DNA from: an uncultured Gammaproteobacteria bacterium
Lineage (GTDB): Bacteria; Pseudomonadota; Gammaproteobacteria; HK1
Assembly: GCA_947258715.1 (NCBI GenBank)
Contig: CAMYJH010000023.1
Coordinates: forward strand, 1-64,000
Reading direction: 5' to 3'
Length of the DNA stretch: 64,000 nt
Part shown: piece after piece, positions 1 through 64,000 of the stretch
How positions within the stretch are numbered: position 1 is the first letter of the stretch
Layout of the letters: every line of letters starts with the position of its first letter
Translations under genes and position numbers: made by a program
The notes under the pieces: model-generated
Databases searched by the model: none
What the model was told of the DNA's origin: nothing
What the model saw: the letters and a program-made list of their open reading frames with translations, nothing else

Positions 1-1
1 T

Positions 2-148
2 ACGGTGAGAGACAAGGCGGTTCTCTCGACCATTTTTATTGGCATGCGCGCGTTCGACGACCACCGGCTGCGCCTCAGAAGAATAGACATCCTTGCCGCT
101 ATGCAAAGTCTGACTAACGCGGTTTCTGCTTATGCTTACCAGGGTTAG
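2..148 (+). CDS. 3' end of an unidentified protein gene (partial)
   Basis: An open frame enters from the left edge and ends at TAG 146-148, giving the last 48 codons of a protein. The residues look protein-like (an amphipathic stretch around IGMRAFDDHRLRLRR, then a small-residue tail), but no family is recognised. The start lies outside the window. It could be a chance open frame, because only 48 codons are visible. Confidence 0.35.
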   Translation, partial: TVRDKAVLSTIFIGMRAFDDHRLRLRRIDILAAMQSLTNAVSAYAYQG

Positions 149-149
149 A

Positions 150-206
150 TTCGTGGGGATCGCTCAGGGTCAGAGCCGAAATAATCTCGCAGCGATGCTC
201 CTCAGA
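150..206. repeat. dispersed repeat with GGGTCAGA core, copy 1
   Basis: Directly after the preceding stop lies TCGTGGGGATCGCTCAGGGT followed by CAGA. A second copy at 31160-31240 has the same order: TCGTGGGGA, four variable bases, TCAGGGTCAGA, and a closing GATGCTCC. GGGTCAGA-type palindromes often accompany REP-associated tyrosine transposases; here only the repeat is seen. Confidence 0.45.
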
Positions 207-306
207 GGGAAAGCGCACGAATAACTAGGGTTGCTAAAATCGCTATTTTTAGTAGTCAATTAGTCAACTCCAGGACCGTGACCTTCCGCAAGAAGTTTCG
301 AAGTTG

Positions 307-1041
307 TCACTTCGGTTGTTGGGTGATCGTTTCAAGAGTTTTAATGGATTCGTCGAAGATTTTTTGCCAATTAGTTAAATGGACACTGTTGAATCTTATC
401 GTCACCAGCATATCTTCAAACATTCGATACGCTCCTCGGCAGTACCCCCAACTTCTTTCAATCTCTTTTCCCCACACCGTGCAAAGAAACACAATGGGAT
501 CTCCATCTGGCATCGTAATTGTCGGATCGATACTCTTGTACCAGCCAGGTCGATTCTTTTCTTTCGATTCTGAATAGATGCTGAGCTTCTGGTATCTCTC
601 ATCGATATGTGGTTCTATTTCGCGATATTTCTCCGAAAAGCTTTTGAACTGATCAATTGAGGGCATTGCTCTTTTTTCAGGATCAAGCCTTATGAATATT
701 TCAAAATGATACTTTTGCGCTTGAGGTTGGTCGGAAATTTTGTTCTCGTCGGCCGATGTTGTCGGGGCAGCTAACCTAAGGGAGATCATGCTTCTGGGGG
801 TATCCCTCTCCAATAGGATTGATTCGTCTATGTAAAGTATTCTCGATGGGGTGGTTATCTTGCGAATACGGTTACCACCCGGTTCATTCGGCGGAAGCCA
901 CGTAGCCGAGTAAAACATTTTCGTATCCGGTGACGTCGATCGTGCAACATCCCTTTCACGGTCTTGCACCGCGAGTTTGATCGACAAGAGGACCAAAAGG
1001 ACCACTGTGCCAATGACCGTCGTGAGTTGCCGTCTATTCAC
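307..1041 (-). CDS. hypothetical membrane-anchored protein
   Basis: A 244-residue protein of unrecognised family. Residues about 7-25 form one hydrophobic helix (VIGTVVLLVLLSIKLAV) after a short basic N-terminus (MNRRQ), which suggests a signal anchor with the remainder outside the cytoplasmic membrane. The rest is soluble and charged, with two cysteines late in the chain (CTVWG and YCRGAY). It is transcribed towards the window start, about 40 bp downstream of the M48 protease gene, so it could be the last gene of that cluster. The N-terminal anchor recalls exosortase-associated EpsI proteins in layout, but no EpsI motif was found, so no function is assigned. Confidence 0.6.
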   Translation of the reverse strand: MNRRQLTTVIGTVVLLVLLSIKLAVQDRERDVARSTSPDTKMFYSATWLPPNEPGGNRIRKITTPSRILYIDESILLERDTPRSMISLRLAAPTTSADENKISDQPQAQKYHFEIFIRLDPEKRAMPSIDQFKSFSEKYREIEPHIDERYQKLSIYSESKEKNRPGWYKSIDPTITMPDGDPIVFLCTVWGKEIERSWGYCRGAYRMFEDMLVTIRFNSVHLTNWQKIFDESIKTLETITQQPK

Positions 1042-1080
1042 GTGAAGGGAGCGTGCGGATCGGTAGTGAGATAGCGGAAT

Positions 1081-1812
1081 CTACTGAGCGACAAAGCCCA
1101 CCAACGGCGTCACCGCGGCCGTATCGTCCCAGCCTTTCTCGTACTGAATGGCTTTGAGCGTCGCGATGCGATCCTCGGTAAGCGGGTGGGTGCGGAGAAA
1201 AGTCGGCGCGGCGAAGTGCTTCTCGCCGTGCGCTTTCATCAGCACGGTGTAAAGATCCAGCGCCCCGGCCACGTGGCCGTAGACTCCGGCAACGGCTTCT
1301 AGAGCGCTGCGGTCGGCCTCGCTTTCCTGGCCGCGGCTGAAAGTGAGCAGGGTGAGCGCGCCGGTATCACCGATGACGCTGCCGACGATGTCGTCTCCCT
1401 GCACCCCGACAACCGCCATCAGGGCAAGAATGACCACCACAGTACGCCCCAGGCTGCGGATGGGATGGCGGTGCTTGATGTGGGCGATCTCATGGGCGAT
1501 GACCATGGTCAGCGCGTTCTCGCTGGGCAGCTTCTCGATCAGTCCGCGGTTGATGACCACGTGACCGCCGAGGGTAGCGAAAGCGTTGACTTCGTCCACG
1601 TCGGCGTAGTGCACGGTGATCTTCATGTCCGCGGGCAAATCCATCGCGTGGGCGATCCGATCCGCCAGGGGCTTGAGCTTTTTGTCGAGCTCATGGGGCT
1701 CCGGCACCATGGCCTGGCTGTCCGCGAACAGGGCCTGCTCGTAGCGGAAGGGGATGTATTTGATCAGATAATCGGCGGAGAGCGCCAGGGTGCCGATGAC
1801 AAGGGCGCACAC
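1081..1812 (-). CDS. M48 family zinc metalloprotease
   Basis: A peptidase with the zinc motif HEIAHIKHRH and a downstream ESEADRSALE segment that supplies the third zinc ligand, as in M48 (HtpX/Oma1/BepA-like) proteases. One N-terminal hydrophobic segment precedes the catalytic domain, so it is probably membrane-anchored and involved in envelope protein quality control. The given start is a GTG. The same frame stays open to 1920 and encodes a plausible N-terminus (LRRVLEYSNPKLPEH..., then HPLKEF before the membrane helix), but it contains no ATG, GTG or TTG. A CTG at 1920-1918 overlaps the TGA of the upstream gene, so the true protein may have about 279 residues. It lies downstream of two YbjQ-type genes. 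Confidence 0.8.
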   Translation of the reverse strand: MCALVIGTLALSADYLIKYIPFRYEQALFADSQAMVPEPHELDKKLKPLADRIAHAMDLPADMKITVHYADVDEVNAFATLGGHVVINRGLIEKLPSENALTMVIAHEIAHIKHRHPIRSLGRTVVVILALMAVVGVQGDDIVGSVIGDTGALTLLTFSRGQESEADRSALEAVAGVYGHVAGALDLYTVLMKAHGEKHFAAPTFLRTHPLTEDRIATLKAIQYEKGWDDTAAVTPLVGFVAQ

Positions 1813-1916
1813 CAGCAGAATGCCGCCGGTGAGGATCGCGAACTCCTTGAGCGGATGTTCGCGGCTCGTATTGATGTGTTCGGGCAGCTTGGGGTTGGAG
1901 TATTCCAGAACGCGCC

Positions 1917-2363
1917 TCAGCGGGGATTGATGAAGGCCGTGCCGTAGGCCAGCACCTCAACGGACCCCACCGCGTTTTTTCTACCCTTGGAGATGGACGA
2001 AGTTTCGACCTTGACGTTGAAGACGATGTGACTGCCCAGCTGTTTGGCCTGTTCCTTCATCCGCAAAATAGCTTCCCTTCTCGCCCGATCGAGCAGCGTT
2101 TCGTAAGTGGTAACCCGTCCGCCGAAGATGTTTCTCAAACCGGCGACAAAGCGCTTGAAGTAATCCACCGAGACCACCACGTTGCCGCTTACCATCTGCG
2201 TTTCCGGAACCGGATCGCCCCAGGGCGCAAGCTTGGTAGCCACCGCGGGGATGGGGCGAAGCGCATCCTCGCGCTCGAGAATGGACTTGTAGTGACGATG
2301 CTCGGCGTAGCGGCCGGTGCCGTAACCCAGCGCCAGCAGAACGAGGAAAATAATCAGGTCCAC
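1917..2363 (-). CDS. membrane-anchored YbjQ/UPF0145-type protein
   Basis: A 148-residue protein. Residues 2-19 form a hydrophobic helix (LIIFLVLLALGYGTG). The rest is a heavy-metal-binding-like YbjQ (UPF0145, formerly DUF74) domain with the hallmark GLRNIFGG, the helix ARREAILRMKEQAKQLGSH, and a final strand ending AYGTAF. It is a membrane-tethered paralogue of the next gene upstream, from which it is separated by 4 bp. Its stop overlaps the possible CTG start of the M48 protease gene, so the three genes are probably co-transcribed. The family's molecular role is poorly known. Confidence 0.8.
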   Translation of the reverse strand: MDLIIFLVLLALGYGTGRYAEHRHYKSILEREDALRPIPAVATKLAPWGDPVPETQMVSGNVVVSVDYFKRFVAGLRNIFGGRVTTYETLLDRARREAILRMKEQAKQLGSHIVFNVKVETSSISKGRKNAVGSVEVLAYGTAFINPR

Positions 2364-2367
2364 GGAC

Positions 2368-2682
2368 TTATTCCAGCACCACCGCGGTGCCGTAGGCGTA
2401 GAGCTCGGCCGCCCCCTGGGCCACCGAAGAAGTGGAAAATCGGATGTTGAGCACTGCGTTGGCGCCCGCCGCTTGGGCCTGCTCCACCATGCGCCCCATG
2501 GCCTCCTCGCGGGAATCGTGCAGCAGCTCCGTATAGCCCTTGAGCTCGCCGCCGAAGATGTTCTTGAGACCGGCCATTAGATCGCGTCCGACGTGCTTTG
2601 ATCGCACCGTGCTGCCCTGTACCAGGCCTAAGTGCTGTCTGATCTTTTTCCCCGGCGCGTATTCCAGTGTAGATATGTGCAT
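2368..2682 (-). CDS. YbjQ/UPF0145 family protein
   Basis: A full-length 104-residue YbjQ-type protein, a small oligomeric fold historically called a heavy-metal-binding domain. Visible marks are STLEYAPGKKI at the start, GLKNIFGGELKGYTEL in the middle, the helix SREEAMGRMVEQAQAAGANA, and the closing AELYAYGTAV. It has no signal peptide, so it is cytoplasmic. It heads a three-gene run (YbjQ, membrane YbjQ, M48 protease) on the minus strand. The paralogue next door suggests that a soluble and a membrane form work together, which is inference. Confidence 0.8.
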   Translation of the reverse strand: MHISTLEYAPGKKIRQHLGLVQGSTVRSKHVGRDLMAGLKNIFGGELKGYTELLHDSREEAMGRMVEQAQAAGANAVLNIRFSTSSVAQGAAELYAYGTAVVLE

Positions 2683-2853
2683 GAACGGGCCCCCCTGTGC
2701 TGACCCTGAGCTGACGGCGCTTTGGGCCCCTTCGCCCTGCGCCTATTTGAAGCTTAGTACGGGGAATGATTTGCTCAAGGCTACCGACAGCCTGGCCGTG
2801 GGTTTTTTGTCGGCCATTGGGTAGGCGTAATCAGAGGAAAGGCGCGCCCGGCG

Positions 2854-3912
2854 CTATTGCCGGATGAACTGCCTCACGACCGGGACCAGCCCGCCTGCGC
2901 CTTGCTCCAGAATCCGCAATACGGGGATGCCGAGCTGCTCGCTGTACTCCCGCTGGTAGCGCCTTAACGTCTCGGGGGTGGCGCTCTTGTTGTTCAGGGT
3001 GACCGCCAGGACTCTGGCGCCGTAGAAAGCGACGAGCTCGATCTCGCTTTGCAGGGAGGGGATGCGATAGCCCTGCTTCTCGTAGCCCTCGAAGAACTCG
3101 CGCCCCGCGCCGTGCTGGAGGATGACCCCCTTGGCGTCGGCGGAGAGCAAAAACTCGGCGCCGCAGGGTCCGCTGGGGTTTCTCAGCGCCGCCTGGCCCT
3201 CGAGGATCATGACGTCGGGATTGAGCTCCCGGTCGCAGCTGACGATAGCGTGCTCCAGCTCTCCGCTGACGTAATCATTCACCACCGAGTCCAGCACGAA
3301 GCCGTAACGGGCACCCTGCATCCAGCCGGTTTGTCCGGTATAGATCATCTCCGCGCGAATACCCTCGGCGTTCAGCGCTTCGACCAGCAGCCGTGTGGTG
3401 GTGCGTTTACCCAGCGCGCAGTCGGTTCCGAGCACGGCAATACGCGGCGCGCGCACGGAATAGATGTCGCCTTCCCAGAAGTGCAGCTCGTGCTTGGGTT
3501 TGGGCTTTCTCAGGTCAATGAGTTCGACGTTTTTCTCGCGAGCAGCGCGGGCAATCTCCTGGTCGTCGGAAGCTGCGTCGTGCAGGCCGTTGACGATGGA
3601 CATGCCTTTGTCCACCGCTTCCAGGATCAGCTTGCGCAACTCTTCCGTCAGTCTGCCGCCGTGGGTGGCGATCCCGACGACACAGAAGTCCGGGGTGCTG
3701 CCGGCGAGGACAAGGGCGTCGTCAATGGAGGCGACGATGGGAATATCGCGATGCAGGCCGTCCAGCGCCTCGCCTGCATCCTGGCCCGCGAGCACCGGCT
3801 CGACCACGGCGAGGACGTCGAAACGATCGCTGCCGCGCACCAGCCCGTGGGCGGTCTTGCCATTGGGGGTCATATACCGGCCGTTGGCCAGCACGATGGC
3901 GGTATGTTTCAT
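2854..3912 (-). CDS. DUF1611 domain protein (DgcN-like)
   Basis: A 352-residue protein of the DUF1611 family. An N-terminal Rossmann-like domain (KHTAIVLANGRY..., VVGIATHGG around residue 105) is followed by a P-loop domain with GTDCALGKRTTT near residue 170 and TGQTGWMQGARYG. Some members (DgcN) are described as D-amino-acid N-acetyltransferases acting with the racemase DgcA; no dgcA gene is visible here. The start at 3912 (MKHTAIVL) is chosen because family similarity begins there; an in-frame ATG at 3930 and longer upstream reading are possible. It is divergent from the methyltransferase gene. Confidence 0.75.
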   Translation of the reverse strand: MKHTAIVLANGRYMTPNGKTAHGLVRGSDRFDVLAVVEPVLAGQDAGEALDGLHRDIPIVASIDDALVLAGSTPDFCVVGIATHGGRLTEELRKLILEAVDKGMSIVNGLHDAASDDQEIARAAREKNVELIDLRKPKPKHELHFWEGDIYSVRAPRIAVLGTDCALGKRTTTRLLVEALNAEGIRAEMIYTGQTGWMQGARYGFVLDSVVNDYVSGELEHAIVSCDRELNPDVMILEGQAALRNPSGPCGAEFLLSADAKGVILQHGAGREFFEGYEKQGYRIPSLQSEIELVAFYGARVLAVTLNNKSATPETLRRYQREYSEQLGIPVLRILEQGAGGLVPVVRQFIRQ

Positions 3913-4082
3913 GGGCGCCGGGAAGCTCATGCCTCGAGAGTTGTTGTTTTTGTCGCTATCGGCCGCCTTCCGGGAAGCAGCCGCCCGCACCGATCTACCG
4001 GGATCAATTCTTCGATGCAAGCAGCAGGCGCGCCAGAGAGGCGTTTGAACTGCCTTTATAATTGTCACTGGGGCCAGGGCGA

Positions 4083-4874
4083 ATGACCAAGTTTTATTCA
4101 CTCGGCGACAGCGAGAGCGAGCAGAAGCGTCTCCTTCGCCAGATCGACCTCTATGGCGATACGCGCGGGGTCGCGTTCGGAGCGGCAAATAGAGTGGTCG
4201 AGCTCGGCTGCGGCGCCGGCGCCAATCTGTGGATCGCGCGACAGCTAAGTGAAGGGAGCTATGTCGGCGTGGACGTGCGGCAAGGCCAGATCGACGCGGC
4301 GCGAAGGCGAACCAGAGATCTCGGCATCGGCAACGCCGAATTCCAGCTGGCCGATGCGGCGGAAACGGGCCTAAAGGCCGGGGACTTCGATGCGCTGTTC
4401 TGTCGCTGTGTGCTCATTCACCAGCCGGATCCGCGGCCCATCGTCACCGAAGCGCAGCGGCTTCTTCGCCCAGGCGGACGCGGCGTTTTCATCGAGCCCG
4501 ATGGTCCTAACCACTATATGGCACCGGGCAAGGAAGCGCTGATGAAGGTGTTCCATGCGCGCACCCATTACGCCTACGGCGACGGTCGCGGTTCGCCGGG
4601 GGCGGCGCGTAATCTTTATCCGCTGCTGGTGAACGCGGGATTCAAGGACGTCACGCTCACGCCCCACGTGATCGTGGCAACCGGTGACGATGCTGACTGC
4701 TGCCGTGCCTTTCTGCGCCACTGGATGGAGATCATCGCGCCCGTGGCCGACGCGCTGGTGGCGGAGGGACTGATTACCTCTCGAGAGCTCAAGCAGGCGC
4801 TGCGCGAAGCGGAGACCGTCAAGCCGGATCTTTTCATCTGCCACACCATGTGGCAGGCGGACGCCACTCGCTGA
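4083..4874 (+). CDS. class I SAM-dependent methyltransferase
   Basis: A 263-residue methyltransferase. Motif I is VVELGCGAGANLW, the acidic end of strand 2 is GVDVRQGQIDAARRR, then AEFQLADAAE and LFCRCVLIHQPDPRPIV follow, with LRPGGRGVFIEPDG as the post-II motif. The C-terminal half is a less conserved cap. The substrate cannot be told. ATG 4083 (MTKFYSL) is preferred over an upstream in-frame GTG/ATG-like extension because the family start lies close to it. A rho-independent terminator follows 30 bp after the stop, so this is probably a single-gene transcript. Confidence 0.75.
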   Translation: MTKFYSLGDSESEQKRLLRQIDLYGDTRGVAFGAANRVVELGCGAGANLWIARQLSEGSYVGVDVRQGQIDAARRRTRDLGIGNAEFQLADAAETGLKAGDFDALFCRCVLIHQPDPRPIVTEAQRLLRPGGRGVFIEPDGPNHYMAPGKEALMKVFHARTHYAYGDGRGSPGAARNLYPLLVNAGFKDVTLTPHVIVATGDDADCCRAFLRHWMEIIAPVADALVAEGLITSRELKQALREAETVKPDLFICHTMWQADATR

Positions 4875-4900
4875 TTAATCCTGCCTCACTCCATTAAATG

Positions 4901-4928
4901 AAAAGCGGGCCCGAAGGCCGGCTTTTTT
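4901..4928 (+). terminator. rho-independent terminator after the methyltransferase gene
   Basis: AGCGGGCC, a CGAA loop, then GGCCGGCT form an 8-bp stem with one mismatch, followed by a run of T. It ends the methyltransferase transcript and isolates dnaE2 downstream. Confidence 0.8.
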
Positions 4929-5078
4929 GTTTGAAATGAAAGCGACGCTTATTCGATGAGCGGGAACAGCGCCTGAGCGAGCTCCTGGACGGGTTTTTCG
5001 TGCGCGCCTTCCTTTATTCTCCAAGCTAATCAGCCAGTTATCGGCAGGGGGTTGTCACCCAGGCGGGATTTGATAATA

Positions 5079-5094
5079 CTGTATAAAAATACAG
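5079..5094 (+). promoter_or_regulatory. LexA (SOS) box upstream of dnaE2
   Basis: CTGTATAAAAATACAG matches the gammaproteobacterial LexA consensus CTGT-N8-ACAG, with an A/T-rich centre. It lies 13 bp before the ATG of dnaE2, so LexA bound here should block transcription or initiation directly. Confidence 0.88.
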
Positions 5095-5107
5095 CTACCC
5101 GTCAGTC

Positions 5108-8100
5108 ATGGCCAAAAACCACCCAGTCCCCGGCTACGCCGAGCTGCACTGCCTGTCCAACTTCAGCTTTTTAAGGGGTGCCTCACACCCGGAGGAACTG
5201 GTCCTGATGGCGGCGAAGCTCGGCTACGCGGCCATCGCCATCACTGACGAGTGCTCTCTGGCCGGCGTGGTGCGCGCGCACCTGGCGGCGAAGGAAGGCG
5301 GGATTCAGCTCATTGTCGGCAGCGAGGTGAAGCTTCGCGAGGGGCCGAAGCTGGTGCTGCTGGCGACTGACCGGGCAGCCTACGGCCGCCTCTCGGGGCT
5401 GATCACCACAGGACGCCGGGCGGCGGAGAAGGGCAGCTACCATCTCGGCCTCGAGGATCTGGACAACGGCCTCGAAGGCTGCCTGGCGCTGCTGATTCCC
5501 GAGGTTGGGAAAAGGGGTCGGACACCTTTTTCGAACACCTCTTTTCAAGTTCTACAACAGGGGAAAACGAAAAAGGGCTCTGACCCCTTTTTCCTTGCTG
5601 CGGATCCCGAAAAGAGCGCTTCGAAAAAGACGTCTGATCCTTTTTTCATCCGCTGGCTGAAAGAGCGCTTTCCCGAACGCGCGTGGATCGCCTTCGAACG
5701 CCACCTGGACGCTAGCGACGCACACACGCTACAAGAGCTTAAAAGTCTGAGCGCGCAAACCGGCCTGCCGCTGGTGGCCGCCGGCGACGTGCACATGCAC
5801 ATGCGCGCACGCCAGCCGCTCCAGGATACGCTCACCGCGATACGTCTGGGTCTGAAAGTGGCCGAGGCCGGCTTCAATCTGTTTCCCAATGCCGAACATC
5901 GTTTGCGCAGCCGCCCGAGGCTTGCCCGGCTCTATCCCCGTGCGCTGATGGAAGAAACCCTCGCCGTCGCCGCGCGCTGTCAGTTTTCATTGGACGAGCT
6001 GCGCTACGAGTATCCGGAAGAGATTGTACCGGTGGGCAAAACCCCCGCCGAGCACCTAAGGCAGCTGGTGGAGATCGGACTTCGCCGCCGTTTTCCCGGC
6101 GGCGCGCCGGAGAAGGTGCGGGTTTTGATCGAGCGCGAGCTGGAGCTGATTGCCGAGCTTCGTTACGAGCCTTACTTCCTTACCGTCTATGACATTGTCC
6201 GCTTCGCTCGCGAGCGCGACATCCTCTGCCAGGGGCGCGGCTCCGCCGCCAACTCCGCGGTGTGCTATTGCCTCGGCATCACCGAGGTGGACCCCGCGCG
6301 CATGGAGATGCTGTTCGAGCGTTTCATCTCCAAGGAACGCAACGAGCCGCCGGACATCGACGTGGACTTCGAGCACGAGCGGCGCGAGGAGGTGATCCAG
6401 TACATCTACGAAAAATACGGGCGTGACCGCGCCGCCATCGCCGCCACCGTGATCCGCTACCAGCCGAGGAGCGCGGTGCGCGACGTGGGCAAGGCGCTAG
6501 GACTCGCTCCGGCCCAGGTAGATCGTCTGGCGAAGTCGCTGGCCTGGTGGGACGGCAAGCGGGTGCTCAAGGCGCGCTTTAAGGAAGCGGGTTTGAATCC
6601 TGAAACTGCGGTGATGGGCAGGCTGGCGAAACTGGTGGGAACGCTGATCGGTTTTCCCCGGCACCTTTCCCAGCACACCGGCGGCTTTGTCATCGCCAGG
6701 GGGGCGCTTTCGGATCTGGTGCCGGTGGAGAACGCCGCCATGCCGGAGCGCACGGTGATCCAGTGGGACAAGGACGATCTCGACGCCTTAGGCCTGCTCA
6801 AGGTGGACGTGCTGGCGCTCGGCATGCTCACCGCCATTCGCAAGAGCTTCGGCCTGATCGAAGCCTATCGCGGCACGTCCCTATCCATGGCCACGGTGCC
6901 GGCGGAGGACCCAGCCGTCTACGAGATGATCGGCCACGCCGATACCGTGGGCGTGTTCCAGATCGAGTCCCGCGCGCAGATGGCCATGCTGCCGCGGATG
7001 AAGCCCAAGTGTTTTTATGACCTCGTGATCGAGGTGGCCATCGTGCGCCCGGGGCCGATCCAGGGCGGCATGGTGCACCCTTACCTGCGCCGCCGGCAGG
7101 GGCTCGAGCCGGTGAGCTACCCTTCCGAGGCGGTGCGCGGCGTGCTGGAGCGCACTCTGGGCGTGCCCATCTTCCAGGAGCAGGCGATGCAGCTGGCGGT
7201 GGTGGCGGCGGGCTTCACGCCGGGCGAGGCGGATCAGCTGCGCCGGGCAATGGCGGCGTGGCGAAGACGCGGGGGCTTGGGCCCCTTCGAGGCGCGGCTC
7301 ATCGACGGCATGCGCCAGCGCGGCTACTCGGAAGCGTTCGCCCGTCAGATCTTCCGCCAGATCGAGGGCTTCGGCGATTACGGTTTTCCCGAATCCCACT
7401 CGGCGAGCTTCGCTCTATTAGTATATGTGTCCGCCTGGCTCAAATGTCACAAGCCCGCGGCCTTCACCTGCGCGCTGCTGAACAGCCAGCCCATGGGTTT
7501 CTATGCGCCCGCTCAATTGATTAACGACGCTCGCCGCCATGACGTTGAGGTACGCGGCGTGGACGTCAACTTGAGCGCCTACGACTGCACCCTGGAACGG
7601 GGCGAGTGCGGCGCGCCCGCGGTGCGCCTCGGCTTTCGCATGGTCAAAGGATTGGCGGAAGAAAGCGCCGGACGCATCGTCTCGGCACGGATAGGAAAAG
7701 GGGTCGGTAAAAGGGGTCGGATCCCTTTTTCGAACGCCTCGCCCCGGAATCGGCAACAGGAGAGAGCGAAAAAGGGCTCTGACCCCTTTTGCCTTTTCGA
7801 TTCGGTGGAGGACTTGGCGCTGCGCGCAAAGCTCTCCCGCAGCGAGATGAAGCTGCTAGCCCAAGCCGGCGCGCTCGCCGGAATCGCCGGCCACCGCCAC
7901 AAGGCCGCATGGAAGGTCACGGGGGTGGAAGCGCCAACGCCGCTGATGAAGCAGCCGCGGGTGGCCGAGGGCACGCCGCTTTTGCGTTCACCCACGGAAG
8001 GCGAGGATCTCGTCGCCGACTATCAGACCATCGGGCTCACTTTAGGGCGGCATCCGCTGGAGCTGCTGCGAAAGCGTTTCGATCGCATGCGGCTCTGCAC

Positions 8101-8413
8101 CGCCGCCGACATCAACGTGACCCATCACGGCACTTTTGCCCGCGCCGCGGGCCTGGTGATCAACCGCCAGCGACCCTCCACCGCCAGCGGGGTGATCTTC
8201 GTCACCCTCGAAGACGAGACCGGTCAGATCAACCTGGTGGTGTGGCCCTGGGTGGCGGAGCGCCAGCGCCGGGTGGTGCTGCAAGCGCGATTGCTCGTCG
8301 CCAGCGGCACCGTCGAGCGCGACGGCGAGGTGGTGCACCTGATTGCCGGGCGGCTGGAGGACCACAGCCGGCTGCTGGGAATGCTGGAGACTAAGTCACG
8401 GGATTTTCAGTGA
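5108..8413 (+). CDS. dnaE2: error-prone DNA polymerase DnaE2 (ImuC) with two in-frame repeat insertions
   Basis: An 1101-residue alpha-subunit-type polymerase for damage-induced translesion synthesis. The PHP domain is N-terminal (YAELHCLSNFSFLRG..., ITDECSLAG). The palm holds PPDIDVDFEHERRE near residue 416 and LKVDVLALGML near 565, supplying the catalytic aspartates, and a C-terminal OB fold contains GVIFVTLEDETGQINLVV. A LexA box precedes it, but no imuA or imuB lies in the window, so the usual cassette is absent. Two insertions of about 30 residues (around residues 135-180 and 867-895) share KRGR-PFSN and KKGSDPF; they come from the same palindromic DNA repeat and fall in linkers, leaving catalytic motifs intact. 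Confidence 0.93.
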   Translation: MAKNHPVPGYAELHCLSNFSFLRGASHPEELVLMAAKLGYAAIAITDECSLAGVVRAHLAAKEGGIQLIVGSEVKLREGPKLVLLATDRAAYGRLSGLITTGRRAAEKGSYHLGLEDLDNGLEGCLALLIPEVGKRGRTPFSNTSFQVLQQGKTKKGSDPFFLAADPEKSASKKTSDPFFIRWLKERFPERAWIAFERHLDASDAHTLQELKSLSAQTGLPLVAAGDVHMHMRARQPLQDTLTAIRLGLKVAEAGFNLFPNAEHRLRSRPRLARLYPRALMEETLAVAARCQFSLDELRYEYPEEIVPVGKTPAEHLRQLVEIGLRRRFPGGAPEKVRVLIERELELIAELRYEPYFLTVYDIVRFARERDILCQGRGSAANSAVCYCLGITEVDPARMEMLFERFISKERNEPPDIDVDFEHERREEVIQYIYEKYGRDRAAIAATVIRYQPRSAVRDVGKALGLAPAQVDRLAKSLAWWDGKRVLKARFKEAGLNPETAVMGRLAKLVGTLIGFPRHLSQHTGGFVIARGALSDLVPVENAAMPERTVIQWDKDDLDALGLLKVDVLALGMLTAIRKSFGLIEAYRGTSLSMATVPAEDPAVYEMIGHADTVGVFQIESRAQMAMLPRMKPKCFYDLVIEVAIVRPGPIQGGMVHPYLRRRQGLEPVSYPSEAVRGVLERTLGVPIFQEQAMQLAVVAAGFTPGEADQLRRAMAAWRRRGGLGPFEARLIDGMRQRGYSEAFARQIFRQIEGFGDYGFPESHSASFALLVYVSAWLKCHKPAAFTCALLNSQPMGFYAPAQLINDARRHDVEVRGVDVNLSAYDCTLERGECGAPAVRLGFRMVKGLAEESAGRIVSARIGKGVGKRGRIPFSNASPRNRQQERAKKGSDPFCLFDSVEDLALRAKLSRSEMKLLAQAGALAGIAGHRHKAAWKVTGVEAPTPLMKQPRVAEGTPLLRSPTEGEDLVADYQTIGLTLGRHPLELLRKRFDRMRLCTAADINVTHHGTFARAAGLVINRQRPSTASGVIFVTLEDETGQINLVVWPWVAERQRRVVLQARLLVASGTVERDGEVVHLIAGRLEDHSRLLGMLETKSRDFQ
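5509..5592. repeat. in-frame palindromic repeat element in dnaE2, copy 1
   Basis: About 83 bp with two hairpin arms: AAAAGGGGTCGG-ACACCTTTTT (5510-5531) and AAAAAGGG-CTCTGA-CCCCTTTTT (5570-5592), separated by a middle containing CGAAC-CCTC and CAACAGG. The same arms with the same spacing (58 bp from arm-1 start to the CG before arm 2) recur at 7708-7791. A further arm-like hairpin, AAAAAGACGTCTGATCCTTTTT, lies at 5622-5646. All are in frame with dnaE2. Confidence 0.85.
7708..7791. repeat. in-frame palindromic repeat element in dnaE2, copy 2
   Basis: The second copy of the 83-bp element: arm 1 AAAAGGGGTCGG-ATCCCTTTTT, middle with CGAACGCCTC and CAACAGG, and arm 2 AAAAAGGG-CTCTGA-CCCCTTTT. A partial arm-1 duplication (GAAAAGGGGTCGG) lies just before it at 7694-7707. 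It separates IVSAR from the DSVEDLALRA helix of dnaE2 and keeps the reading frame. Confidence 0.85.
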
Positions 8414-8593
8414 AGGGAGAGATCAATACCCACTCTTAAGATGAGCCGTCGCTCGGTTTTGCCAAGCGACATCATGATGGAGCGATATCGCAAGGATGCG
8501 ATAAATGGAAAAACTTTCTGCGGGCAGGGACGCTTGCTCGGTTTCGGACAGCGCGAGGCACTACGAGCGCCGGCGCCCCCATGACTACGCGCA

Positions 8594-8621
8594 GGGCGCA
8601 ATAAGCGAAGCGCATTGCGCC
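8594..8621. repeat. REP-like palindrome, left member of an inverted pair
   Basis: GCGCAATAAGCGAAGCGCAT followed by TGCGCC. The ends GCGCAAT/ATTGCGC pair with each other, and the unit is repeated in opposite orientation at 8801-8828. The 190 bp between the two members contain no recognised gene. Confidence 0.6.
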
Positions 8622-8800
8622 GTACTGTATTTCCCGCGGCGCTGTTGTGCCGACCATCGCAGCTCCGTCACCAAACGTGCGTAATTGAATGAGGCGAAGA
8701 GAAAACCGAGCATCATCCACCAATCGGCGTTGCACCATTATCGACACGCAAGAATATCTGTTTCATCGAGAGCCATGTAACGCCGAATCCGAAGACATCC

Positions 8801-8828
8801 GGTGCAATGCGCTTCGCTTATTGCACCC
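8801..8828. repeat. REP-like palindrome, right member of an inverted pair
   Basis: GGTGCAATGCGCTTCGCTTA then TTGCACCC, the inverted counterpart of 8594-8621. It immediately precedes the point where the truncated IS481-type transposase homology begins and supplies the first codons of that reading frame. Confidence 0.6.
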
Positions 8829-9835
8829 TACGCGTGCTTGCGGACCGCTCGCGTGCGCCGCAGCGGCATCCGAATGAGACCCCCAAGGAACAGGTGGCGC
8901 AGATTCTGGCCTTGAAGCGCCGCCATCCGCACTGGGGACCGGTGACCTTGCGCGATTGGTTGCGCCGGGAGCGGCCCAACCAGGCGTGGCCGGCGGCGAG
9001 TACGTTCGGTGCGGTCCTGAAGCGTCACGGGCTGGTGCGCCCGAGGCGCCGCCGACGCCACACGCCGCCGCACACGCAACCCTTTGCCCGGATACGGGCG
9101 CCCAACGATACCTGGAGCGCGGACTTCAAGGGGCACTTTGCCCTGGGCGATGGGCGCCGCTGCTGGCCACTGACCGTAAGCGACAACTTCAGTCGCTATC
9201 TGCTCTGTTGCCAGGGTCTCTACGGCCCAAAGCTCAAAGCCACACAGCGCGGGTATGAGCGCTGTTTCATCGACTACGGCCTGCCGCGCGTCATCCGTAC
9301 CGACAATGGCTTTCCCTTTGCCGCGCCGGCCCTGGGAGGCCTGACGCCGCTCAGTGTGTGGCTGTTGAAGCTCGGCGTGCTTCCGGAGCGCATTGCCTCG
9401 GGGAAGCCGCAACAAAACAGCCGGCATGAACGCTTGCATCGCACCCTCAAGGCAGCCACCGCCACGCCACCGAAGGCCAATCTCAGTGCGCAGCAGCGCG
9501 CTTTTAATCGGTTTCGTCCCGAATACAACGAGGACCGCCCGCACCGAGCCCTGGGCCAGGGGCAGCGTCCGGCGGACTGGTATCGGCCCTCGCCGCGGGC
9601 CTATCCGTCGCGCCTGCCGGAGGTGGTCTACCCCGACGCGTACGCAGTGCGCAAGGTGAAGTGCGGTGGCTATATGAAGTGGCATGGGCAGATGGTCTAC
9701 GTCACCAAGTATTTGCTCGGGGAACATGTCGGCCTTAAGCCGCTGGAACACGACCGCTGGGAGCTGTACTTCTGCCAATTGCCATTGGGCGTCTTCGATG
9801 AAAGACTCGGCAAAATCATCCGATGCCCCGGATGA
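8807..9835 (+). pseudogene. IS481-like transposase lacking its N-terminal helix-turn-helix
   Basis: A 342-codon frame with an integrase-type DDE core: D in WSADFKGHF, D in RTDNGFPF, E in HERLHRTLK, plus the family segment YNEDRPHRALGQ. Homology starts at DRSRAP (about codon 13), which in complete elements follows a helix-turn-helix region of roughly 40-50 residues. Here that region is replaced by codons read from the REP-like palindrome. The catalytic domain is therefore intact but the DNA-binding start is missing, and the gene is probably inactive. It could be translated from the new ATG as a shortened protein. Confidence 0.75.
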
Positions 9836-9880
9836 TAGGTGTAAACCATGTCCCCGGTTTACGATGTAAACCATCTGCCC
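8840..9880 (+). mobile_element. truncated IS481-type insertion sequence
   Basis: Transposase body followed by the right end. TGTAAACCATGTCCCCGGTT (9840-9859) and TGTAAACCATCTGCCCGG (9866-9883) are two end-like repeats right after the stop, as IS481 ends often read TGTNAACCATGTCCCCG. No matching left end was found, in keeping with loss of the 5' part. Confidence 0.6.
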
Positions 9881-10086
9881 GGCTCAACATAATTACTTCA
9901 TAAGATCCAGAGTAGATAATTTCGAACCGACTTCTGAAATGACTAGGGTGCGACTAACGCACCCTACAATTCGCTACTGGATTTCCGCTCCCTCCTTTCG
10001 CACGAACAGGCTTCGCGGGAATGACCTGATCTTGTATGGCGCGCCGTGCGCACCAATTCCTTATATCAAGATGAGCGTTTAAAGAA

Positions 10087-10275
10087 TTAGCAAGGCCCGT
10101 ATGTGTCACCGTGATCGCGGTGTGCAATCGCCTCGTCTCGGGGTATCTTCAGCGTATACTCGCCCTTATGGCAGAGCACGATGGTATCGCCGCCTTTACC
10201 GAAGTAGCGGTCGGCGAAAACAATCGCACAACCGCTGGTTGCCAGGGTGAGAAGTAAAGTCAAACCTAGTTTCAT
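10087..10275 (-). CDS. small secreted lipoprotein-like hypothetical
   Basis: A 62-residue protein with a short hydrophobic signal ending in a lipobox-like LATSGC (Cys about 16), followed by a compact domain with CHKGEYTLKIPRDEAIAHRDHGDTYGPC. The pattern CHKG...HxxHGDT-GPC occurs in many small exported proteins of unknown function. An AAGGAGAAAG-type ribosome site precedes the ATG. The two later cysteines could form a disulfide in the periplasm. It stands alone between IS remnants. Confidence 0.6.
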   Translation of the reverse strand: MKLGLTLLLTLATSGCAIVFADRYFGKGGDTIVLCHKGEYTLKIPRDEAIAHRDHGDTYGPC

Positions 10276-10377
10276 GAACTTTCTCCTTGGGTTGAATGTC
10301 GACTTTCACCGCTCAAAGGACGCAATGTCGCTGACCGAAGTTGCCGCATATTGTTCAAACCCAACTGACAAGGTCGT

Positions 10378-10749
10378 TCAGCATGATAATTCTGCCTTCG
10401 CTGGCTCAGACGGCAACGGCAGTTGGAGGTTCGGGCAGACCTTTCTGATGAAAAGGTGTTGGGAAACCCGATTATTCACCTCCCGTTCTTGCTCAGGACT
10501 TGCCGGAGCCCAGAACACGGTGATGGAGTCGCCTTCGCGCTGTAATGCATAGGAAATCTCTAGAGCCTCGAGTACCCGGATTAAAAATTCGGTGGATTCG
10601 GGTTCGGGGTATTTGAACCCAATCACCCTCGATCCTCCCCTCGTTGCATCGAGTATTGAGTCCATCGGAACTTCGTCCGGCCACGATCTTGCGGGGACCA
10701 GCGCCACAGTCAGTGCCGCCAGTTGCAGCAGAGTTATTACGCCATTCAA
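10378..10749 (-). CDS. hypothetical exported protein
   Basis: A 123-residue protein with a likely cleaved signal peptide (hydrophobic residues 5-20, LLQLAALTVALVPARS). The body is small and mixed, with SRVIGFKYPEPESTEFLIRVLEALEISYALQREGDSI-type alternation and two cysteines near the C-terminus. No family is recognised. It is oriented like the neighbouring 62-residue protein with about 100 bp between them, so the two could share a transcript. Its start is the only ATG near the signal-like segment. Confidence 0.5.
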   Translation of the reverse strand: MNGVITLLQLAALTVALVPARSWPDEVPMDSILDATRGGSRVIGFKYPEPESTEFLIRVLEALEISYALQREGDSITVFWAPASPEQEREVNNRVSQHLFIRKVCPNLQLPLPSEPAKAELSC

Positions 10750-10887
10750 CCGGAACCTCCACGGATGCGCGAACAGCCAACGATATCAATCAAGAATAGT
10801 CCGGGCGTGTTTGGGTGGATACGCAAATCGGAGGTTTCCGCTAATGGGATGGCCCGCCCCGCTCCTATAAACGGCTTCTATGAACCA

Positions 10888-10915
10888 GAATCGAGTTTCG
10901 AGAAACTCTCGATTC
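10888..10915. repeat. hairpin in front of the IS110-type fragment
   Basis: GAATCGAG and CTCGATTC form a perfect 8-bp stem around a 12-base loop. It is followed by AAAGGAGCGAGACGAACC and the IS110 start codon, so it probably belongs to the left end or leader of the IS110-type element. Confidence 0.5.
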
Positions 10916-10933
10916 AAAGGAGCGAGACGAACC

Positions 10934-11311
10934 ATGAACCAGATTACCCCAATTGGGATAGATCTTGGCAAGAGTGTTTTTTACGTGCACGCGGTGGACC
11001 GCAGGGGAAAGGCAGTGGAGCGCACGCGTCTGACGCGCTCGGGGCTTCGTCGTTACATGCTGCGGGTTCCCCCGTGCCTGGTGGGGATGGAGGCGTGCGG
11101 GGGGTCTCAGCACTGGGCGCGCTGGCTGAAGGGATACGGTCACGAGGCGAAGCCGATGCCGGCGCAGTACGTGAAGGCCTACGTGAAGACGAACAAGAAC
11201 GATTGGCGGGCCGATTACAACGAGAGCCGACCTCACAAGGCTCTCAACCAGCTGACACCCCGAGAATACTCGGAGCAATTGATGCAACATGACCAGAAAT
11301 TCGCAGGCTGA
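10934..11311 (+). pseudogene. IS110 N-terminus fused in frame to an IS3 transposase C-terminus
   Basis: The first 90 codons are an IS110-type transposase start: IGIDLGKSVFYVHAVD, then GMEACGGSQHWARWL and KPMPAQYVKAYVKTNKND. At about 11203 the frame passes without interruption into the extreme C-terminus of an IS3-type DDE transposase (WRADYNESRPHKALNQLTPREY). Neither catalytic site is complete. The IS3 right-end-like sequence CGAAGATCGGGGGACAGTC follows the stop. This looks like recombination or nested insertion followed by deletion. A slightly longer frame opens at 10880, but the ribosome site (AAAGGAG) points to 10934. Confidence 0.75.
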
Positions 11312-11353
11312 CTGGACCGAAGATCGGGGGACAGTCAACATGATAATTTTCCC

Positions 11354-11422
11354 TCAATGCAACTGGTCCCACATCAGCGCCTTGTCGGCTTCCGTGTAGT
11401 AAATCCTCGTTCGATACTTCAT
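11354..11422 (-). pseudogene. 5' stub of an IS30-type transposase
   Basis: A good ribosome site (GGGGAGGATG) precedes an ATG and about 20 codons reading KYRTRIYYTEADKALMWDQ, which resembles the start of IS30-family transposases. A stop follows at once, beside the IS3 right end. Only the element's 5' tip remains. Short length keeps confidence moderate. Confidence 0.5.
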
Positions 11423-11507
11423 CTGCAACATCCTCCCCTCTATCGTCAGAGATTAGGTGTTGCATCCACCGATTGAATCCGCAACCAATAGCGGACATTG
11501 AGCAGGC

Positions 11508-11536
11508 AAAAAAAAGCCCCGCTCTGTGGCGGGGCT
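11508..11536 (-). terminator. rho-independent terminator of the dockerin/cohesin gene pair
   Basis: On the minus strand AGCCCCGC, loop CACAGA, GCGGGGCT, then eight T: a perfect 8-bp stem 25 bp after the stop of the PEP-CTERM gene. Confidence 0.92.
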
Positions 11537-11559
11537 GAGTATTGAATGCTTAATAAAGG

Positions 11560-12159
11560 TTAGGCAACTTTTCTGCGCCTGCTCAATCCAACCAGTGCTA
11601 ACAGTGCAGTGCCGAATAGCCAGATAGCTGCTGGAATTGGAACCACATTCACTTGCCCAGGAGCTGTGTTCGCAGTCAGAGCGCCACCGATGGCATCGCT
11701 CAGTGTAATTGAGCCAAAATTAAGACTGCTTGAACCGATTGCCAATGCATCAAAAGTCAAAGTGGCTAATGTAAAGCTATCCGCCTGCATCGTATCAAGG
11801 TCAGAGACAGTATCAAAAGAAAGCTGAAACAGATTTACCGCACCTGCGCCAGGTGTGTGTGTTGTTCCAGTAAAACTTCCCAGACTAAAGAGATCTAATT
11901 GATCACCCAACACCGGATCACCATAAATTGCGCCGGTAAATCCCAGTATCGAGTTATCAAACAAGACATCAACGTCAAAAGCTCCCAGTGAGTCAGGCGC
12001 AAAATTACCCAAGCCTGAGATTGTGAGGTCAACACCGAGACTGCTTCCGACCGATACGGTCTGGCTGCTGGGAGAAAATCCCAGCACGAGTGCTGCTTGT
12101 GATGTTGCGCTGACGCTTAGTAATATTGCGCCAAATATAAATCGAGTGAAGTATTTCAT
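11560..12159 (-). CDS. cohesin-like PEP-CTERM surface protein
   Basis: A 199-residue exported protein. Residues 1-22 form a signal peptide ending SQA. The body (ALVLGFSPSSQTVSVGSSLGV... then FDVDVLFDNSILGF) has the look of a cohesin-type beta sandwich. The C-terminus has the VPxPA variant of the PEP-CTERM sorting signal: VPIPAAIWL, a hydrophobic stretch and a basic RRRK tail, which in known systems is processed by an exosortase (none is in the window). It lies 21 bp downstream of a large secreted protein with a dockerin-like end and shares its terminator, so the pair may dock to each other at the surface. Confidence 0.8.
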   Translation of the reverse strand: MKYFTRFIFGAILLSVSATSQAALVLGFSPSSQTVSVGSSLGVDLTISGLGNFAPDSLGAFDVDVLFDNSILGFTGAIYGDPVLGDQLDLFSLGSFTGTTHTPGAGAVNLFQLSFDTVSDLDTMQADSFTLATLTFDALAIGSSSLNFGSITLSDAIGGALTANTAPGQVNVVPIPAAIWLFGTALLALVGLSRRRKVA

Positions 12160-12180
12160 CGTTCTATTTCTCCCGCTGGA

Positions 12181-14556
12181 TTATGACGTTGCGCAACGAG
12201 GACGAGCGCACATCGTGACCAGTATTCTTGCGTCGAGCACCGTGATTTGTCCATCGCCGTCCAGATCGCGTGGATCGTTCGGTCCCGTTGCAGGTTGTCC
12301 GATAGAAGCCAAAATATTGCCTAAATCATCGCGATCCACATCACCATCACCGTCCAAGTCTCCAGCAGCTGTTACTGTGAAAACATCAATAGTGACGTTG
12401 TTACCTTCGTCTGACTCGGGAACAGTATTATTCGCATCAGCTGTAGCTGTGACCTGATAAATCTGCGCAACCCCGAGTACCAATTGGCGTTGAGCTATAA
12501 AACTCTCTCCTGGATTGAGAGCCGGGGTACTGAAATCCTGACCAAAAGTTTCTCCACCTATTCTAAAGTTCAAAGTTGAGGCACTTGCCAGAGCGGTGCC
12601 TACATTTCTTACAACCGCAACGAATGTAATTAAGTCTGATGTATCTGGACTTGCAGGCGAATGAGTCAGGCTTTCAACGATCAGATCAGGGTTGGCTGTG
12701 TCACATACATCACCGATACCATCACCATCACTATCGGCCTGATTTGGGTTGGCTACGTTTGGACAATTATCAACGGCATTGTTGATGCCATCTCCGTCGA
12801 TATCGTCATTGACCGGGTCACAGGCATCACCGATACCATGATTGTCCGCATCGGCCTGACTCGGATTGGCTACGTTCGGGCAATTATCAACGGCATTGTT
12901 GATGCCATCTCCGTCGACATCGTCATTGACCGGGTCACAGGCAGGGCAATTATCAACGGCATTGTTGATGCCATCTCCGTCGACATCGTCATTGACCGGG
13001 TCACAGGCATCACCGATACCATCATTATCCGCATCGGCCTGATTTGGGTTGACATCGTTCGGGCAATTATCAGTATTATCGGGTATCCCGTCACCATCCG
13101 AATCGACTACGTCGCTATACTGTATGAGCACCATATCATCTGCGTAAGGCGCGGTCGGCCCAGAGTGGGGTTCTCCGTCATGCACGGATCCTGTGACATA
13201 GAACATTCCGGTGGGTTCAGACGCGACATCGTTCGCGGTGAGGAGACCGGTTAATGGATAGCTCCATTGCTCAACACCCGTGGATATGTCATATTTTTTC
13301 AACACTCTGCCACTATTGGGAGTCTCAATGGTGTAGGCATATCCCCCGGCAATATCGAACAGGGCGTTATCTACGGAATAACGATAGGTCCCCACGCTTG
13401 TCCCGTCCGGCAAATACTCCAATGTGGCCAGCTGACCTCCTCCCTGAGGGTCTCCTGAGGGTCCTGTAACCAGGATACTACCGGTATTGCCAAAAATCAG
13501 CTCTTTCGGGCTATCTTCATCTTGGTAAGTTCCGTACTCGTCACTCCACATCTCTACACAAGCGCTGTCGAATCTGGCGGTAAAGAAGTTATTCAGGTCC
13601 TCGTAATCCCAATCGTTTGGGCCCGGTCCAACATAAAACCAGTTCCGCTGTTTTGCGGTTCCCGCCACGTAGAAGGTACCGTCCGAAGCAACTTCAATAT
13701 CAACACCACCAACCGGCGCCCAAAACACGGGATTGCCGGGCAATCCATTATCATCCCACCAATATTCCACTACCGCAGAACACAGCAAAGCACCATCTGC
13801 TGAAGCATACTTATCGGCCGCGCCGGGCCGAAGCACATGGGCGTTACCGGCAGTATCCGCAGCAATGTCTGAAGGCGAGGCAATGTCGACGCCTGTTATC
13901 GCCCATAGCAGAGTGCCAGAGGAATCGTATTTTCGAATCACGGGACGATTACTGGTATTCGTTACGCTACAAGCAAAATCACTGCGAATGAGAAAGTACA
14001 CATTTCCGGAAGCGTCCACATCCAAAGCGACAGCAAAATCGTCCAATATGTCTCCAGAAAAATTGCACGCCGGATTATCCCAGGAATCCGACCAAACCGG
14101 AGTTCCGTTGCTGTCTATTTTAACGATATTTGCATCATGCCTCCCTCCACCAAAGTTAGTTGGTGAAAAGTAAAAGTAGTAGTAACTGGTATATGCGGCA
14201 TAGACATTTCCCTGTGGATCAACATGGAAATCATTAAAAGTCCCATTGCCCACCGAAGTGCGCCATAACTCATTTCCAGCGGGATCATATTTGAAGATAA
14301 CATGTTCTACCGGGTCATCTAAGGTTCTATCCAACCAGGCCGCTCTTGAGACAACCACATACACATTTCCAGCAGCATCAAAACCAATTTCTTGGCCAAT
14401 GTCTTGGGCGTAGAAGCGGTTGGAAGGCGTGCCTGTCGAAGAGTTATGGGTAACCCGCCACTCTTCGGTTTGAGCGTGGGAAGCTGCTATTGAGAAAATA
14501 AAACAGCTGATGAAAAGACTATAAGGAGCGATGACTCGCGGTATGAAAGTTGCCAT
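12181..14556 (-). CDS. large secreted beta-propeller-like protein with thrombospondin-3 repeats, CARDB and dockerin-like end
   Basis: About 791 residues. A signal peptide (SLFISCFIFSIAASHA) is followed by roughly 470 residues of repeated DSSGN-VY/DAAGNVYV blades typical of SBBP/PQQ-like propellers. A calcium-binding thrombospondin type 3 array comes next (DSDGDGIPDNTDNCP and relatives), then a CARDB-type domain (NPDLIVESLTHSP...). The end contains two EF-hand-like dockerin segments (DLDGDGDVDRDDL and DLDGDGQITVLDARIL). The start at 14556 gives the best signal peptide; an upstream in-frame ATG exists at 14595. An IS630 element lies 124 bp upstream and may have altered its promoter. Confidence 0.8.
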   Translation of the reverse strand: MATFIPRVIAPYSLFISCFIFSIAASHAQTEEWRVTHNSSTGTPSNRFYAQDIGQEIGFDAAGNVYVVVSRAAWLDRTLDDPVEHVIFKYDPAGNELWRTSVGNGTFNDFHVDPQGNVYAAYTSYYYFYFSPTNFGGGRHDANIVKIDSNGTPVWSDSWDNPACNFSGDILDDFAVALDVDASGNVYFLIRSDFACSVTNTSNRPVIRKYDSSGTLLWAITGVDIASPSDIAADTAGNAHVLRPGAADKYASADGALLCSAVVEYWWDDNGLPGNPVFWAPVGGVDIEVASDGTFYVAGTAKQRNWFYVGPGPNDWDYEDLNNFFTARFDSACVEMWSDEYGTYQDEDSPKELIFGNTGSILVTGPSGDPQGGGQLATLEYLPDGTSVGTYRYSVDNALFDIAGGYAYTIETPNSGRVLKKYDISTGVEQWSYPLTGLLTANDVASEPTGMFYVTGSVHDGEPHSGPTAPYADDMVLIQYSDVVDSDGDGIPDNTDNCPNDVNPNQADADNDGIGDACDPVNDDVDGDGINNAVDNCPACDPVNDDVDGDGINNAVDNCPNVANPSQADADNHGIGDACDPVNDDIDGDGINNAVDNCPNVANPNQADSDGDGIGDVCDTANPDLIVESLTHSPASPDTSDLITFVAVVRNVGTALASASTLNFRIGGETFGQDFSTPALNPGESFIAQRQLVLGVAQIYQVTATADANNTVPESDEGNNVTIDVFTVTAAGDLDGDGDVDRDDLGNILASIGQPATGPNDPRDLDGDGQITVLDARILVTMCARPRCATS
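12698..13112 (-). repeat. thrombospondin type 3 repeat array in the dockerin-like gene
   Basis: Tandem units encoding DGDGI-N--DNCP-V-NP-QADAD and GIGD-CDPVND repeat four times with near-identical DNA. One unit is short: NCPACDPVNDD lacks the usual NVANP...GIGDA half, leaving NCP joined to ACDP. This is consistent with recombination or slippage between units. Confidence 0.8.
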
Positions 14557-14680
14557 GACAATCTCCCGACTTTTGACAGTAATTCTCCCGTTCATTTTTG
14601 TGGAGAGTTACTGGATTTGAGGGGCGCGTTCGATGGCGCTTGTCAAGGAGCCTACTCCGGGATTCCGTTGAATTATTGAT

Positions 14681-15830
14681 CTAAATAGCTGTTCCTATTT
14701 GTAGATCACGAAAGGGGAACTCGGGCATCCAAAGTCGATCTGGAAGAAGAGACCAACCCACTTCCGCCGACAAAGGATACCCGAGCATGAGTATTGTAAA
14801 ACGAGCGCCGAGAGCAGAGCGTAGGCGATTGATGGCAATGGCACGAAAATCCCACGATCCGGATGAGGTCCGTCGCGCCCTGGGCATATTGCAGCTCATG
14901 GACGGGCACCCGGTAGGCAGCGTCAGCAAGGCGTTGGCGGCAGCACGCTCGACGATTTACCGATGGGTGGGCTGGTACACGTCGCAAGGATTGAGCGGGC
15001 TGCTCAGCCTGCGCCGCGGTCCTCGGGAAAGTACGGTGACACCGGCACTGGTCGAGGCGTTGGTGACGGTGTTGAGCGAGACACCTCGTTCGATGGGGTA
15101 TCTGCGCAGTACCTGGAGCTCGGAGCTGCTGGCCGAGGTGTTGCACCGCCAGTTCGGATTCGAAGTGCATCCCTCGACCCTTCGCCGGTTGCTGCCCAAG
15201 GTAGGGTTCCGCTGGCGCCGGGCGCGTCCCACGCTGTGCATCCGAGACCCGAGCAAGGCGCAGAAACTCGCCGCCATTCAACAAGCTATCGAAACCGATG
15301 ACCCGTATACCGCCGTCTTCTTCCTCGACGAGGCCGATATCGACTTCAATCCGCGCATCGGTTACGGATGGCGAGAACGCGGACGCCAGGAAGCCATCCC
15401 TACCCCCGGACAGAATCAGAAGCATTACGTCGCCGGTGCCTTGCACGCACGCACCGGCCGGCTGGCTTGGGTTGAGTATCATCGAAAGAACTCGGTTCTG
15501 TTTCTCAAGATGCTCATCGAGCTGCGAAAGCGCTATCGCCGTGCGCGGCGCATCATGCTTATCCTCGATAACTACAAGATCCACAAGAGCCACCCGGTCC
15601 AACGCTGGCTGCAGAATAATCCGAAATTCGAGTTGCTGTTCCAGCCCGTCTACCACCCCTGGGTCAATGAAATCGAACGACTGTGGAAGACCATGCATGA
15701 CACCGTCACACGGAACCACCGATGTCACTCCATGACCGAGTTGTGCCAGCACGTCATCCGCTTCTTCGATGTAGTACAACCCTTTCCCGGAAACCGGCAC
15801 GGTGTCGCACAATTAGGATCAGCTATTTAG
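14681..15830 (+). mobile_element. IS630-family insertion sequence with both ends
   Basis: Left end CTAAATAGCTGTTCCTATTT (14681-14700) and the inverse of the right end (15811-15830) agree at 18 of 20 positions. The transposase stop codon lies within the right end. The element sits between the dockerin gene start and frdD. Exact boundaries and the TA duplication were not resolved with certainty. Confidence 0.8.
14787..15830 (+). CDS. IS630-family transposase
   Basis: A 347-residue DDE transposase. The N-terminal helix-turn-helix region contains ALGILQLMDGHPVGSVSKAL and AAARSTIYRWVGWY. The catalytic core has FLDEADI (first Asp), ILDNYKIHKS (second Asp) and HPWVNEIERLWKTMH (Glu). No frameshift is visible, in contrast to the other transposons here, so it is probably active or recently active. 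The ATG at 14787 lies 87 bp inside the left end. Confidence 0.9.
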   Translation: MSIVKRAPRAERRRLMAMARKSHDPDEVRRALGILQLMDGHPVGSVSKALAAARSTIYRWVGWYTSQGLSGLLSLRRGPRESTVTPALVEALVTVLSETPRSMGYLRSTWSSELLAEVLHRQFGFEVHPSTLRRLLPKVGFRWRRARPTLCIRDPSKAQKLAAIQQAIETDDPYTAVFFLDEADIDFNPRIGYGWRERGRQEAIPTPGQNQKHYVAGALHARTGRLAWVEYHRKNSVLFLKMLIELRKRYRRARRIMLILDNYKIHKSHPVQRWLQNNPKFELLFQPVYHPWVNEIERLWKTMHDTVTRNHRCHSMTELCQHVIRFFDVVQPFPGNRHGVAQLGSAI

Positions 15831-15945
15831 TCTACAGCGACGTTTAAGTTCGACCCGCAATCTCTGCGCGACCGTATCATGGCGCCAAAGTTGATTTCGA
15901 ACACAATCCGCTGTCAGCAGGGATAAAGCGATTCCCGACCGGTGC

Positions 15946-16302
15946 TCAGGATCCCAGCGCAAGCAGCAGGTAAGCCGCAGCGAGCGTGCACAGCAGGGCG
16001 AGCCCGTTACCGATGAACTTGGTCCCGATACCGGTGCGAAAACCGAAGTCGTGCAGCAGCAGCAGGATACGCAGCGTTGCGTGCCACAGAAACAACGCGA
16101 TCACGGCGAAGATGACAAGCTTGCCGAGCCAGTGCTGGGTGAACGCCAGCATGTTCTGGTATTGCATCAGGTCCGGGGACAGCAGCAGCGCCAGCGGCAC
16201 GCCGATACCGGTGACGAATACGAGCGCCGCGCCGATCAGTGCCGACAGCATCCCGCCCGCGCCGAACAGCGACCAGAATACCGGCTCGTTGGAGCGTTTC
16301 AT
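15946..16302 (-). CDS. frdD: fumarate reductase membrane subunit D
   Basis: A 118-residue membrane protein with three hydrophobic helices (about residues 12-38, 56-80 and 95-117), the FrdD layout. It begins with NEPVFWSLFGAGGMLSA, a typical FrdD start (EPVFW-LFGAGG). With FrdC it anchors the reductase in the inner membrane and binds quinone. Its ATG overlaps the frdC stop by 4 bp. It is the last gene of frdABCD. Confidence 0.92.
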   Translation of the reverse strand: MKRSNEPVFWSLFGAGGMLSALIGAALVFVTGIGVPLALLLSPDLMQYQNMLAFTQHWLGKLVIFAVIALFLWHATLRILLLLHDFGFRTGIGTKFIGNGLALLCTLAAAYLLLALGS

Positions 16303-16709
16303 GGCTGTACTCCGGCAAGCCCAGCGATGACCAGCAGGTTAAGCACCACTGCAGCGGCGACGCCGATCCGGGTAATCACCGGCTGGGGTACCTTCGCACC
16401 ACGCCAGTGAATTGCCGGCAGGGTTTTCGGCATGATCTTGAACCAGCTGTAGCTGTGGTAGCCGAAGACCAGCAACAAAAGCACGTGCAATCCCACGGAC
16501 AGTGGGCTCTGCAAGGTTTCGAGCCAACCATTATAGGCAGCCTCGCCCTGGCTCAGGCGCAGCAGCCCGAACAGCAGTATCAGCGCGTACAGCGCGATCA
16601 GGATCGAGGTCGCCTCCATCGCCAGGTAGCGAATAAAATACGGGTCCCGTTTCCACCAGCCGCTTATTGGCCGCAGGTAAGGTCGGCGCTTGCCGCTTTG
16701 CGCACTCAT
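16299..16709 (-). CDS. frdC: fumarate reductase membrane subunit C
   Basis: A 136-residue membrane subunit. RRPYLRPISGWWKRDPYFIRYLAMEATSI-type residues at the start match FrdC (P-WW-K--FY--Y--RE-T); three helices follow. The ATG at 16709 overlaps the frdB stop (ATGA); much longer upstream reading overlaps frdB and is rejected. It holds the quinone site jointly with FrdD and docks the FrdAB head. Confidence 0.92.
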   Translation of the reverse strand: MSAQSGKRRPYLRPISGWWKRDPYFIRYLAMEATSILIALYALILLFGLLRLSQGEAAYNGWLETLQSPLSVGLHVLLLLVFGYHSYSWFKIMPKTLPAIHWRGAKVPQPVITRIGVAAAVVLNLLVIAGLAGVQP

Positions 16710-17461
16710 CCGGTTGCTCCCCGGGGTCTTACGAACCTGAGAAAATAATCGATCGCGCTGCCCATCTTGTTCTGGTTGATCGCGTTGGCCGGATCGACTT
16801 CTTTGGGGCAGACCTCGGAACAGTAGGCTACCGCGGCGCATCCCCACACGCCCTCGTCGGAGTGCCCGAGTTCCATCCGCTGGTCGCGGCCCCCGTCGCG
16901 CGAATCGGCGTTGTAGCGGTGCATCAGCGCCAGAATTCCGGGTCCGGTGAAGCCCGAATTCAGGCCGTACTGCGGACAAGCCGCGTAACAGAGCATGCAG
17001 TTGATGCAGGTGCTGAACTGCCGGTATTGCTCGAGCTGCCCGGGAGTTTGCAGGTATTCGCCCTGCTCGAGTTTGCGCACCTGTTTCGGGATCAGGTAAG
17101 GCTTGATGCGCGCAAGCTTTTCCATGAAGTCGTCGACCACAATAACCAGGTCGCGCTCGATCGGGAAGTGCTCGAGCGCCTCCACCCGCAGCTTACCCGA
17201 ATGGTAATTGCGCAAAAACGTCCGGCAGCCCAGTTTGGGCACACCGTCGATCATCATGCCGCAACTGCCGCAGATTGCCATACGGCACGACCACCTGAAA
17301 CTGAGCGAGCTGTCGAGATCGTCCTTGATGTACTGCAGCCCCTGCAGCACCGACCAGTCGTCTTCAAACGGGACTTCATAGGTTTGAAAAAAGGGCTCCC
17401 GGTCCTGCTCGGGGCGATAGCGCAGGACTTCCATCTCGATGGTCTTGTTGTCGTCAGACAC
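16706..17461 (-). CDS. frdB: fumarate reductase iron-sulfur subunit
   Basis: A 251-residue electron-transfer subunit. The N-terminal [2Fe-2S] domain shows CRMAICGSCGMMIDG...C; the C-terminal domain has CINCMLCYAACP for the [4Fe-4S] cluster and CSEVCPKEVDP completing the [3Fe-4S] and [4Fe-4S] ligands. It passes electrons from the quinol site in FrdCD to flavin in FrdA. It overlaps frdA by 8 bp and frdC by 4 bp, indicating tight translational coupling. Confidence 0.95.
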   Translation of the reverse strand: MSDDNKTIEMEVLRYRPEQDREPFFQTYEVPFEDDWSVLQGLQYIKDDLDSSLSFRWSCRMAICGSCGMMIDGVPKLGCRTFLRNYHSGKLRVEALEHFPIERDLVIVVDDFMEKLARIKPYLIPKQVRKLEQGEYLQTPGQLEQYRQFSTCINCMLCYAACPQYGLNSGFTGPGILALMHRYNADSRDGGRDQRMELGHSDEGVWGCAAVAYCSEVCPKEVDPANAINQNKMGSAIDYFLRFVRPRGATG

Positions 17462-19247
17462 TGGCCCGCTCCTGCCGCCGTTGCGCTTCTTCCGCCTCCC
17501 CCGCCGCGCCGTAAGCGCGCGTGCCCGGCCTGGAACGCGTGATGATCACGTCCTGGTACTCGATCCGCGGTGTGCCTTCGGGGACATGATAGGCCAGCGT
17601 GTGCTTGAGGTAATTGACATCGTCGCGCTGCTCGTAGCCGTCGAGCCGCTGGTGGGCCCCGCGCGATTCCCTGCGATTCAGCGCCGAGTGGGCGACCGCC
17701 TCGGCAACCTCGAGCAGGTAGCCGACCTCGAGGGCGCCGAGCCAGTCGCTGTTCCAGATGCTGGACTTGTCTTCGACGTTCAGTTTGCGGTAACGCTCGC
17801 GCAGCTCGGCGAGCTTGTCGCAGGTGGCCTGCATTTCCGTGGCGGTGCGGTAAATCCCGCAACCGCTCTCCATGCTCTGGCTCATTTCCCGGCGCAGCAC
17901 CGAGTGTTTTTCCTTGCCGTCGGTCCGGCTAACCACGGCGACGGCGCGTTGCTCGGCGTCACTTGCCAGTTTTTCCAGCGACTCCGGATTGCTGTTTTGC
18001 ACCGTGCGCACGTATTGCGCCGCCTGTTCTCCCGCCAGCTCACCGAACACGATGATATCGACGAGCGAATTGGAACCGAGGCGGTTGGCGCCATGGATGC
18101 CGTTGCTGGCGCACTCGCCGGCGGCATACAGGCCCGGCAGCGGCGTTTCGGTTTCGAGGTTGGCGTAGATGCCGCCCATCGTGTAGTGGATGCCGGGGCG
18201 CACCGGTATGCATTCCTTTGCCGGATCTATGCCCATGTACTCTTCCGCCAGCTCGCAGATTAGCGGCAGCCGTTCGTGCAGCTTCTTGCGGCCGAGATGA
18301 CGCAGGTCGAGATGGACCGCCTCGCCGTAGGGCGTGCTGATGGTCCTGCCCTTTCTTTCCTCGTGCCAGATCGCCTGGCTCAAACGATCGCGCGGGCCCA
18401 GCTCCATGAACTTGTTGCGCGGCTGTTCTTCGGCCGGCCCGAGGCCGTAATCCTGTAAGAAGCGATAACCGTCCTTGTTGAGCAGAAATCCGCCCTCGCC
18501 GCGGCAGGCCTCGGTAAACAGTAATCCAGTGCCTGGCATGCAGGTCGGATGAAACTGCATGAACTCCATGTCGCGCAACGGCGCGCCCTGTCGGTAAGCC
18601 ATCGCCATACCGTCGCCGGTGACAATGCCGCCATTGGTGTTCTCGCGGTAAACCCGGCCGGCACCGCCGGTACCGAGAATTACCGCCTTTGCCTGGATAA
18701 ACGTGAACTTACCGGTCGCGACCTCGATTGCGACAACACCCTGGCAGCGGCCGTCTTCGACCACGAGATCGGTGCAGAAGTACTCATCGAAACGCCTGAT
18801 GGACGGATACTTGAGCGAAGTCTGAAACAGCGTATGAAGCATGTGGAAGCCGCTGCGGTCGGCGGCGAACCACGTGCGTTCGACCTTCATGCCGCCGAAC
18901 GCGCGCACGTTGATATGCCCATCCGGCTTGCGGCTCCAAGGGCAGCCCCAGTGCTCCAGCTGGGTCAGACTCGCGGCGCAACGGGCGACGAAGTACTCGA
19001 CCACGTTCTGGTCGCATAGCCAATCACCGCCGGCGACCGTGTCGTTGAAGTGATAGTCCAGGCTGTCGTCGTCACGTACCACCCCCGCGGCGCCGCCCTC
19101 GGCGGCTACCGTGTGGCTCCGCATCGGGTAGACTTTCGATATCAACGCCACTGTCAGCGACGGATCGGCCTCGGCCACGGCGATCGCCGCCCGCAGACCG
19201 GTGCCCCCCGCGCCCACTACTGCCACATCGGACTTGAATACTTCCAC
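17454..19247 (-). CDS. frdA: fumarate reductase flavoprotein subunit
   Basis: About 597 residues, close to the usual 600. The dinucleotide-binding motif VVGAGGTGLRAA is at residues 10-21, and SHTVAAEGG provides the covalent FAD histidine (His45 in this numbering). Substrate-domain motifs HPT and an Arg-rich region (RGEGGFLLN) are present, and IHGANRLGSNSLVD lies near the end. It catalyses fumarate to succinate (or the reverse) on the cytoplasmic face. The GTG at 19247 is chosen because a GGGGG ribosome site lies 7 bp before it and the protein then begins at the family's usual place; a longer TTG start is possible. Confidence 0.93.
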   Translation of the reverse strand: MEVFKSDVAVVGAGGTGLRAAIAVAEADPSLTVALISKVYPMRSHTVAAEGGAAGVVRDDDSLDYHFNDTVAGGDWLCDQNVVEYFVARCAASLTQLEHWGCPWSRKPDGHINVRAFGGMKVERTWFAADRSGFHMLHTLFQTSLKYPSIRRFDEYFCTDLVVEDGRCQGVVAIEVATGKFTFIQAKAVILGTGGAGRVYRENTNGGIVTGDGMAMAYRQGAPLRDMEFMQFHPTCMPGTGLLFTEACRGEGGFLLNKDGYRFLQDYGLGPAEEQPRNKFMELGPRDRLSQAIWHEERKGRTISTPYGEAVHLDLRHLGRKKLHERLPLICELAEEYMGIDPAKECIPVRPGIHYTMGGIYANLETETPLPGLYAAGECASNGIHGANRLGSNSLVDIIVFGELAGEQAAQYVRTVQNSNPESLEKLASDAEQRAVAVVSRTDGKEKHSVLRREMSQSMESGCGIYRTATEMQATCDKLAELRERYRKLNVEDKSSIWNSDWLGALEVGYLLEVAEAVAHSALNRRESRGAHQRLDGYEQRDDVNYLKHTLAYHVPEGTPRIEYQDVIITRSRPGTRAYGAAGEAEEAQRRQERASV

Positions 19248-19333
19248 GCATTGCCCCCAGTTGAAGATTCGGGTAGCCAACCCGATTTTTTTCAGTTACT
19301 TAGCTGAGCATATCCGCTGACACGTCGATTAAC

Positions 19334-19347
19334 ATGACACGCGTCAA
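19334..19347 (-). promoter_or_regulatory. candidate FNR-type site upstream of frdA
   Basis: On the minus strand TTGACGCGTGTCAT fits TTGAT-N4-ATCAA at 7 of 10 positions. Its near edge is 87 bp from the frdA GTG. The site is degenerate, so it is only a candidate; anaerobic control of frd by FNR-type proteins is established in enterobacteria. Confidence 0.35.
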
Positions 19348-19561
19348 GTAGACTGGCAATAGTTAAAACTGGATCGAGCAAACCTGGGCTCCAGGCCAGG
19401 ATGCCTGGCCCTGTCGCATGCCGGATTCCGGGACAATGCCGAAACCGGGTGTCTGGTTGACGGAGACTCAGCACCGAGATTCGGGCACCCGATTTTTTTC
19501 TCACGCTATCATCTCGATCCGTAGCTCATGAAATGAGCCATAGAATCCAGGCGGATAATTG

Positions 19562-20709
19562 ATGGACTGTACCGGGCGATTTCACCTGATCGACGAGATA
19601 CTATGCAACCCGCGCGTGGTTACCCGTGCGCAGTTTCTCGATGCGCTCTAGTGTCCCGTCCCGTAAATAGGTTGCGTATCTCGGCGAGCTATCCGGGTCG
19701 TGTGGCAAGGCGCGGGGAGGAGGAATAGCCGTAGCTATTGCGACGCGCCACACGGCGCGGGAGCCGGCGAGATACCTAAGTTATTTGCGGGACGGGACAC
19801 TAGGTATCTCCGTCGAATTTTAAACGCGATCTCGAGTACCTGTGCGACCGGCTGATGGTGCCGATCGTCTGGGACCGTGAAACGCGCGGCTGCCGCTACG
19901 AGCAGGATCCGGACGCGGAGCAGTTTCGGCTTCCTGCCCTGGATTTAACGCCAGGGAAATCCGGGCGCTGCTGAGCATGGATGCTTTGCTCGCCAATCTC
20001 CAGCCGGGCGTGTTGTCGAGCCACATCGAACTGCTGCGTTCGCGTATCCGCATGCTGCTCGACGAGAGGGACCACAGCGTCGATGAAATTTCACGCCGGA
20101 TTCGAATTGTCCCGCTCGTGGTGCAGGCCTATCACGGGGAAGCCTTCCAGGCGCTGTGCCAAGCGTTGCTGTCGTGCAGGTGCGTAGACATGACTTACTG
20201 AAGCCGGCCCAGCGACAGCCGCAGCGGTTGTTCTATTACCGCGATAACTGGCATCTCGCCGTCGGTGTCATTTGCGCCGGGGCTTGCGCAGTTTTTCGAT
20301 CGACGCGATACAGGTGCTCGCCATCACCGGCGAGCCGACGATCGAGGTCGATGAGGCGGAACTGAATCGCGAGCTCGAGTGCGGTTACGCTATCTTTTCC
20401 GGCGCCGCTACGCGACAGGCGGTGCTGCGATTCAGCCCGCAGCTGGCGCGCTGGGTATCGCGCAAAACCTGGCAGCCGCAACAGCAGAGCGAATACGACG
20501 GGCGGCGCTATATATTGCGCCTGCCCCACAGCCAGGATACCGAGCTGGTGATGGATGTCCTGAAACACGGCGCCGAGGTCGAAGTGCTCGAATCGCCCGA
20601 GCTGCGTGCGCGGGTAAAACAGCGTATAGACGCGATGCGGGATTTATGCGCCGGGACTGAATCGGCTAGAAGACCCGGGTGTCTATCCAAGCAGGTGCTC
20701 GAACATTGA
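19562..20709 (+). pseudogene. broken WYL-domain transcriptional regulator
   Basis: Pieces of a DeoR-like helix-turn-helix/WYL regulator lie in order but in different frames. Codons from ATG 19562 give HLIDEILCNPRVVTRAQFLDAL. After the MITE comes NFKRDLEYLCDRLMVPIVWDRE. A frameshift near 19943 leads into AREIRALLSMDALLANLQPG, another break follows LLSCRC, and PQRLFYYRDNWHLAV continues before a final shift into GLRSFSIDAIQVL... and a C-terminal WCX-like end with DVLKHGAEVEVLESPELRARV. The gene cannot make a full protein. WYL regulators sense ligands through such domains; the target is unknown. Confidence 0.85.
19651..19800. mobile_element. 150-bp MITE with perfect 13-bp ends, flanked by TA
   Basis: GTGTCCCGTCCCG at the left end is repeated inverted at the right end (CGGGACGGGACAC). 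Both sides are flanked by TA, as expected of a TA-targeting transposase family. Nested inner pairs (GTATCTCG-CGAGATAC, CGTGTGG-CCACACG, AATAGC-GCTATT) make the whole element foldable into one long hairpin. It has no coding capacity and interrupts the WYL gene. Its ends differ from those of the nearby IS630. Confidence 0.88.
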
Positions 20710-20775
20710 GAGCGGCGCGCCGGGTTTTCATCCGCTGGCCTTCGTGCCGCTTGCGCGGGCGCTCCCCCAAGGTGA
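20668..20775 (+). pseudogene. decayed 3' end of an IS91-like transposase, copy 1
   Basis: CTATCCAAGCAGGTGCTCGA (20684 onward) and about 30 following bases match 29312-29346 nearly base for base. With frameshift tolerance it reads LSKQVLEH-ERRAGF...AGAPP, resembling the IS91-type C-terminus (IEKILTHLERR...RAPP). It overlaps the end of the WYL relic, so the two pieces of debris abut. Confidence 0.4.
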
Positions 20776-20822
20776 ACGACCGGGCTTTTAGGATCAAGGC
20801 GCACGGCATCCCCCTTGCTTAA

Positions 20823-20990
20823 GGCACGGATGCCATGCCCCGCGGGGCATTGGCACGGACCCTGTCGTGCCTAGCTGCGCCCGGCTCACTGTTCGCCCGC
20901 GAAAACACCCGTCACGGCAACCATTTTCGGCCGGCCCCGGATTAGGTGAGAAAGAGCGGTTATCCTTCCGATACTCCGATTGCGCGGCGG
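20823..20990 (+). repeat. long dispersed repeat, copy 1
   Basis: 20823-20944 matches 27397-27516 along about 120 bp at roughly 80 percent identity by eye (shared blocks: GGGCATTG-CACGGACCCT, GGCTCACTGT, AACACCCGTCACGGCA-CCATTT, CGGCCCCG). It is followed by GATTAGGTGAGAAAGAGCGG and TTATCCTTCCGATACTCC, a motif shared in weaker form with 27593, 32805, 39200 and 40813. 20991-21112 holds nothing recognisable. Confidence 0.6.
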
Positions 20991-21112
20991 TGTTGCCAAT
21001 GAGTTGTGCGACGGCGTGATTGCCAGGACACAGGAATCAAGCGGCTATCAGAGGTTCTGACACCGCGCGCATACAGCGCCGTATCCAATTTAACCGGATC
21101 TTTCAAAGCCGT

Positions 21113-21577
21113 CTAAAACGTGTTGTCCACCAACGGCTGGACGCTCGCCTGAGGCACGTGGCACTGCGTGCATACGAAACGCGCCCCGATCAATTTCTTG
21201 GTCACATTTCCCGGCGCGTGTCGCGTGTCGGTGTAGTGGCTCGGCGGCATCGGCGTAGGTACGCCCTTGGTTTTTTGACCCCACATCGCGGGGTTGTTAT
21301 GGCAGCCGACACACGCGTTGTTGCGCACCGTGACCGGAACGAATCCCTGAATGCTATGCGGGATCTGGGGTGGTGCCCCGGTGTAGGCCCGTGGCAGGGT
21401 GTTGCCCGACCCGGGTGAGGCCTCACCATAGGCGAAGGCCTCGGGCGAAGGTGTGTCAAAGACCGTGGACTTGCTAAGACCGAGGTCTTCGTCTGCTATA
21501 CCCGGCGGACCAGCCTGGGCGCCCGTAAGGACCAGGGTCATTAGTGTGAGGCCAATGAGAATGTTGATTGTCTTCAT
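21113..21577 (-). CDS. napB: periplasmic nitrate reductase diheme cytochrome subunit
   Basis: A 154-residue c-type cytochrome with a cleavable signal peptide (about 22 residues ending AQA). Two haem-binding motifs, CVGCH and CTQCH, lie near residues 89 and 137, with additional histidines nearby for axial ligation (HSIQGF, SHYTDTRHAPGN). It passes electrons to NapA in the periplasm. It overlaps the end of napH by 4 bp and is the last gene of the cluster. Confidence 0.94.
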   Translation of the reverse strand: MKTINILIGLTLMTLVLTGAQAGPPGIADEDLGLSKSTVFDTPSPEAFAYGEASPGSGNTLPRAYTGAPPQIPHSIQGFVPVTVRNNACVGCHNNPAMWGQKTKGVPTPMPPSHYTDTRHAPGNVTKKLIGARFVCTQCHVPQASVQPLVDNTF

Positions 21578-22518
21578 GCCGCTCTCCTTTTACTGGTCCC
21601 CGCGTGGGAATGACGTTTGTGCTTGGTGATGGCGACTCGCCAATCGAAACTCAAACTATGTTCGGGGCACATCGGCGTACAGCGCCCACAGTTGGTGCAC
21701 TCTCCCGACGCCACCATCCCCACTTGGGCGGCTTGTTTCAGGTTCAACACCTGCGGCTCCGGGCAGATTCTCGCGCACTCACCGCAATGGGTGCAGGTTG
21801 CTTCGTCGAAGTGGATGCGCAGCTGCGCCGTGCGGGCGCCCACGAGGGCGTAGAACGCGCCTAACGGACACAGGTGTCCGCACCAACCGTGCTTGAGAAT
21901 GAACAAATCGAGCAGGAATACGCCCAGTACCGCCGCCCAACCAAGGCCGATGCCGTAAATCAGCTCGCGGTGCATTACGCCGACGGGGCTGATCCACTCG
22001 AAGGCCGCGACGCCGGCGATGACCGATACTGCCAGGGCCAGCGCCAGAACCGTATAACGAGTGTTCCGGCTCAGATAAAAGGCCCCACTGATCCCCAGCC
22101 TGGTACGCAACCACCCCGCTAGGTCGGTCACCATGTTGACGGGACACACCCAGGCACAAAAGCTACGGCCGCCGACGATCGCGTAAACCGCGAGAATCAA
22201 TAATGCGCCGATGAGCACCCTGGGCTCGAGAATGGATTGGGTCACCAGTATCTGTAAGACGGCAAACGGATCTGCCATCGGGATCACGCCCAGCAATTCG
22301 GAGCTGCTGAGGTTACCGGCCAATAGCGGACGGTCGGCGACCTTCCACCCCCAATGCGCGGTGCCGAAGAACAACAACAGCAGGGCGATTTGACTGACTC
22401 GCCGCAGGATAATGTAGCGCCACACCCACAGCTTGCCGGCTAACGTGTTCGGCATCACAAATTTTCGCACCGGCCCACCGCCCGCTCCCGTTTCCGGTTG
22501 GCGTGACCCGTGCGTCAT
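21574..22518 (-). CDS. napH: quinol dehydrogenase membrane subunit NapH
   Basis: A 314-residue membrane protein. Four to five hydrophobic helices contain two cytoplasmic CxxxCP motifs (CAWVCPVNM and CGHLCPLGA). The C-terminal tail binds two [4Fe-4S] clusters (CTHCGECARICPEP and CTNCGRCTPMCPEH). With NapG it oxidises quinol and feeds NapB/NapA. It overlaps napG and napB by 4 bp each. A napC gene, the other route for quinol electrons, is absent from the window. Confidence 0.93.
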   Translation of the reverse strand: MTHGSRQPETGAGGGPVRKFVMPNTLAGKLWVWRYIILRRVSQIALLLLFFGTAHWGWKVADRPLLAGNLSSSELLGVIPMADPFAVLQILVTQSILEPRVLIGALLILAVYAIVGGRSFCAWVCPVNMVTDLAGWLRTRLGISGAFYLSRNTRYTVLALALAVSVIAGVAAFEWISPVGVMHRELIYGIGLGWAAVLGVFLLDLFILKHGWCGHLCPLGAFYALVGARTAQLRIHFDEATCTHCGECARICPEPQVLNLKQAAQVGMVASGECTNCGRCTPMCPEHSLSFDWRVAITKHKRHSHAGTSKRRAA

Positions 22519-23282
22519 CGTGACTCACCTTCGTTGAGATACTCGAGCGCCGAGGTCTCCACGGTATTGGATCGCATGGGTGTTTGTGAGTCTGGTGACT
22601 TTTGATCGCGAAGCGTGTCCGGCCTTTGTTGCAGCCGATAGTGTGCGCCGAGCTTTCCTTGAACCAATCCCGGGGGCACCACACGGATGGCCGCTTCCTC
22701 GGTGGGACAGGCGTTCTCGCAAATGCCGCAACCCGTGCAGTGGGCGCTGTGCACCATGGGCACGAACATCGCATGTTTGCTCACACGCCGCGGTAACAGC
22801 TCCACGGTGATGGCCTGGTCTTGCACCGGGCACTCCCGATGGCAGATCTCACAGCGCAGGCCCTGCCACGACAAGCAGTGTTCGACATCAATAACCGCAA
22901 GGCCCATCCGCGCCTCGTTGATGTCCTCGAGAACAGAGTCCAAAGCGCCGGTGGGACATGCCTTCCGACAGGGGATGTCCGGGCACATGTAACACGGGAT
23001 CTGCCGGGGAATGAAATAAGGCGTACCGATTGGGATGGCCTCGCCTACTGCCGCCAGGCGCAAGGTGTCATAAGGACATGCCTGGACACATTGTCCGCAC
23101 TTGATGCAGTGTGCGTTGAAATCATCGTCCTGCCGGGCGCCCGGCGGACGAACTGCGCGCGGGGCGGCTCGCGCCTGTTGGCTCAGCAGGTACGACCAGA
23201 TCGATCCCCCGGTGACCGCCAGCGTCGTTCCCTGGGCGACCTTGCCGACAAGAGCCCGCCGCGAGACCTTCGCTTTGCTCAT
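22515..23282 (-). CDS. napG: ferredoxin-type protein NapG
   Basis: A 255-residue iron-sulfur protein with a twin-arginine-like start (SRRALVGKVAQGTTLAVTGG). Four [4Fe-4S] motifs are visible: CIKCGQCVQACP, CYMCPDIPCRKACP, CEICHRECP with an earlier Cys, and CTGCGICENACP. It is exported folded and acts as the periplasmic partner of NapH. The last 50 residues are low-complexity. Start 23282 fits the signal, and it lies 64 bp after napA. Confidence 0.93.
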   Translation of the reverse strand: MSKAKVSRRALVGKVAQGTTLAVTGGSIWSYLLSQQARAAPRAVRPPGARQDDDFNAHCIKCGQCVQACPYDTLRLAAVGEAIPIGTPYFIPRQIPCYMCPDIPCRKACPTGALDSVLEDINEARMGLAVIDVEHCLSWQGLRCEICHRECPVQDQAITVELLPRRVSKHAMFVPMVHSAHCTGCGICENACPTEEAAIRVVPPGLVQGKLGAHYRLQQRPDTLRDQKSPDSQTPMRSNTVETSALEYLNEGESR

Positions 23283-23346
23283 GCCGGAACTCTACGGGCT
23301 CGAGACTGCCGTTTCGTCGCGATCGGGCACGGTAACCGGTGCGACC

Positions 23347-26088
23347 TCAAGTCTTGTAGACCTTGACCGCGCATTTCTTGAAGTCTGTTTGCTTGGAGAT
23401 CGGGCACGTGGCATCCAATGTCACCTTATTGATGAACACACCCTCGTCGAACCACGGCACGAACACCGAGCCCTTGGGCATGGTGTTGCGCCCCTTGGTT
23501 TCCACAACCGCCTTGATCTTCCCGCGCCGCGATTCGATCCACGCCACATCTTTACGTTTCAGTCCCCGGGCCTTGGCGTCGGCGGGATGAATGTACATAA
23601 GTGCCGTTGGCACTGCGCGGTGTAACTCGGGAACGCGACGGGTCATGGTGCCGCTGTGCCAGTGCTCGAGCACACGGCCCGTGGTCAACCACAGATCGTA
23701 GGTGGCATCGGGCTCTTCCACCGGCGCAGCGTAGGGACGGAAAAAGATCTTGGCCTTGCCGGCCAGCGCGGTCTTTTCGGCAGTGGTCACGCCGTCCAGA
23801 TCGCCACTCGGCAGCGCCTTGAGAGCCGGCCCGTAAAAGTCGAACCCACTGCCGCTCTTTACATAGGGGTCGTACTTCTCGTTGAAGCGCCACTGGGTTT
23901 CTTTGCCGTTGACCACCGGCCACTTCAAGCCCCGCACGTCGTCTCGGTAATACACATCGAACGGCGCCAGGTCGTGCATGTGACCGCGCCCAAATGCGGC
24001 GTACTCCTCGAATAGCGCCTTCTCCACGAACCAGTCCTCGCCCAAGATCTTGACGGTATGATTGTCGTGGTCCTTGGCCAGCGGGTCGGGCCATTTGTGC
24101 TTCTTGTTCTCTGCGGAGGCGAACAACACCTCGTACAGGGTGCTCTCCGGTGAGTAGCCCAGTCTCTGGGCCGCGGCCAATACGTCCGGCAGGACCCCGT
24201 CTTGGAAGCCTTTTGACTTCAACCCCGGAATCTTCTGCTCTCCCCACACGTCCTTGAGCTTGAAGCGCTTGGAAAATTCCAGTACCTGCCACAGGTCGCT
24301 GCGTGCCTGACCCGGGGGCGGGACCTGTTCCCGCCACAGCTGTGTGCGCCGTTCGGCGTTTCCATATCCGCCCCACTTCTCGAAGATCATCGCCGACGGG
24401 AGGATGAGGTCCGCCACCTTGGCGGAAATGCCCGGATAGGCATCGGAGACAATGATGAAGTTGTCCATCTCGCGTGCCGCCTTGATCCAGTGATTGGCGT
24501 TCGCGGTACACTGGAAGGGGTTACACACCTGGACCCACGCCCATTTCACCGACCCGTCCTCCAGGTCGCGCATGATCTTGGTGATGTGACTGCCGACCTT
24601 GGGATTCAGAGTTTGTGCCGGCAGCTTCCACAGGTCTTCGGCACGGGCGCGGTGTTTCGGATTGAACACCACCATGTCCGCCGGCAGCCGATGGGCGAAC
24701 GTGCCCACCTCGCGGGCGGTGCCGCATGCCGAAGGCTGACCGGTCAGTGAGAAAGCGCTATTACCTGGTGTGGCTTGTTTGCCCAGCAGCAGGTGATTCA
24801 TATACGTCTGTTCGTTAACCCACGTGCCTCGTTGGTGTTGATTGAAACCCATGGTCCAGAATGACACCACCTTACGGTTGGCATCTATGTAAAGGTCGGC
24901 CAGTTGTTTGATCTTGTCCTTGAACTGATCGATGGATTCATCCGCATCGCCCTTGGCGAGCTCGGCGACAAAATCCACGTCGTAAGGGGCCACCGCTTTC
25001 TTGAAATCTTCGAAGCTGATGGTCCAGTGACGGCCCGCCGCACCGCGGTTCTGCTGTTTTATCGTGTCACCCGCCCTTTTCCGTTGTCCAACGGCCTCGA
25101 ATTTATCCAGGGTGCGTACCAACTCTTTTGCCTGGATGTCTTGTTCGGAAGCGAACGCGAACTCGCCGGTCGCACGCATGCCGGCTCCAATGTCGTAGGG
25201 ACCGGTCGCAAACACGCAGTGCTTCTCCACGAAGTCCCAATTCACCGCCTCACGTTGGATGATCTCGCGGGCGATATAGTTTTGCAGCGCCAAGTCGCTC
25301 TGCGGCCGGATGATGATTTCTAAATCCGCGAGGTCCGACGACATGTTGCGGAACGTGGTGATGTTGACGACCCGTGTCTGCTCGGCGCTGAGCCGACGGT
25401 CGGCGATCCGCGACCAGAGAATGGGGTGCATTTCCGCCATGTTGGCACCCCACAGCACCATGGTGTCGGTGTGCTCGATGTCGTCGTAGTTACCGGCGGG
25501 CTCGTCGATTCCGAAGGTCTGGATGAAGCCGGCCACCGCAGAGGCCATGCAGTGACGCGCATTGGGATCGATATTGTTGCTGCGGAATCCCGCCTTCATC
25601 AGCTTGGCGGAAGCATAACCCTCCTGAATCGTATACTGACCGGAACCGAAGATGGCCATGCCGGTGGGGCCAAGTTCCTGGTGGGCTTTCCTGAGTTGCC
25701 GCTCCATTTCATCGAAGGCCTGTTCCCAGGTGACCGGGGTGAATTTCCCTTTTTTGTCGAACTTGCCATTTTGTGTGCGCATTAGGGGCTGGGTCAGCCG
25801 GTCCTTGCCGTACAGGATCTTGCCGTTGAAATAGCCCTTGATGCAGTTGAGCCCCCGATTCACCGGCGCGTCCGGGTCGCCTTTGGTGGCGACGATGCGG
25901 CCGTTTTTGGTCGCCAACATGATGCCGCATCCGACGCCGCAGAAGCGGCATACACCCTTGTCCCAGCGCCAGTCTCCGTCGGCCTTGGCGGCCTGAGCGC
26001 GCACCGTATGGCTGAGTGGAATCCCGACGGTGGCCGCAGTCGCCGCCGCGATACTCGTCTTTAGAAAATCACGTCGTGTTGTGGTCAT
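23347..26088 (-). CDS. napA: periplasmic nitrate reductase catalytic subunit, Campylobacterota-like long form
   Basis: A 913-residue molybdoenzyme. The Tat signal is [15 protein letters not shown]. Cys47, Cys50, Cys54 and Cys82 (CRFCGVGC...LNCIKG) bind the [4Fe-4S] cluster, and Cys180 in ARHCMAS should ligate Mo-bis-MGD. Enterobacterial NapA has about 828 residues. The extra length lies mainly in [16 protein letters not shown] and in the stretch after [10 protein letters not shown] to [15 protein letters not shown], as in the longer NapA of Campylobacter and Wolinella, and the gene order A-G-H-B also matches those bacteria. The assignment to that type is from memory of the family, not a computed tree. 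Confidence 0.95.
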
Positions 26089-26136
26089 CTAAACCTCCTC
26101 ACCGCAAGACCTTGAGTTTTGAATTCATTGGATCCG

Positions 26137-26457
26137 TTACTGAACGAGAAACGGCGGAACGCGATTGTTTTTCGATGTTTCGGCTTTATCCAGTTCGGGC
26201 AATGTCCCGGCGAGAATCTCGTCCTCATCCTCGAAATAGTGGTAGACCATCGCCGCCGACCGCACGTTAGGCAGTGCCTGAATGCGTTTAAGTCCATCAA
26301 TCTCCGCACCTGTGGATTCCGCCTCCTGGACCACGACGACGCGTCCGGTTTGCGGATCCTGGTGGTGGACCTGCAACCCCGGGAGGGTGCGCAATAAATC
26401 GATCGTGGATTGCGTTTTTTTCGGTGGGACTAGCACCAAAATGCCGGATAGATTCAT
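26137..26457 (-). CDS. napD: NapA-signal-binding chaperone NapD
   Basis: A 106-residue cytoplasmic chaperone that binds the NapA Tat signal until cofactor insertion is complete. LSGILVLVPPKK at the start matches the NapD first strand, followed by GLQVHHQDPQTGRVVVVQE and AAMVYHYFEDEDE. ATG 26457 is chosen since GGGGGAAAAG provides a ribosome site 6 bp before it; an ATG four codons upstream is in frame. It is the first gene of napDAGHB, 48 bp before napA. Confidence 0.9.
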   Translation of the reverse strand: MNLSGILVLVPPKKTQSTIDLLRTLPGLQVHHQDPQTGRVVVVQEAESTGAEIDGLKRIQALPNVRSAAMVYHYFEDEDEILAGTLPELDKAETSKNNRVPPFLVQ

Positions 26458-26543
26458 CTTTTCCCCCATTTTTAATTGGCTCGCGTGTGAAATAATAGGG
26501 CCATTAAGCGATCGTAGTGTCCGCTTAAACGCTGACGTTATCC

Positions 26544-26557
26544 CTGACTTAGATCAA
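26544..26557 (-). promoter_or_regulatory. candidate FNR/DNR-type site upstream of napD
   Basis: TTGATCTAAGTCAG on the minus strand matches TTGAT-N4-ATCAA at 8 of 10 positions. Its near edge is 87 bp from the napD start, the same spacing as the candidate upstream of frdA. It would link nap to low oxygen or nitrogen oxides. Confidence 0.5.
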
Positions 26558-26573
26558 GGTTACGCCGCCACGT

Positions 26574-26587
26574 TTGATCTGGGTCGA
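26574..26587 (+). promoter_or_regulatory. second FNR-like half-matching site
   Basis: TTGATCTGGGTCGA on the plus strand shares TTGATCT and GTC with the neighbouring site in opposite orientation, 16 bp away. The second half is poor, so this may be chance. Confidence 0.25.
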
Positions 26588-26589
26588 AC

Positions 26590-27396
26590 CAGCATCAACT
26601 CCGTGGGGTTCAATGCAAGAATCATCAAGATTGCGCCGACGGTGCCTGTTCGTGCGTGGAGTGTGCAACGCCATGAACAAATATTGATATGTTCGTTTCG
26701 AACGACACTGCCAGATTTCTGCTATGACATTCGGCTCAGCACACGCGCGTGAGAGACTTGCGAATTTATTGCAGAGCTCAGGGCAACAGGGTGAACAAGA
26801 AGGCACAGGCCTCCGGTTCTCTTCGAATCGCGTTCACTCCTGAGCAAGTCGTTCCGCAACGTCCAACTAGAGTGCGCGAAAGAGTGGCGCGACTGTCCAC
26901 AATTCTCTTTCCGCCCCGCTGTGTAATTCCTCTGCGGACGTAATTTCCTGGTGGCATCCTTGTGCACGAGCTGGGACCATACCGGTCGCGCAATTGTCGC
27001 CGTGTAGCGAAGACCGCAGCTAATCTGGTTGGTCAATTGCTTCCGCAGGTATTCGCGTAGCGACTTGTTGGGACGGAAAAAAAGACCGATATTTTGGCTG
27101 AACGACACGCACACCAGTCTTCTTCGCAGTGGTCCTCTTCCTACGGAGCTGCAATGGATCGGCATTGCAGCTCGTAGAAAAGGAAGGCTTGCATATCTAT
27201 TTTCCCCAAGCACGAAGCTGAACCGGTAGCCAAATTCACCGAGCCACTGCCGGGCATGCTCGTCTTTCTGTCTGATAAGGGGTTGCCGGCACAGCCACTA
27301 CTGCATGTGATTCTGAAAAACTGGCTGAATGCTCCGGAAGCGAAGGTTCTTTTTACTCCCCACAAGCAGGTTCGCGTTCCCGCTCCATTTTTCGCA
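26590..27396. other. 800 bp without a convincing gene
   Basis: Open frames exist on both strands here, but none shows a family motif, a good ribosome site or a convincing coding pattern. The stretch lies between the nap promoter region and a long dispersed repeat and is probably decayed mobile or intergenic DNA. Confidence 0.5.
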
Positions 27397-27645
27397 GGCA
27401 CGGACGCGATGCCCTGCCGGGCATTGTCACGGACCCTCGCGTGCCCATCGTTCTTCGGGCTCACTGTGCGCCAAGAAAAACACCCGTCACGGCACCCATT
27501 TCCGACCGGCCCCGAGTTATTGAAAAAATATTTGCGTTCAGAGCAACGCGAGCACTGCTGGTTTCATGGGTCCGAACCGCACCGACGAATGCTCGATTAG
27601 GCGAGACAGGGCAGCTGTTATTCCTGTACTCCGGTTGCGCCCTCG
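27397..27645 (+). repeat. long dispersed repeat, copy 2
   Basis: The first 120 bp match 20823-20944. A further 70 bp absent from copy 1 follow, and then CTCGATTAGGCGAGACAGGG with TACTCCGGTTGCGCC, the motif also found after copy 1. The order in both copies suggests one longer element of which copy 1 has lost a piece. Confidence 0.6.
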
Positions 27646-27833
27646 CACTAAATGGGTACAATTTCCTCAAAGCGCCCTCGAGAAGCGCGAACTCCAGCCC
27701 TCCAAGGAATTGCGGCCCCCCTTGTTCCAGCTATTCATGTTAGCGGCTGGAGACTTTAATCATGCGGTTCTGCGGGTGTTCCGGCATCCGCGCTGACGCC
27801 GCGTAACGGTCAAAAAAAGGCGGAGAAGTAGCT

Positions 27834-28841
27834 ATGAACAGCAACAAGTTGATTGCAATTGTCAGCTTTTCATTTTCCCTTATGTCCGCGACGGTATGGG
27901 CACACCACAATCCGGGACATGACGTAAACGCAAGCGGCGGCGTCGGTGCATTGGCTGAAGCATTAGAATTGGAGGTTTCCTCCCGGATTACCGAGGATAA
28001 CGCTCTACAGGCAGCTATCGACTCAGAAGCTGCTGCGCGTACCGCGGCGGATCAGGCATTAGCCAACGATACGGCCGCAGCCCAGGCCGATGCAAGCGAC
28101 GCTCAAAACAGGGTGAGCGCCTTGGAATGGAAGATGACACTCTCCGACGTCGGGGCCTGCAACGCCGGTGAGGTGGCGAAAAGCAATGGCGCGGGTGGTT
28201 GGACCTGCGCGCCCAATGGGAGCGGCGGCACACAGACGGATACCATGGCCGCCCTCGGTTGCACGAACGACGGCGACATTGCGGTGTTCTTCGGTGGACA
28301 ATGGGTGTGTGAGTCAGACCTGCCCGCGCCGCCGCGCTTCGTGGATAACGGCGACGGAACGGTGACGGACAACCAGACCGGTCTGATGTGGGAGAAGAAG
28401 CTTTCGGACACTGACGCCGCTTGCTTGGACCCAGACCAGAGCCGCCGCGACGCACACTGTGTGCAGAACCAATACTCCTGGACCGCGCCCGTGCCGTTCA
28501 GCACGGCGCCGAACGGAACGCTTTACACGGACTTTCTGGCGAATCTGAATCTGGGTGTCACCTTCGATCCGGCCGCGAGCTGCTTTGCCAACCACTGTGA
28601 TTGGCGTGCTCCGAATATTCAGGAGTTGCAGACAATACTTCTTGCATCCTGTCCTGGATTCCCGACTCCCTGTATAGACGAGACGATATTTGGACCGACG
28701 CAGGCGCTTGGCTACTGGTCGTCGAGCACATTCGCGGGTACCCACGACCTTGCCTGGCGCATCGTCTTCTCCAGTGGCATAGCCCTCAGCGACAGTAAGT
28801 CGGGCGTAAATCACGCGCGTGCGGTTCGTAACGGCCAGTAA
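27834..28841 (+). CDS. secreted DUF1566 (Lcl C-terminal) domain protein
   Basis: A 335-residue exported protein. A signal peptide (SFSFSLMSATVWA) and a stretch with alternating small and acidic residues that may form a coiled coil (about residues 45-100, TEDNALQAAIDSEAAARTAA) come first. The C-terminal half is a DUF1566/Lcl domain: RFVDNGDGTVTDNQTGLMWEKK, CDWRAPNIQELQTIL, and YWSSSTFAG...ALSDSKSG...ARAVR. Such proteins are secreted or surface-bound, often in multicopy families, with a lectin-like fold. The start is supported by GGCGGAGAAGTAGCT before the ATG. Confidence 0.8.
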   Translation: MNSNKLIAIVSFSFSLMSATVWAHHNPGHDVNASGGVGALAEALELEVSSRITEDNALQAAIDSEAAARTAADQALANDTAAAQADASDAQNRVSALEWKMTLSDVGACNAGEVAKSNGAGGWTCAPNGSGGTQTDTMAALGCTNDGDIAVFFGGQWVCESDLPAPPRFVDNGDGTVTDNQTGLMWEKKLSDTDAACLDPDQSRRDAHCVQNQYSWTAPVPFSTAPNGTLYTDFLANLNLGVTFDPAASCFANHCDWRAPNIQELQTILLASCPGFPTPCIDETIFGPTQALGYWSSSTFAGTHDLAWRIVFSSGIALSDSKSGVNHARAVRNGQ

Positions 28842-28919
28842 TCGTACCGAACGTCTATAAACGCCCTATCGGGATGGCGCCACGGATGTCATCTTCGAGC
28901 CCCTGGGTGAGCCAAAACC

Positions 28920-28977
28920 GAAGTGACTCAATGTCACTTCGCAGTATGGCGAAGGCCCGGCCACGAATGGCCGGGCC
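28920..28977. other. two perfect hairpins downstream of the DUF1566 gene
   Basis: GAAGTGAC-TCAAT-GTCACTTC (28920-28940) and GGCCCGGCCA-CGAA-TGGCCGGGCC (28954-28977, a 10-bp stem with a tetraloop) stand 13 bp apart, 80-130 bp after the stop. No T-run follows, so they may protect the mRNA end or serve as a terminator of a non-canonical type. The rest of 28842-29269 holds nothing recognised. Confidence 0.6.
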
Positions 28978-29269
28978 GGGGCTGAGAAGGTCTGAGACGT
29001 TTCGCCATGGATGGCTTCGATCGCCCGAACAGGGGAAGTCCCGAAACGGCGGGTGAATCTCACGCGCGTCCACGGGGCCCATGAATACATCTCTGGGCGC
29101 CCAACAGCAGTCTGCGTTCTAAGGTGACCCCAGGCATCGGCACCCGGCACTGCCGTCGTGGGGGCGGGGCCAAGACGGCATCGCAGCGCCACGCCGCCAT
29201 GAGGCTTAAGCCCAGCGTCTGAAGCGCGTAATCCGGATCGACACAGAGACCGGCCGGCTACTTGAGGCG

Positions 29270-29431
29270 GGAGCGTGAAGGTTATTGCCGGTATCGAAGA
29301 ACGGGGGGTCTATCCAAGCAGGTCCTCGACCATTGGGAGCGGCGAGCGCATCAGAACACGAACCGCTTCCGCGTCGGCGTCGATGACGATCCAGCCTTAT
29401 CAAATACGGCGGCGGCCTACTTTCCCTAGCC
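29270..29431 (+). pseudogene. decayed 3' end of an IS91-like transposase, copy 2
   Basis: VKVIAGIEERGV is followed, after one frameshift, by LSKQVLDHWERRAHQN and a stop. Both halves resemble the C-terminus of IS91-type transposases (V-IIA-IEDP-VIEKIL-HL-RR). The sequence from GTCTATCCAAGCAGGT is nearly the same as at 20682, linking the two relics. Confidence 0.45.
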
Positions 29432-29482
29432 GCGGGAGACCAAGATCCTCGCGGCGCGAGCCGAGCAAGGACCGTTTCGTAG

Positions 29483-30991
29483 CTAAGGGTCTGAAGGCCG
29501 GCCGCTGGTGGCGCACGCGAAAGCGTGCTTCTGGGCGACTTCGGCGCGCTTGGCAATTGCACGGACCATACCGTTGAAAATGATGAAATGCGACGGCGAG
29601 AACGCGTGCCAGTACAAAATTCCCCATACGCCCGCGGGATGCCAGTAGGCCGTCAATGTAATGCGAGTGTGGAATTCGTCAATGGGTGTGATTTCAAACT
29701 CGAGCACGGCAGCGCCCGGCGCCTTCATACCGAAAGCCAACGAGAGACGCCGCGGCGCCTCCACCGCGATCACGCGCCAGTGGTCTATGGTATCGCCCAC
29801 CCGCACCTCCGTGGGATGGCGGCGACCGCGATTGCGACCCGGGCCACCCAGGGCCCAATCGATGGTCTCGCGAATCGTCCATAGCCAGTCGGCCACGAAA
29901 TATCGATTGTCACCGCCTATGGACGTAACCTCCCGCCACACGGCCTCCGGTGGCGCCTTCGCCACGGACGAGGCGCCGTCCCGCTTTGCGTAATAGGCGT
30001 AATCGGGATTGTAGTTACGATACATGAGGGCCCCTTCTGTCCAGCGTGCCGCGATAGCATTGCGCCGCTCGGTGTCGAAGACTGCCGCCACGGCCTCGCG
30101 GTAGGTCAGCAAGTGTTGCGGCACGAGCGCACGAATCGCGCTGTCGTCGGGCGCGAAATGCAGCTTGAGCCCGTCGATCAGCGCGCGTGCAGTGCTGGTG
30201 GGCACGGCGGTGATGAGCCAGAGCCAATAGGAGGAGAGGCGTGGTGATAGCACCGGCACGGCGAAGATCCACGGACGTTTCCCCACGTGCTCTGCGTATT
30301 GGCGCAATAGCTCCTCGTAAGTGAGTAGCTCGGGGCCGGCGACGTCATAGGTCTTGCCAGCCGCTTGTTCATGCAGGGCGACTCCGATCAAGTACTCAAG
30401 CACGTTAACGAGCGCGATCGGCGGCGACTTCGATCGCACCCAGCGCGGCGTGGCCATCACGGGTAAATGATTGACCAGGTCCCGGATGATCTCGAATGAG
30501 GCACAACCTGGACCCACGATGATTCCGGCGCGAACCTCGGTTACCGGTACGGTTCCGGCACGCAACAGATCGCCGGTGAGTGCTCGGGAAAGCAGGTGCT
30601 TGGAATCCGCGCCCGGCGGAATGAGACCGCCGAGATAGACGATACGCGCGACACCGGCACGCGCCGCGGACTTCGCGAAGTTGTTGGCGCCTGTGCTCTC
30701 GATGGCCGCGAAGTCGTTGCCCGCACGCATGCAGTGCACCAGGTAATAGGCAATATCGATACCCCGCAAAGCCGCGTCAAGCGTCTCCGGCTCGAGCACG
30801 TCGGCAGCCACGAGTTCCACATCCGACCACCCCCGTGCGGCCAGCACCTCGGGGCTTCGCGCAACCGCGCGCACCCGCAAGCCACGCTCAACGAGAAGCG
30901 GTACCAGGTTGGTGCCAATGTATCCGCTGGCGCCCACGACCGCGACACGCGGTGCAGGAGTCCCTCCGGCCGTTGTGTTTGCGACGTTCAT
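29483..30991 (-). CDS. NAD(P)-binding SDR-like protein with C-terminal DUF2867 domain
   Basis: A 502-residue two-domain protein. The N-terminal Rossmann fold shows VAVVGASGYIGTNLVPLL, then VAADVLEPETL and a YYLVHCM loop in place of a classical YxxxK, so it is an atypical extended SDR, perhaps a sensor or a chaperone-like protein rather than a dehydrogenase. From about residue 335 on lies a DUF2867/START-like domain (RWTEGALMYRNYN..., EVRVGDTIDHWRVIAVE, ITLTAYWHPAGVWGILYW). This fusion is common in proteobacteria; substrates are unknown. ATG 30991 (MNVANT) is preferred over an upstream frame. Confidence 0.8.
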   Translation of the reverse strand: MNVANTTAGGTPAPRVAVVGASGYIGTNLVPLLVERGLRVRAVARSPEVLAARGWSDVELVAADVLEPETLDAALRGIDIAYYLVHCMRAGNDFAAIESTGANNFAKSAARAGVARIVYLGGLIPPGADSKHLLSRALTGDLLRAGTVPVTEVRAGIIVGPGCASFEIIRDLVNHLPVMATPRWVRSKSPPIALVNVLEYLIGVALHEQAAGKTYDVAGPELLTYEELLRQYAEHVGKRPWIFAVPVLSPRLSSYWLWLITAVPTSTARALIDGLKLHFAPDDSAIRALVPQHLLTYREAVAAVFDTERRNAIAARWTEGALMYRNYNPDYAYYAKRDGASSVAKAPPEAVWREVTSIGGDNRYFVADWLWTIRETIDWALGGPGRNRGRRHPTEVRVGDTIDHWRVIAVEAPRRLSLAFGMKAPGAAVLEFEITPIDEFHTRITLTAYWHPAGVWGILYWHAFSPSHFIIFNGMVRAIAKRAEVAQKHAFACATSGRPSDP

Positions 30992-31159
30992 GTTTGATGG
31001 GGTTGGAAAAGCTTGCGCTCCTGCTCGTCGGTGCATTCTGCACGTCTCCGGTCCAGCGCTCTACAGAACCCACCTTGACATCACGCGAAGTGACTTGAAT
31101 CGTGCGCCTGGAATACTCTGTCCAGATGTCGCCGCACTAGTGCCGTTTTGAGCGCAAAA

Positions 31160-31240
31160 TTCGTGGGGAGCCATCAGGGTCAGATCCCTTGAATTCCCTA
31201 ACGCGACTTTTCAAGGGATCTGTGATGCTCCGTTCTGACG
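31160..31240. repeat. dispersed repeat with GGGTCAGA core, copy 2
   Basis: Same order as 150-206. It contains a perfect inverted repeat, CAGATCCCTTGAA (31181-31193) and TTCAAGGGATCTG (31210-31222), separated by 16 bp. 31241-31425 has no recognised feature. Confidence 0.6.
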
Positions 31241-31425
31241 CCGGCCCCTTAGCGCATTGCCTGCCCGGTATCAGGCGGCCGCCGGATGCCAGCCGGCGTC
31301 AACCTACAACTCGCCGCATACTCTCGCAGCGCATCCTCGCCACAATTTAGGTTCAATGCACTTTCGAGTTTTTCAACAGAATAGACTCAAAGGGGCCGCT
31401 TACGCCGGGCGGTACTCGCACTACG

Positions 31426-32055
31426 CTAATAAGTTAGTAGCGGTGTTTGCCTGAGATAGCGGTTCGACTCGAGTTCTTTCAGCATGAAGTGGGCGACGTC
31501 CGCACGCGCGATCCTTCCCGCCGTGATCCCCGTCAGGTCGGTGAGAACCCTGTAGCTTCCCGTCAGCGCACCGTTCGTGAGAAATCCCGGGCGAACGATC
31601 GTCCAATCCGTGTCGCTTGCCCGGATAAGCGATTCCTGCAGGTCCTTGTCGGCATAGACGGCCTTTAGCAGCAGAGGGAAAAAGACGCGGTCGTAGAGAA
31701 AGCCGCCGTGTCCGCGGCTGTCACCTGCGCCGATACCCGTGATGCATACGAGACGACGCACGCGCGCCTGCTTCATCGCCTCTAGCAGTCGTCTGGTGCC
31801 TTCGGAGAACAAGGTCGGCTGAGCCCACGGCGTCTTTACGCCAATCGTGCAGCACACCGCGTCTTGCCCCGCTATCGCCGCGGCGACCGAAGCCGGATCG
31901 AGAACGCTGCCCTGCACCGTACGAAGCCGCTCATGCGCCCCCGCGACCTCAGAAGGATCGCGGGCCAACGCGACTACCGCATGGCCGGCGGCGAGTGCCT
32001 GCTCAACAAGCCGCCGGCCGATGCCTCGGCTTGCGCCTGCGATCAGGATGTTCAT
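31426..32055 (-). CDS. NAD(P)H-binding (NmrA/atypical SDR) protein
   Basis: A 209-residue single Rossmann domain: LIAGASRGIGRRLVEQALAA at the start, VQGSVLDPASV, VCCTIGVKTPW, VRRLVCITGIGAGDS, and TIVRPGFLTNG near the end. The classical YxxxK catalytic pair is not evident. Such atypical SDRs often bind NAD(P)H as redox sensors or reductases of quinones and flavins. It is complete and monocistronic by position; the region upstream (32056-32261) is followed by IS91 debris. Confidence 0.82.
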   Translation of the reverse strand: MNILIAGASRGIGRRLVEQALAAGHAVVALARDPSEVAGAHERLRTVQGSVLDPASVAAAIAGQDAVCCTIGVKTPWAQPTLFSEGTRRLLEAMKQARVRRLVCITGIGAGDSRGHGGFLYDRVFFPLLLKAVYADKDLQESLIRASDTDWTIVRPGFLTNGALTGSYRVLTDLTGITAGRIARADVAHFMLKELESNRYLRQTPLLTY

Positions 32056-32261
32056 GGCGGTCTGGTTTTTGATTGGATGGCGCGCAACGCGCGCCTTCTA
32101 TCATGATACTAGCGCCCAAGGTCGGCGTCGCTCAACAATCGCTTCGCCCCAACGCCGAGCCGGACGCTTTTGCGCCCGAGGCGTCCGAGCGTGAGCCACA
32201 GTGCCACGGCGCCCACCCCCTTTTTCGCTTGAGGCTGCGTCGTTTTCCGCAAAAACGCCGG

Positions 32262-32605
32262 TCCTAGGGTTACGTTGACGCGTTTCCACGGCGTATTCGC
32301 CCCAAAAAGCCAGCCCCGTGCGCGGGTGACGCTGGCGAAGCGGTGGAAGGGCACCCAACCCAAAGCATCCGATGAGGGGCAAGAGAAAACGGCAGGCGAA
32401 GTCGGGGCATCGATGAGCTTCAAGCGCAGGGTTTGAAACGGGTTTTCCACATTGATGTCGAGATTTGCCGGGCGTGCGGTGGCACCGTCAGGATCATCGC
32501 CTGCATTGAAGACCCGGTGGTGATCGAGAAGATCCTCACCCAGCTCGAGAAGAAAGACGCTTCAGCCGCCGCCCAGCGTTCGCCACCCTATCGGGCGCTG
32601 CCCTA
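32262..32605 (+). pseudogene. 3' third of an IS91-type transposase with a frameshift
   Basis: RFHGVFAPKSQPRARVTLAK and KASDEGQEKTAGEVGASMS match the segment that in IS91-type transposases follows the catalytic Tyr domain. A frameshift near 32425 then leads to LKRVFHIDVEICRACGG and VRIIACIEDPVVIEKILTQL, with the characteristic CRACGG zinc ribbon, ending PPYRALP and a stop. The catalytic part is absent. No other transposase of this type is intact in the window. Confidence 0.8.
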
Positions 32606-32804
32606 GACGTGCGTGTTCGACTGATACGCAGCTCGCCACGCGACCAACACCACTGGCTGCGACATAAACGGGGGCGACAGGGTAGCGGACGGTCTGACGC
32701 TCGGAAGGTGTCGGAAAATGGCGTTGGCGTGCGCCCGATCCCTTGGTTCGGGAGGCAAAATTCAGGCCGACACCGCGTCGAAGGGCGGGTTGACGGCTGC
32801 CTGG

Positions 32805-32870
32805 TGGCCTGAAGATAGGCGAGGGACTTAGGAAAGGGCGGTTATGCTTATCTATACTCCATCGCCGGCA
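32805..32870 (+). repeat. short dispersed motif downstream of the IS91-type relic
   Basis: GATAGGCGAGGGACTTAGGA then AAGGGCGGTTATGCTTATCT and ATACTCC. A weaker form of the same string follows the relic at 20668 (20940-20983) and occurs at 27593-27640, 39200-39245 and 40813-40860. It may be one end of the IS91-like element. Confidence 0.45.
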
Positions 32871-32918
32871 CCGTTAATAAAATGAGCGGGAAAGACGAAA
32901 AAGGAGAAAAAAGAGGGA

Positions 32919-33051
32919 GAAAAAGGGGACGCACTTATTTTCCGGAAATCAGGCGAAGAAAAATGCGAACAGCGGAAAGGAAAATAAGTGCGTCCCCTTT
33001 TTCCGTCCCCTTTTTCGGCCTGAAAGGAAAATAAGTGCGTCCCCTTTTTCG
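32919..33051. repeat. three-arm palindromic repeat cluster (GGGGACGCACTTATTT type)
   Basis: GAAAAAGGGGACGCACTTAT plus TTTCC (32919-32943) is inverted at 32979-33004 and again at 33026-33051. Extra CGTCCCCTTTTTCG pieces follow up to 33080. The design (short arms, A- and T-rich ends, GGGGAC core) resembles REP/BIME clusters linked to RAYT transposases, but no transposase gene is nearby. It is a different family from the GGGGTCGGA repeat in dnaE2. Confidence 0.8.
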
Positions 33052-33113
33052 TCCCGCGTCCCCTTTTTCGCCGCTTTTTCGCCGGCTTTTTCCGGCTGGC
33101 TCCGACGAGACAT

Positions 33114-34772
33114 GTGGGACACGCTGACGTGATCCGACTCGCGTGGTGGGTGCTGCCGGCGCTGCTCGCGCTGACGACGCTGGTGTACCTGCCGGGGATC
33201 CCCGGACCGTCGTTGCTTGACGACCAGAACAACCTCGGACTGCTGGCTGAGGTGCAGGCGGGGCGCCTCGGCGGTGCCGAGTACGTGCTGTCCTCCGGCG
33301 ACGGCGGCATCGCGCGGCCGATCGCGCGGTTGAGCTTTCTCGTCAACTGGTGGCTGGCCGGCGACGACCTGCGCGCGTTCAAGGCCGTCAACCTCGCGCT
33401 GCATCTGATCGGCGGGCTGCTGGTGTTCACCTTCGTGCGCCAGCTCGCGCGCGCGGACCGGCACCTTGCCGGCCGCGACACCACGCTCGCGCTGCTGGTC
33501 ACCGCCACGTGGCTGCTCGCCCCGCTGTTGGTAAGTACCGTCCTCTACACCGTGCAACGCATGGCGCAGCTCTCGGCGCTGCTGACCCTCGCCGGGCTGT
33601 GCGCCTATACCGCCGGGCGCTCGCGCGGGCGCGACTGGCCGATCGCCGTCGCGTTCGTGCTGTGCTGGCCGCTCGCGACGCTCAGCAAGGAGAATGGCGT
33701 GCTGCTGCCGCTGCTCGCGCTGCTGGTGGAGATCTGGTTCTTCGCGGGCGCAGCGCGCCATCAGCGTTTTCGCCGCCTCCTTCTCGGGCTCACCGCAATC
33801 CCAGCCGCGCTGGTACTCGCGCGCATCGCGTGGGACCCGGCGTGGCTGATGGCCGGCTACCAGGAACGCGACTTCACGCTCGGCGAGCGACTGCTCACGC
33901 AGCCCCGAGTGCTGCTCGACTACCTCGGCAATCTGGTGCTCGCGCCGGGCGCGAGTCCGCTCGGGCTGCTGCGCGACGACGTGGCGCCGTCCACCGGCCT
34001 GCTCGAGCCAGCGGGCACGGCGGCCGCGCTGCTCGCCTGGGCCGCGTTGCTCGCGCTTGCGCTGGCGTCGCGCTCGACGCCGCTCGCCGGCGCCGGGTTC
34101 GGCGTGTTGTTTTTCGTCGCCTCGCACCTGCTCGAGGCCGGCGTGTTCCCGCTCGAGCTCTACTTCGAGCACCGCAACTACCTGCCTGCGGTGGGCGCCC
34201 TGTTTGCGGCCGGCGTGTGCGTGATCTTGCTCGCACGGCGGTACCGCGCGCTCGCCGCCGGCATCGCGCTCGGGTTGGTGCTGGTGATGGCGTTGCTGAC
34301 TGCGCAGCGCGCTTGGCTGTGGCGCAGCGATCTCTCGCTATACCAGCACGCGGTGCACACGCATCCGCGCTCGGCGCGCGCGTGGCTGGGGCTCGCCGGC
34401 GTGCTGCTCCAGTCCGGACGCTTCGAGAGCGGGCGCACGGCGCTTGACCGGGCGCAGGCACTGCTCGGGCCGGACGCGCGGCTCGCAATCGCGCTGCAGG
34501 AGCTGGCCGCCGCCTGCGTGCTCGACCGACCACCTCCCGAGATCACTTGGCAGCGGGTCGCCGGCGCAGGTCGCATCGGCGCCGACCTGCACACCGTGAA
34601 CGCGCTCGCGTGGCTAGGCGGCGCGATCACCTCGGGAGAGTGCGACGTGCTCGACCGGCAGCGACTTGCAACCATCCTGGCCCGTCTCGATGTAGCGCCC
34701 GCGCGCGGGCGCGCGGGCCGCCTGCGCGATTCCCATCTCGACACATTGCGCCGCGCGCTCTCGGCGCACTGA
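33114..34772 (+). CDS. multi-membrane protein, GT-C glycosyltransferase-like, with TPR-like tail
   Basis: A 552-residue inner-membrane protein with about ten hydrophobic helices in the first 400 residues and a soluble tail with ARAWLGLAGVLLQSGRFESGRTALDRAQ, a TPR-like helix pair. PSLLDDQNNLGLL in the first loop recalls the acidic DD-type loop of GT-C glycosyltransferases and TMTC/DUF1736 proteins, so transfer of a lipid-linked sugar is plausible but not shown. The gene is visibly richer in G+C than its neighbours and follows directly on a palindromic repeat cluster, which suggests acquisition. The start is GTG 33114; a GTG at 33129 is also possible. Confidence 0.7.
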   Translation: MGHADVIRLAWWVLPALLALTTLVYLPGIPGPSLLDDQNNLGLLAEVQAGRLGGAEYVLSSGDGGIARPIARLSFLVNWWLAGDDLRAFKAVNLALHLIGGLLVFTFVRQLARADRHLAGRDTTLALLVTATWLLAPLLVSTVLYTVQRMAQLSALLTLAGLCAYTAGRSRGRDWPIAVAFVLCWPLATLSKENGVLLPLLALLVEIWFFAGAARHQRFRRLLLGLTAIPAALVLARIAWDPAWLMAGYQERDFTLGERLLTQPRVLLDYLGNLVLAPGASPLGLLRDDVAPSTGLLEPAGTAAALLAWAALLALALASRSTPLAGAGFGVLFFVASHLLEAGVFPLELYFEHRNYLPAVGALFAAGVCVILLARRYRALAAGIALGLVLVMALLTAQRAWLWRSDLSLYQHAVHTHPRSARAWLGLAGVLLQSGRFESGRTALDRAQALLGPDARLAIALQELAAACVLDRPPPEITWQRVAGAGRIGADLHTVNALAWLGGAITSGECDVLDRQRLATILARLDVAPARGRAGRLRDSHLDTLRRALSAH

Positions 34773-35077
34773 CAAATGCAGGCTTAGCCCGGCGCCGGAT
34801 CGCCTCCGGGCTCCGACCGCACGAGTTCCAGGAAGTCCGCGCAGAGCAGGGATCGCCGGCGGTTAGCTGCCAACAACACGCTTTAATAGAACACGATGTC
34901 GTGCCGGAATATTCGCCCAACCACTTCGCCGTGGGCATCGAAATCCGGGGCGGTGATCGGGTCGACCAGTGCCACTACGCCACCTTCGGCCACGATCCGG
35001 AACACCGGCCCATCACGGCCACGACGAGCCTGCTGATGGCGGCACAGATCAGCCGCAGAGCGATACTAGCTTTCTAG
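34773..35077. other. stretch without a convincing gene
   Basis: An open plus-strand frame ends at TAG 35077 and reads VPEYSPNHFAVGIEIRGGD, which looks partly protein-like, but its upstream part runs antisense through the previous gene. The cupredoxin-like fragment continues in the same frame right after the stop. Probably remains of a broken gene. Confidence 0.35.
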
Positions 35078-35167
35078 CAGACCGCGATGGCGCCGGCGGG
35101 AGGCACATCGATGGTGAAGTTGAATCCGGAAGCTCCCGGCACTTATGTACTGGTGGCTACTAAGAGG
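35078..35167 (+). pseudogene. possible fragment of a copper nitrite reductase-type cupredoxin domain
   Basis: Thirty codons read QTAMAPAGGTSMVKLNPEAP then GTYVLVATKR. The pattern QT-x3-PxGG-x4-F-x-x-E-x-PGTYVLVDH is typical of the second cupredoxin domain of NirK. The copper ligand His expected after VLVD is replaced, and a palindromic repeat arm interrupts the sequence 15 bp later. The match is short and rests on memory of the family only. Confidence 0.35.
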
Positions 35168-35181
35168 GCGCCCAGCAAGGA

Positions 35182-35207
35182 CGAAAAAGGGCTCTGAAGC
35201 CTTTTTC
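35182..35207. repeat. single arm of the dnaE2-type palindromic repeat
   Basis: CGAAAAAGGGCTCTGAAGCC then TTTTTC differs at two positions from arm 2 of the dnaE2 elements (5568-5592 and 7767-7791). It shows the repeat is dispersed and not limited to dnaE2. The DNA from 35208 to 35536 holds no gene that could be supported. Confidence 0.7.
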
Positions 35208-35536
35208 TGCAACCTCTCGCGGCCCGTCTACTGCGGACTTCGATACGCGCACCGGATCCCCATTTTGCTGGTGACTGGCCTACCTGTGCTCGCACTCGAT
35301 TCGGATGCCGCCCTTGCTGCTCGTCCGGCGCCTGGTCCGCAACTTGATGCCCTCTTTGTGAGGGGGAGTAGGAGCGCCGGGCACGAGGACCGAGCCTCCG
35401 TCGCGGGTGATTAGCGGTCGTGATCTGCGAACGGGTCGACAAAACCATGCCGAGGGGACGAAGTAAGGGAAGAAAGCTCGCCGTCGACTGTTGTAGTAAG
35501 TCAAAGGGTTCTTTTTTCAACCTTCTGGAGGTCATG

Positions 35537-35962
35537 ATGAGCAAAAAAACGACGAGTCCGGATTCGGTGGCCATCCCCCGCCGCGCCGCCCTTTCCCGCC
35601 TGGGTCTGGCGATTTCCGCCATGTACGTGGCACCTGCCCTGATTACCCTCAGCGATGCGGCCGCCAAAGGTGGTTCCGGCGGTGGTTCCGGCGGTGGTTC
35701 CGGCGGTGGTTCCGGCGGTGGTTCCGGCGGTGGTTCCGGCGGTGGCTCCGGCGGTGGCTCGGGTGGCGGCTCCGGAGATTCATCGGGCCGCAGCGGCAGC
35801 TCGTCGGGAAGTGGACCCAGCCACGGCAGTGGAGCCAGTGCTAGTGGGCCCAGCCACGGCAATGAACCCGACCACGCGAGTGGAGCCACGAGCCCGAGTG
35901 GCCCCACCAGTCCCAGTGGACCGTCGAATAGCCTGTCGAACTCAATTCCCGAAAACGGCTGA
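35537..35962 (+). CDS. short exported Gly/Ser-repeat protein, candidate modified peptide
   Basis: A 141-residue protein. A basic start with PRRAALSRLGLAISAMYVAP looks like a twin-arginine-type signal or anchor, followed by ALITLSDAAAK. Residues 45-80 are eight near-perfect GGSG repeats, and the C-terminus is rich in S, G, P, H, N and T, with several GPSHGN/GPTSPSGPS motifs, but lacks Cys. Start 35537 is chosen since GGAGG lies 5 bp before it; ATG 35534 is adjacent. The next gene, 97 bp downstream, encodes an HprK-like/PqqD fusion, as found with ribosomally made, modified peptides. Its role as that protein's substrate is inference. Confidence 0.65.
   Translation: MSKKTTSPDSVAIPRRAALSRLGLAISAMYVAPALITLSDAAAKGGSGGGSGGGSGGGSGGGSGGGSGGGSGGGSGGGSGDSSGRSGSSSGSGPSHGSGASASGPSHGNEPDHASGATSPSGPTSPSGPSNSLSNSIPENG
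35669..35776 (+). repeat. 12-bp tandem repeat encoding GGGS
   Basis: Eight to nine units of GGCGGTGGTTCC, the first six almost identical and the last ones drifting (GGTGGCTCG, GGTGGCGGCTCC). Identity at synonymous positions points to recent expansion by slippage. Confidence 0.9.
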
Positions 35963-36059
35963 GCGAGGTAGGTTAATCCGCACTCCCGCGCCCGGCCCCG
36001 CCCCAGGGGTCGGACGCGGGCTTGCTTGTGCTACCGTCTAAGTCCAATCGTATGGCCCA

Positions 36060-37292
36060 ATGCCGGTGACGCATCGTATTACGCTTCACTTTGAAGGCCT
36101 TTCGCAACCGTGTGTGCTCGAAAATGCACCGGAGCTCTACGCCGCCTTGGGACAGGTATTCAACGGCTGGAGGATGGACGAGGTCGCTGGCGGCGCACAG
36201 CGGCCGGTGCTGACAGTGCGCCATTCAGACTATGGCTACCGGATCGAAGGAGAATGGGTCCGGCGCCCCATTGTCCTCGCGGACCGGGTCGACGCGCTCT
36301 GCGCGTTCATCGCCGAACTGGTGCGCGCCTGGGTGGAGGACAACCCGAATCTGCTTTGCCTGCATGGTGCAGCGGTCGAGCTCGGCGAACGGCTGGTGGT
36401 GTTTCCGAGCACCTATCGGGCGGGGAAAAGCGTGCTGACCGCCTGCCTGGCGGCTGCCGGCGCCGTCGTGCACACAGACGACGTTTTGCCGATAGACCCA
36501 GCCCTGGGTGTCACTCGAGCACCGGGCATTGCGCCTCGATTGCGTTTGCCTGTGCCCGACGTGCTCGACCATCAGATTAGGCGCTTCATCGACGCGCGCA
36601 CGGTGGTGCGCGGCAAACGTTACGCCTATGTAGACCCCGGGCCCGGTGCGCTCGCGAGCCACGGGGAGAGGGCACGTATCGGCACTCTGGTGTTGTTAGA
36701 CCGAAGCCCCGGGCCCGAGCCTCAGATGTTGCCCGTCGGCCGCAACGAGATACTGCGCCAGGTAATCTGGCAAAACTTCGCGCGCGCGGCGCCGGCACCT
36801 GAAATCCTCGACGCGCTCCACGCCATCGTTGCCGGCGCCCAGTGCTACCGACTTCGTTACTCGCGTGCGGATCAGGCTGCCGCATTGCTCATGGACGCTG
36901 CCGCGTCGTGGTCATCTATGGTTGCCACGACTCCGGCGGCGGTACTGGAGTCGCGAGCGAAATGCGAGCGCGCCGCCGCGCCGCATCCTGGCGACGGTCG
37001 GAACGGCTGCTACCGGCGCGCAGCGGGGATCCACGAGCGGCGCGTCGACGGTGAGTGCTTCTTGGCCGATGCCGAGGGGGCACGAATTCACCACCTCAAT
37101 CCGATCGGGTCCGCGATCTGGCAGCTGTTAGTGGAGCCGGCCAGCATCGAAGATCTCGTCGCCACGCTCGGCGAAGCATTCCCGGAGATCAATGCGAAGC
37201 AGCTGCGAGCGGATGTCTCGGCCTTCGTGACCTGTATCGCCGAGCGCGGCCTCGTTCACGTCAACCCCGAGCCTGCTCGAGCGTCAGAATAA
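36060..37292 (+). CDS. HprK-like kinase fused to a PqqD-type recognition domain
   Basis: A 410-residue cytoplasmic protein. Residues about 95-280 resemble the HPr kinase-like family (LCLHGAAVELGERLVVFPS, then YRAGKSVLTACLAAAGAVVHTDDVLPID: a P-loop with AGKS but with Ser at the usual first Gly, and a DD pair). Residues about 325-405 form a PqqD/RRE-type winged helix (HERRVDGECFLADAEG, HHLNPIGSAIWQLL, LVATLGEAFPEI, VTCIAERGLV). Known HPr-rel-A systems encode such a kinase and a PqqD-like protein as separate genes, often with a nucleotidyltransferase, which is missing here. A variable linker (ESRAKCERAAAPHPGDG) joins the domains. The likely partner is the Gly/Ser protein upstream. Confidence 0.78.
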   Translation: MPVTHRITLHFEGLSQPCVLENAPELYAALGQVFNGWRMDEVAGGAQRPVLTVRHSDYGYRIEGEWVRRPIVLADRVDALCAFIAELVRAWVEDNPNLLCLHGAAVELGERLVVFPSTYRAGKSVLTACLAAAGAVVHTDDVLPIDPALGVTRAPGIAPRLRLPVPDVLDHQIRRFIDARTVVRGKRYAYVDPGPGALASHGERARIGTLVLLDRSPGPEPQMLPVGRNEILRQVIWQNFARAAPAPEILDALHAIVAGAQCYRLRYSRADQAAALLMDAAASWSSMVATTPAAVLESRAKCERAAAPHPGDGRNGCYRRAAGIHERRVDGECFLADAEGARIHHLNPIGSAIWQLLVEPASIEDLVATLGEAFPEINAKQLRADVSAFVTCIAERGLVHVNPEPARASE

Positions 37293-37317
37293 GCTTCCAT
37301 TGGGTGGAGAGACAGGA

Positions 37318-37383
37318 GACGGGGACATTCAGAGTTCCTAGGCTACTGATTTTAAGAAAGGGCTCTGTCCCCATTCTTGTTTT
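37318..37383. repeat. palindromic repeat copy with GGGGACA/TGTCCCC ends
   Basis: GACGGGGACATTCAGAG and, 26 bp later, AAAGGGCTCTGTCCCCATTC form an imperfect inverted repeat. The GGGCTCTG core matches arm 2 of the dnaE2 repeats. It sits between the HprK-PqqD gene and the STAS-like gene. Confidence 0.55.
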
Positions 37384-37414
37384 TTGGACTTCTTTTTTGC
37401 GCCCCCGCGTGTAT

Positions 37415-37771
37415 TTACTCGGTCAGCCAGGCCAGCGCCTGATCACGCCCGTCGATGGGGAACAGGCGCACCGGAACGTCCCCGAGTTCTTCGGCAAGCT
37501 TGTTCACCTCTTTCTCGCAGCGATGGTCACCGAGCACCGCAACGCGTTCAAATTCGGACCGGTGCGCTATGCGAAAGTGGAAGGCATGCGCAGCCGCGAC
37601 GTCATCCCAGCCCTCGAAGTCCTCCCAATCCAGTAACGCGCGTACCGGGACGATCGGCCCCAGCATCTTTTCGAACTCTGGAACGAACGACTGATAGTCG
37701 GAATCGCGCAGCATTCCCGTCATCTTGATGCCGACCACACCATCTTCGTTTATGGGCATGAGCTTGAACAT
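37415..37771 (-). CDS. STAS/SpoIIAA-like domain protein
   Basis: A 118-residue protein of the SpoIIAA-like/STAS fold (PF11964 type): VVGIKMTGMLRDSDYQSF, VRALLDWEDFEGWD, HFRIAHRSEFERVAVLGD, and VPVRLFPIDGRDQALAWL. Such single-domain proteins are usually cytoplasmic and of unclear role, often beside membrane or stress genes. It is convergent with the HprK-PqqD gene, and a palindromic repeat lies between them. The segment 37772-38174 upstream holds no recognisable gene. Confidence 0.85.
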   Translation of the reverse strand: MFKLMPINEDGVVGIKMTGMLRDSDYQSFVPEFEKMLGPIVPVRALLDWEDFEGWDDVAAAHAFHFRIAHRSEFERVAVLGDHRCEKEVNKLAEELGDVPVRLFPIDGRDQALAWLTE

Positions 37772-38174
37772 GTCCCGGCGCCTCTACCCGCGATCCATTT
37801 CCACCATGCGCGCCACCTCCGAGAATAACCCTCCACGGCGCCGGATTTGGAGCCGATCATGGCAATTTCAGCAAAATTCGGGTCGCGAGGGTCGCACCCA
37901 CCTCTGACCGGTAACAGAACTGCAACGAGGAACCTGCCCGCAAGTTCCTCGTGCCGTCTGCCGCTTGCGCAGTACGCGAGACAGTTTGTCCTGTCTGATA
38001 ATCTCCCCCCAATCTGACTGGACCAGCCTGAGGGGAGCGATCATCGCCTCCCTACCTGTTTCGCCCTTCGGCCCGCAGTAGCGCGTTGTCTTGCATCCTA
38101 TACGTGTCGACCATCTTTACACGTACACGGGCAATATTTGACGCAATTCAACAGTTAATGCTTGAGCTGGACGA
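37772..38174. other. 400 bp without a recognised gene
   Basis: Only short frames without motif or ribosome site are present. GACTGGACCAGCCTGAGGGG (38018 onward) faintly resembles the IS3 end at 11311, but the match is too short to support an element. Confidence 0.4.
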
Positions 38175-38675
38175 TTACATCAGTTCCATAACTATCCTTG
38201 CCACACCGGCCCCAATATCTGCGGCAAATCCCTCACTCGCCGCTTTCATCTCGATTACCACGTCGTTTTTGTTCTGAACGCTTGCCACACCGGCACCAAC
38301 GCCAACCGTTCCGGCAGCCTTCACACCCCAGTAAGTGCCGGAAAAGTCACTCACGTTTTTCAGATCATAAACGGTGCCCGTTACTGTTACGTCTTTCACC
38401 CCGATCTGGTAGCCCGCACCGATGGTCTTGGCTTTGAATTTGTAGACGCTACCTTTGTAGCTGAGCTCCCCCTCACCCCAAGTTCCACCGAGAATCAGGT
38501 TGTAGGCACGGCCTTCGAATGTGAGGGTGCCGCTTTTCTCCAGCTTGGAAAGATCGACAGTCTCCTGAGATGCGGGCGGAGCCTCGCTCTGTTGTGATGC
38601 ACACCCTGAGATAGCGAGCGAAAGAAACAGACCGGTTGCCAATAACCGGGACACCTTGGATGAAACAAAATGCAT
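38175..38675 (-). CDS. lipoprotein of unknown function
   Basis: A 166-residue lipoprotein. The signal ends in LSLAISGCASQQ (lipobox Cys about residue 24). The body has repeated beta-rich, Gly-rich segments (GTLTFEGRAYNLILGGTWGEGEL, YWGVKAAGTVGVGAGVAS, DVVIEMKAASEGFAADIGAGVARI). The final part resembles the Gly-rich barrel of DUF1134/EipA-like or SYLF-like proteins, but neither assignment is secure. The start at 38675 is supported by AAGGAG 8 bp upstream; longer upstream reading has no signal peptide. Confidence 0.7.
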   Translation of the reverse strand: MHFVSSKVSRLLATGLFLSLAISGCASQQSEAPPASQETVDLSKLEKSGTLTFEGRAYNLILGGTWGEGELSYKGSVYKFKAKTIGAGYQIGVKDVTVTGTVYDLKNVSDFSGTYWGVKAAGTVGVGAGVASVQNKNDVVIEMKAASEGFAADIGAGVARIVMELM

Positions 38676-39347
38676 ACTTGAACTCCTTAATACTGTAATC
38701 GGATTTCGATTTTCGCCCTCACGAAGGACGCTCGTCCCGAGGCTCTCTTTTCTTGCATTAGGCTGCCATATGAAGCTACCCAAGCGGGGATAGTCATCGA
38801 AGTAAACTCAAACCCAGCTCGTCGTCAGCCTTTAGAGCGAAAGCACCGTATTGCCTCCCGGGGGATGGAAAATACAGCGGGACCGAGCAGAAGTCTAATG
38901 AATAGAGGTGAGTAAGATCTAGCCATTTGACGCCAAATTCATGCTTTCGGGCATGGATAAATATCGTGTTGAAAGCACCAGCGCTTGGAGATTAAGCGTG
39001 CCCACGTAGATACAGGAGGGCCATGAGACAGAGCGGACTCAGCGACCATCGGATGTTCCAATCATGTGCGTCTTTGTCCTCGGCGGGCAGGAGGCTTCGT
39101 GTTTGCCTTCAGTCAGCGGTTTGCGAAATTACCGTCACTAATCATTTTGCCTCCCGGTGGCCGACTGGTGACTCCTTCGCTACCGATCAACGCCGTGGAC
39201 GCTCGATTACGCGCATAGGGACGGTTATCCTTTCTGATACCCCATGCTTTTGCCCTAGAGCCGGAAACGTGGGTCATCGACCAGCGGATCACGGATCTTC
39301 TGGGGTGTTCTCGGCAAGTCGTGTCGAGTCAGGTTGAAGGCCGAATC
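38676..39347. other. intergenic stretch with a dispersed motif
   Basis: No supported gene, although an ATG with a good GGAGG site at 39023 opens a 104-codon frame that lacks coding character. 39200-39250 holds the CTCGATTACGCG...GGTTATCC...GATACCCC motif shared with 20940, 27593, 32805 and 40813. Confidence 0.5.
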
Positions 39348-40667
39348 ATGTCACAGAGTCAACTGCGCGGTACGGATCTCCCGCTGGGCGTGCTCTATCC
39401 GGATGCGCCTTATAATCTGGGCCTGTTGGACGCAATTCGCCGCCAATCGCGTGGAGAAACCATCGGCCAGGAGGAGCTGGCGGAGCTCGAGGGGAAGCGC
39501 CGCGCCCTCTGGGAGAAGGCGAACCTGGCAAAAAACGCCTCGATGAAGGAATACGTGCGCTTCGCCGCGGAGGGCTACGGCTTCCGGGTCGATGAGCGTG
39601 AGCGGCTGTCTTTCGAGTGGATGCAGGCGGACTATCGCCGCATCGGCTACCAGTCCGATTACTACGCCTGCGACAGGGAGAACCGGGAGCTGGTGCCGGT
39701 GGAGGTCGATCACGAGGGTCCGCGGGTAATCGTGTTCGCCACCGGACGCGCCTTCGCAGAGAACAACGCGCGGCTGGGCTCCATCGCGCCTGAGGTTGCG
39801 GTGAACAAGGCCCGGGACGTCATGTCTGCGCAGGTATATCTGGTTGGCAGTCGGCTGATGCCGGGCTATGCGGCGGGAGAGGTTCCGGTCGTCGCGGTGG
39901 CCTATGACATGGTGACCAGTGAGGAGGAGACGCCGGCGCTGCGGATTCAGTCAATCCTGGATCCGAACTTTTTGCATCCGGTTTCGGTGCGGGCTGCGGA
40001 GCGGATCTTCGGTCCCATGTTGGGAGAGCTGGAGTGCTATCCCACCGGCCGCATCGTGCGCCGCGGCGGCCATATCCTCGGCAAGGCGCATCGACCCGAA
40101 AGGATCATTGCCAACCTCAGCAGGCTGGTCCTGGTGGGGGGCAGCGTCGGCTGCATCGTTACCCTGCAGGTCGCTCGCTGGTTGGATTTGCTGCTGCAGG
40201 AATTGAACGTCGACGAGGCGGCGCGGAAAGAGGCGGCGGCCTCGTTCCTGATCCTCAACCTCGGGCCAACGAGTCCGTTAAGCCCCGGTGAAGGCACTAA
40301 TCTAATCTCGGTGGTGAACAGCGTCGACGAATTCGTGTTCTCGGGAAATCACGTCGAGCCACTGGTGAACCGGTCCCTCAAGAGCGGGAGAAGGATCATT
40401 CCCGATGGCGGGCGCGAAAGCGCGGAGGCGAACAGTTTCAGCGTAGTGCTCGATGTCGATGGGAGCCTGACGCCGGAGGGCGATAGGTACCGCTTCGATC
40501 CTCTCGGCACGCACTTCGGGCACTCTTTGAAGTATTACGCCAACGGTCTTCGGGACCTCGCACTGCGGAGCGTAATCGGCCGGGCGTTGAAGAAGGAAGG
40601 TGCCTTCCGGGTGGGCCGGCTTGTAACAGAGGCCGAGGCTGCGGGCGAGCTCAACCCTTTGCGCTGA
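39348..40667 (+). CDS. unrecognised 439-residue protein
   Basis: A long soluble protein with strong coding character and no membrane helix except a possible one at VLVGGSVGCIVTLQVARWLDLLL. No family motif is recognised. Recurrent features are a charged N-terminal third (EELAELEGKRRALWEKANLAK), a middle with VAYDMVTSEEETPALRIQSI, and a tail with LDPLGTHFGHSL-like residues (YRFDPLGTHFGHSLKYYANG). The start 39348 has AAGG at -10; GTG 39321 in frame is possible. It stands alone between repeat-bearing spacers and upstream of a phospholipase-D-family lipoprotein. It could be a substrate-binding or hydrolase-like protein, but nothing decides. Confidence 0.7.
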   Translation: MSQSQLRGTDLPLGVLYPDAPYNLGLLDAIRRQSRGETIGQEELAELEGKRRALWEKANLAKNASMKEYVRFAAEGYGFRVDERERLSFEWMQADYRRIGYQSDYYACDRENRELVPVEVDHEGPRVIVFATGRAFAENNARLGSIAPEVAVNKARDVMSAQVYLVGSRLMPGYAAGEVPVVAVAYDMVTSEEETPALRIQSILDPNFLHPVSVRAAERIFGPMLGELECYPTGRIVRRGGHILGKAHRPERIIANLSRLVLVGGSVGCIVTLQVARWLDLLLQELNVDEAARKEAAASFLILNLGPTSPLSPGEGTNLISVVNSVDEFVFSGNHVEPLVNRSLKSGRRIIPDGGRESAEANSFSVVLDVDGSLTPEGDRYRFDPLGTHFGHSLKYYANGLRDLALRSVIGRALKKEGAFRVGRLVTEAEAAGELNPLR

Positions 40668-41035
40668 TGCTGGAGCCAGATAGCCGTGACTGAGGCTTCG
40701 CGCTTCGGGCCCTGCTGGTTAGATGGACGCACCCGATCGCGGCAAAAAAATCCGGCTTGCGAGGGCCGCGGTTGCTGCTGACTGCGTATAGATCCGAGGC
40801 GCATCGATGACTGCTCGATTACGCGAAAACGGGCGCTCTTTGTTCCTATAATCTGATTCGCAGCGGGCGATACCAGGGGCAACGCCGCGAGCAGCTTTCT
40901 GGTGACGAGCGTGGGTTCCAGGCGCAGCCGGAGCTCCTTTCGGGAATCAAGGCCGATACCGGGTTCCTTCGCCCCGGGTTGGAGCGAATCGCCGACCTCT
41001 AAGAGCGGGTCGGATCGAGAACAAGGGATAAGATC
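40668..41035. other. spacer with dispersed motif
   Basis: 40813-40860 reads CTGCTCGATTACGCGAAAAC then GGGCGCTCTTTGTTCCTATA, another copy of the dispersed motif. No gene was supported. Confidence 0.5.
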
Positions 41036-42889
41036 ATGAGCGTTTCTTTTTCATTTTCACGGCGGCTCATCGGCACCGGGATTCTCTGCCTTTCGCTCTC
41101 GGCGTGCACGTTCGCGCCAACGCGCTTTGGTCCAGCGGAACCGCTTCCGAAGCCGACCCCCAACACCGAGCTCAGTTGCCCGACATCGGACCCGCAGCGC
41201 TGCGGCATACCGTCGCCTATACAGGCGCTCGCCGAGCAGCTCGAAGTCAAGCCGGGCGGACAGCACCGGGTCACCATCGTCGATGAGGGCGACGCCGCCC
41301 TTGCGCTCAGGGTTCATCTGATAAGAGCGGCCCGGCGCAGCATCGAGCTGCAGACCTTCATCTGGGACGACGACGAAACCGGTGTCCTGATGTTCACCGA
41401 GCTTTTGGCTGCGGCTAAGCGTGGTGTCGAAGTCCGCATCATCGCCGATCAGCCGTTCTCGGGCTCGGATGCGGAAACCCTGGCCTGGGTCGCGACCGCC
41501 CACGCCAACCTGAAGGTGAAGATGTTCAACCCCATCAAGTCGAAGGCGCGCACCTCGATCACGGAGATGGTCGCCAGCGTTTTCTTTCGCTTCGACCAAG
41601 TCAATCATCGGATGCACAACAAGGTGATCGCCGTGGACGGCCGAATCGGCCTAACCGGTGGTCGCAACATCGAGAACAAGTACTACGATCGGGATCCGCG
41701 CTACAACTTCTACGACCGCGACGTGCTGGTCATCGGAGCCGAGGTCCAGGACATGGTCCGCGCCTTCGACGAGTACTGGGCCGACCCGGTGACGGTGGAT
41801 CTGGACCAGCTGACGGACGTGAATGCCCGACTGTTCAAGGACGGCCGGCCGCGCACACCGTCACCCACGGTGGATTTGGACCTTAGTGGTTTCGAATCGC
41901 TGATCGCCCGGGCGACGAATTCGGACTACATTCACCGGCGCTTCATTGTCACATCGCATCTGGTGGACCGAGTCGAGTTCAAGTCCGACAGGCCACAGAA
42001 AGGCTTCGTGAAAAATGACGAGCGGGATCTGGACATATCCGCCGACATGCGCTCGGCGGTTAGCGATTTGAGCCAGTCCATCCTGATGCAGACGCCCTAC
42101 CTCGTACTCAGCGACCCTGCGGTGAAGATGTTGCGCAGCCTTCGCGAGTCTAATCCGGACGTGAAGATCACGGTCGCCACCAACAGCCTGGCCGCCACCG
42201 ATGCGCCCTACGTCTACGGCATTACCTTCAAGCGAAAGAAGCGCTACGTGAAGGGGCTGGGCCTCGAAATCTACGAGGTGAAGCCAGTGGCCGGCGACAT
42301 CCGCGAGCTGGTGCCGCGCTACGATCGGCTTGTCGCGGAGAGCCGGCAGGCAGGGCCCGAGGAACCGCCTGAATTGGACGAGTCGGAGCACGGAGATCCG
42401 GACCGCGTGCCGGTGGAAGTGGACGGCCCGATTTTTGCCATTCACCAGAAGTCAATTGTGATCGATGATCGGATCAGCATCATCGGCTCCCACAACTTCG
42501 ATCCCCGCTCCGTTGCCATCAACACCGAGGCCTCGATAGTCGTTTGGGATGAGGGGTTCGCCAAAGAGCTGAGCCTAAGCATCCGGCGTTTCACCGAGCC
42601 CCAGAACAGCTGGGTGATTGCCCGCCGCCAGAAGGTGCCACTCATCGGCCACATCAGCGGGCTGATCGGAAGCGTCTCCCGGCTGCTTCCGTTCTTCGAT
42701 CTCTGGCCCTTCCGCTACACCTCGAGCTTCGAGCTCCGAGAGGGCAGGGAGCCGGTGGCTCGCGATGATCCGCGCTTCTACGATAATTATCGCGACGTGG
42801 GACAGTTTCCCCAGGTGGGCCTGTCCCCCAAGCGAGCTCAGACACAGATCGTCAGCGGCTTCGGCGCCATCCTTGAGCCGATGATGTGA
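41036..42889 (+). CDS. phospholipase D family protein (cardiolipin synthase-like lipoprotein)
   Basis: A 617-residue two-HKD enzyme. The signal ends in LCLSLSACTF, a lipobox. HKD 1 is HNKVIAVDGRIGLTGGRNIENKYY near residue 197; HKD 2 is HQKSIVIDDRISIIGSHNFDPRS near 475. Spacing and the linker fit the ClsC/YmdC branch, which makes cardiolipin from phospholipids in E. coli, but substrate prediction within this family is unsafe. The C-terminus (TSSFELREGREPV..., GFGAILEPMM) is family-like. The ATG at 41036 follows a short leader. It is convergent with the membrane protein gene downstream. Confidence 0.88.
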   Translation: MSVSFSFSRRLIGTGILCLSLSACTFAPTRFGPAEPLPKPTPNTELSCPTSDPQRCGIPSPIQALAEQLEVKPGGQHRVTIVDEGDAALALRVHLIRAARRSIELQTFIWDDDETGVLMFTELLAAAKRGVEVRIIADQPFSGSDAETLAWVATAHANLKVKMFNPIKSKARTSITEMVASVFFRFDQVNHRMHNKVIAVDGRIGLTGGRNIENKYYDRDPRYNFYDRDVLVIGAEVQDMVRAFDEYWADPVTVDLDQLTDVNARLFKDGRPRTPSPTVDLDLSGFESLIARATNSDYIHRRFIVTSHLVDRVEFKSDRPQKGFVKNDERDLDISADMRSAVSDLSQSILMQTPYLVLSDPAVKMLRSLRESNPDVKITVATNSLAATDAPYVYGITFKRKKRYVKGLGLEIYEVKPVAGDIRELVPRYDRLVAESRQAGPEEPPELDESEHGDPDRVPVEVDGPIFAIHQKSIVIDDRISIIGSHNFDPRSVAINTEASIVVWDEGFAKELSLSIRRFTEPQNSWVIARRQKVPLIGHISGLIGSVSRLLPFFDLWPFRYTSSFELREGREPVARDDPRFYDNYRDVGQFPQVGLSPKRAQTQIVSGFGAILEPMM

Positions 42890-42933
42890 TATCCGGGAGG
42901 GCGAGCTGGCGCAGGCGGCGGTAGATACAGGCG

Positions 42934-43728
42934 TTAATGCGCGACTGGAATAGCAGACGCTGCGTCCGTTCGCCGGCTCAACGAAGCCAGGTAAAACAGC
43001 AGAAAGAGCGCGAAATAGAGCTCCTGCAGCTCGCTGTGCCGGATTTCGAGCAGCATGGTCTCCACGCTGAGCAGGTCCTTCAGGCCCTCGGCTGCGTGGA
43101 CCACGATGGCCAGGACCGCGGCAGGCAGACAGTCGATTGTGGGCCAGAAGTGAATCCGGAAGCCCGTCGGCCCGGTGCCGGACCTGACGTTGTGCAGATT
43201 GGTCTCCTGCTGGTCGTTGATGCGCTCCATCATCTCGGGGGTCTGCCAGCCGAACAGGTGCTGGCCCCAGGACAGCTCCTCGCCGGCGAAATAGATGCAG
43301 CCCAGGGTGAGAAGTCCCACCCAGCCCGAGAGCAGCCGATCCCCCGATGGGCGCAGGCGCATCAGGAGCCGGAATCCGATCACCGCGCCGAACGCCGAAA
43401 GTAACGGGGTCAGGAGTTCTATCAGTCCGCGCTCACCGTCGATCCAGGTGCTGTAGACGGAGGGATCCAGCGCACGGATGGTCAGAATCACGAGCAGCAG
43501 CAGGGGAGGAAACCACAACCACAGCCACGCGGGCAGGACGGGGCGCGTTCGCTCGGGCGCCACGCCTGCCAGGCCAAGCTTCGGCGCCGGAGCATCGCGG
43601 TCCGGTAATGAGCCAGGAAGGAGACCATGAGCGGGCGCGTGAGGTAGACGAGCGCGTAGCGAAGAGCTCGGATTCCAGGCTCGTCTACTTAGTCGCGCCG
43701 CATTTTCCGGGATCGGTGGTTTCGGCAT
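42934..43728 (-). CDS. hypothetical inner-membrane protein
   Basis: A 264-residue membrane protein with about five helices (WLWLWFPPLLLLVILTIRAL, LLSAFGAVIGFRLL, GWVGLLTLGCIYFAGEE, CLPAAVLAIVVHA, YFALFLLFYLAS). The strongly conserved-looking stretch CIYFAGEELSWGQHLFGWQT and NDQQETNLHN belongs to an uncharacterised family of membrane proteins. The first 65 residues are low-complexity and may not be translated; an internal start near VAPERTR is possible. The gene points back towards the phospholipase-D-family gene. 43729-44205 upstream contains no other gene. Confidence 0.65.
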   Translation of the reverse strand: MPKPPIPENAARLSRRAWNPSSSLRARLPHAPAHGLLPGSLPDRDAPAPKLGLAGVAPERTRPVLPAWLWLWFPPLLLLVILTIRALDPSVYSTWIDGERGLIELLTPLLSAFGAVIGFRLLMRLRPSGDRLLSGWVGLLTLGCIYFAGEELSWGQHLFGWQTPEMMERINDQQETNLHNVRSGTGPTGFRIHFWPTIDCLPAAVLAIVVHAAEGLKDLLSVETMLLEIRHSELQELYFALFLLFYLASLSRRTDAASAIPVAH

Positions 43729-44205
43729 GACGGACCGAGCGTAGTGTTATCACCGGTAGATCGCTGGCGCCCCAGAATGCGGTGGCGCCTACGCGAGTCT
43801 CGGGAGCGTTATTTGGAATGGACGTTACCATGAAGTGAAGGATGGGCATATAGGACCTAGGGGCAACTACTCTCCCGGGGACGCAAACAGGCGCGCTCAC
43901 GACTCCGGGCTGCGGCGATGAGATCAGCCCGGCCGGTCCTGGTCAGGTCGAATCGTCTCCACACGGGCTGCGCATAGTCGCCTGATACTTGGCCTGCGGC
44001 CGGCGGCACACACGCGCTCGGGTGATTGGAGCTGTCGCGAGCGAATCTCGCACCCTGCCGGTGAACGCAATCGGGGTAACGATTTTAAAAATGCTGTATT
44101 GCAGGTTTTGCAGCTCGACTGCGAAAAACGTATATCGTGATGCGTAAGCGCGACTTCACCGACCACGCTACCCACCGCCACTCACTGAATTCAAGGAGAA
44201 GAAAA

Positions 44206-44871
44206 ATGGGCCAGCGCATCAGTCTCGAAGCTTCAGACGGCCATCGGCTCGCCGCCTACCGAACGGATCCGGAGGGCCCTCCCCGCGGCGGTATCGTCAT
44301 TATCCAGGAGGTCTTCGGCCTCAACGACCACATTCGGGGCGTTTGCGACGGCTACGCTGAGGACGGCTATGCGGTCGTCGCGCCGGCGTTGTTCGACCGC
44401 GTGGAAGAAGGCGTCGAGCTCGGCTATCAGGGGGGCGACCTCAGCCGCGGCCGCGAGCTGCGGGGCGCTTTGGGGTGGGACGAGCCCTTGCTCGACATCC
44501 AGGCGGCCGTGGAGTCGCTCAAGGGTGCCGGCAAGGTCGGCGTCATCGGTTACTGCTGGGGCGGATCGCTCGCCTGGCTTTGCGCCACGCGCCTCGGCGT
44601 CGACGCGGCGGTGTGTTATTACGGCGGTCAGATCGCGGACTTCGTCGACGAAACACCGCGGTGTCCGGTGATGCTGCATTTCGGAGAAACGGACGCTTTC
44701 ATCCCCAACGAAAAAGTGGAACTGGTGCGCGAAATGCACGCCAGTGTCCCCTTGTTCACCTATCCCGCGGGGCACGGATTCAACTGTGAGTCACGGGCGG
44801 ACTATCACCCGCAAAGCGCAAAGTTGGCGCGTTCGCGCAGTCTGGAATTTCTTTCGCAGCACCTCGGCTGA
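44206..44871 (+). CDS. dienelactone hydrolase family protein
   Basis: A 221-residue alpha/beta hydrolase. GYCWGGSLAW supplies the Cys nucleophile, ETDAFIP the Asp and AGHGFNCESRADY the His, the dienelactone hydrolase triad. IVIIQEVFGLNDHIR near the N-terminus is the family hallmark. It probably cleaves a lactone or ester in the cytoplasm; without other aromatic-degradation genes nearby the substrate is open. ATG 44206 is supported by AAGGAGAAG 8 bp upstream. It is convergent with the PAS-GGDEF-EAL gene, with 23 bp between the stops. Confidence 0.87.
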   Translation: MGQRISLEASDGHRLAAYRTDPEGPPRGGIVIIQEVFGLNDHIRGVCDGYAEDGYAVVAPALFDRVEEGVELGYQGGDLSRGRELRGALGWDEPLLDIQAAVESLKGAGKVGVIGYCWGGSLAWLCATRLGVDAAVCYYGGQIADFVDETPRCPVMLHFGETDAFIPNEKVELVREMHASVPLFTYPAGHGFNCESRADYHPQSAKLARSRSLEFLSQHLG

Positions 44872-44894
44872 AGTAGCAAAAAACAGCGCCCGAA

Positions 44895-47882
44895 CTATTT
44901 TTCGAGGTCGATGGGAACGGGAGCGCCGATGAAGTAGCCCTGAGCGTAATCGATGCCAATGTCTTTCACCTTTTCCAGCACTTCTTCCGTCTCCACGTAT
45001 TCGGCAATGATGTCCTTTCCCATGACTTTGCCCACGTCGGCGATGGAGCGGACCATGGCGAAGTCGATGGGATCGGTGGCGATGTCCTTGACGAAGGTGC
45101 CATCGATCTTGAGGTAATTCACGGGCAGATTCTTGAGATAGGCGAAAGACGACAGCCCGCTGCCGAAATCGTCCAGGGCAAAGCGGCAGCCCAAATCTTT
45201 TACCGTGCGCATGAATTGAGCCGCGCTGTTCAAGTTGGCAATGGCCGAGGTCTCCGTGATCTCGAAGCACACCGAGTCGCGCTCGACCTCTGCTATCTGC
45301 AGAAGATTTACCAGATACTCGAGGAAACCCGCGTCGCCCAGTGACTGGGCTGACAGGTTAATCGAGCAAAGCTCGATTTCCTTGCCCGCCTTCGCCGCCT
45401 GGGTCATCCAGCGCAGAGCCGCGTTCACTACCCAGCGGTCCAGTCTGGTGGCGAGGTTGTAACGCTCCGCCGAAGCCAGGAATGAAGTGGGGGTAATAAA
45501 GCCGCCGTCTTCGTCCTCGATACGCAACAGGATCTCGAAGTGTTCGCACTTCTCGATGTCGATGGGCGGATTGAACTCTTCCTTGACCGAAACGATGGGC
45601 TGGAGAAACAAGGTCAGTCGATCCAAATCCAGCGCCTCGTGCAGGCGCGCCACCCACTGCATTTCGCCGCGGCGCCGGGTGAGGGCGGCGTCATCCGGTC
45701 TATAGATGTGGACGCGGTTCCTCCCCTGTTCCTTAGCCACGTAACAGGCACCGTCGGCGGCGCGCAGCACATCGGTGACGCTGCCGCCCACCTCGCCGAT
45801 GGGAACCACTCCAATGCTCGCGCCGATGCGGAAAGTCCGCTGCTCCCAGGCAAACTGGTAATCCTCGATGGCGCTGCGCACGGCGTCGGCGATGCGGGTG
45901 GCCTGATCCACGGGGCAGTGCTCCATCAAGATACCGAACTCGTCGCCACCCAAACGGGCCACGGTGTCGCGCTTTCGAACCTGGCGCCCGAGCATAGCGC
46001 CAAGCTGGCGCAGCAGCTCGTCGCCGGCAACGTGGCCGCAGGTGTCGTTGATCACTTTGAACTGATCCAGGTCCAGATAGCAAAGCGCGTGCTCGGCCGA
46101 AGTGCTGCCGTCGGGATGGAGGATCCGCGCCAGGCGGCGCTCCAGCTCGTGGCGATTTACCAGACCGGTGAGGGAATCGTGAGTCGCCTGGTAGGCCATC
46201 TGCTCTTCCAGGCGTTTCGCTTCGGTGATGTCGCGGCCGGATCCCCGGTAACCGAGAAAAGCGCCGCTCGGCCCATGCACCGGTTTGCCGGAAAAACGGA
46301 GAATTCGGATTTCTCCGTCCGGGCGCGCAGCCTTGAACTCGATCTCATAGGGGCGGTGCGCCTCCAGATCCGCAAAGTGCTGCTCCAGCTTCTCAGGATC
46401 CTCCAGCAGCGTGCTGCTTAATACTTCCCTGCGCGTCTTGCCGATGATTTCTTCGGGCTGGAAACCAGTGAGCTGCGTGTGACGCTCGGATACGTAGGTG
46501 AAGCGCAACTCGGCGTCGGTTTCGAAAAACCAGTCGGCGGCAGTCTCGGCGAAATCTTTGAAGCGCTGCTCGCTTTCCTGTAGCGCGTTCTCGCGCCGTT
46601 TGATGTCGGTGATATCGCTTTCCAGCAGAATCGTTCCGCCGTCGCTGGTACGTTCCTCGCGCACCAGATACCAGACATCGTCAGGCTTGCGCACCTCGAA
46701 CGGCCCCTTGGGCGAGTGGTGCCGGGCTATTCGGTCTCCGAGCCAAACCTCCTCGCGGTCGACGGCATCTATGATGGTTTTGTACTCGAGGTTTACCCGC
46801 ATCAGCTCGTCGAAAGTCATGCCGGGCTGGATCTTTGCCGCCACCCGTCGACCCTGCATCGCCTTATAGGTGTCGTTGCAGACCACCAGCCTGTCGCCGG
46901 CATCGAACAGCGCGTAGCCGTCCGACACGTGCTCCAGCGCTTCGAGGAAGCGCTGCTCCGCGGTGCGCGCCCTGTTTTCCCGCTCCACCTCCTCGGTGAC
47001 GTCGATTCCGGTGCCGCGGTAGCCCGTGAATTTGCCCGCGCCGTCGAACACCGGAATGCCGTTTATCCGAAACCAGCGACCGCCGCTGTCGTAGTCGCCG
47101 GTCCAATACGTGAAGTCACGCAGGGGACGGCGGTGGCGCAGGTCTTCCAGATGCTTGATCCAGGTGTTCTTGTCCGGCTGACGCGGCGCAATTTCGAAAC
47201 GCCTTTTGCCCAGGAAGCAGCTTCGATCCATGCCGGTAATGGATTCGAAGCGATCGGAAAGATAGGTGAAACGGTACTCGCTGTCCGTTTCCCAGAACCA
47301 GTCGCTGGCGGCTTCCGAGAAGTCGGTCAGGCGTTCTTCGCTTTCCCGCAGCACATGCTCCGCGCGCTTGACCTCGGTGATGTCGAATACCGAAGTCTGG
47401 ATCGCCGGCTCCCCGTCCCAGTTGACGACTCGCACCATGCTTTGAAGCGTAATCACCGACCCATCCTTGCGCAGCGCATCGTATTCGTAGGAATCTGGCG
47501 CGGGTTTGCCGCTCATTCGATCGTCTCGGATCTTTCGCAGCCGCTCGATTTCGTAAGGCGCGAAAAGGCCCTCCATCGTACCTAGATCCAGCAGTTCGTC
47601 TGCCGAATCGTAGCCGTGGATCCGGGCGTAGGACTCGTTGATGAAAAGCGGATTCCAGTCGCGGTGTACGAGGATGCCCTGAATCGAGCCCTCAACGAGG
47701 TTACGGAAACGCCGCTCGCTTTCCTTGAGCGCTTTCTCCAACTCGATCCGCCCGGCCAGCTCGGTTTCGAGCCGGTGAACGGTACGCCGCAGCTGTTTGA
47801 CGGAATCCGGTGCTTTTTCCGACTCGGTCTTGGATGCTGCGGACGAGTCGGCGGATCGATTTGTAAATTCTCGAGGCATCAT
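44895..47882 (-). CDS. PAS-GGDEF-EAL cyclic-di-GMP signalling protein
   Basis: About 995 residues, soluble. Four PAS-type modules lie in the first 560 residues, each ending near a DITE/DVTE/DITD motif (FDITEVKRAE, IDVTEEVERE, SDITDIKRRE, RDITEAKRLE). The GGDEF domain has an intact RLGGDEFGIL near residue 670. The EAL domain has EILLRIEDEDG, NLSAQSL, ETSAIANL, DDFGSGLSSFAYL, LKIDGTFVKD and QGYFIG, i.e. the metal- and substrate-binding residues, although the classical E-A-L is EIL. Both synthesis and breakdown of cyclic di-GMP are possible; which dominates cannot be told. A longer GTG start at 47933 is in frame. Confidence 0.9.
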   Translation of the reverse strand: MMPREFTNRSADSSAASKTESEKAPDSVKQLRRTVHRLETELAGRIELEKALKESERRFRNLVEGSIQGILVHRDWNPLFINESYARIHGYDSADELLDLGTMEGLFAPYEIERLRKIRDDRMSGKPAPDSYEYDALRKDGSVITLQSMVRVVNWDGEPAIQTSVFDITEVKRAEHVLRESEERLTDFSEAASDWFWETDSEYRFTYLSDRFESITGMDRSCFLGKRRFEIAPRQPDKNTWIKHLEDLRHRRPLRDFTYWTGDYDSGGRWFRINGIPVFDGAGKFTGYRGTGIDVTEEVERENRARTAEQRFLEALEHVSDGYALFDAGDRLVVCNDTYKAMQGRRVAAKIQPGMTFDELMRVNLEYKTIIDAVDREEVWLGDRIARHHSPKGPFEVRKPDDVWYLVREERTSDGGTILLESDITDIKRRENALQESEQRFKDFAETAADWFFETDAELRFTYVSERHTQLTGFQPEEIIGKTRREVLSSTLLEDPEKLEQHFADLEAHRPYEIEFKAARPDGEIRILRFSGKPVHGPSGAFLGYRGSGRDITEAKRLEEQMAYQATHDSLTGLVNRHELERRLARILHPDGSTSAEHALCYLDLDQFKVINDTCGHVAGDELLRQLGAMLGRQVRKRDTVARLGGDEFGILMEHCPVDQATRIADAVRSAIEDYQFAWEQRTFRIGASIGVVPIGEVGGSVTDVLRAADGACYVAKEQGRNRVHIYRPDDAALTRRRGEMQWVARLHEALDLDRLTLFLQPIVSVKEEFNPPIDIEKCEHFEILLRIEDEDGGFITPTSFLASAERYNLATRLDRWVVNAALRWMTQAAKAGKEIELCSINLSAQSLGDAGFLEYLVNLLQIAEVERDSVCFEITETSAIANLNSAAQFMRTVKDLGCRFALDDFGSGLSSFAYLKNLPVNYLKIDGTFVKDIATDPIDFAMVRSIADVGKVMGKDIIAEYVETEEVLEKVKDIGIDYAQGYFIGAPVPIDLEK

Positions 47883-48099
47883 TTTACATAGCGCGGCTAG
47901 ATTCGATTCCGTATTCGCAATCGACGCACGCACGCCCGTAATGGATGGGTCGGCAAGGCAAGTGCAATACCAGGGAGGAATGGCGTTCCCTGCTGGCCCT
48001 GTAGTCGTATTACACGCTACCTGCGCGTTCGAGCCTTAGCACTAATTATCGGACAAAAATAGGAGAATTGATTCGTCGAGGCCGGGCCTCGATTTCTTT

Positions 48100-48660
48100 T
48101 CAGGCCGGTTCCGCATCGACGAGGTAACGCAACGCGCTGCCCGGACGCACAGCATCAAAGGGATAGCAGGTGATCAGCGTGAGACCGTCGGTGGGCGAAT
48201 AGAGCAAGTCTCCGTTTTGTGCCCGGGTATCGGCAATACGCGCACCGACGACGCGGTAACGGCGCTCGCTGCCGTCGGGTAACTGAAGGAACAACAACTC
48301 GCCCGAGACGACGTTTTGGAGGAAGCGGAAGTGGGTGTCCCGGTGGCCGCTGATCACGACGCGGCCGCGCATGCCCGCCGGCGCCGATCCTTTCAGCCGC
48401 CCCGGGGCAAAAGCGAGCACGTTGCCGCTCTCGCCATCGAGCACGATCTGGTCGATGCTGAGCGCGGGAACCTTGAGTCGGGCAACAGGCCAGGTGTCGG
48501 CCCATGCCCAGGGCCTGGATTCCTTGTTTCCATCCAGGCTTCTATCCCAGGCGTGTTCCAACAGCACCTGGGCCAGAGCGGCCTTGGCGTGAATGTAGAC
48601 ACCCTGGCCGAACTGCAGCAGACCCGCCGCCATCACGCCGGCGGTCAGGACGGTTTTCAA
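48100..48660 (-). CDS. class GN sortase
   Basis: About 186 residues. An N-terminal membrane anchor (VLTAGVMAAGLLQFG) precedes a sortase domain with SGHRDTHFRFL (catalytic His), TLITCYPFD (nucleophilic Cys) and GSALRYLV (Arg). This class occurs in Gram-negative bacteria next to one dedicated target. No ATG fits the upstream end; a TTG at 48660 overlaps the TGA of the target gene (TTGA) and gives a full anchor, whereas an inner GTG-ATG at about 48636 would cut it. It covalently attaches or cleaves the VIT/vWA protein encoded next door. Confidence 0.88.
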   Translation of the reverse strand: MKTVLTAGVMAAGLLQFGQGVYIHAKAALAQVLLEHAWDRSLDGNKESRPWAWADTWPVARLKVPALSIDQIVLDGESGNVLAFAPGRLKGSAPAGMRGRVVISGHRDTHFRFLQNVVSGELLFLQLPDGSERRYRVVGARIADTRAQNGDLLYSPTDGLTLITCYPFDAVRPGSALRYLVDAEPA

Positions 48661-50756
48661 GCGCAGCGTGGCCACCGCAGTCGGCCGCCGGCGCCCATGA
48701 GCAATCCGAGCATGATTAAACACGTCCCGGCAAGAAGACGAATGGAGGCCGGTGTAGCGGTTCCCGGCGCCGGACCGAAAACTTTTTCGTATTCCCACCC
48801 GGCCGGCAGATTGACGGTCACCGCGTGGGTCACCGCGTCCATGTTGTCGGGCCTCGCCGGGGTCACATCCACCGCCACCAGGCTGGTGTACCTGCTGACC
48901 AAATGGTGTTCGAGTGCCACGTCGATCACCGCCTGCCGGATAACGGCAGGATCAGCACCGCGGGTGGCACCCTGCATCAGGCTCGCAATCTTGTTGCGCG
49001 CGAACAGGACGCCAACGCCGCTTTGCTCGTTGCCGCCCTCAAGCGGGATCCGGACGCGCCAGGTTTCTCTGGCGCGAGTGCCTTGGATTTGCACTTCCCG
49101 GTACAGGCGCGGGAGGCGGGCAGTAACGACCAGCGGTTCACCGGCGTAAAGATCCGGCAGTCGTGCGGGAAACACTTCCACGCTGCCGGAGGCTTCCGGC
49201 CATCGGATCTCGATGTCCTGCATCACCGGCGACTCGAGCTTTTGAAACAGAGTTTCCATCTTCTCGCCGACGTCGCTCACCGAGCCAATGTAGGTAAAGG
49301 CGCCGCGGCCGAAGCTCGCGGCCCTGCGCATGAAGTGCGCGTTGGGCGCAGAGCCGATCCCGACAGTGAACAGTCGGGCGGCGCCGAGTCTTTTATGAAT
49401 GAGCTTGAACAGCGCGTCCTCATTACCCACCGCGCCGTCGGTGAGGAACACTACCTGGCGCACGCCGCGTGTTTCGGGGTCGTGCTTGAGGGCCGCTTCG
49501 AGGGCGGAGCGCATCTCGGTGCCGCCGCCGGCGTCGAGCGCAGCCACCCAACGCAGCGCTTGCTCCCTGGACAGACGACTGGCGGGGCGGGGCGCCGGGT
49601 AGAACAGTCGGGTTTTCGAGTTGAACTCGATGAGGTTGAAGCGATCGCCGTCACGCAGGCGCTCGATTGCGAACTTGAGTGCACGCTTTGCCTGGCGGAT
49701 GGACGCCCCGCCCATTGAGCCGGAAGTATCGATGACGAAAATGACCTCGCGCCGGAGCAACGCCCGTGACGGCGGCGTTTCCGGCGGCATGACCATGAGC
49801 ATGGCGTAGGTCTCGCCGCCAACCGCTTCGGTGAATAGCGCCGCCCGGGGTGCGTTACCGATCTGCGGCTTCCAGGCGAGCACGAAATCGCGGTCCGCTG
49901 GTTGGCTTCCGTTGACGAAGCGAATATTTGTGCTTCCCGCGCCGCTGTCTTCGACCGTGATGGCGTGGCTCGGACTTTCTACGCGGGCCAGCGGAATTCC
50001 CGCATCCAGGTCGACCATAAGCGTGACCGGATTGGTCGCGCCTTGGCTGGGGTGAAGCACGGGCGGAGTGATGCGCGATGCGTCGGCCACCTGGTTGGTG
50101 TCGGCGGACCAGCCGGTGCTCCGAAAACCGGATAACAACTCCTGGTGCAGGACCGGTTGCCCCGGGATATAGCGGGGTGCCACCACCATGGGAAAACGCA
50201 GACTGAATTCGCCGTTCAAATATCTCAGCGACTGCTGGTACTCGATCTCTATGCTGATGGCGTCGTTGGGACCGATATTTGCCACCGAGCTGGTAAAGAT
50301 GTTGGGCCGCTCCTGCTCAACGAGGGCGGCGCGCTGGCCGCTTTGCTTGGCCTCGTCGTAAACTCGCTTCGCCTCCTCACGTTCTTTGATCCGACCCTCC
50401 ACCACGCGCTCGCCGATGCGCATGCGCATCCGATCCACGGCGGCAGTTTCTGGGAGGGGAAAAACGTAGATCCCCTCGGTCCACGTATTGCCGGGATTCT
50501 CGAATCGCTGGCTGACCCGGACCCTAGCGATCATGCCGCTGATCCGCATCCGCACCTCCGTGGCCACCGTGGGGGCCGGCATGTAACTGCCGGCTTGCGG
50601 CGTTCGCAGCAAGAGGCTGCCGGACCCGACGTCGCCCGGGCGCACCGTTTCTGCCGTGGACGGCCCGCCTTCGAATGTGGTCTGGAGTTCGCTCTGCGCG
50701 CTGGCGATCTGCGCAATGAGCGTAAGAACTGCGAATATCGGGAAAATAGTTCTCAT
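48657..50756 (-). CDS. sortase target protein with VIT and von Willebrand A domains
   Basis: A 699-residue exported protein of the marine proteobacterial sortase target family. Signal peptide IFAVLTLIAQIASA; VIT domain about residues 50-190 (VRVSQRFENPGNTWTEGIYVFPLP, ERPNIFTSSVANIGP); vWA domain with FVIDTSGSMGGASI as the metal-ion site. The C-terminus holds GPAPGTATPAS, a hydrophobic helix and RLRWPR, the layout of a sortase signal, though the core is not a clean LPxTG. The class GN sortase gene overlaps its stop. Function in adhesion or protein-protein contact is inferred from the vWA domain. Confidence 0.9.
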   Translation of the reverse strand: MRTIFPIFAVLTLIAQIASAQSELQTTFEGGPSTAETVRPGDVGSGSLLLRTPQAGSYMPAPTVATEVRMRISGMIARVRVSQRFENPGNTWTEGIYVFPLPETAAVDRMRMRIGERVVEGRIKEREEAKRVYDEAKQSGQRAALVEQERPNIFTSSVANIGPNDAISIEIEYQQSLRYLNGEFSLRFPMVVAPRYIPGQPVLHQELLSGFRSTGWSADTNQVADASRITPPVLHPSQGATNPVTLMVDLDAGIPLARVESPSHAITVEDSGAGSTNIRFVNGSQPADRDFVLAWKPQIGNAPRAALFTEAVGGETYAMLMVMPPETPPSRALLRREVIFVIDTSGSMGGASIRQAKRALKFAIERLRDGDRFNLIEFNSKTRLFYPAPRPASRLSREQALRWVAALDAGGGTEMRSALEAALKHDPETRGVRQVVFLTDGAVGNEDALFKLIHKRLGAARLFTVGIGSAPNAHFMRRAASFGRGAFTYIGSVSDVGEKMETLFQKLESPVMQDIEIRWPEASGSVEVFPARLPDLYAGEPLVVTARLPRLYREVQIQGTRARETWRVRIPLEGGNEQSGVGVLFARNKIASLMQGATRGADPAVIRQAVIDVALEHHLVSRYTSLVAVDVTPARPDNMDAVTHAVTVNLPAGWEYEKVFGPAPGTATPASIRLLAGTCLIMLGLLMGAGGRLRWPRCA

Positions 50757-50934
50757 GACTTCGTCCCCGGTAAATCAGGCGAGCGCCGGCTCGCCAGCGG
50801 TTTTTTGTCTTCTGCCCGAATTTCAGCGCCTGGCGGTGGCGTCAATCGCGCCTAAGCGGGGACGAAAGGCGGATCAAAAATGGCGATAATGTACCGGCTG
50901 AGATCCAGCGCGTCGGATTAAGGAGAACCTATAA

Positions 50935-51993
50935 ATGAGCAGCTACCGCATCGCCGTCATTCCCGGAGACGGCATTGGCAAAGAGGTCGTGCCGGAAGGC
51001 ATTCGCGCGCTCGAAGCAGTCGGAGGTCAATTCGGAATCGAATTCACCTTTGACGAATTTTCCTGGAGCTGTGAGCAATATAAAAACACCGGGCGCATGA
51101 TGGACGAGGACGGGCTGGCCCAGATTTGCGCCCACGACAGCATTTTCTTGGGCGCCGTGGGTTTCCCCGGCGTGCCGGACCACGTTTCCCTGTGGGGTCT
51201 GCTGATCCCTATCCGCCGCGAGTTTCATCAATACGTTGCGTTGAGGCCGGTGCGTTTGCTCAAAGGTATCGAGTCGCCGCTCAGAAACCGCAGCGAAAAA
51301 GACATCGACTTCATGGTGGTGCGGGAAAACAACGAGGGCGAGTACTCGGAGATCGGCGGACGCTTGTATCGAGACACCGAGGCCGAGATGGCGGTTCAGG
51401 AAAATATCTTCACCCGCCGCGGTATCGACCGGGTGATGCGCTACGCTTTCGAACTGGCGCGCAAACGCGAAGCCCGGCACGTCACCTCGGCGACCAAGTC
51501 CAACGGCATCATCCACACCATGCCCTACTGGGACGAGCGCTTCAAAGCGATGGCCTCCGAATATCCCGACATCAGAACTGACCAGTTCCACATCGACATC
51601 CTGACGGCGAACTTCGTGCTCCATCCCGACTGGTTCGACGTGGTGGTGGGCAGCAACCTTTTCGGCGATATTCTTTCTGATCTGGGTCCTGCGGTGGCTG
51701 GCACCATAGGTATCGCGCCTTCAGCCAACATCAATCCGGAGCGCGACTACCCTTCCATGTTCGAACCGGTGCACGGATCGGCGCCGGATATCGCGGGCAA
51801 GGGCGTCGCCAACCCGATTGGTCAGATCTGGTCCGGCGCAATGATGCTCGAGCACCTGGGACACGCGGACGCGGCCAAGGCCATCGAGACGGCGATTGAG
51901 TCAGTATTGGGTAACAAATCGGTGCTGACCCCCGACATGGGCGGCAAGGCCAAGACTGAAGACTTGGGCAAGGCGATCGCGGAGGCGATTTAA
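50935..51993 (+). CDS. tartrate/D-malate dehydrogenase-type enzyme
   Basis: A 352-residue NAD-dependent decarboxylating dehydrogenase of the isocitrate/isopropylmalate fold. IAVIPGDGIGKEVVPEG is the dinucleotide-side start; VRENNEGEYSEIGG, the loop with TKSNGI and NLFGDILSDLGPAVAGTIGIAPSANI are typical. SLWGLLIPIRREFHQYVALRP resembles the tartrate dehydrogenase/D-malate dehydrogenase (TtuC/DmlA) branch. The ATG has AAGGAGAAC upstream. It is divergent from the sortase target and followed by a convergent paralogue. Confidence 0.85.
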   Translation: MSSYRIAVIPGDGIGKEVVPEGIRALEAVGGQFGIEFTFDEFSWSCEQYKNTGRMMDEDGLAQICAHDSIFLGAVGFPGVPDHVSLWGLLIPIRREFHQYVALRPVRLLKGIESPLRNRSEKDIDFMVVRENNEGEYSEIGGRLYRDTEAEMAVQENIFTRRGIDRVMRYAFELARKREARHVTSATKSNGIIHTMPYWDERFKAMASEYPDIRTDQFHIDILTANFVLHPDWFDVVVGSNLFGDILSDLGPAVAGTIGIAPSANINPERDYPSMFEPVHGSAPDIAGKGVANPIGQIWSGAMMLEHLGHADAAKAIETAIESVLGNKSVLTPDMGGKAKTEDLGKAIAEAI

Positions 51994-52173
51994 TCTGTTG
52001 AAGCGTGATGGGTAATGCGTAATACGAGTAAGTGATTGGTGATTAGTGATTCATGATTAGCACGCCCTCTGGATTTCATACCTACTGCTGACCACATGCC
52101 CTTTGGGAGCGACCCCCTGTCGGCGCAGGGAGCATGCTTGGCCGCGATTCATTAAATCAGGCGATTAATTGAA

Positions 52174-53271
52174 TTACGCATTCTCGATCAACTCGATGAC
52201 CTTCTGTCCCACCGCGCGCGTTCCGTCTGGACCGCCGAACTCGGCCGGCCGGATTGCGCCCTCGGAGTAGCCACGATGAATGGCGCTCTCCAACAGATGC
52301 GCCGCCTGATTCAACGCGTCGATGCCGTGCCGATGAGAGAGCCACTCCAACATCAACACCGCGGAGAGCAGCATTGCCGTCGGGTTGGCCAGGTCCTTGC
52401 CGGCGATGTCTGGGGCGGTACCGTGGCAGGGCTGGAACACCCCGTGCTCGTCGCCGATGTCGGCGGACGGCGCGAGACCCATGCCGCCTATCAGCCCCGC
52501 GCACAGGTCGGAAAGAATGTCGCCGAACATGTTCTCCGTGACCAACACGTCGAAGCGCCACGGCGCGCGAACCAGGTTGAGGCTGGCCGCATCCACATAC
52601 ATGCAGTCAGTTTTGATCTCGGGGTAAAGCTCCGCGCGTTGCTTGAATATTTTGCGAAAGAATGCGGTTGAAGCCAGCACATTCGCCTTGTCCACGCAGG
52701 TAACGTGTCCCGGACGACCGTCGCGCTTGCGCTGCTCGGCAAGCTTAAACGCAAACTCGACCACGCGCTCGCTGCCCTTGCGGCTGATCACCATGCGGTC
52801 CACGGCCACCGCGTCGTTTCTGACTCTTGCCTGGCCCACGTCGCTGAACAGACCCTCGGTCTGCTCGCGCACGATGACCAGATCGATTTCCGCGGCGCGG
52901 GGATCGGCCAGCGGCGTGGGGGCGCCGGCAATGGTCCTGATGGGCCGCACGCCGGCGTAGAGATCCAGCGCTAGGCGTAGATCCAGCTGCGGCTGGATCT
53001 CGGTGCCCTCGGCGGTGCGCACCTCAGGCAGCCCCATGGCGCCAAAAAGGACCGCATCGGCGCGGCGGGCAACCTCCAGGGTTTCCTGCGGAAGCGCCGT
53101 GCCCGTATCACGGTAATACCCGGCGCCCGCGGGCATACTCACCACATCAAGTTTGACCGCAGCGGTACGTCTGCAAAGCATGTCGAGAACTTCAAGACAC
53201 ACGCTCATGATCTCGATACCGATTCCGTCGCCGGCCAGCACCGCGATCTGAAGCTCGTTACCGTTGTTCAT
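52174..53271 (-). CDS. isocitrate/isopropylmalate dehydrogenase family protein
   Basis: A 365-residue enzyme of the same superfamily as the gene at 50935 but distinct from it: IAVLAGDGIGIEIMSVCLEV, GAMGLPEVRTAEGTEIQPQLDLR, VIVREQTEGLFSDVG, NMFGDILSDLCAGLIGGMGLAPSADIG and CHGTAPDIAGKDLANPTA. The motif LRLALDLYAGVRPIR differs from authentic LeuB, and no leu genes are nearby, so it probably oxidises another 3-substituted malate. It is convergent with the tartrate dehydrogenase-type gene. The 180 bp between them holds an A/T-rich degenerate tandem (GTGATTGGTGATTAGTGATT). Confidence 0.85.
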   Translation of the reverse strand: MNNGNELQIAVLAGDGIGIEIMSVCLEVLDMLCRRTAAVKLDVVSMPAGAGYYRDTGTALPQETLEVARRADAVLFGAMGLPEVRTAEGTEIQPQLDLRLALDLYAGVRPIRTIAGAPTPLADPRAAEIDLVIVREQTEGLFSDVGQARVRNDAVAVDRMVISRKGSERVVEFAFKLAEQRKRDGRPGHVTCVDKANVLASTAFFRKIFKQRAELYPEIKTDCMYVDAASLNLVRAPWRFDVLVTENMFGDILSDLCAGLIGGMGLAPSADIGDEHGVFQPCHGTAPDIAGKDLANPTAMLLSAVLMLEWLSHRHGIDALNQAAHLLESAIHRGYSEGAIRPAEFGGPDGTRAVGQKVIELIENA

Positions 53272-53462
53272 GCAAGAAACGTTGGTCGATAGACGAAGAG
53301 GAACTATAACCGGGACGGTTGAGGCTTGCGCGCCTGTAACTTCCCGTCAGAGATTGCTTGAGGACCGATGATGCGCGCGCTTTCGCGAAAGTGGCTTAAA
53401 TCTACTTCCCCGGACATAAAGCAGATAGACTGCGCGGCTTTCTACGACGCCGATATTTACCC

Positions 53463-54317
53463 GTGACGCTCACCCTCGAAGCCGCTGGTCTGGTTCTGTT
53501 GGCGGCGCTGTTTCATGCCAGCTGGAACGCGCTGGTCAAGACCAGTGGTGATCGACTCGCCGTGCTCGCGATGCTCAACGGGGTCGGCTCGGTTATCGCG
53601 CTGCTGGCGCTGCCTTTCGTCGTGGTGCCGGCGCAGGAAAGCTGGGTCTACCTCGGCGCCTCTATCGTGCTGCATTCCGGGTATTACTTTTTTCTAATCG
53701 GGGCCTACCGATTCGGCGACCTGAGCCACGTGTATCCCCTTGCGCGGGGACTCTCTCCTCTGGTGGTGGCGGGCGCGGCGCTGATATTCGCCGGGGAAAT
53801 CTTGCCCCCCGTGGCCTTCATCGGCGTCCTGCTTGCCTGCGCGGGAATCGTCAGCCTGTCCTTCGACCGCGGTCCACCCTGGCGAAGCGATTGGCGGCCG
53901 TTGCTTTTCGCTTTCGGCACCGCCGCATTTATTGCTTCATACACTATTGTCGATGGTATTGGCGTACGCGCCGCCGGGTCGGTCGCTGGATACATCGCCT
54001 GGCTGTTCGCCCTGGACGCCATACCCATCGTTGTGGTGGCGTGGATTCTAAGGCGTCGCGAGCTGCGATGGACCGTACGCGCCGAGTGGAAGAAGGGCGT
54101 CGTGGGCGGCATGCTTGCGCTTGCTGCCTACGGACTGGTGATCTGGGCCATGAGTCTGGCCGCTATGGCTGCGGTATCGGCGCTGCGCGAAACCAGCGTC
54201 ATCTTCGCCGCGCTCATAGGAACGATTCTGCTCAAGGAACGCTTTGGAAAGCTGCGTATCAGCGCGGCGGTGACGGTGGCTGCGGGCGTGGTGTTCATGA
54301 ACCTCGCCCGGGGATGA
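53463..54317 (+). CDS. EamA/DMT family transporter
   Basis: A 284-residue inner-membrane protein with ten hydrophobic helices in two EamA repeats; the first includes LFHASWNALVKTSGDRL and SHVYPLARGLSPLVVAGAAL, the second ends with ALRETSVIFAALIGTILLKERFG and ISAAVTVAAGVVF. Members export metabolites or amino acids; no substrate is implied. It starts with GTG 53463, without a strong ribosome site. A rho-independent terminator follows the stop directly. Confidence 0.88.
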   Translation: MTLTLEAAGLVLLAALFHASWNALVKTSGDRLAVLAMLNGVGSVIALLALPFVVVPAQESWVYLGASIVLHSGYYFFLIGAYRFGDLSHVYPLARGLSPLVVAGAALIFAGEILPPVAFIGVLLACAGIVSLSFDRGPPWRSDWRPLLFAFGTAAFIASYTIVDGIGVRAAGSVAGYIAWLFALDAIPIVVVAWILRRRELRWTVRAEWKKGVVGGMLALAAYGLVIWAMSLAAMAAVSALRETSVIFAALIGTILLKERFGKLRISAAVTVAAGVVFMNLARG

Positions 54318-54318
54318 A

Positions 54319-54347
54319 GAAAAAGCCCGGTTTTCCGGGCTTTTTTT
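54319..54347 (+). terminator. rho-independent terminator after the EamA gene
   Basis: AAAAAGCCCGG, loop TTTT, CCGGGCTTTTTTT: a perfect stem immediately after the stop codon. The A-run on the left means it could also end transcription coming from the opposite gene. Confidence 0.93.
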
Positions 54348-54378
54348 CGTTTCGCTTAAGCGCAGATCAGGTCGGGGT

Positions 54379-55008
54379 TCAATAACCGCTCGCCAGCTGC
54401 GCCCTGTATTGTGCCAGCTCGTCTTCCTGAACCACGCGGTCCTGCTCCAGCGCTTCGATTTCCGCTTCGAGCTGTCCATGCTTCGCCGCAAGATCGTGCG
54501 ATTCGGCCAGCAGGTGGACCCGATCCGTGGGGGTCGTTTCATCGCTGATCAACGCGGCCGCGGTGTCGATCATGGTGTGCTTGATCTTTTTGAGATGCTG
54601 CTTCTTGGCATGAAGCTGGCGGTTGGTGTAGTTGACGCTTGACTCGAGCTCGTAGAGCCTGCGGCCCGAGTTGTAAGCGGCGAGGAATTCGGTCTCCAAC
54701 ATTCGTGGGCATACGCCGCTGTAGCTGTAGCCGCGGGCGCCCAGATTGAATCCCTTGCTGGGCTGACAGAAATGCGACAGGCCTTTGTTACGGCCTTGCT
54801 GATAAGCTTGAATATTCGGCGCCACCCCGTGTTCGGCGCAGGCTTTACGGTGCTTGCCGACGGTATCCGGCGACGCGCCCCGGGATCCGTCCTCGTAGCC
54901 AACTGCGTACCAATCGGCGACCAGGCATTCGTCCTTGCTCATGCCCCCAGCGCAGCCTTGCAGCACAAGCGCTCCGGCCAGAATTAAAATCAAGTTTCTC
55001 AAGTTCAT
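54379..55008 (-). CDS. DUF2799 domain lipoprotein
   Basis: A 209-residue lipoprotein. The lipobox is LVLQGCAGG (Cys about residue 19). A DUF2799 segment follows (CLVADWYAVGYEDGSRG..., HRKACAEHGVAP, YQQGRNKGLSHFC, GARGYSYSGVCP), and the C-terminal 100 residues form a heptad-like coiled coil (LKKIKHTMIDTAAALI, EAEIEALEQDRVVQEDEL). The periplasmic role is unknown. Start 55008 has GGAGG at -9. 55009-55361 upstream holds no further gene. Confidence 0.85.
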   Translation of the reverse strand: MNLRNLILILAGALVLQGCAGGMSKDECLVADWYAVGYEDGSRGASPDTVGKHRKACAEHGVAPNIQAYQQGRNKGLSHFCQPSKGFNLGARGYSYSGVCPRMLETEFLAAYNSGRRLYELESSVNYTNRQLHAKKQHLKKIKHTMIDTAAALISDETTPTDRVHLLAESHDLAAKHGQLEAEIEALEQDRVVQEDELAQYRAQLASGY

Positions 55009-55361
55009 TGCCGCCTCCAAAAAGAGACGAGGCACTCCGAAAACCGCGCGAGGCCTCGCGTTTATTACCGAATGCAATCGAGTATAGACACTGGCCCGGG
55101 TTCTCGCCGTGAAGGAAATCGCAGATCCCGGCGCGCACGGCCCGCTCCACGAGGGGGTAGGTGGAGGAGACTGGGGTGAGCGATCCTTGGTTGATCTAAC
55201 GGGGATAATCAGTGGCGGATGGAAGGGAGGATCGAGGTCGCGATGATTCCCTGAACTTGTACCGACTTTTCATCCCGTAGCGAGAGACGGGATACGAGCT
55301 TGCCCGCGTTCTGCGCAGAGCCGAGCAAAAAGTTTTCGCCTCGCTACCTCTCCACGCGCGA
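55009..55361. other. 350 bp without a recognised gene
   Basis: It carries the promoter region of the DUF2799 lipoprotein and the 3' flank of the RraA-like gene. No coding frame with support, no hairpin with a T-run and no known repeat were found. Confidence 0.4.
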
Positions 55362-56027
55362 TCAGCTTCCAATCTCTTCCGGCGGTGGAAAACCCAGCAG
55401 CTCCAAAGTGGTGGCCCCGGCCTTGATGCGTTCGATTCGTTCTGCCTCGGAAGCGATGCGGGCGTCGCAGCGTGAACGCAATCCCTGCATGTTCTGCGGC
55501 GAGACGATTACCACTCCGTCGTCGTCGCCTACCACCAGATCGCCCGGTGAGACGTTCACTCCCGCGCACTGGATAGGCACGTTTATGGCGCCGCCGAAAC
55601 CTTTGTGCGGCCCGTTGGGCACGATCCCGCGGGCGTAGACATAAAGATCCGAATGGCGCAGCTCGGCGGAATCCCGTGTTGCGCCGTCGATGATGACTGC
55701 GATCACTCCTTTCGCCAGCGCCGCCTGGCCGAGAATTTCACCAAAAAGCGCTGTGTCCTTGTGCCCCCGGCCATCCACCAACATCACGCACCCCGGCCAG
55801 GCCACGGTCATGGCGTAATGTATCGGCGCGTTGTCGCCCACCATGCACTGCACCGTCAAAGCCTGGCCGGCGAAGCTAAGATTGGTTTGAAGCGGGCGCA
55901 CCTCTGAGCTCAACGTGCCGGTTCGATTCAGCTCGTCGCTGATGATGGAGGTGGGGATGTGGCTCCAAAGCTCGATCTCGCCGGTGGAAATCCGCGGGAA
56001 ATCCGGTTGATGAATCGTGAGCGCCAT
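55362..56027 (-). CDS. RraA-like protein (aldolase/regulator family)
   Basis: A 221-residue member of the RraA/HMG-CHA aldolase family. Visible are DNAPIHYAMTVAWPGCVMLVDGRGH, LGQAALAKGVIAVIIDGATRDSAEL and INVPIQCAGVNVSPGDLVVGDDDGVV. The G-x-R-D-type residues binding metal and substrate are present. Members either inhibit RNase E or cleave 4-hydroxy-4-methyl-2-oxoglutarate-type acids; the sequence does not decide. It lies 190 bp after pdxT in the same direction. Confidence 0.85.
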   Translation of the reverse strand: MALTIHQPDFPRISTGEIELWSHIPTSIISDELNRTGTLSSEVRPLQTNLSFAGQALTVQCMVGDNAPIHYAMTVAWPGCVMLVDGRGHKDTALFGEILGQAALAKGVIAVIIDGATRDSAELRHSDLYVYARGIVPNGPHKGFGGAINVPIQCAGVNVSPGDLVVGDDDGVVIVSPQNMQGLRSRCDARIASEAERIERIKAGATTLELLGFPPPEEIGS

Positions 56028-56219
56028 TCTCTTTCTCCGTTGATATGCTGATGCGGGCCGTGAATAGACTAACCCATCTAGCTGGTCCAGATTCCTGGAA
56101 GCGCCGCGCTGAGAAAAAACTGAACTATCTTCGGTAATTCAGGCCAGCGTATCTGTCACTGAGCGGAGCGCGTTTCGTTTTCAACTGGTGCTCGGCGGCT
56201 GTTCGCGGAGAACATGGGC

Positions 56220-56792
56220 TCAGCCGCAACTCAGCAAACGCGCGTGAACGCGATCATCGTCTGTCAGCTCGGGGTGAAAGGTAGTGGCGAGGACGTTACC
56301 CTGCTGTACGAACACGGGTCTGTCGTCTACCCGGGCGAGCACTTTTACCTCAGGGCCGAGATTTTCAAGCTGCGGGGCGCGAATGAAAATACAGCGCAAT
56401 CCCTCCAGGCCATGGTCCGCCGTACCGTTTACCGTTGCGGCGAACGAATCCACCTGGGTGCCGTACGCGTTGCGTTTTGCCGTCACGTCGAGAACGCCGA
56501 GCACCGGCACGGCGTGGTTCTGAGCTTCCCTCGAGAGAAGAATGGCACCGGCGCAGGTGCCGAGGACCGGTAGCCCCGCCTCGATACGCTGGCGTAACGG
56601 CTCGTACAGACCGAGACGCTGCATGCCTTTGGAGATGGTGGTGCTTTCGCCACCCGGAATCACCAGGGCGTCGACTTGATCCAGATCCCGTTGATAAAGC
56701 ACGGGCCGCATTGCGACGCCTAAACGCTCGAGCAGCTTTCGATGCGCATCGAAGTCGCCCTGGATCGCGAGGATGCCGATGGTTTTTGGCAT
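56220..56792 (-). CDS. pdxT: pyridoxal 5'-phosphate synthase glutaminase subunit
   Basis: A 190-residue class I glutaminase. IGILAIQGDFDAHRKLLERLG opens the protein, then VIPGGESTTISKGM, LGTCAGAILLS with the nucleophilic Cys, and TFHPELTDDDRVH with the His-Glu pair. It hydrolyses glutamine and passes ammonia to PdxS. Start 56792 (MPKTIG) fits the family; the upstream frame runs into repeats. It is separated from pdxS by about 230 bp holding a 7-bp tandem repeat, unusual since the two are normally adjacent. Confidence 0.93.
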   Translation of the reverse strand: MPKTIGILAIQGDFDAHRKLLERLGVAMRPVLYQRDLDQVDALVIPGGESTTISKGMQRLGLYEPLRQRIEAGLPVLGTCAGAILLSREAQNHAVPVLGVLDVTAKRNAYGTQVDSFAATVNGTADHGLEGLRCIFIRAPQLENLGPEVKVLARVDDRPVFVQQGNVLATTFHPELTDDDRVHARLLSCG

Positions 56793-56923
56793 AGATTCGG
56801 TCTCAGAGGGCTGTAAAAGATGCCGTCTAAAACGCGTTAGCGTAATCCGCATAAGGATTGGTGACGCGTAATGCGTGACGCGTAACGCGACTTGACAGGG
56901 TACCCGGGCCGATTATGCTGCTT

Positions 56924-57014
56924 GCATCACGCATCACGCATCACGCATCACGCATCACGCATCACGCATCACGCATCACGCATCACGCATCACGCATCAC
57001 GCATCACGCATCAC
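56924..57014. repeat. heptanucleotide tandem array between pdxS and pdxT
   Basis: Thirteen perfect copies of GCATCAC (91 bp) followed by a near copy GACGCATCACC. Shorter relatives with TAATGCGTGACGCGTAA lie at 56864-56890. 7-bp units read as an HHASRIT-type peptide in one frame, but that frame is not a gene. The array lies within the pdxS-to-pdxT spacer. Confidence 0.92.
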
Positions 57015-57020
57015 GACGCA

Positions 57021-57944
57021 TCACCATCCCCGCGTCGCCAGCCTCTCCTCCTGCGGCAGACTGGCCACGGCCAGTCCGAGCATGCCAGCGCGCAATCCGC
57101 GGCAGGCTTCAAGCACTTCCGCCGGATTCTGCCAGTGAGTGGTGGCGCGAACGATGGCGCGCGCCCGGGCCTCCGGATCCTCGCTCTTGAAGATTCCGGA
57201 TCCGACGAACACCGCTTCCGCGCCCAGCGACATGCACAGCGCCGCGTCTGCGGGGGTGGCGATACCACCGGCGGCGAAGTTCGGCACCGGGAGCTTGCCG
57301 TTCGCGGCCACATAGCGAACCAGCTCCAAAGGCGCGCGCAGGTCTTTCGCCCGCGCCGGCAGCTCTTCCGGCGCCGCCACCGTCAGGGCGCGCATATCGC
57401 CCACCACCTGACGCAGGTGACGAACCGCTTCCACGATGTCACCGCTGCCGGCTTCACCTTTGGTGCGGATCATTGCTGCACCCTCGTCGATGCGGCGAAG
57501 GGCTTCTCCCAGATCCCGCGCGCCGCAGACGAAGGGCGAGCGAAAGTCGTGCTTCAATATGTGGTGCGCTTCGTCTGCCGGAGTCAGCACTTCGCTCTCG
57601 TCGATAAAGTCGACACCCAGCGCCTCCAAGACGCGGGCTTCCATGTAGTGGCCGATGCGAACCTTGGCCATTACCGGAATGGACACGGTTTTCTGGATGC
57701 CCTCGATGATCTCTATGGCGCACATGCGCGCCACGCCGCCTTCCTTGCGAATGTCGGCCGGCACCCGCTCCAGCGCCATCACCGCGGCCGCGCCCGAGTC
57801 TTCCGAAATTTTTGCCTGTTCCGGTGTGGTTACGTCCATGATCACGCCACCTTTGAGCATTTCGGCGAGCCCGACCTTGATTTCGAAAGATCGCGCGTCG
57901 CTGCGCTCGTTCGCCGGACCGTGTCCGCCGTTGTTCTTGCTCAT
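57021..57944 (-). CDS. pdxS: pyridoxal 5'-phosphate synthase lyase subunit
   Basis: A 307-residue PdxS/SNZ protein. [24 protein letters not shown] at the start, then [35 protein letters not shown] with the catalytic lysine, [17 protein letters not shown] with the second, and [35 protein letters not shown]. It forms pyridoxal phosphate from ribose 5-phosphate, glyceraldehyde 3-phosphate and ammonia. The spacing to pdxT is enlarged by the tandem array. A MocR-type regulator lies 140 bp upstream in the same direction. Confidence 0.95.
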
Positions 57945-58030
57945 CGCTTTACTCCGTAACTCGTTCTAGTCGCTGACAATCTCGTTGCTCATCGCTTATT
58001 GGCGCCTGCAGTAGCGCCTGATCCAAGGAA

Positions 58031-58051
58031 TCGCGAGCAAGCTCGCCTACA
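58031..58051. repeat. single REP-like palindrome
   Basis: TCGCGAGCAAGCTCGCCTACA resembles the REP unit frequent in Pseudomonas-type genomes. It lies in the 140-bp spacer between the MocR gene and pdxS, and only one unit was noticed. Confidence 0.55.
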
Positions 58052-58087
58052 GGGGGCGTTGTTAAAACCCGCGTCACGCATTACCGT

Positions 58088-59575
58088 TCAAACATGGATG
58101 CTGGTATCCCGCGTCGCTTGCCGCGCGTGGGGCAGGTGTCGTTTGATCACGCTGCCAAGAATCTCGATGCCCTGGCGAATTTCATCGGGGCTGGCCAGGG
58201 CCGTTGTCAGGCGCATGGCGTTCGACGGCCTGCCGTCGTGGTGGAACTGATAACCGGGCGCAAACAGCACGCCTGACTGCTTCGCTTCCGTGAACAGGTT
58301 GCGCGTATCCAGGCCTGCCGGTAGCTCGAGCCAGAGCTGGTAGCCTCCCTCCGGATACGTCCAGCTGGCGTCGTCGGGCATCACCGTCTCCAACGCTTCG
58401 ACCATGGCGTCGCGCCGTTCGAGCAGCGTCGCCTTAATCCGCGCCAGGTGACGGTCGTAGGCGCCGCATTTGACGAAATCCGCTACCGCGGCCTGGAGGA
58501 TCATGGCGCCGCTCAAATCCGACGCGTTCTTCAGCGCCAGCAACCCGTCCACCGCGCGACCGCGTGCGGTCACGGCGCCGATACGAACACCGGGGAAAAG
58601 GGATTTGGAAAATGAAAACAGGTGCACCACGAATCCGTGTGGGTCGAATCCGGCCAGCGGAGAAACCCGCTCGCCGGCGTACCGCAGATCCATTTCGAAG
58701 CCGTCTTCGACGATGGGTTTACCCATACGCGCGGCCAGGTCGATGAGGGTGCGTCGATGGCTCATCGAGGTGGTGGTGCCGAGCGGGTTGTGAAAACTCG
58801 GCATGGTGTAGAACAGTTTAACCTCGGGTCTGGCCAGAGTGCGCTCCAGCACCTCGAGGTCCGGACCATGCTCGGTCATGGGAATGGGCGCGGCGCGCAG
58901 TCCGAGAGAGACCAGCGCGGCGAGCACGTTGTGGTAGGTGGGCTCCTCCACCGCCACCCAGTCGCCCGGCTCGGCGAACAATCGCATGGCCAGCGAAATG
59001 CCCTGGCTCGCCCCCTGGCAGAGCACCATCTGTTCCGAACCGGTATCGAAGCCGTGGGCCGATAGACGGCCGGCAATGGCGTCCCTCAGGGCGAGATTTC
59101 CCTGGTGCTCGCCATACACCAGCAAGTCGCTGCCGCCTTTTTCCACCACCCGGTCGAGGGATTTTCGGAACGAGGAAATGGGATACAGGGACGGATCCGG
59201 TGTCAGCGCATGCAGCGGTATGGCTCCGTCCACCGAGGCATAACTGGGCCGACTGCGTTCCAGCTGCAGCAGGCGTTCCACCAGGGGCGTGAACGGAGGC
59301 GGGGTCACGCCGTTGCCTCGAGTTGCGCGTCCGGAGCGGACGAAAGTGCCGCGGCCGACAGTGGCCTCCAGAATTCCTTCTCGCACCAGCAGCTCATAGG
59401 CCAGTGAGACGGTGTCTCGGTTGACGCCGAGACGAGCAGCCAGGGCGCGGATGGGCTCCAGCCGGGCGCCCGCGGGCAGGTGACCGCTGGTCACCGACTC
59501 ACGGATCTGGTCGGCAATCTGAAGGTAGACGGCCCTTTTGGGCCTGGCGGACTCGCGGACGATTCTGATTTCCAT
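58088..59575 (-). CDS. MocR/PdxR-type GntR regulator with aminotransferase domain
   Basis: A 495-residue fusion regulator. A GntR winged helix occupies residues 1-80 (LRPIRALAARLGVNRDTVSLAYELL-type helix, VGRGTFVRSG). The rest is a fold-type I aminotransferase, with QGISLAMRLFAEPGDWVAVEEPTYHNVL and SFSKSLFPGVRIG carrying the PLP lysine. Such proteins (PdxR) sense PLP and control pdxST, which lies downstream here. Two GGACAATTTGGC direct repeats upstream are candidate operators. The gene could also regulate another pathway. Confidence 0.88.
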   Translation of the reverse strand: MEIRIVRESARPKRAVYLQIADQIRESVTSGHLPAGARLEPIRALAARLGVNRDTVSLAYELLVREGILEATVGRGTFVRSGRATRGNGVTPPPFTPLVERLLQLERSRPSYASVDGAIPLHALTPDPSLYPISSFRKSLDRVVEKGGSDLLVYGEHQGNLALRDAIAGRLSAHGFDTGSEQMVLCQGASQGISLAMRLFAEPGDWVAVEEPTYHNVLAALVSLGLRAAPIPMTEHGPDLEVLERTLARPEVKLFYTMPSFHNPLGTTTSMSHRRTLIDLAARMGKPIVEDGFEMDLRYAGERVSPLAGFDPHGFVVHLFSFSKSLFPGVRIGAVTARGRAVDGLLALKNASDLSGAMILQAAVADFVKCGAYDRHLARIKATLLERRDAMVEALETVMPDDASWTYPEGGYQLWLELPAGLDTRNLFTEAKQSGVLFAPGYQFHHDGRPSNAMRLTTALASPDEIRQGIEILGSVIKRHLPHARQATRDTSIHV

Positions 59576-59595
59576 ACAAACCTAAGATAGTCCGG

Positions 59596-59669
59596 GGACA
59601 ATTTGGCCGCAATCCGACAAATTCTCTGGATTTTTGGCAATAATTTAGAATTATACCGGACAATTTGGC
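59596..59669. promoter_or_regulatory. two direct repeats of GGACAATTTGGC upstream of the MocR gene
   Basis: GGACAATTTGGC occurs at 59596-59607 and 59658-59669, 62 bp apart. On the minus strand a TATAAT (59651-59656) lies just downstream of the distal copy, so the repeats bracket the likely start of the regulator transcript. Direct-repeat operators are known for MocR proteins; autoregulation is inferred. Confidence 0.55.
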
Positions 59670-59777
59670 GGATTGGGGACCGGCTGAGCGCTCATTGGCC
59701 GGACTCGGCCGTGCGGCGCACGTTCTTTCGCTGGTTTCAGTTCAGATCGGACGGGGGTGGCGTTAGCGGTGCACGGC

Positions 59778-60653
59778 TCAGCCGCCCAGGAAAAGACGCC
59801 CTACGTCGGGGTTTTGCAGCAGATCCTGACCGTTGCCGGCGATGGCGACGACGCCCGAGACCAGCACATAGCCCACGTCGGCGAACTCCAGGCCGCGCTT
59901 GGCGTTCTGCTCCACCATGATGATGGTCTTGCCTTCGTTGTGCTGGAGGTCGTCCAGGATGCCGAAAACCATGTCGATGAATCTGGGTTCGAGGCCAATA
60001 GAGGGCTCGTCCACCAGCAGCACGTCCGGTTCCATCACCAGCGCGCGGGAAATTTCCAGCAGCCGCCGTTCGCCGCCGGAGAGCACTCCTGCCGCGTGGT
60101 TGCGCCGATCGGCTAGACGGGAGTACCTGGCGAATATTTTCTCCGCAGCCGCCTTGGCTTCGGCCTGGGTGTCCATCAGGTAACCGCCCATGATCAGGTT
60201 CTCTTCCACCGTCATGCCGGGAAACACGGACTTGTCCTGGAGAATGTAAGCGATGCCGGCATTTTTGAGCTTCTGGTTGGAGCTCAGCCGGGTGACATCC
60301 TTGCCGTTCACGGTGACGCTGCCGGCATAGATGTTGGTAAAGCCGAAGATGGAATGAAGGATGGTGGATTTGCCGGCGCCGTTTGGCCCAATGAGACAAA
60401 GAGATTGTCCCGACCCGATCCTTAAGTTGAGATTGTGCAGAATCTCCATCTTGCCGTAGCCGGCGTCAAGGCCGTCGATGCTGACGAAGGTTTTGCCCTC
60501 AACCAGGGCGTCCAGTTCCTCGAGGGTGAGCGCCGACTTCATCATCTCCTCGGCCTGACGCTGAACGTCGTCGACCGAGATCACGGTCTCGACGCCACCT
60601 CCGTGATAGCCGCGTGAGTGCGATTCTTTTGACGCTTCCCTTTCGTTCGCCAT
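59778..60653 (-). CDS. livF: branched-chain amino acid ABC transporter ATPase (LivF type) with N-terminal extension
   Basis: A 291-residue ATPase. Walker A GPNGAGKST, Q-loop LQDKSVFPGMTV, signature LSGGERRLLE, Walker B VLLVDEPSIGL and the switch His region MVEQNAKRGLE place it in the LivF branch. About 55 residues (RGYHGGGVETVISVDDV..., EEMMKSALTLEELDALVEG) precede the ABC domain, longer than usual for LivF. Its ATG overlaps the livG stop (TGATG). It is the last gene of the operon. Confidence 0.9.
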   Translation of the reverse strand: MANEREASKESHSRGYHGGGVETVISVDDVQRQAEEMMKSALTLEELDALVEGKTFVSIDGLDAGYGKMEILHNLNLRIGSGQSLCLIGPNGAGKSTILHSIFGFTNIYAGSVTVNGKDVTRLSSNQKLKNAGIAYILQDKSVFPGMTVEENLIMGGYLMDTQAEAKAAAEKIFARYSRLADRRNHAAGVLSGGERRLLEISRALVMEPDVLLVDEPSIGLEPRFIDMVFGILDDLQHNEGKTIIMVEQNAKRGLEFADVGYVLVSGVVAIAGNGQDLLQNPDVGRLFLGG

Positions 60654-61396
60654 CAGTGCGCCCCGAGATAGGCGTCGATCACGCGCTGATCGTTTTGAAT
60701 CTCGTTCGGACTTCCCTGGGCGAGAAGCTCCCCATGGGCGAGACAATAGATGTGCTCGGCCAGGTTCATGATCACGCGCATGTTGTGCTCGATGACGAAC
60801 AGGGTGATGCCGAGCTCCTGGTTTGCACGCTTGAGCCGATCGATGAGTCCATTGATCAGCGTCGGGTTGATTCCCGCAGTGGGCTCGTCGAGCAAAAGCA
60901 CTTTGGGACCGTTCATCAGCGCCATGGCGAACTCCAAAAGCTTTTGTTGACCGAAGGAAAGATCGCCTGCCTGCAACTTGCGCTTGCTGTATAGGCCAAC
61001 GAACTCCAGCAGCTCGTCGACCCGCTCGTACGCTTCGCGCCGATAGGGCCTAAACATGTCGCTGTACCCCTCGGTTCTGTGGGGCACCGAGATCAGCATG
61101 TTCTGGATACAGTTCATGTTTCCGTAAATGTGCGTCTGCTGAAAAGTGCGCAGCAAACCGAGGCGGGCGATTTTTTGCACCGTAAATGTTGTGATTTCCC
61201 TGTCTTGAAAAACGATGGACCCCGAATCGATGGGGTGATTGCCGACGATGCAGTTAAAAAGCGTCGTTTTGCCGGAACCGTTTGGTCCGATGAGACCGGT
61301 AATCTCGCCTTCTGGAACCTTGAGACTGATATCATGATTGGCTACCACGCCGCCGAAAGTCTTGGAGACGTTGCGCACATCGATCAGGGTCCTCAT
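60653..61396 (-). CDS. livG: branched-chain amino acid ABC transporter ATPase (LivG type)
   Basis: A 247-residue ATPase with Walker A GPNGSGKTT, the Q-loop TFQQTHIYGNM, signature LSFGQQKLLEFAM, Walker B VLLLDEPTAGINPTLI, and FVIEHNMRVIMNLAEHIYCLAHG. The short spacing and typical DEPTAG place it in the LivG branch. The start 61396 is chosen because it overlaps the livM stop (ATGA); longer upstream reading runs antiparallel to no known motif. Confidence 0.92.
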   Translation of the reverse strand: MRTLIDVRNVSKTFGGVVANHDISLKVPEGEITGLIGPNGSGKTTLFNCIVGNHPIDSGSIVFQDREITTFTVQKIARLGLLRTFQQTHIYGNMNCIQNMLISVPHRTEGYSDMFRPYRREAYERVDELLEFVGLYSKRKLQAGDLSFGQQKLLEFAMALMNGPKVLLLDEPTAGINPTLINGLIDRLKRANQELGITLFVIEHNMRVIMNLAEHIYCLAHGELLAQGSPNEIQNDQRVIDAYLGAH

Positions 61397-62454
61397 TGCG
61401 CAGCCTCCTGGGCACCCACGGCGCGCCCTTCTCCGGGGGAGGGTTCCACGACGATACCGAACTTCTCCGGCCAGCGATCCATGGCCCAGCCCAGTATCCC
61501 CTGCTGGAAAAACACCACGTTGATGACAATGATGGCGCCGAGCGCGACCCACTGCCATCCAAGCAGATAAATCCAGGTAAGCTCCTTGATGACATGAAAC
61601 AGCGTCGCGCCGAGCACCGGCCCCCAAAGGGTGCCTTTGCCCCCAAGCAGCGACATGGCGACCATGAAGATTCCGAAGGTGACGGTTGGGAAGGCCACTT
61701 CCAGAGGTTCGATGAAGCCCACCATGTTGCCAAATACCGCCCCGACCATGCCGAGAAAAAAGGCGGCAATACTCCAGGCCGCGGTCTTGTAACGCTTGGT
61801 ATGAAGCCCCATGGCTTCCGCTTTGCTTTCGTTGTCACGTATGGCGTTGATGGCGAGCCCGAAGCGGGTGGTATAGAGCCAGCGTAAGAATCCAAAGGTG
61901 GTGATGGCGAGCACGAACACGATGTAATAAAAGAATCGTGAGCGCAGGTCCGGTCCACCCGGAAATACCGGCATCGAAATGCCGCCGCCCCCGCCAACCC
62001 ACTCCCATCCGCCGATCAGCTCCGCCGCCGCAAGCGCGAGTCCCAGGGTTCCGATCGCAAAGTAAGGTCCGCGAAGCCCGAAGACGCATGCGCCCAGAAT
62101 CACGGCGCAGAATATCGCGCCTATTCCCGCGGCGACAATGCCGAGACCCAGACCGGTGTAGTACTGGGCGTCGGTGAACTCGACCTGATAGGCGCCGAAA
62201 GCAGAGGTGTATTCGCCTACCGGGGCAAACTGCGCAATCTGAACCACGGCGCTGATGTACATGCCGGCACCGAAAAAGAAAATGTTGCCCAGCGAGTTGT
62301 AACCCATCTGCCCGCCCATAATGTCCCAGGTGAGGGCGAACAGAATCATCATCCACAGTACCGCAATCTGGAAGGTGTAGTTAGGAAACACCAGCGGTGC
62401 CGTTATACCGGCAATAACGATAACGACATAAAGGGCGATGACCGACGGTTTCAC
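61393..62454 (-). CDS. livM: branched-chain amino acid ABC transporter permease (LivM type)
   Basis: A 353-residue inner-membrane permease with eight to nine helices, the LivM hallmark GYNSLGNIFFFGAGMYISA near residue 55, and the coupling loop segment INAIRDNESKAEAMGLHTKRYK. The C-terminal residues are low-complexity. The GTG at 62454 (VKPSVIAL) is preferred; a longer TTG start at 62529 would overlap livH by 70 bp. Confidence 0.9.
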   Translation of the reverse strand: MKPSVIALYVVIVIAGITAPLVFPNYTFQIAVLWMMILFALTWDIMGGQMGYNSLGNIFFFGAGMYISAVVQIAQFAPVGEYTSAFGAYQVEFTDAQYYTGLGLGIVAAGIGAIFCAVILGACVFGLRGPYFAIGTLGLALAAAELIGGWEWVGGGGGISMPVFPGGPDLRSRFFYYIVFVLAITTFGFLRWLYTTRFGLAINAIRDNESKAEAMGLHTKRYKTAAWSIAAFFLGMVGAVFGNMVGFIEPLEVAFPTVTFGIFMVAMSLLGGKGTLWGPVLGATLFHVIKELTWIYLLGWQWVALGAIIVINVVFFQQGILGWAMDRWPEKFGIVVEPSPGEGRAVGAQEAAQ

Positions 62455-62459
62455 CAGCT

Positions 62460-63362
62460 TTACTTGACGACTTGTCGATGACGCGCTGACTGGATTTGGC
62501 GATAAATCAGCACCAAGACGAGGATACAAACGACCGCCGCGACCTGAAACTCGGCGCCGAAAACAAAAGCGGAAAACTGTTCCGCCGAACCGAGAAACAG
62601 GGCGCCGAAAATCACTCCCGGTAAATTACCCAAACCCGCGAGAACGACGATGATGAAGGAGCGAATGGAGTGGACGATGCCGTAGTAGGGCTGGATCACC
62701 CAGATCATGGCCACCAGCACGCCGGCGGCGCCACAAATGGCCGAATTCAGTGCAAAGGTAAAGGCGTAGACCCGGTCGGTGTTCACCCCGAGTACCCGGG
62801 CGGCGCGCGCATCCTGTGCGGTGGCGCGGATCGCTTTGCCCATCCGGCTTCTCTTCATGAACAGCACCACGCAGGCGGCAAGCACGCCGGCCAGAACCAA
62901 AGCGATGAACTTGGTATCGGCGACCGTGACCTGGCCGCCGAAAAAGAACCGGGTTTGGAAGCCGGCGTCCGCGGTCTGCACGTCGGAACCGAATATCAGA
63001 TTCAGCGCTTGCTGAAGCACCAGCGCGAGACCAAAGGTCGCGAGCAACGAGACGAATATATCTCTTCCGATAACTCGGCGGATGATCGACACGTAGCACA
63101 GCCAACCGAATCCAAACATGAGCACAATGGCTGCAGGCAGCGCGAGAAAAGGATGGATGCCGTAATCGGCGAAGGAGGTGGCGATATACCCGCCCATGAT
63201 GACGAAGTCCCCCTGGGCAAGGTTCTTGACGTTCATCACCCCCCAGACCAGCGCCAGACCATAGGCGGCCAGCGCAAATATCGCTCCAATGAGCAACCCG
63301 TCCAGGAGCAGCTGGATGTTGAGCAGCGGCGCCTGAATCAAAAGGCTGAGATTGTCCAGCAT
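62460..63362 (-). CDS. livH: branched-chain amino acid ABC transporter permease (LivH type)
   Basis: A 300-residue permease with about eight helices. YGLALVWGVMNVKNLAQGDFVIMGGYIA is the LivH signature and GKAIRATAQDARAARVLGVNTDRVY the coupling loop. Livestock of the operon order K-H-M-G-F is standard. The livH start follows livK by 85 bp, in which a stem-loop lies. Confidence 0.92.
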   Translation of the reverse strand: MLDNLSLLIQAPLLNIQLLLDGLLIGAIFALAAYGLALVWGVMNVKNLAQGDFVIMGGYIATSFADYGIHPFLALPAAIVLMFGFGWLCYVSIIRRVIGRDIFVSLLATFGLALVLQQALNLIFGSDVQTADAGFQTRFFFGGQVTVADTKFIALVLAGVLAACVVLFMKRSRMGKAIRATAQDARAARVLGVNTDRVYAFTFALNSAICGAAGVLVAMIWVIQPYYGIVHSIRSFIIVVLAGLGNLPGVIFGALFLGSAEQFSAFVFGAEFQVAAVVCILVLVLIYRQIQSARHRQVVK

Positions 63363-63395
63363 CGGGACCCCCGGGGTGTGAGCTCGAAAAGCAGA

Positions 63396-63423
63396 GCTGC
63401 CCCCGCCTCATGACGGGGGCAGC
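63396..63423 (-). terminator. stem-loop between livK and livH
   Basis: GCTGCCCCCG and CGGGGGCAGC form a perfect 10-bp stem with an 8-base loop, without a T-run. Such intercistronic stems after binding-protein genes usually stabilise the upstream message or attenuate transcription into the permease genes. Confidence 0.7.
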
Positions 63424-63447
63424 CAGGCGTCACTCAGCTACCGCGGC

Positions 63448-64000
63448 TTATTTGACTTTACGCGGGTACTGAACGGCGTGCGACGCCCACTTGGAGGGTG
63501 CCACTACGTTGAACTGACCATTCTGGATCTGGCGCAGCACCATCGGCTTGGCAACGTTGTTGCCCGCTTCGGAGAACTTGATTCTCCCGTAAAACGTATC
63601 CATGTCGGTTGCGGCCAGAGCGTCGCGCAGCTTGTCGGTGTCGAACGAGTTTGCGCGCTCGAACGCATCCTTCCATACCATCACCGCAGCCGAGGCCTGG
63701 GCGGACTGATACGGCACGTTCTTGTAGTCTTGGAAAGTCTTCTTGAACAGTGCGTCGTATTCGGCGGCGGTGCCGAAGTACCCGTCTTTGTAGCTCAGGG
63801 TCTCGGCCCATTGCGTCGGGCAGAGGAATCCATTGGTGGATTCTCCGAACTTCTCCACGATTTTCGCCGCTTCGCAGTGCGTGATAGCAATCATCGGCAC
63901 GTCGATCTGCATTTCCTTGATCTGCCGCGCAGCGGTCGCCGCCCCTTTTGAGTGACCCGATACGACCAGAATATCGGGCTTGACGGCTTTGACCTTGGTC
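63448..64000 (-). CDS. livK: branched-chain amino acid ABC transporter substrate-binding protein (LivK type), partial
   Basis: The C-terminal 183 residues of a periplasmic binding protein; the start lies beyond the right edge. VKAVKPDILVVSGHSKGAATAARQIKEM, GFLCPTQWAETLSYKDGYFGTAAEYDALF and YQSAQASAAVMVWKDAFERANS are typical of the LivJ/K-type fold. DTFYGRIKFSEAGNNVAKPMVLRQIQNGQ is the final lobe. It is the first gene of livKHMGF. The ligand may be leucine-type amino acids, amides or other compounds, as this family is broad. Confidence 0.9.
   Translation of the reverse strand, partial: TKVKAVKPDILVVSGHSKGAATAARQIKEMQIDVPMIAITHCEAAKIVEKFGESTNGFLCPTQWAETLSYKDGYFGTAAEYDALFKKTFQDYKNVPYQSAQASAAVMVWKDAFERANSFDTDKLRDALAATDMDTFYGRIKFSEAGNNVAKPMVLRQIQNGQFNVVAPSKWASHAVQYPRKVK

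Follow-up and report, generated by a model that had tools for sequence, protein, structure and literature searches.

Two palindromic dimers inserted in frame in the dnaE2 gene of an uncultured gammaproteobacterium are likely to be TIRYT-type elements

The dnaE2 gene and its genomic context

The window analyzed here is a stretch of 64,000 nucleotides from the genome of an uncultured gammaproteobacterium of the HK1 lineage (contig CAMYJH010000023.1). It carries a dnaE2 gene, encoding an error-prone DNA polymerase III alpha homologue, as a single open reading frame of 1101 amino acids on the plus strand (5108-8413). Matches to Pfam identify PHP, Pol3 alpha, finger, HHH_6 and OB domains in the protein. 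The columns that are invariant in an alignment of 29 sequences, among them the acidic residues of the active site, are preserved in it, in agreement with a sequence-only reading of this locus that had judged the catalytic motifs to be untouched. The same reading took DnaE2 for an essential-type polymerase, which it is not: a separate DnaE1 is encoded elsewhere in the host genome (C2:118759-121890).

Upstream of dnaE2 is a CTG-N10-CAG site (CTGTATAAAAATACAG, 5079-5094, plus strand) which, from the known LexA consensus, we take to have a LexA-like role. Host contig C3 carries imuA- and imuB-like genes, so named from size and sequence and not from a family search. Because of these genes and the LexA-like site, dnaE2 is probably functional.

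The ImuB-like protein (L414 499-2064, contig C3) contains an unusual stretch, KQKRGEGPFFNS, whose coding DNA is flanked by A/T runs. The stretch is possibly what remains of a palindromic insert that has decayed, and the gene is given in part as N. A second dnaE2 C-terminus fragment, 76-82% identical and containing a stop codon, is present at C30:2845-3154 as a dnaE2 remnant. Just 3' of dnaE2 itself are 36-bp inverted repeats rich in GGCGCAATA (8587-8622 and 8800-8835). They resemble the GTAGGGCGCAATAG repeats around a Y1 gene at C39:202 (L036), and an integrase-like transposase open reading frame adjoins them.

Two inverted dimers share one reading frame

Two palindromic copies of the same element reside in frame within dnaE2, as had been noticed from the sequence alone. 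Copy 1 (5510-5591, plus strand) consists of arms at 5510-5533 and 5568-5591 separated by a spacer at 5534-5567, and is translated as KRGRTPFSNTSFQVLQQGKTKKGSDPF. Copy 2 (7709-7790, plus strand) has arms at 7709-7732 and 7767-7790 and a spacer at 7733-7766, and is translated as KRGRIPFSNASPRNRQQERAKKGSDPF in the same frame. Each unit thus comprises a 24-nt arm A, a 34-nt spacer and a 24-nt arm B. The unit size and spacing, put at 83 bp and 58 bp in the sequence-only reading, are corrected to 82 bp and to 61 bp between arm starts. The arm palindrome is AAAAGGGGTCRGANCCCTTTTTCG, and arm B approximates the reverse complement of arm A in both dimers. The two copies are identical at 66 of 82 positions; their arms are almost identical and their spacers agree at 20 of 34 positions. 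When folded as single-stranded DNA, the dimers give z-scores of -5.1 and -5.3, and none of 200 shuffled sequences is as stable.

A search of the window for AAAAGGGNTCNGANCCCTTTT with three or fewer mismatches returns six matches, compared with 0.03 expected from shuffles, and four of these make up the two dimers. A third arm proposed to follow copy 1 is present in frame at 5622-5647 (plus strand, translated KKTSDPFF). It is degenerate, with three mismatches, forms a hairpin no better than shuffles, and is probably a separate insertion. Single arms had also been placed near 35182 and 37318, outside dnaE2. The former is found at 35185-35205 (plus strand, one mismatch), but the latter (37321-37372) is a lone repeat from a different family, GGGGACATTCAGAGTTC, members of which flank a Y1 gene on contig C14 (L033).

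Directly before copy 2 is a tandem 13-bp partial arm, AAAAGGGGTCGGT (7696-7708, plus strand). Here the gene has gained a net 31 codons (93 bp); the partial arm appears to have contributed to this length, such that the frame was kept. No clear target-site duplication is seen by eye at either dimer, where A/T runs blur the boundaries.

The dimers are insertions that encode loops within domains

Both segments are absent from every one of the approximately 105 DnaE2 relatives compared. When 106 DnaE2 proteins, that of the window included, are aligned, site 1 spans 64 amino acids in the window protein versus mostly 20-35 in the relatives shown, and site 2 spans 51 versus mostly 17-25. No sequence similar to either insert occurs at these sites in the relatives shown. 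Ordinary conserved protein sequence is thereby ruled out. With the arm also found elsewhere in the host genome and in other genomes of the class (see below), the earlier view that the segments are repeat insertions is upheld.

The inserts had been assigned to linkers between domains. Insert 1 instead lies inside the PHP region, at the end of the part that matches the PHP profile. Insert 2 splits the HHH_6 domain, for which only profile positions 2-46 of 90 are matched in the window protein, versus 1-90 of 90 in two relatives. In an AlphaFold model built with 29 sequences (mean pLDDT 77), residues 134-173 and 864-892, corresponding to the inserts, have pLDDT values of roughly 26-46 within an otherwise folded protein and are its two longest disordered segments. 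Given this placement and the predicted disorder, the inserts are probably disordered loops within domains, not interdomain linkers.

Assignment to a repeat family

The reverse strand of arm B, GGGGTCAG, fits the GGGGWSAS consensus, and arm A, GGGGTCGG, departs from it by a single base. GGGGWSAS TIRs flank the TIRYT class of Y1 transposases (Di Nocera et al. 2013, PMC3733652), which probably corresponds to subclass 2.1 of PMC6006769. The GTAG tag is absent at both arms of the dimers, which rules out a classical GTAG REP, and the palindrome does not end in a CGTC tag.

The dimers have in common with the TIRtrons and TIRYT repeats of that 2013 account the GGGGWSAS motif, self-complementary variants, a dimeric arrangement and the flanking of Y1 genes. 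Unlike those repeats, they lie within coding sequence, and no Y1 gene carrying the exact dnaE2 palindrome was found in the host assembly, which lacks about 5% of the genome. They also share two inverted REP-like hairpins and a short spacer with the REPINs mobilized by RAYTs, but lack a GTAG tag and have a very low copy number for the subtype (two full copies). Rickettsia palindromic elements resemble them in being palindromic repeats translated in frame within functional genes. However, the dnaE2 dimers carry no CGTC tag, differ in sequence and lineage, and number only two full copies. The proposal that they are akin to the Rickettsia elements in kind therefore gives way to the TIRYT/GGGGWSAS type, which fits.

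Related repeats and Y1 transposases

The sequence-only reading had called for a search for further copies and a RAYT transposase. A BLAST search of the host with copy 2 recovers copy 1 as the sole other full copy, and the remaining hits are single arms. No further full dimer of this subtype was found in the host or in 16 genomes of the family, so its mobility is not seen directly. RAYT-like transposases are present, as six profile matches to Y1_Tnp. Three of the Y1 genes have TIRs of related type: ATCAATAGGGTCAGAGTCG on contig C56, AGGGACATTCAGAGTTCG on C14 and AAAAGGGGACGCACTTATTT on C39. The C56 gene has its own 32-bp TIR, which contains GGGTCAGAGTCG. The dominant repeat of the host is AAAAGGGGACGCACTTATTTT (the C39 type), with 64 arms, and it flanks the C39 Y1 gene. 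This family is concentrated on a few contigs, for example C39, C63 and C40, and has a cluster in the window at 32921-33067. Weak arms should not be counted, because the loose pattern KCNGACCCCTTTT with one mismatch gives 79 matches versus 72 in a reversed control. The dimers have no Rfam match above threshold, and a related dimer has no match in a plasmid collection.

Across the class, the arm is present with at most one mismatch in 13 of 369 genomes including the host, while the control gives no matches. Four other genomes (G200, G201, G189 and G323) contain 79-82-bp dimers of the same palindrome. In G189 (L272), a Y1 gene is flanked by inverted AAAGGGGTCAGAGCC and AAAGGGGTCAGAGCCCTTTA, about 780 bp apart. 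This gene has one premature TAG, and its protein is 52% identical to the host C56 Y1.

Origin of the dimers

The fit to GGGGWSAS, the dimers in other genomes of the class and the flanking of a Y1 gene elsewhere are best explained if the dnaE2 dimers are non-autonomous TIRYT-type mobile elements. We consider it likely that they are, and that they survive as neutral in-frame loops. The source element, unable to move autonomously, would have consisted of two palindromic terminal repeats of GGGGWSAS type joined head to head, 82 bp in all. A Y1 (HUH/tyrosine, IS200-like) transposase of TIRYT type, belonging to the host or to an ancestor, would have moved it into dnaE2, probably as single-stranded DNA. 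Most insertions of such elements into genes would be lost. Those in dnaE2 may have persisted because the frame was kept, the loops are floppy and at the surface, and an SOS polymerase is dispensable, such that the protein still folds. The second copy could have come from a further insertion or from copying of the first.

Within this mobile-element origin, a single transposition followed by intragenic duplication or gene conversion, from copy 1 to copy 2 or the reverse, is possible, if somewhat doubtful. The genome has only two full copies, which share a spacer and an orientation, and their BLAST alignment runs slightly into the flanks. A random second landing in the same gene would also have had to find about 3.3 kb in 4.9 Mb. 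However, the two sites are unrelated in sequence outside the element and have separate partial arms, as expected from serial insertions, and other members of the family may have been lost. A Rickettsia-type origin, in which the dimers would be CGTC REPs, is extremely improbable. The behaviour is the same, since the 2013 study describes in-frame palindromes within repair genes, but the dimers fit GGGGWSAS and lack the CGTC tag at the palindrome end, and it is GGGGWSAS-type repeats, not CGTC repeats, that flank Y1 genes in that account. Retention of the hairpins as regulatory RNA or DNA structures in the dnaE2 message would agree with their strength in single-stranded DNA. This too is very improbable, since they lie inside an open reading frame, are not conserved in relatives and, as noted, score below threshold in Rfam.

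The sequence-only reading favoured a repeat selected to be translatable. Two same-frame copies in one gene could be taken that way, or as peptides exapted to modulate DnaE2, for example through partner binding or mutation rate. The unrelated palindromic inserts in other DnaE2s (see below) and a precedent for repair-gene bias point in the same direction, and Di Nocera et al. speculate along these lines for repair genes (PMC3733652). Of the six frames, however, three and five are open in the dnaE2 copies, compared with none to five in intergenic dimers of the same general kind and 3.2 in random genomic 82-mers. These counts are no higher than those of intergenic dimers or random DNA, so the dimers could stay in frame without any particular selection on the repeat. 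The spacer-coded peptides have also diverged, and the inserts are predicted to be disordered. A survey of the genome (the window and about 0.5 Mb in stretches chosen around matches) took in 57 element clusters, and a position deep within a recognized long gene is seen for just the two in dnaE2. A short match in a membrane-protein open reading frame (L300:10151) is of chance type and not a dimer. This distribution argues against a general use in coding sequence. With dnaE2 the sole gene affected in the part surveyed, selection for translatability or exaptation appears quite improbable. The dimers are better regarded as TIRYT-type elements that dnaE2 has tolerated.

Palindromic inserts in other DnaE2 proteins

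Other DnaE2s also contain palindromes in frame. In another gammaproteobacterium (L120 5001-8429, JADZEE010000081.1, genome G135), a near-perfect GGGGTCAGAGTCG inverted dimer, homologous in type to the host dimers, lies near residue 488. One DnaE2 (L141) has a CACCAAG hairpin, and another (L091, on G030:C25) has GTAGGAGCGACTTCAGTCGCG repeats. In this protein, two REP dimers of GTAG type and one hairpin of the CCCTCTCCC type lie in frame, with approximately 130 extra residues. Hairpins of the CCCTCTCCC type also occur in frame in L123 and in several DnaE2s from Gallionellaceae.

Clearly palindromic in-frame inserts are found in 5 of 118 DnaE2s, that of the window included, versus none of 73 DnaE1s (p=0.09). 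This count depends on the criterion, which was tightened between surveys: 9 of 106 were scored initially and 6 of 118 after duplicates were removed, and a flagged tandem-repeat case (L080/L355) was then excluded by eye. Private in-frame inserts of at least eight amino acids are present in 32 DnaE2s versus 5 DnaE1s from the same two sets (p=0.0003), which are incompletely matched by genome. Most simply, insertions would be better tolerated in DnaE2 than in its essential paralogue DnaE1. Alternatively, unrelated palindromic elements could land in DnaE2 repeatedly across Proteobacteria, favoured by the single-stranded DNA of the SOS response or by a benefit of changed mutagenesis and not by tolerance alone, but we regard this as unlikely.

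Intragenic REPs, including some in DnaE2, have been known since 2013. Di Nocera et al. describe GTAG and CGTC REPs within repair genes, DnaE2 among the targets (PMC3733652). Like the dimers studied here, those are in-frame palindromic dimers; they encode 20-30 amino acids and sometimes occur twice per gene, as in uvrA. The tagged repair genes are sometimes the sole tagged open reading frames of a species, which the dnaE2-only placement echoes. In contrast to those GTAG- or CGTC-tagged repeats, the dnaE2 dimers are of the TIR (GGGGWSAS) type, and the main text of that study reports no intragenic repeat of this type. A TIR-type dimer present twice in one gene appears to be new, as do the unrelated palindromes that other DnaE2s carry in frame (about 5 of 118). 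The tagging of DnaE2 and other repair genes found in 2013 is thus independently repeated, and a TIRYT-type repeat joins the elements able to become protein-coding. The side survey of DnaE2 proteins makes it testable whether this polymerase is targeted by such elements or is merely tolerant of them.

Follow-up and report, generated by a model that had tools for sequence, protein, structure and literature searches.

The window, by which we mean the whole 64,000-nt stretch of gammaproteobacterial DNA analysed here, contains a gene for a small, repeat-rich and probably exported protein followed by a gene for an enzyme that joins an HprK-like kinase to a PqqD-type recognition domain (RRE), and the question raised by this pair is what the enzyme does to its neighbour. 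A first-pass annotation had proposed that the small protein is phosphorylated or nucleotidylated before export, and both genes, the 141-residue protein with its RR-type signal and GGGS repeats and then the fusion, lie on the forward strand where it had placed them. We consider it probable, at roughly 60%, that the fusion is a self-contained enzyme which, guided by its RRE, phosphorylates Gly/Ser-type tracts ahead of export.

The gene pair in the window

The small tagged protein (141 aa, 35537..35962; all features given here are on the forward strand) is made up of a leader, GGGS repeats and a Ser/Pro/Gly-rich tail. A ribosome-binding-like site read from the sequence, GGAGGT (35527..35532), precedes an ATGATG that gives two candidate starts, 35534 or 35537. 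The leader alignment delimits a leader core, RRAALSRLGLAISAMYVAPALITLSDAAAK, at 35579..35668, and this alignment, along with the comparison with LPP leaders (see below), singles out YVAPAL (35624..35641), a YxxPxL sequence, as the putative RRE-docking motif. The GGGS units are encoded by a 12-nt tandem repeat (35669..35775) of 8.9 copies with 94% matches. A match of the protein to PF22807 (E 0.036, below the cut-off) was rejected as low-complexity similarity, as was a match of the tail at another locus, L012, to NF038253.

Folding of the 97-nt gap between the two genes (35963-36059) predicts a GC-rich hairpin at 35985..36020 (z of -2.1 in the window). Hairpins were predicted in 8/8 gapped loci that were folded (the window, L004-L008, L011 and L012), with z values against mononucleotide shuffles from -1.3 to -4.1, and may raise expression of the substrate over that of the enzyme. 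The hairpin of L011 is terminator-like. An Rfam search of positions 34700-37500 gave no match, and a promoter scan gave nothing exceeding chance.

The fusion (410 aa, 36060..37292) was delimited by Pfam, by fold and by a structure model built from 6 sequences (mean pLDDT 80.1, pTM 0.77). Its HprK-like kinase domain (residues 97-288; 36348..36923), assigned by fold comparison, resembles HprK/P in the model with a Z of 13.9 and an rmsd of 2.4-2.8 over 132-136 residues, although the PEPCK fold gives a slightly higher yet looser match to this first domain (Z 14.7, rmsd 4.3). The HprK_rel_A profile TIGR04352 matches residues 97-277 below threshold (42.6 bits, cut-off 200). The RRE (PqqD) domain (residues 316-404; 37005..37271) is indicated by Pfam (PF05402, E 1.1e-13, residues 332-399), by its sequence relatives and by its fold, which in the model resembles the lasso RRE TbiB1 (Z 13.0, rmsd 2.0, 88 residues); the closest solved chains by sequence are TbiB1, LppB (9x8z), PbaB1 (9x90) and TfuB1. 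The first-pass annotation, which had described a kinase fold of the HprK type and had staked its reading on a PqqD-like C-terminal fold, is borne out on both domains. A fold match is by itself no proof of function.

The residues expected of a kinase are largely kept in the 22 loci where a kinase and an RRE follow in this order in one chain (hereafter, fused loci). His102 (36363..36365), Lys123, Ser124, the GKS of the P-loop, Asp140-Asp141 (36477..36482) and Arg215 are each found in 22/22, and in a profile alignment to the true HprK of the same genome (L108; E 6.8e-5, probability 63.6) His102 coincides with the His of the HG pair, GKS with GKS and the two aspartates with the DD. The P-loop itself is a variant, STYRAGKS (residues 117-124; 36408..36431), in which the first Gly of GxxxxGKS is replaced. 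That Gly is kept in only 3/22 loci and an Arg occupies the P-loop in 21/22; the sequence RAGKS is present in 20 of the 22, with RSGKS and HAGKS in one each. From the kept residues, kinase activity of the fusion is likely; with so unusual a P-loop, it is not assured. The deviation would also suit an export chaperone without chemistry, in which the RRE holds the signal peptide and a degenerate ATPase domain uses nucleotide for release, comparable to a redox-enzyme maturation protein on a Tat substrate. However, a degenerate domain of this kind fits poorly with the invariance of His102, Lys123, Ser124 and both aspartates across all fused loci.

Pocket residues of the RRE were assigned by hand, through alignment to LppB and PbaB1 and the contacts in their structures. 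LppB Asp70, which forms a hydrogen bond with the leader Tyr, maps to Asp385 of the fusion (37212..37214), invariant in 22/22. The pocket leucines map to positions 346, 370 and 398, which are Leu in 21/22, 19/22 and 19/22 respectively, and PbaB1 Phe83 maps to Phe389, a position held by Leu or Ile in 21/22.

Pairing of enzyme and leader gene across genomes

Our sample comprised 369 genomes of the class, 398 of the phylum and 61 of one order, together with four plasmid loci (H1, H4, H5 and H7) fetched among 8 matches. The scan of the genome collection returned five relatives of the fusion (L004-L008) that are 40-50% identical to it along most of the length, and a small leader protein is encoded immediately upstream of it in 5/5. 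A leader gene adjoins the fusion on its upstream side in all 22 fused loci, with gaps of -20 to +160 nt, so the pairing is not due to chance. Co-occurrence elsewhere was the other point on which the first-pass annotation had rested its case, and a recognition domain and kinase beside a likely exported substrate, as it had supposed, recur at every one of these loci.

A held-out test carries most weight here. A profile made from the first six leaders was run against the 2420 ORFs (at least 30 aa) of 16 new loci; its 12 matches with E<1e-3 were the neighbour gene in 11/11 loci (L060-L070) and one tandem copy, and the next best ORF had an E of 0.7. The leader gene was also adjacent in 3/3 further fused loci. 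In the class draw, 7/369 genomes were positive for the enzyme (E<=1e-20) and exactly these 7 for the leader (E<=1e-10); in the phylum draw, the enzyme (E<=1e-35) was found in 8/398 and the leader (E<=1e-10) in the same 8. No leader was detected in the enzyme-free genomes of either draw (0/362 and 0/390), but the profile used for the draws, A5, was built partly from genomes later found and shares sequences with them, which is why the held-out test weighs more. Weaker A5 matches (E 2e-6 to 9e-6) correspond to long RR-signal proteins in G149, G187 and G745, and to a 122-aa protein lacking the YxxP motif in G564.

These counts bear on the simplest explanation, a mere shared operon, with the leader acting as an ordinary Tat signal whose residues are conserved for export alone. 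Such a signal is credible in itself, as the leader has an RR and a hydrophobic stretch, TatC was found in 13/13 genomes checked and two generic RR-signal proteins match the leader profile at about 3e-6. An ordinary signal would nevertheless hardly be missing from 362 and 390 genomes that lack the enzyme, nor would its motif be retained where the hydrophobic stretch is broken or at the C-terminus of a protein (see below), and we regard this explanation as very improbable.

The pairing extends to L016/L065, in which kinase and RRE are separate overlapping frames and the leader gene is still present. Another group of loci (L071, L126, L127, L128 and L129) has split kinase and PqqD genes, or PqqD alone, by RegB/RegA-like two-component genes; an adjacent leader was found in 0/5 of them, and in G393, one of the split-domain genomes, a leader protein is encoded about 40 kb away. 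In the plasmid record of Paracoccus marcusii CP157 (L098), a frameshift after YAAP parts the leader from the tail of the small gene (3540-3935); on another P. marcusii plasmid (L101) this gene is open.

An all-against-all comparison of the ORFs in a set of 22 loci that takes in the reversed fusions L072 and L073 gave, among the matches listed, no third gene conserved beyond close-relative synteny (L004-L006; L062/L066-L068; L063/L064; L072/L073) and no dedicated peptidase or transporter conserved across loci. Genes for ECF sigma and anti-sigma factors were seen, among the matches listed, at L004-L006 and on Paracoccus and Shinella plasmids; as they are confined to these, an ECF sigma link was rejected as a general feature. 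Many Pseudomonadota encode a kinase/docking-domain enzyme next to a small, tagged, repeat-rich exported protein, and as far as sequences can tell this points to a hitherto undescribed chemical marking of proteins before export.

The leader motif and the export signal

The small proteins share the leader pattern RR..L..LG...YxxPx[L/M]. Among the adjacent leaders, YxxP is found in 22/22 and YxxPx[L/M] in 21/22; an alignment of 19 leaders shows no variation at RR, L, LG, Y, P and L (19/19), but this set was partly chosen by motif expression, which makes the positional sample of adjacent genes the fairer one. The tails vary and include GGGS, GGGT, PSV, SRPxY, His/Arg-rich and Gly/Lys-rich types. 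Ser is present in 28/29 tabulated tails, at 6-32%, and one tagged tail (L042:488) contains none, so that the Ser/Thr-richness which the first-pass annotation had mentioned is not a general trait. With a Ser content ranging from 0 to 32% over the 29 tails, the target residue of a phosphorylation is one that we infer. A second, unlinked leader-like protein, RRSMFSRLGLMASIAVTAPLLVAL, is encoded in G374 (L087:3167-3442); it has an acidic Ser-rich tail and VxxPxL in place of YxxPxL.

For the majority of the likely substrates, the leader also serves as a signal peptide of the RR type and ends in an AxA-like sequence. The classical Tat consensus is SRRxFLK; all aligned leaders have the RR, but without this consensus. 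The putative docking motif overlaps the signal peptide in most cases, which again would suit the chaperone without chemistry described above. A pure export guard would, however, have no need of the motif outside signal peptides, and this is where it survives, beside a Gly/Ser-rich or GGGS tract, in several proteins. We consider the chaperone unlikely.

L004 (12614-13303), L005 and L006 each encode a second protein that begins with a signal-like stretch of its own. The motif, RRKALARLGL(E/G)(D/E)GTPY(E/Q)(S/P)PVLLTLSQAQA, lies further inside and is followed by a Gly/Ser tail; the part of it that corresponds to the hydrophobic core of a signal contains charged residues. The motif is likewise internal at L104, with RHR in place of RR. 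A FecR-domain protein at L102 (1564-2766) and L103 ends in the motif (TVLARLG...YQAPAL.TLSQA), which is preceded there by a GGGS tract. Tagged subtilases are encoded beside the pair on Paracoccus and Shinella plasmids (L098:2207-3472, L099:2040-3377 and L101:2203-3468), and that of Shinella has a Gly/Ser-rich stretch ahead of the protease domain. The motif is kept in each of these cases and a Gly/Ser-type tract in nearly all, while the remainder of the protein differs. Judged from these sequences, drawn from a small number of lineages (three related MAGs and two genera), the docking motif is separable from the export signal. The subtilase genes adjoin ECF sigma factor genes, with an anti-sigma-like gene where seen. 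Neither the YxxPxL motif in the leader, nor its decoupling from export, nor the tagged subtilases had appeared in the first-pass annotation.

The decoupled cases suggest a wider reading, which we put forward tentatively. A portable tag, LxRLG...YxxPxLxTLS with a Gly/Ser tract, could be a module attached to many kinds of exported protein (small repeat proteins, subtilases and FecR-domain proteins). Whether N-terminal, internal or C-terminal, it could recruit one fused RRE-kinase to phosphorylate the tract before export, and the enzyme would double as an export gate for tags that are part of a signal peptide; the whole might then be a general pre-export marking in Pseudomonadota and not a natural-product pathway.

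Known relatives and a proposed mechanism

Linear polyphosphorylated peptides (LPP) of Bacillota were recently described (Nat Commun 2026, PMC13381572). According to the passages of that paper considered here, LppK, the HprK-like kinase of LPP, multiply phosphorylates a Ser in the core of its precursor and the leader residues Y and P are important to RRE binding, and these two observations are our main ground for expecting phosphorylation. As in the LPP systems of those passages, the window combines an HprK-like kinase and an RRE with a precursor that has a constant YxxP leader and a variable C-terminus; moreover, the RRE is near LppB and retains the Tyr-binding Asp. In contrast to LPP, kinase and RRE are one chain here, the leader doubles as an RR-type signal, the tails are long and of low complexity, and there are tagged subtilases and FecR-domain proteins. 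The LPP leader consensus YxxPxVLxHQxIxFETxxS is matched only in its YxxPxL part, and no SipW-like peptidase, NTP transferase or MsbA-like/ABC transporter was found in the 10 ORFs scanned of 39 listed around the pair. The text of that paper makes no mention of Pseudomonadota, Proteobacteria or twin-arginine. The system of the window is most likely LPP-like in its working, yet without the features of an LPP cluster and most of the leader consensus.

A likeness to paeninodin-type lasso systems, as these passages describe them, lies in the leader, a B1-type RRE and an HprK-like kinase; the motif given there for leaders of discrete lasso RREs is [Y/W]xxPx[L/V/I/A/F/Y] (PMC13381572). The same 10 scanned ORFs of 39 listed near the fusion include neither an Asn-synthetase-like cyclase nor a B2 protease. 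With the DUF2063/DUF2282 systems the window shares an RRE and a precursor bearing a signal peptide, but these are reported to lack a specific recognition motif, and a kinase goes unmentioned in the passages considered (PMC12710340). Among full-text papers under open licence, we found none on HprK-PqqD fusions with signal-peptide leaders, none that treats HprK together with PqqD, none on HPr-rel-A and none that joins twin-arginine signals with RiPP RRE leader peptides.

HPr-rel-A systems (TIGR04352/TIGR04353) have a kinase of the same broad family and a PqqD-type domain. The window fusion differs from them in that its kinase and PqqD domains fall below both TIGR cut-offs (15.4 bits for TIGR04353, cut-off 35), are fused and have no NTase partner; the first-pass annotation had rightly reported the lack of a nucleotidyltransferase nearby (none in the 10 neighbouring ORFs scanned of 39 listed). 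Its contrast with HPr-rel-A as a system of separate domains, however, does not stand, since the HPr-rel-A-like loci L072-L075 and L100 are also fused, in the opposite order (PqqD-HprK) and beside an NTase. Small Gly-rich proteins with TPP-type leaders (RR...TPPAxTLLL, e.g. RR...TPPAVTLLL) occur at 3/4 reversed-fusion loci (L072, L073 and L075, not L074). The YxxP leader profile does not detect these leaders (E about 2), and they probably form a sister class. L072 and L073 are also near nucleotide-sugar genes.

The reversed fusions bear on a further alternative, in which docking is the same and the modification another: nucleotidylation, or a phospho-Ser that an unlinked enzyme converts further, to a glycosyl or another group. 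It would be in keeping with the NTP_transf_5 protein beside the reversed fusions, with a TPR membrane protein upstream in the window and with the NTP transferase that LPP and paeninodin clusters include, according to the passages considered (PMC13381572). Against it, no NTase was found beside the fused HprK-PqqD loci and, among the matches listed, no third gene is conserved past close synteny; we think it quite unlikely. Of the first-pass interpretation, the pairing of enzyme and substrate is retained, whereas neither nucleotidylation nor the separate-domain contrast nor a general Ser/Thr-richness finds support here.

RRE-guided phosphorylation, which we prefer, would proceed as follows. In the cytoplasm, the C-terminal RRE would bind the YxxPxL of its neighbour's leader in the way known from lasso and LPP RREs. 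Docking would place the Gly/Ser-type tract within reach of the HprK-like domain, and Ser, perhaps Thr, of the tract would be phosphorylated there. Since the signal would be masked while RRE-bound, export, presumably by Tat, would come after modification; signal peptidase would then remove the leader and release a phosphorylated low-complexity protein. This reading predicts that the leader Tyr and Pro determine modification. If it is true, the polyphosphorylated peptides described of late have a counterpart in Pseudomonadota, the use of RREs widens from short peptides to exported proteins, proteases included, and a signal peptide doubles as the ligand of its modifying enzyme. An enzyme and likely substrates can also be assigned in loci now labelled merely 'PqqD family protein' and 'hypothetical protein', including loci of the cultured bacteria Paracoccus marcusii and Shinella.

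Two other observations concern the same genome. A lasso-peptide-like cluster (L086, G000:C46:12500-30528) has a precursor at 9018-9215 (reverse strand) with the leader motif YRRPKL, together with an Asn-synthetase-like protein, an ABC transporter, an HprK-like kinase, two methyltransferase-like proteins and PqqD. In the window, a palindromic element that codes for GKRGRxPFSN...KKGSDPF occurs twice, both times in frame, within a DnaE2-like ORF (5108-8413), at 5503-5650 and 7689-7795.
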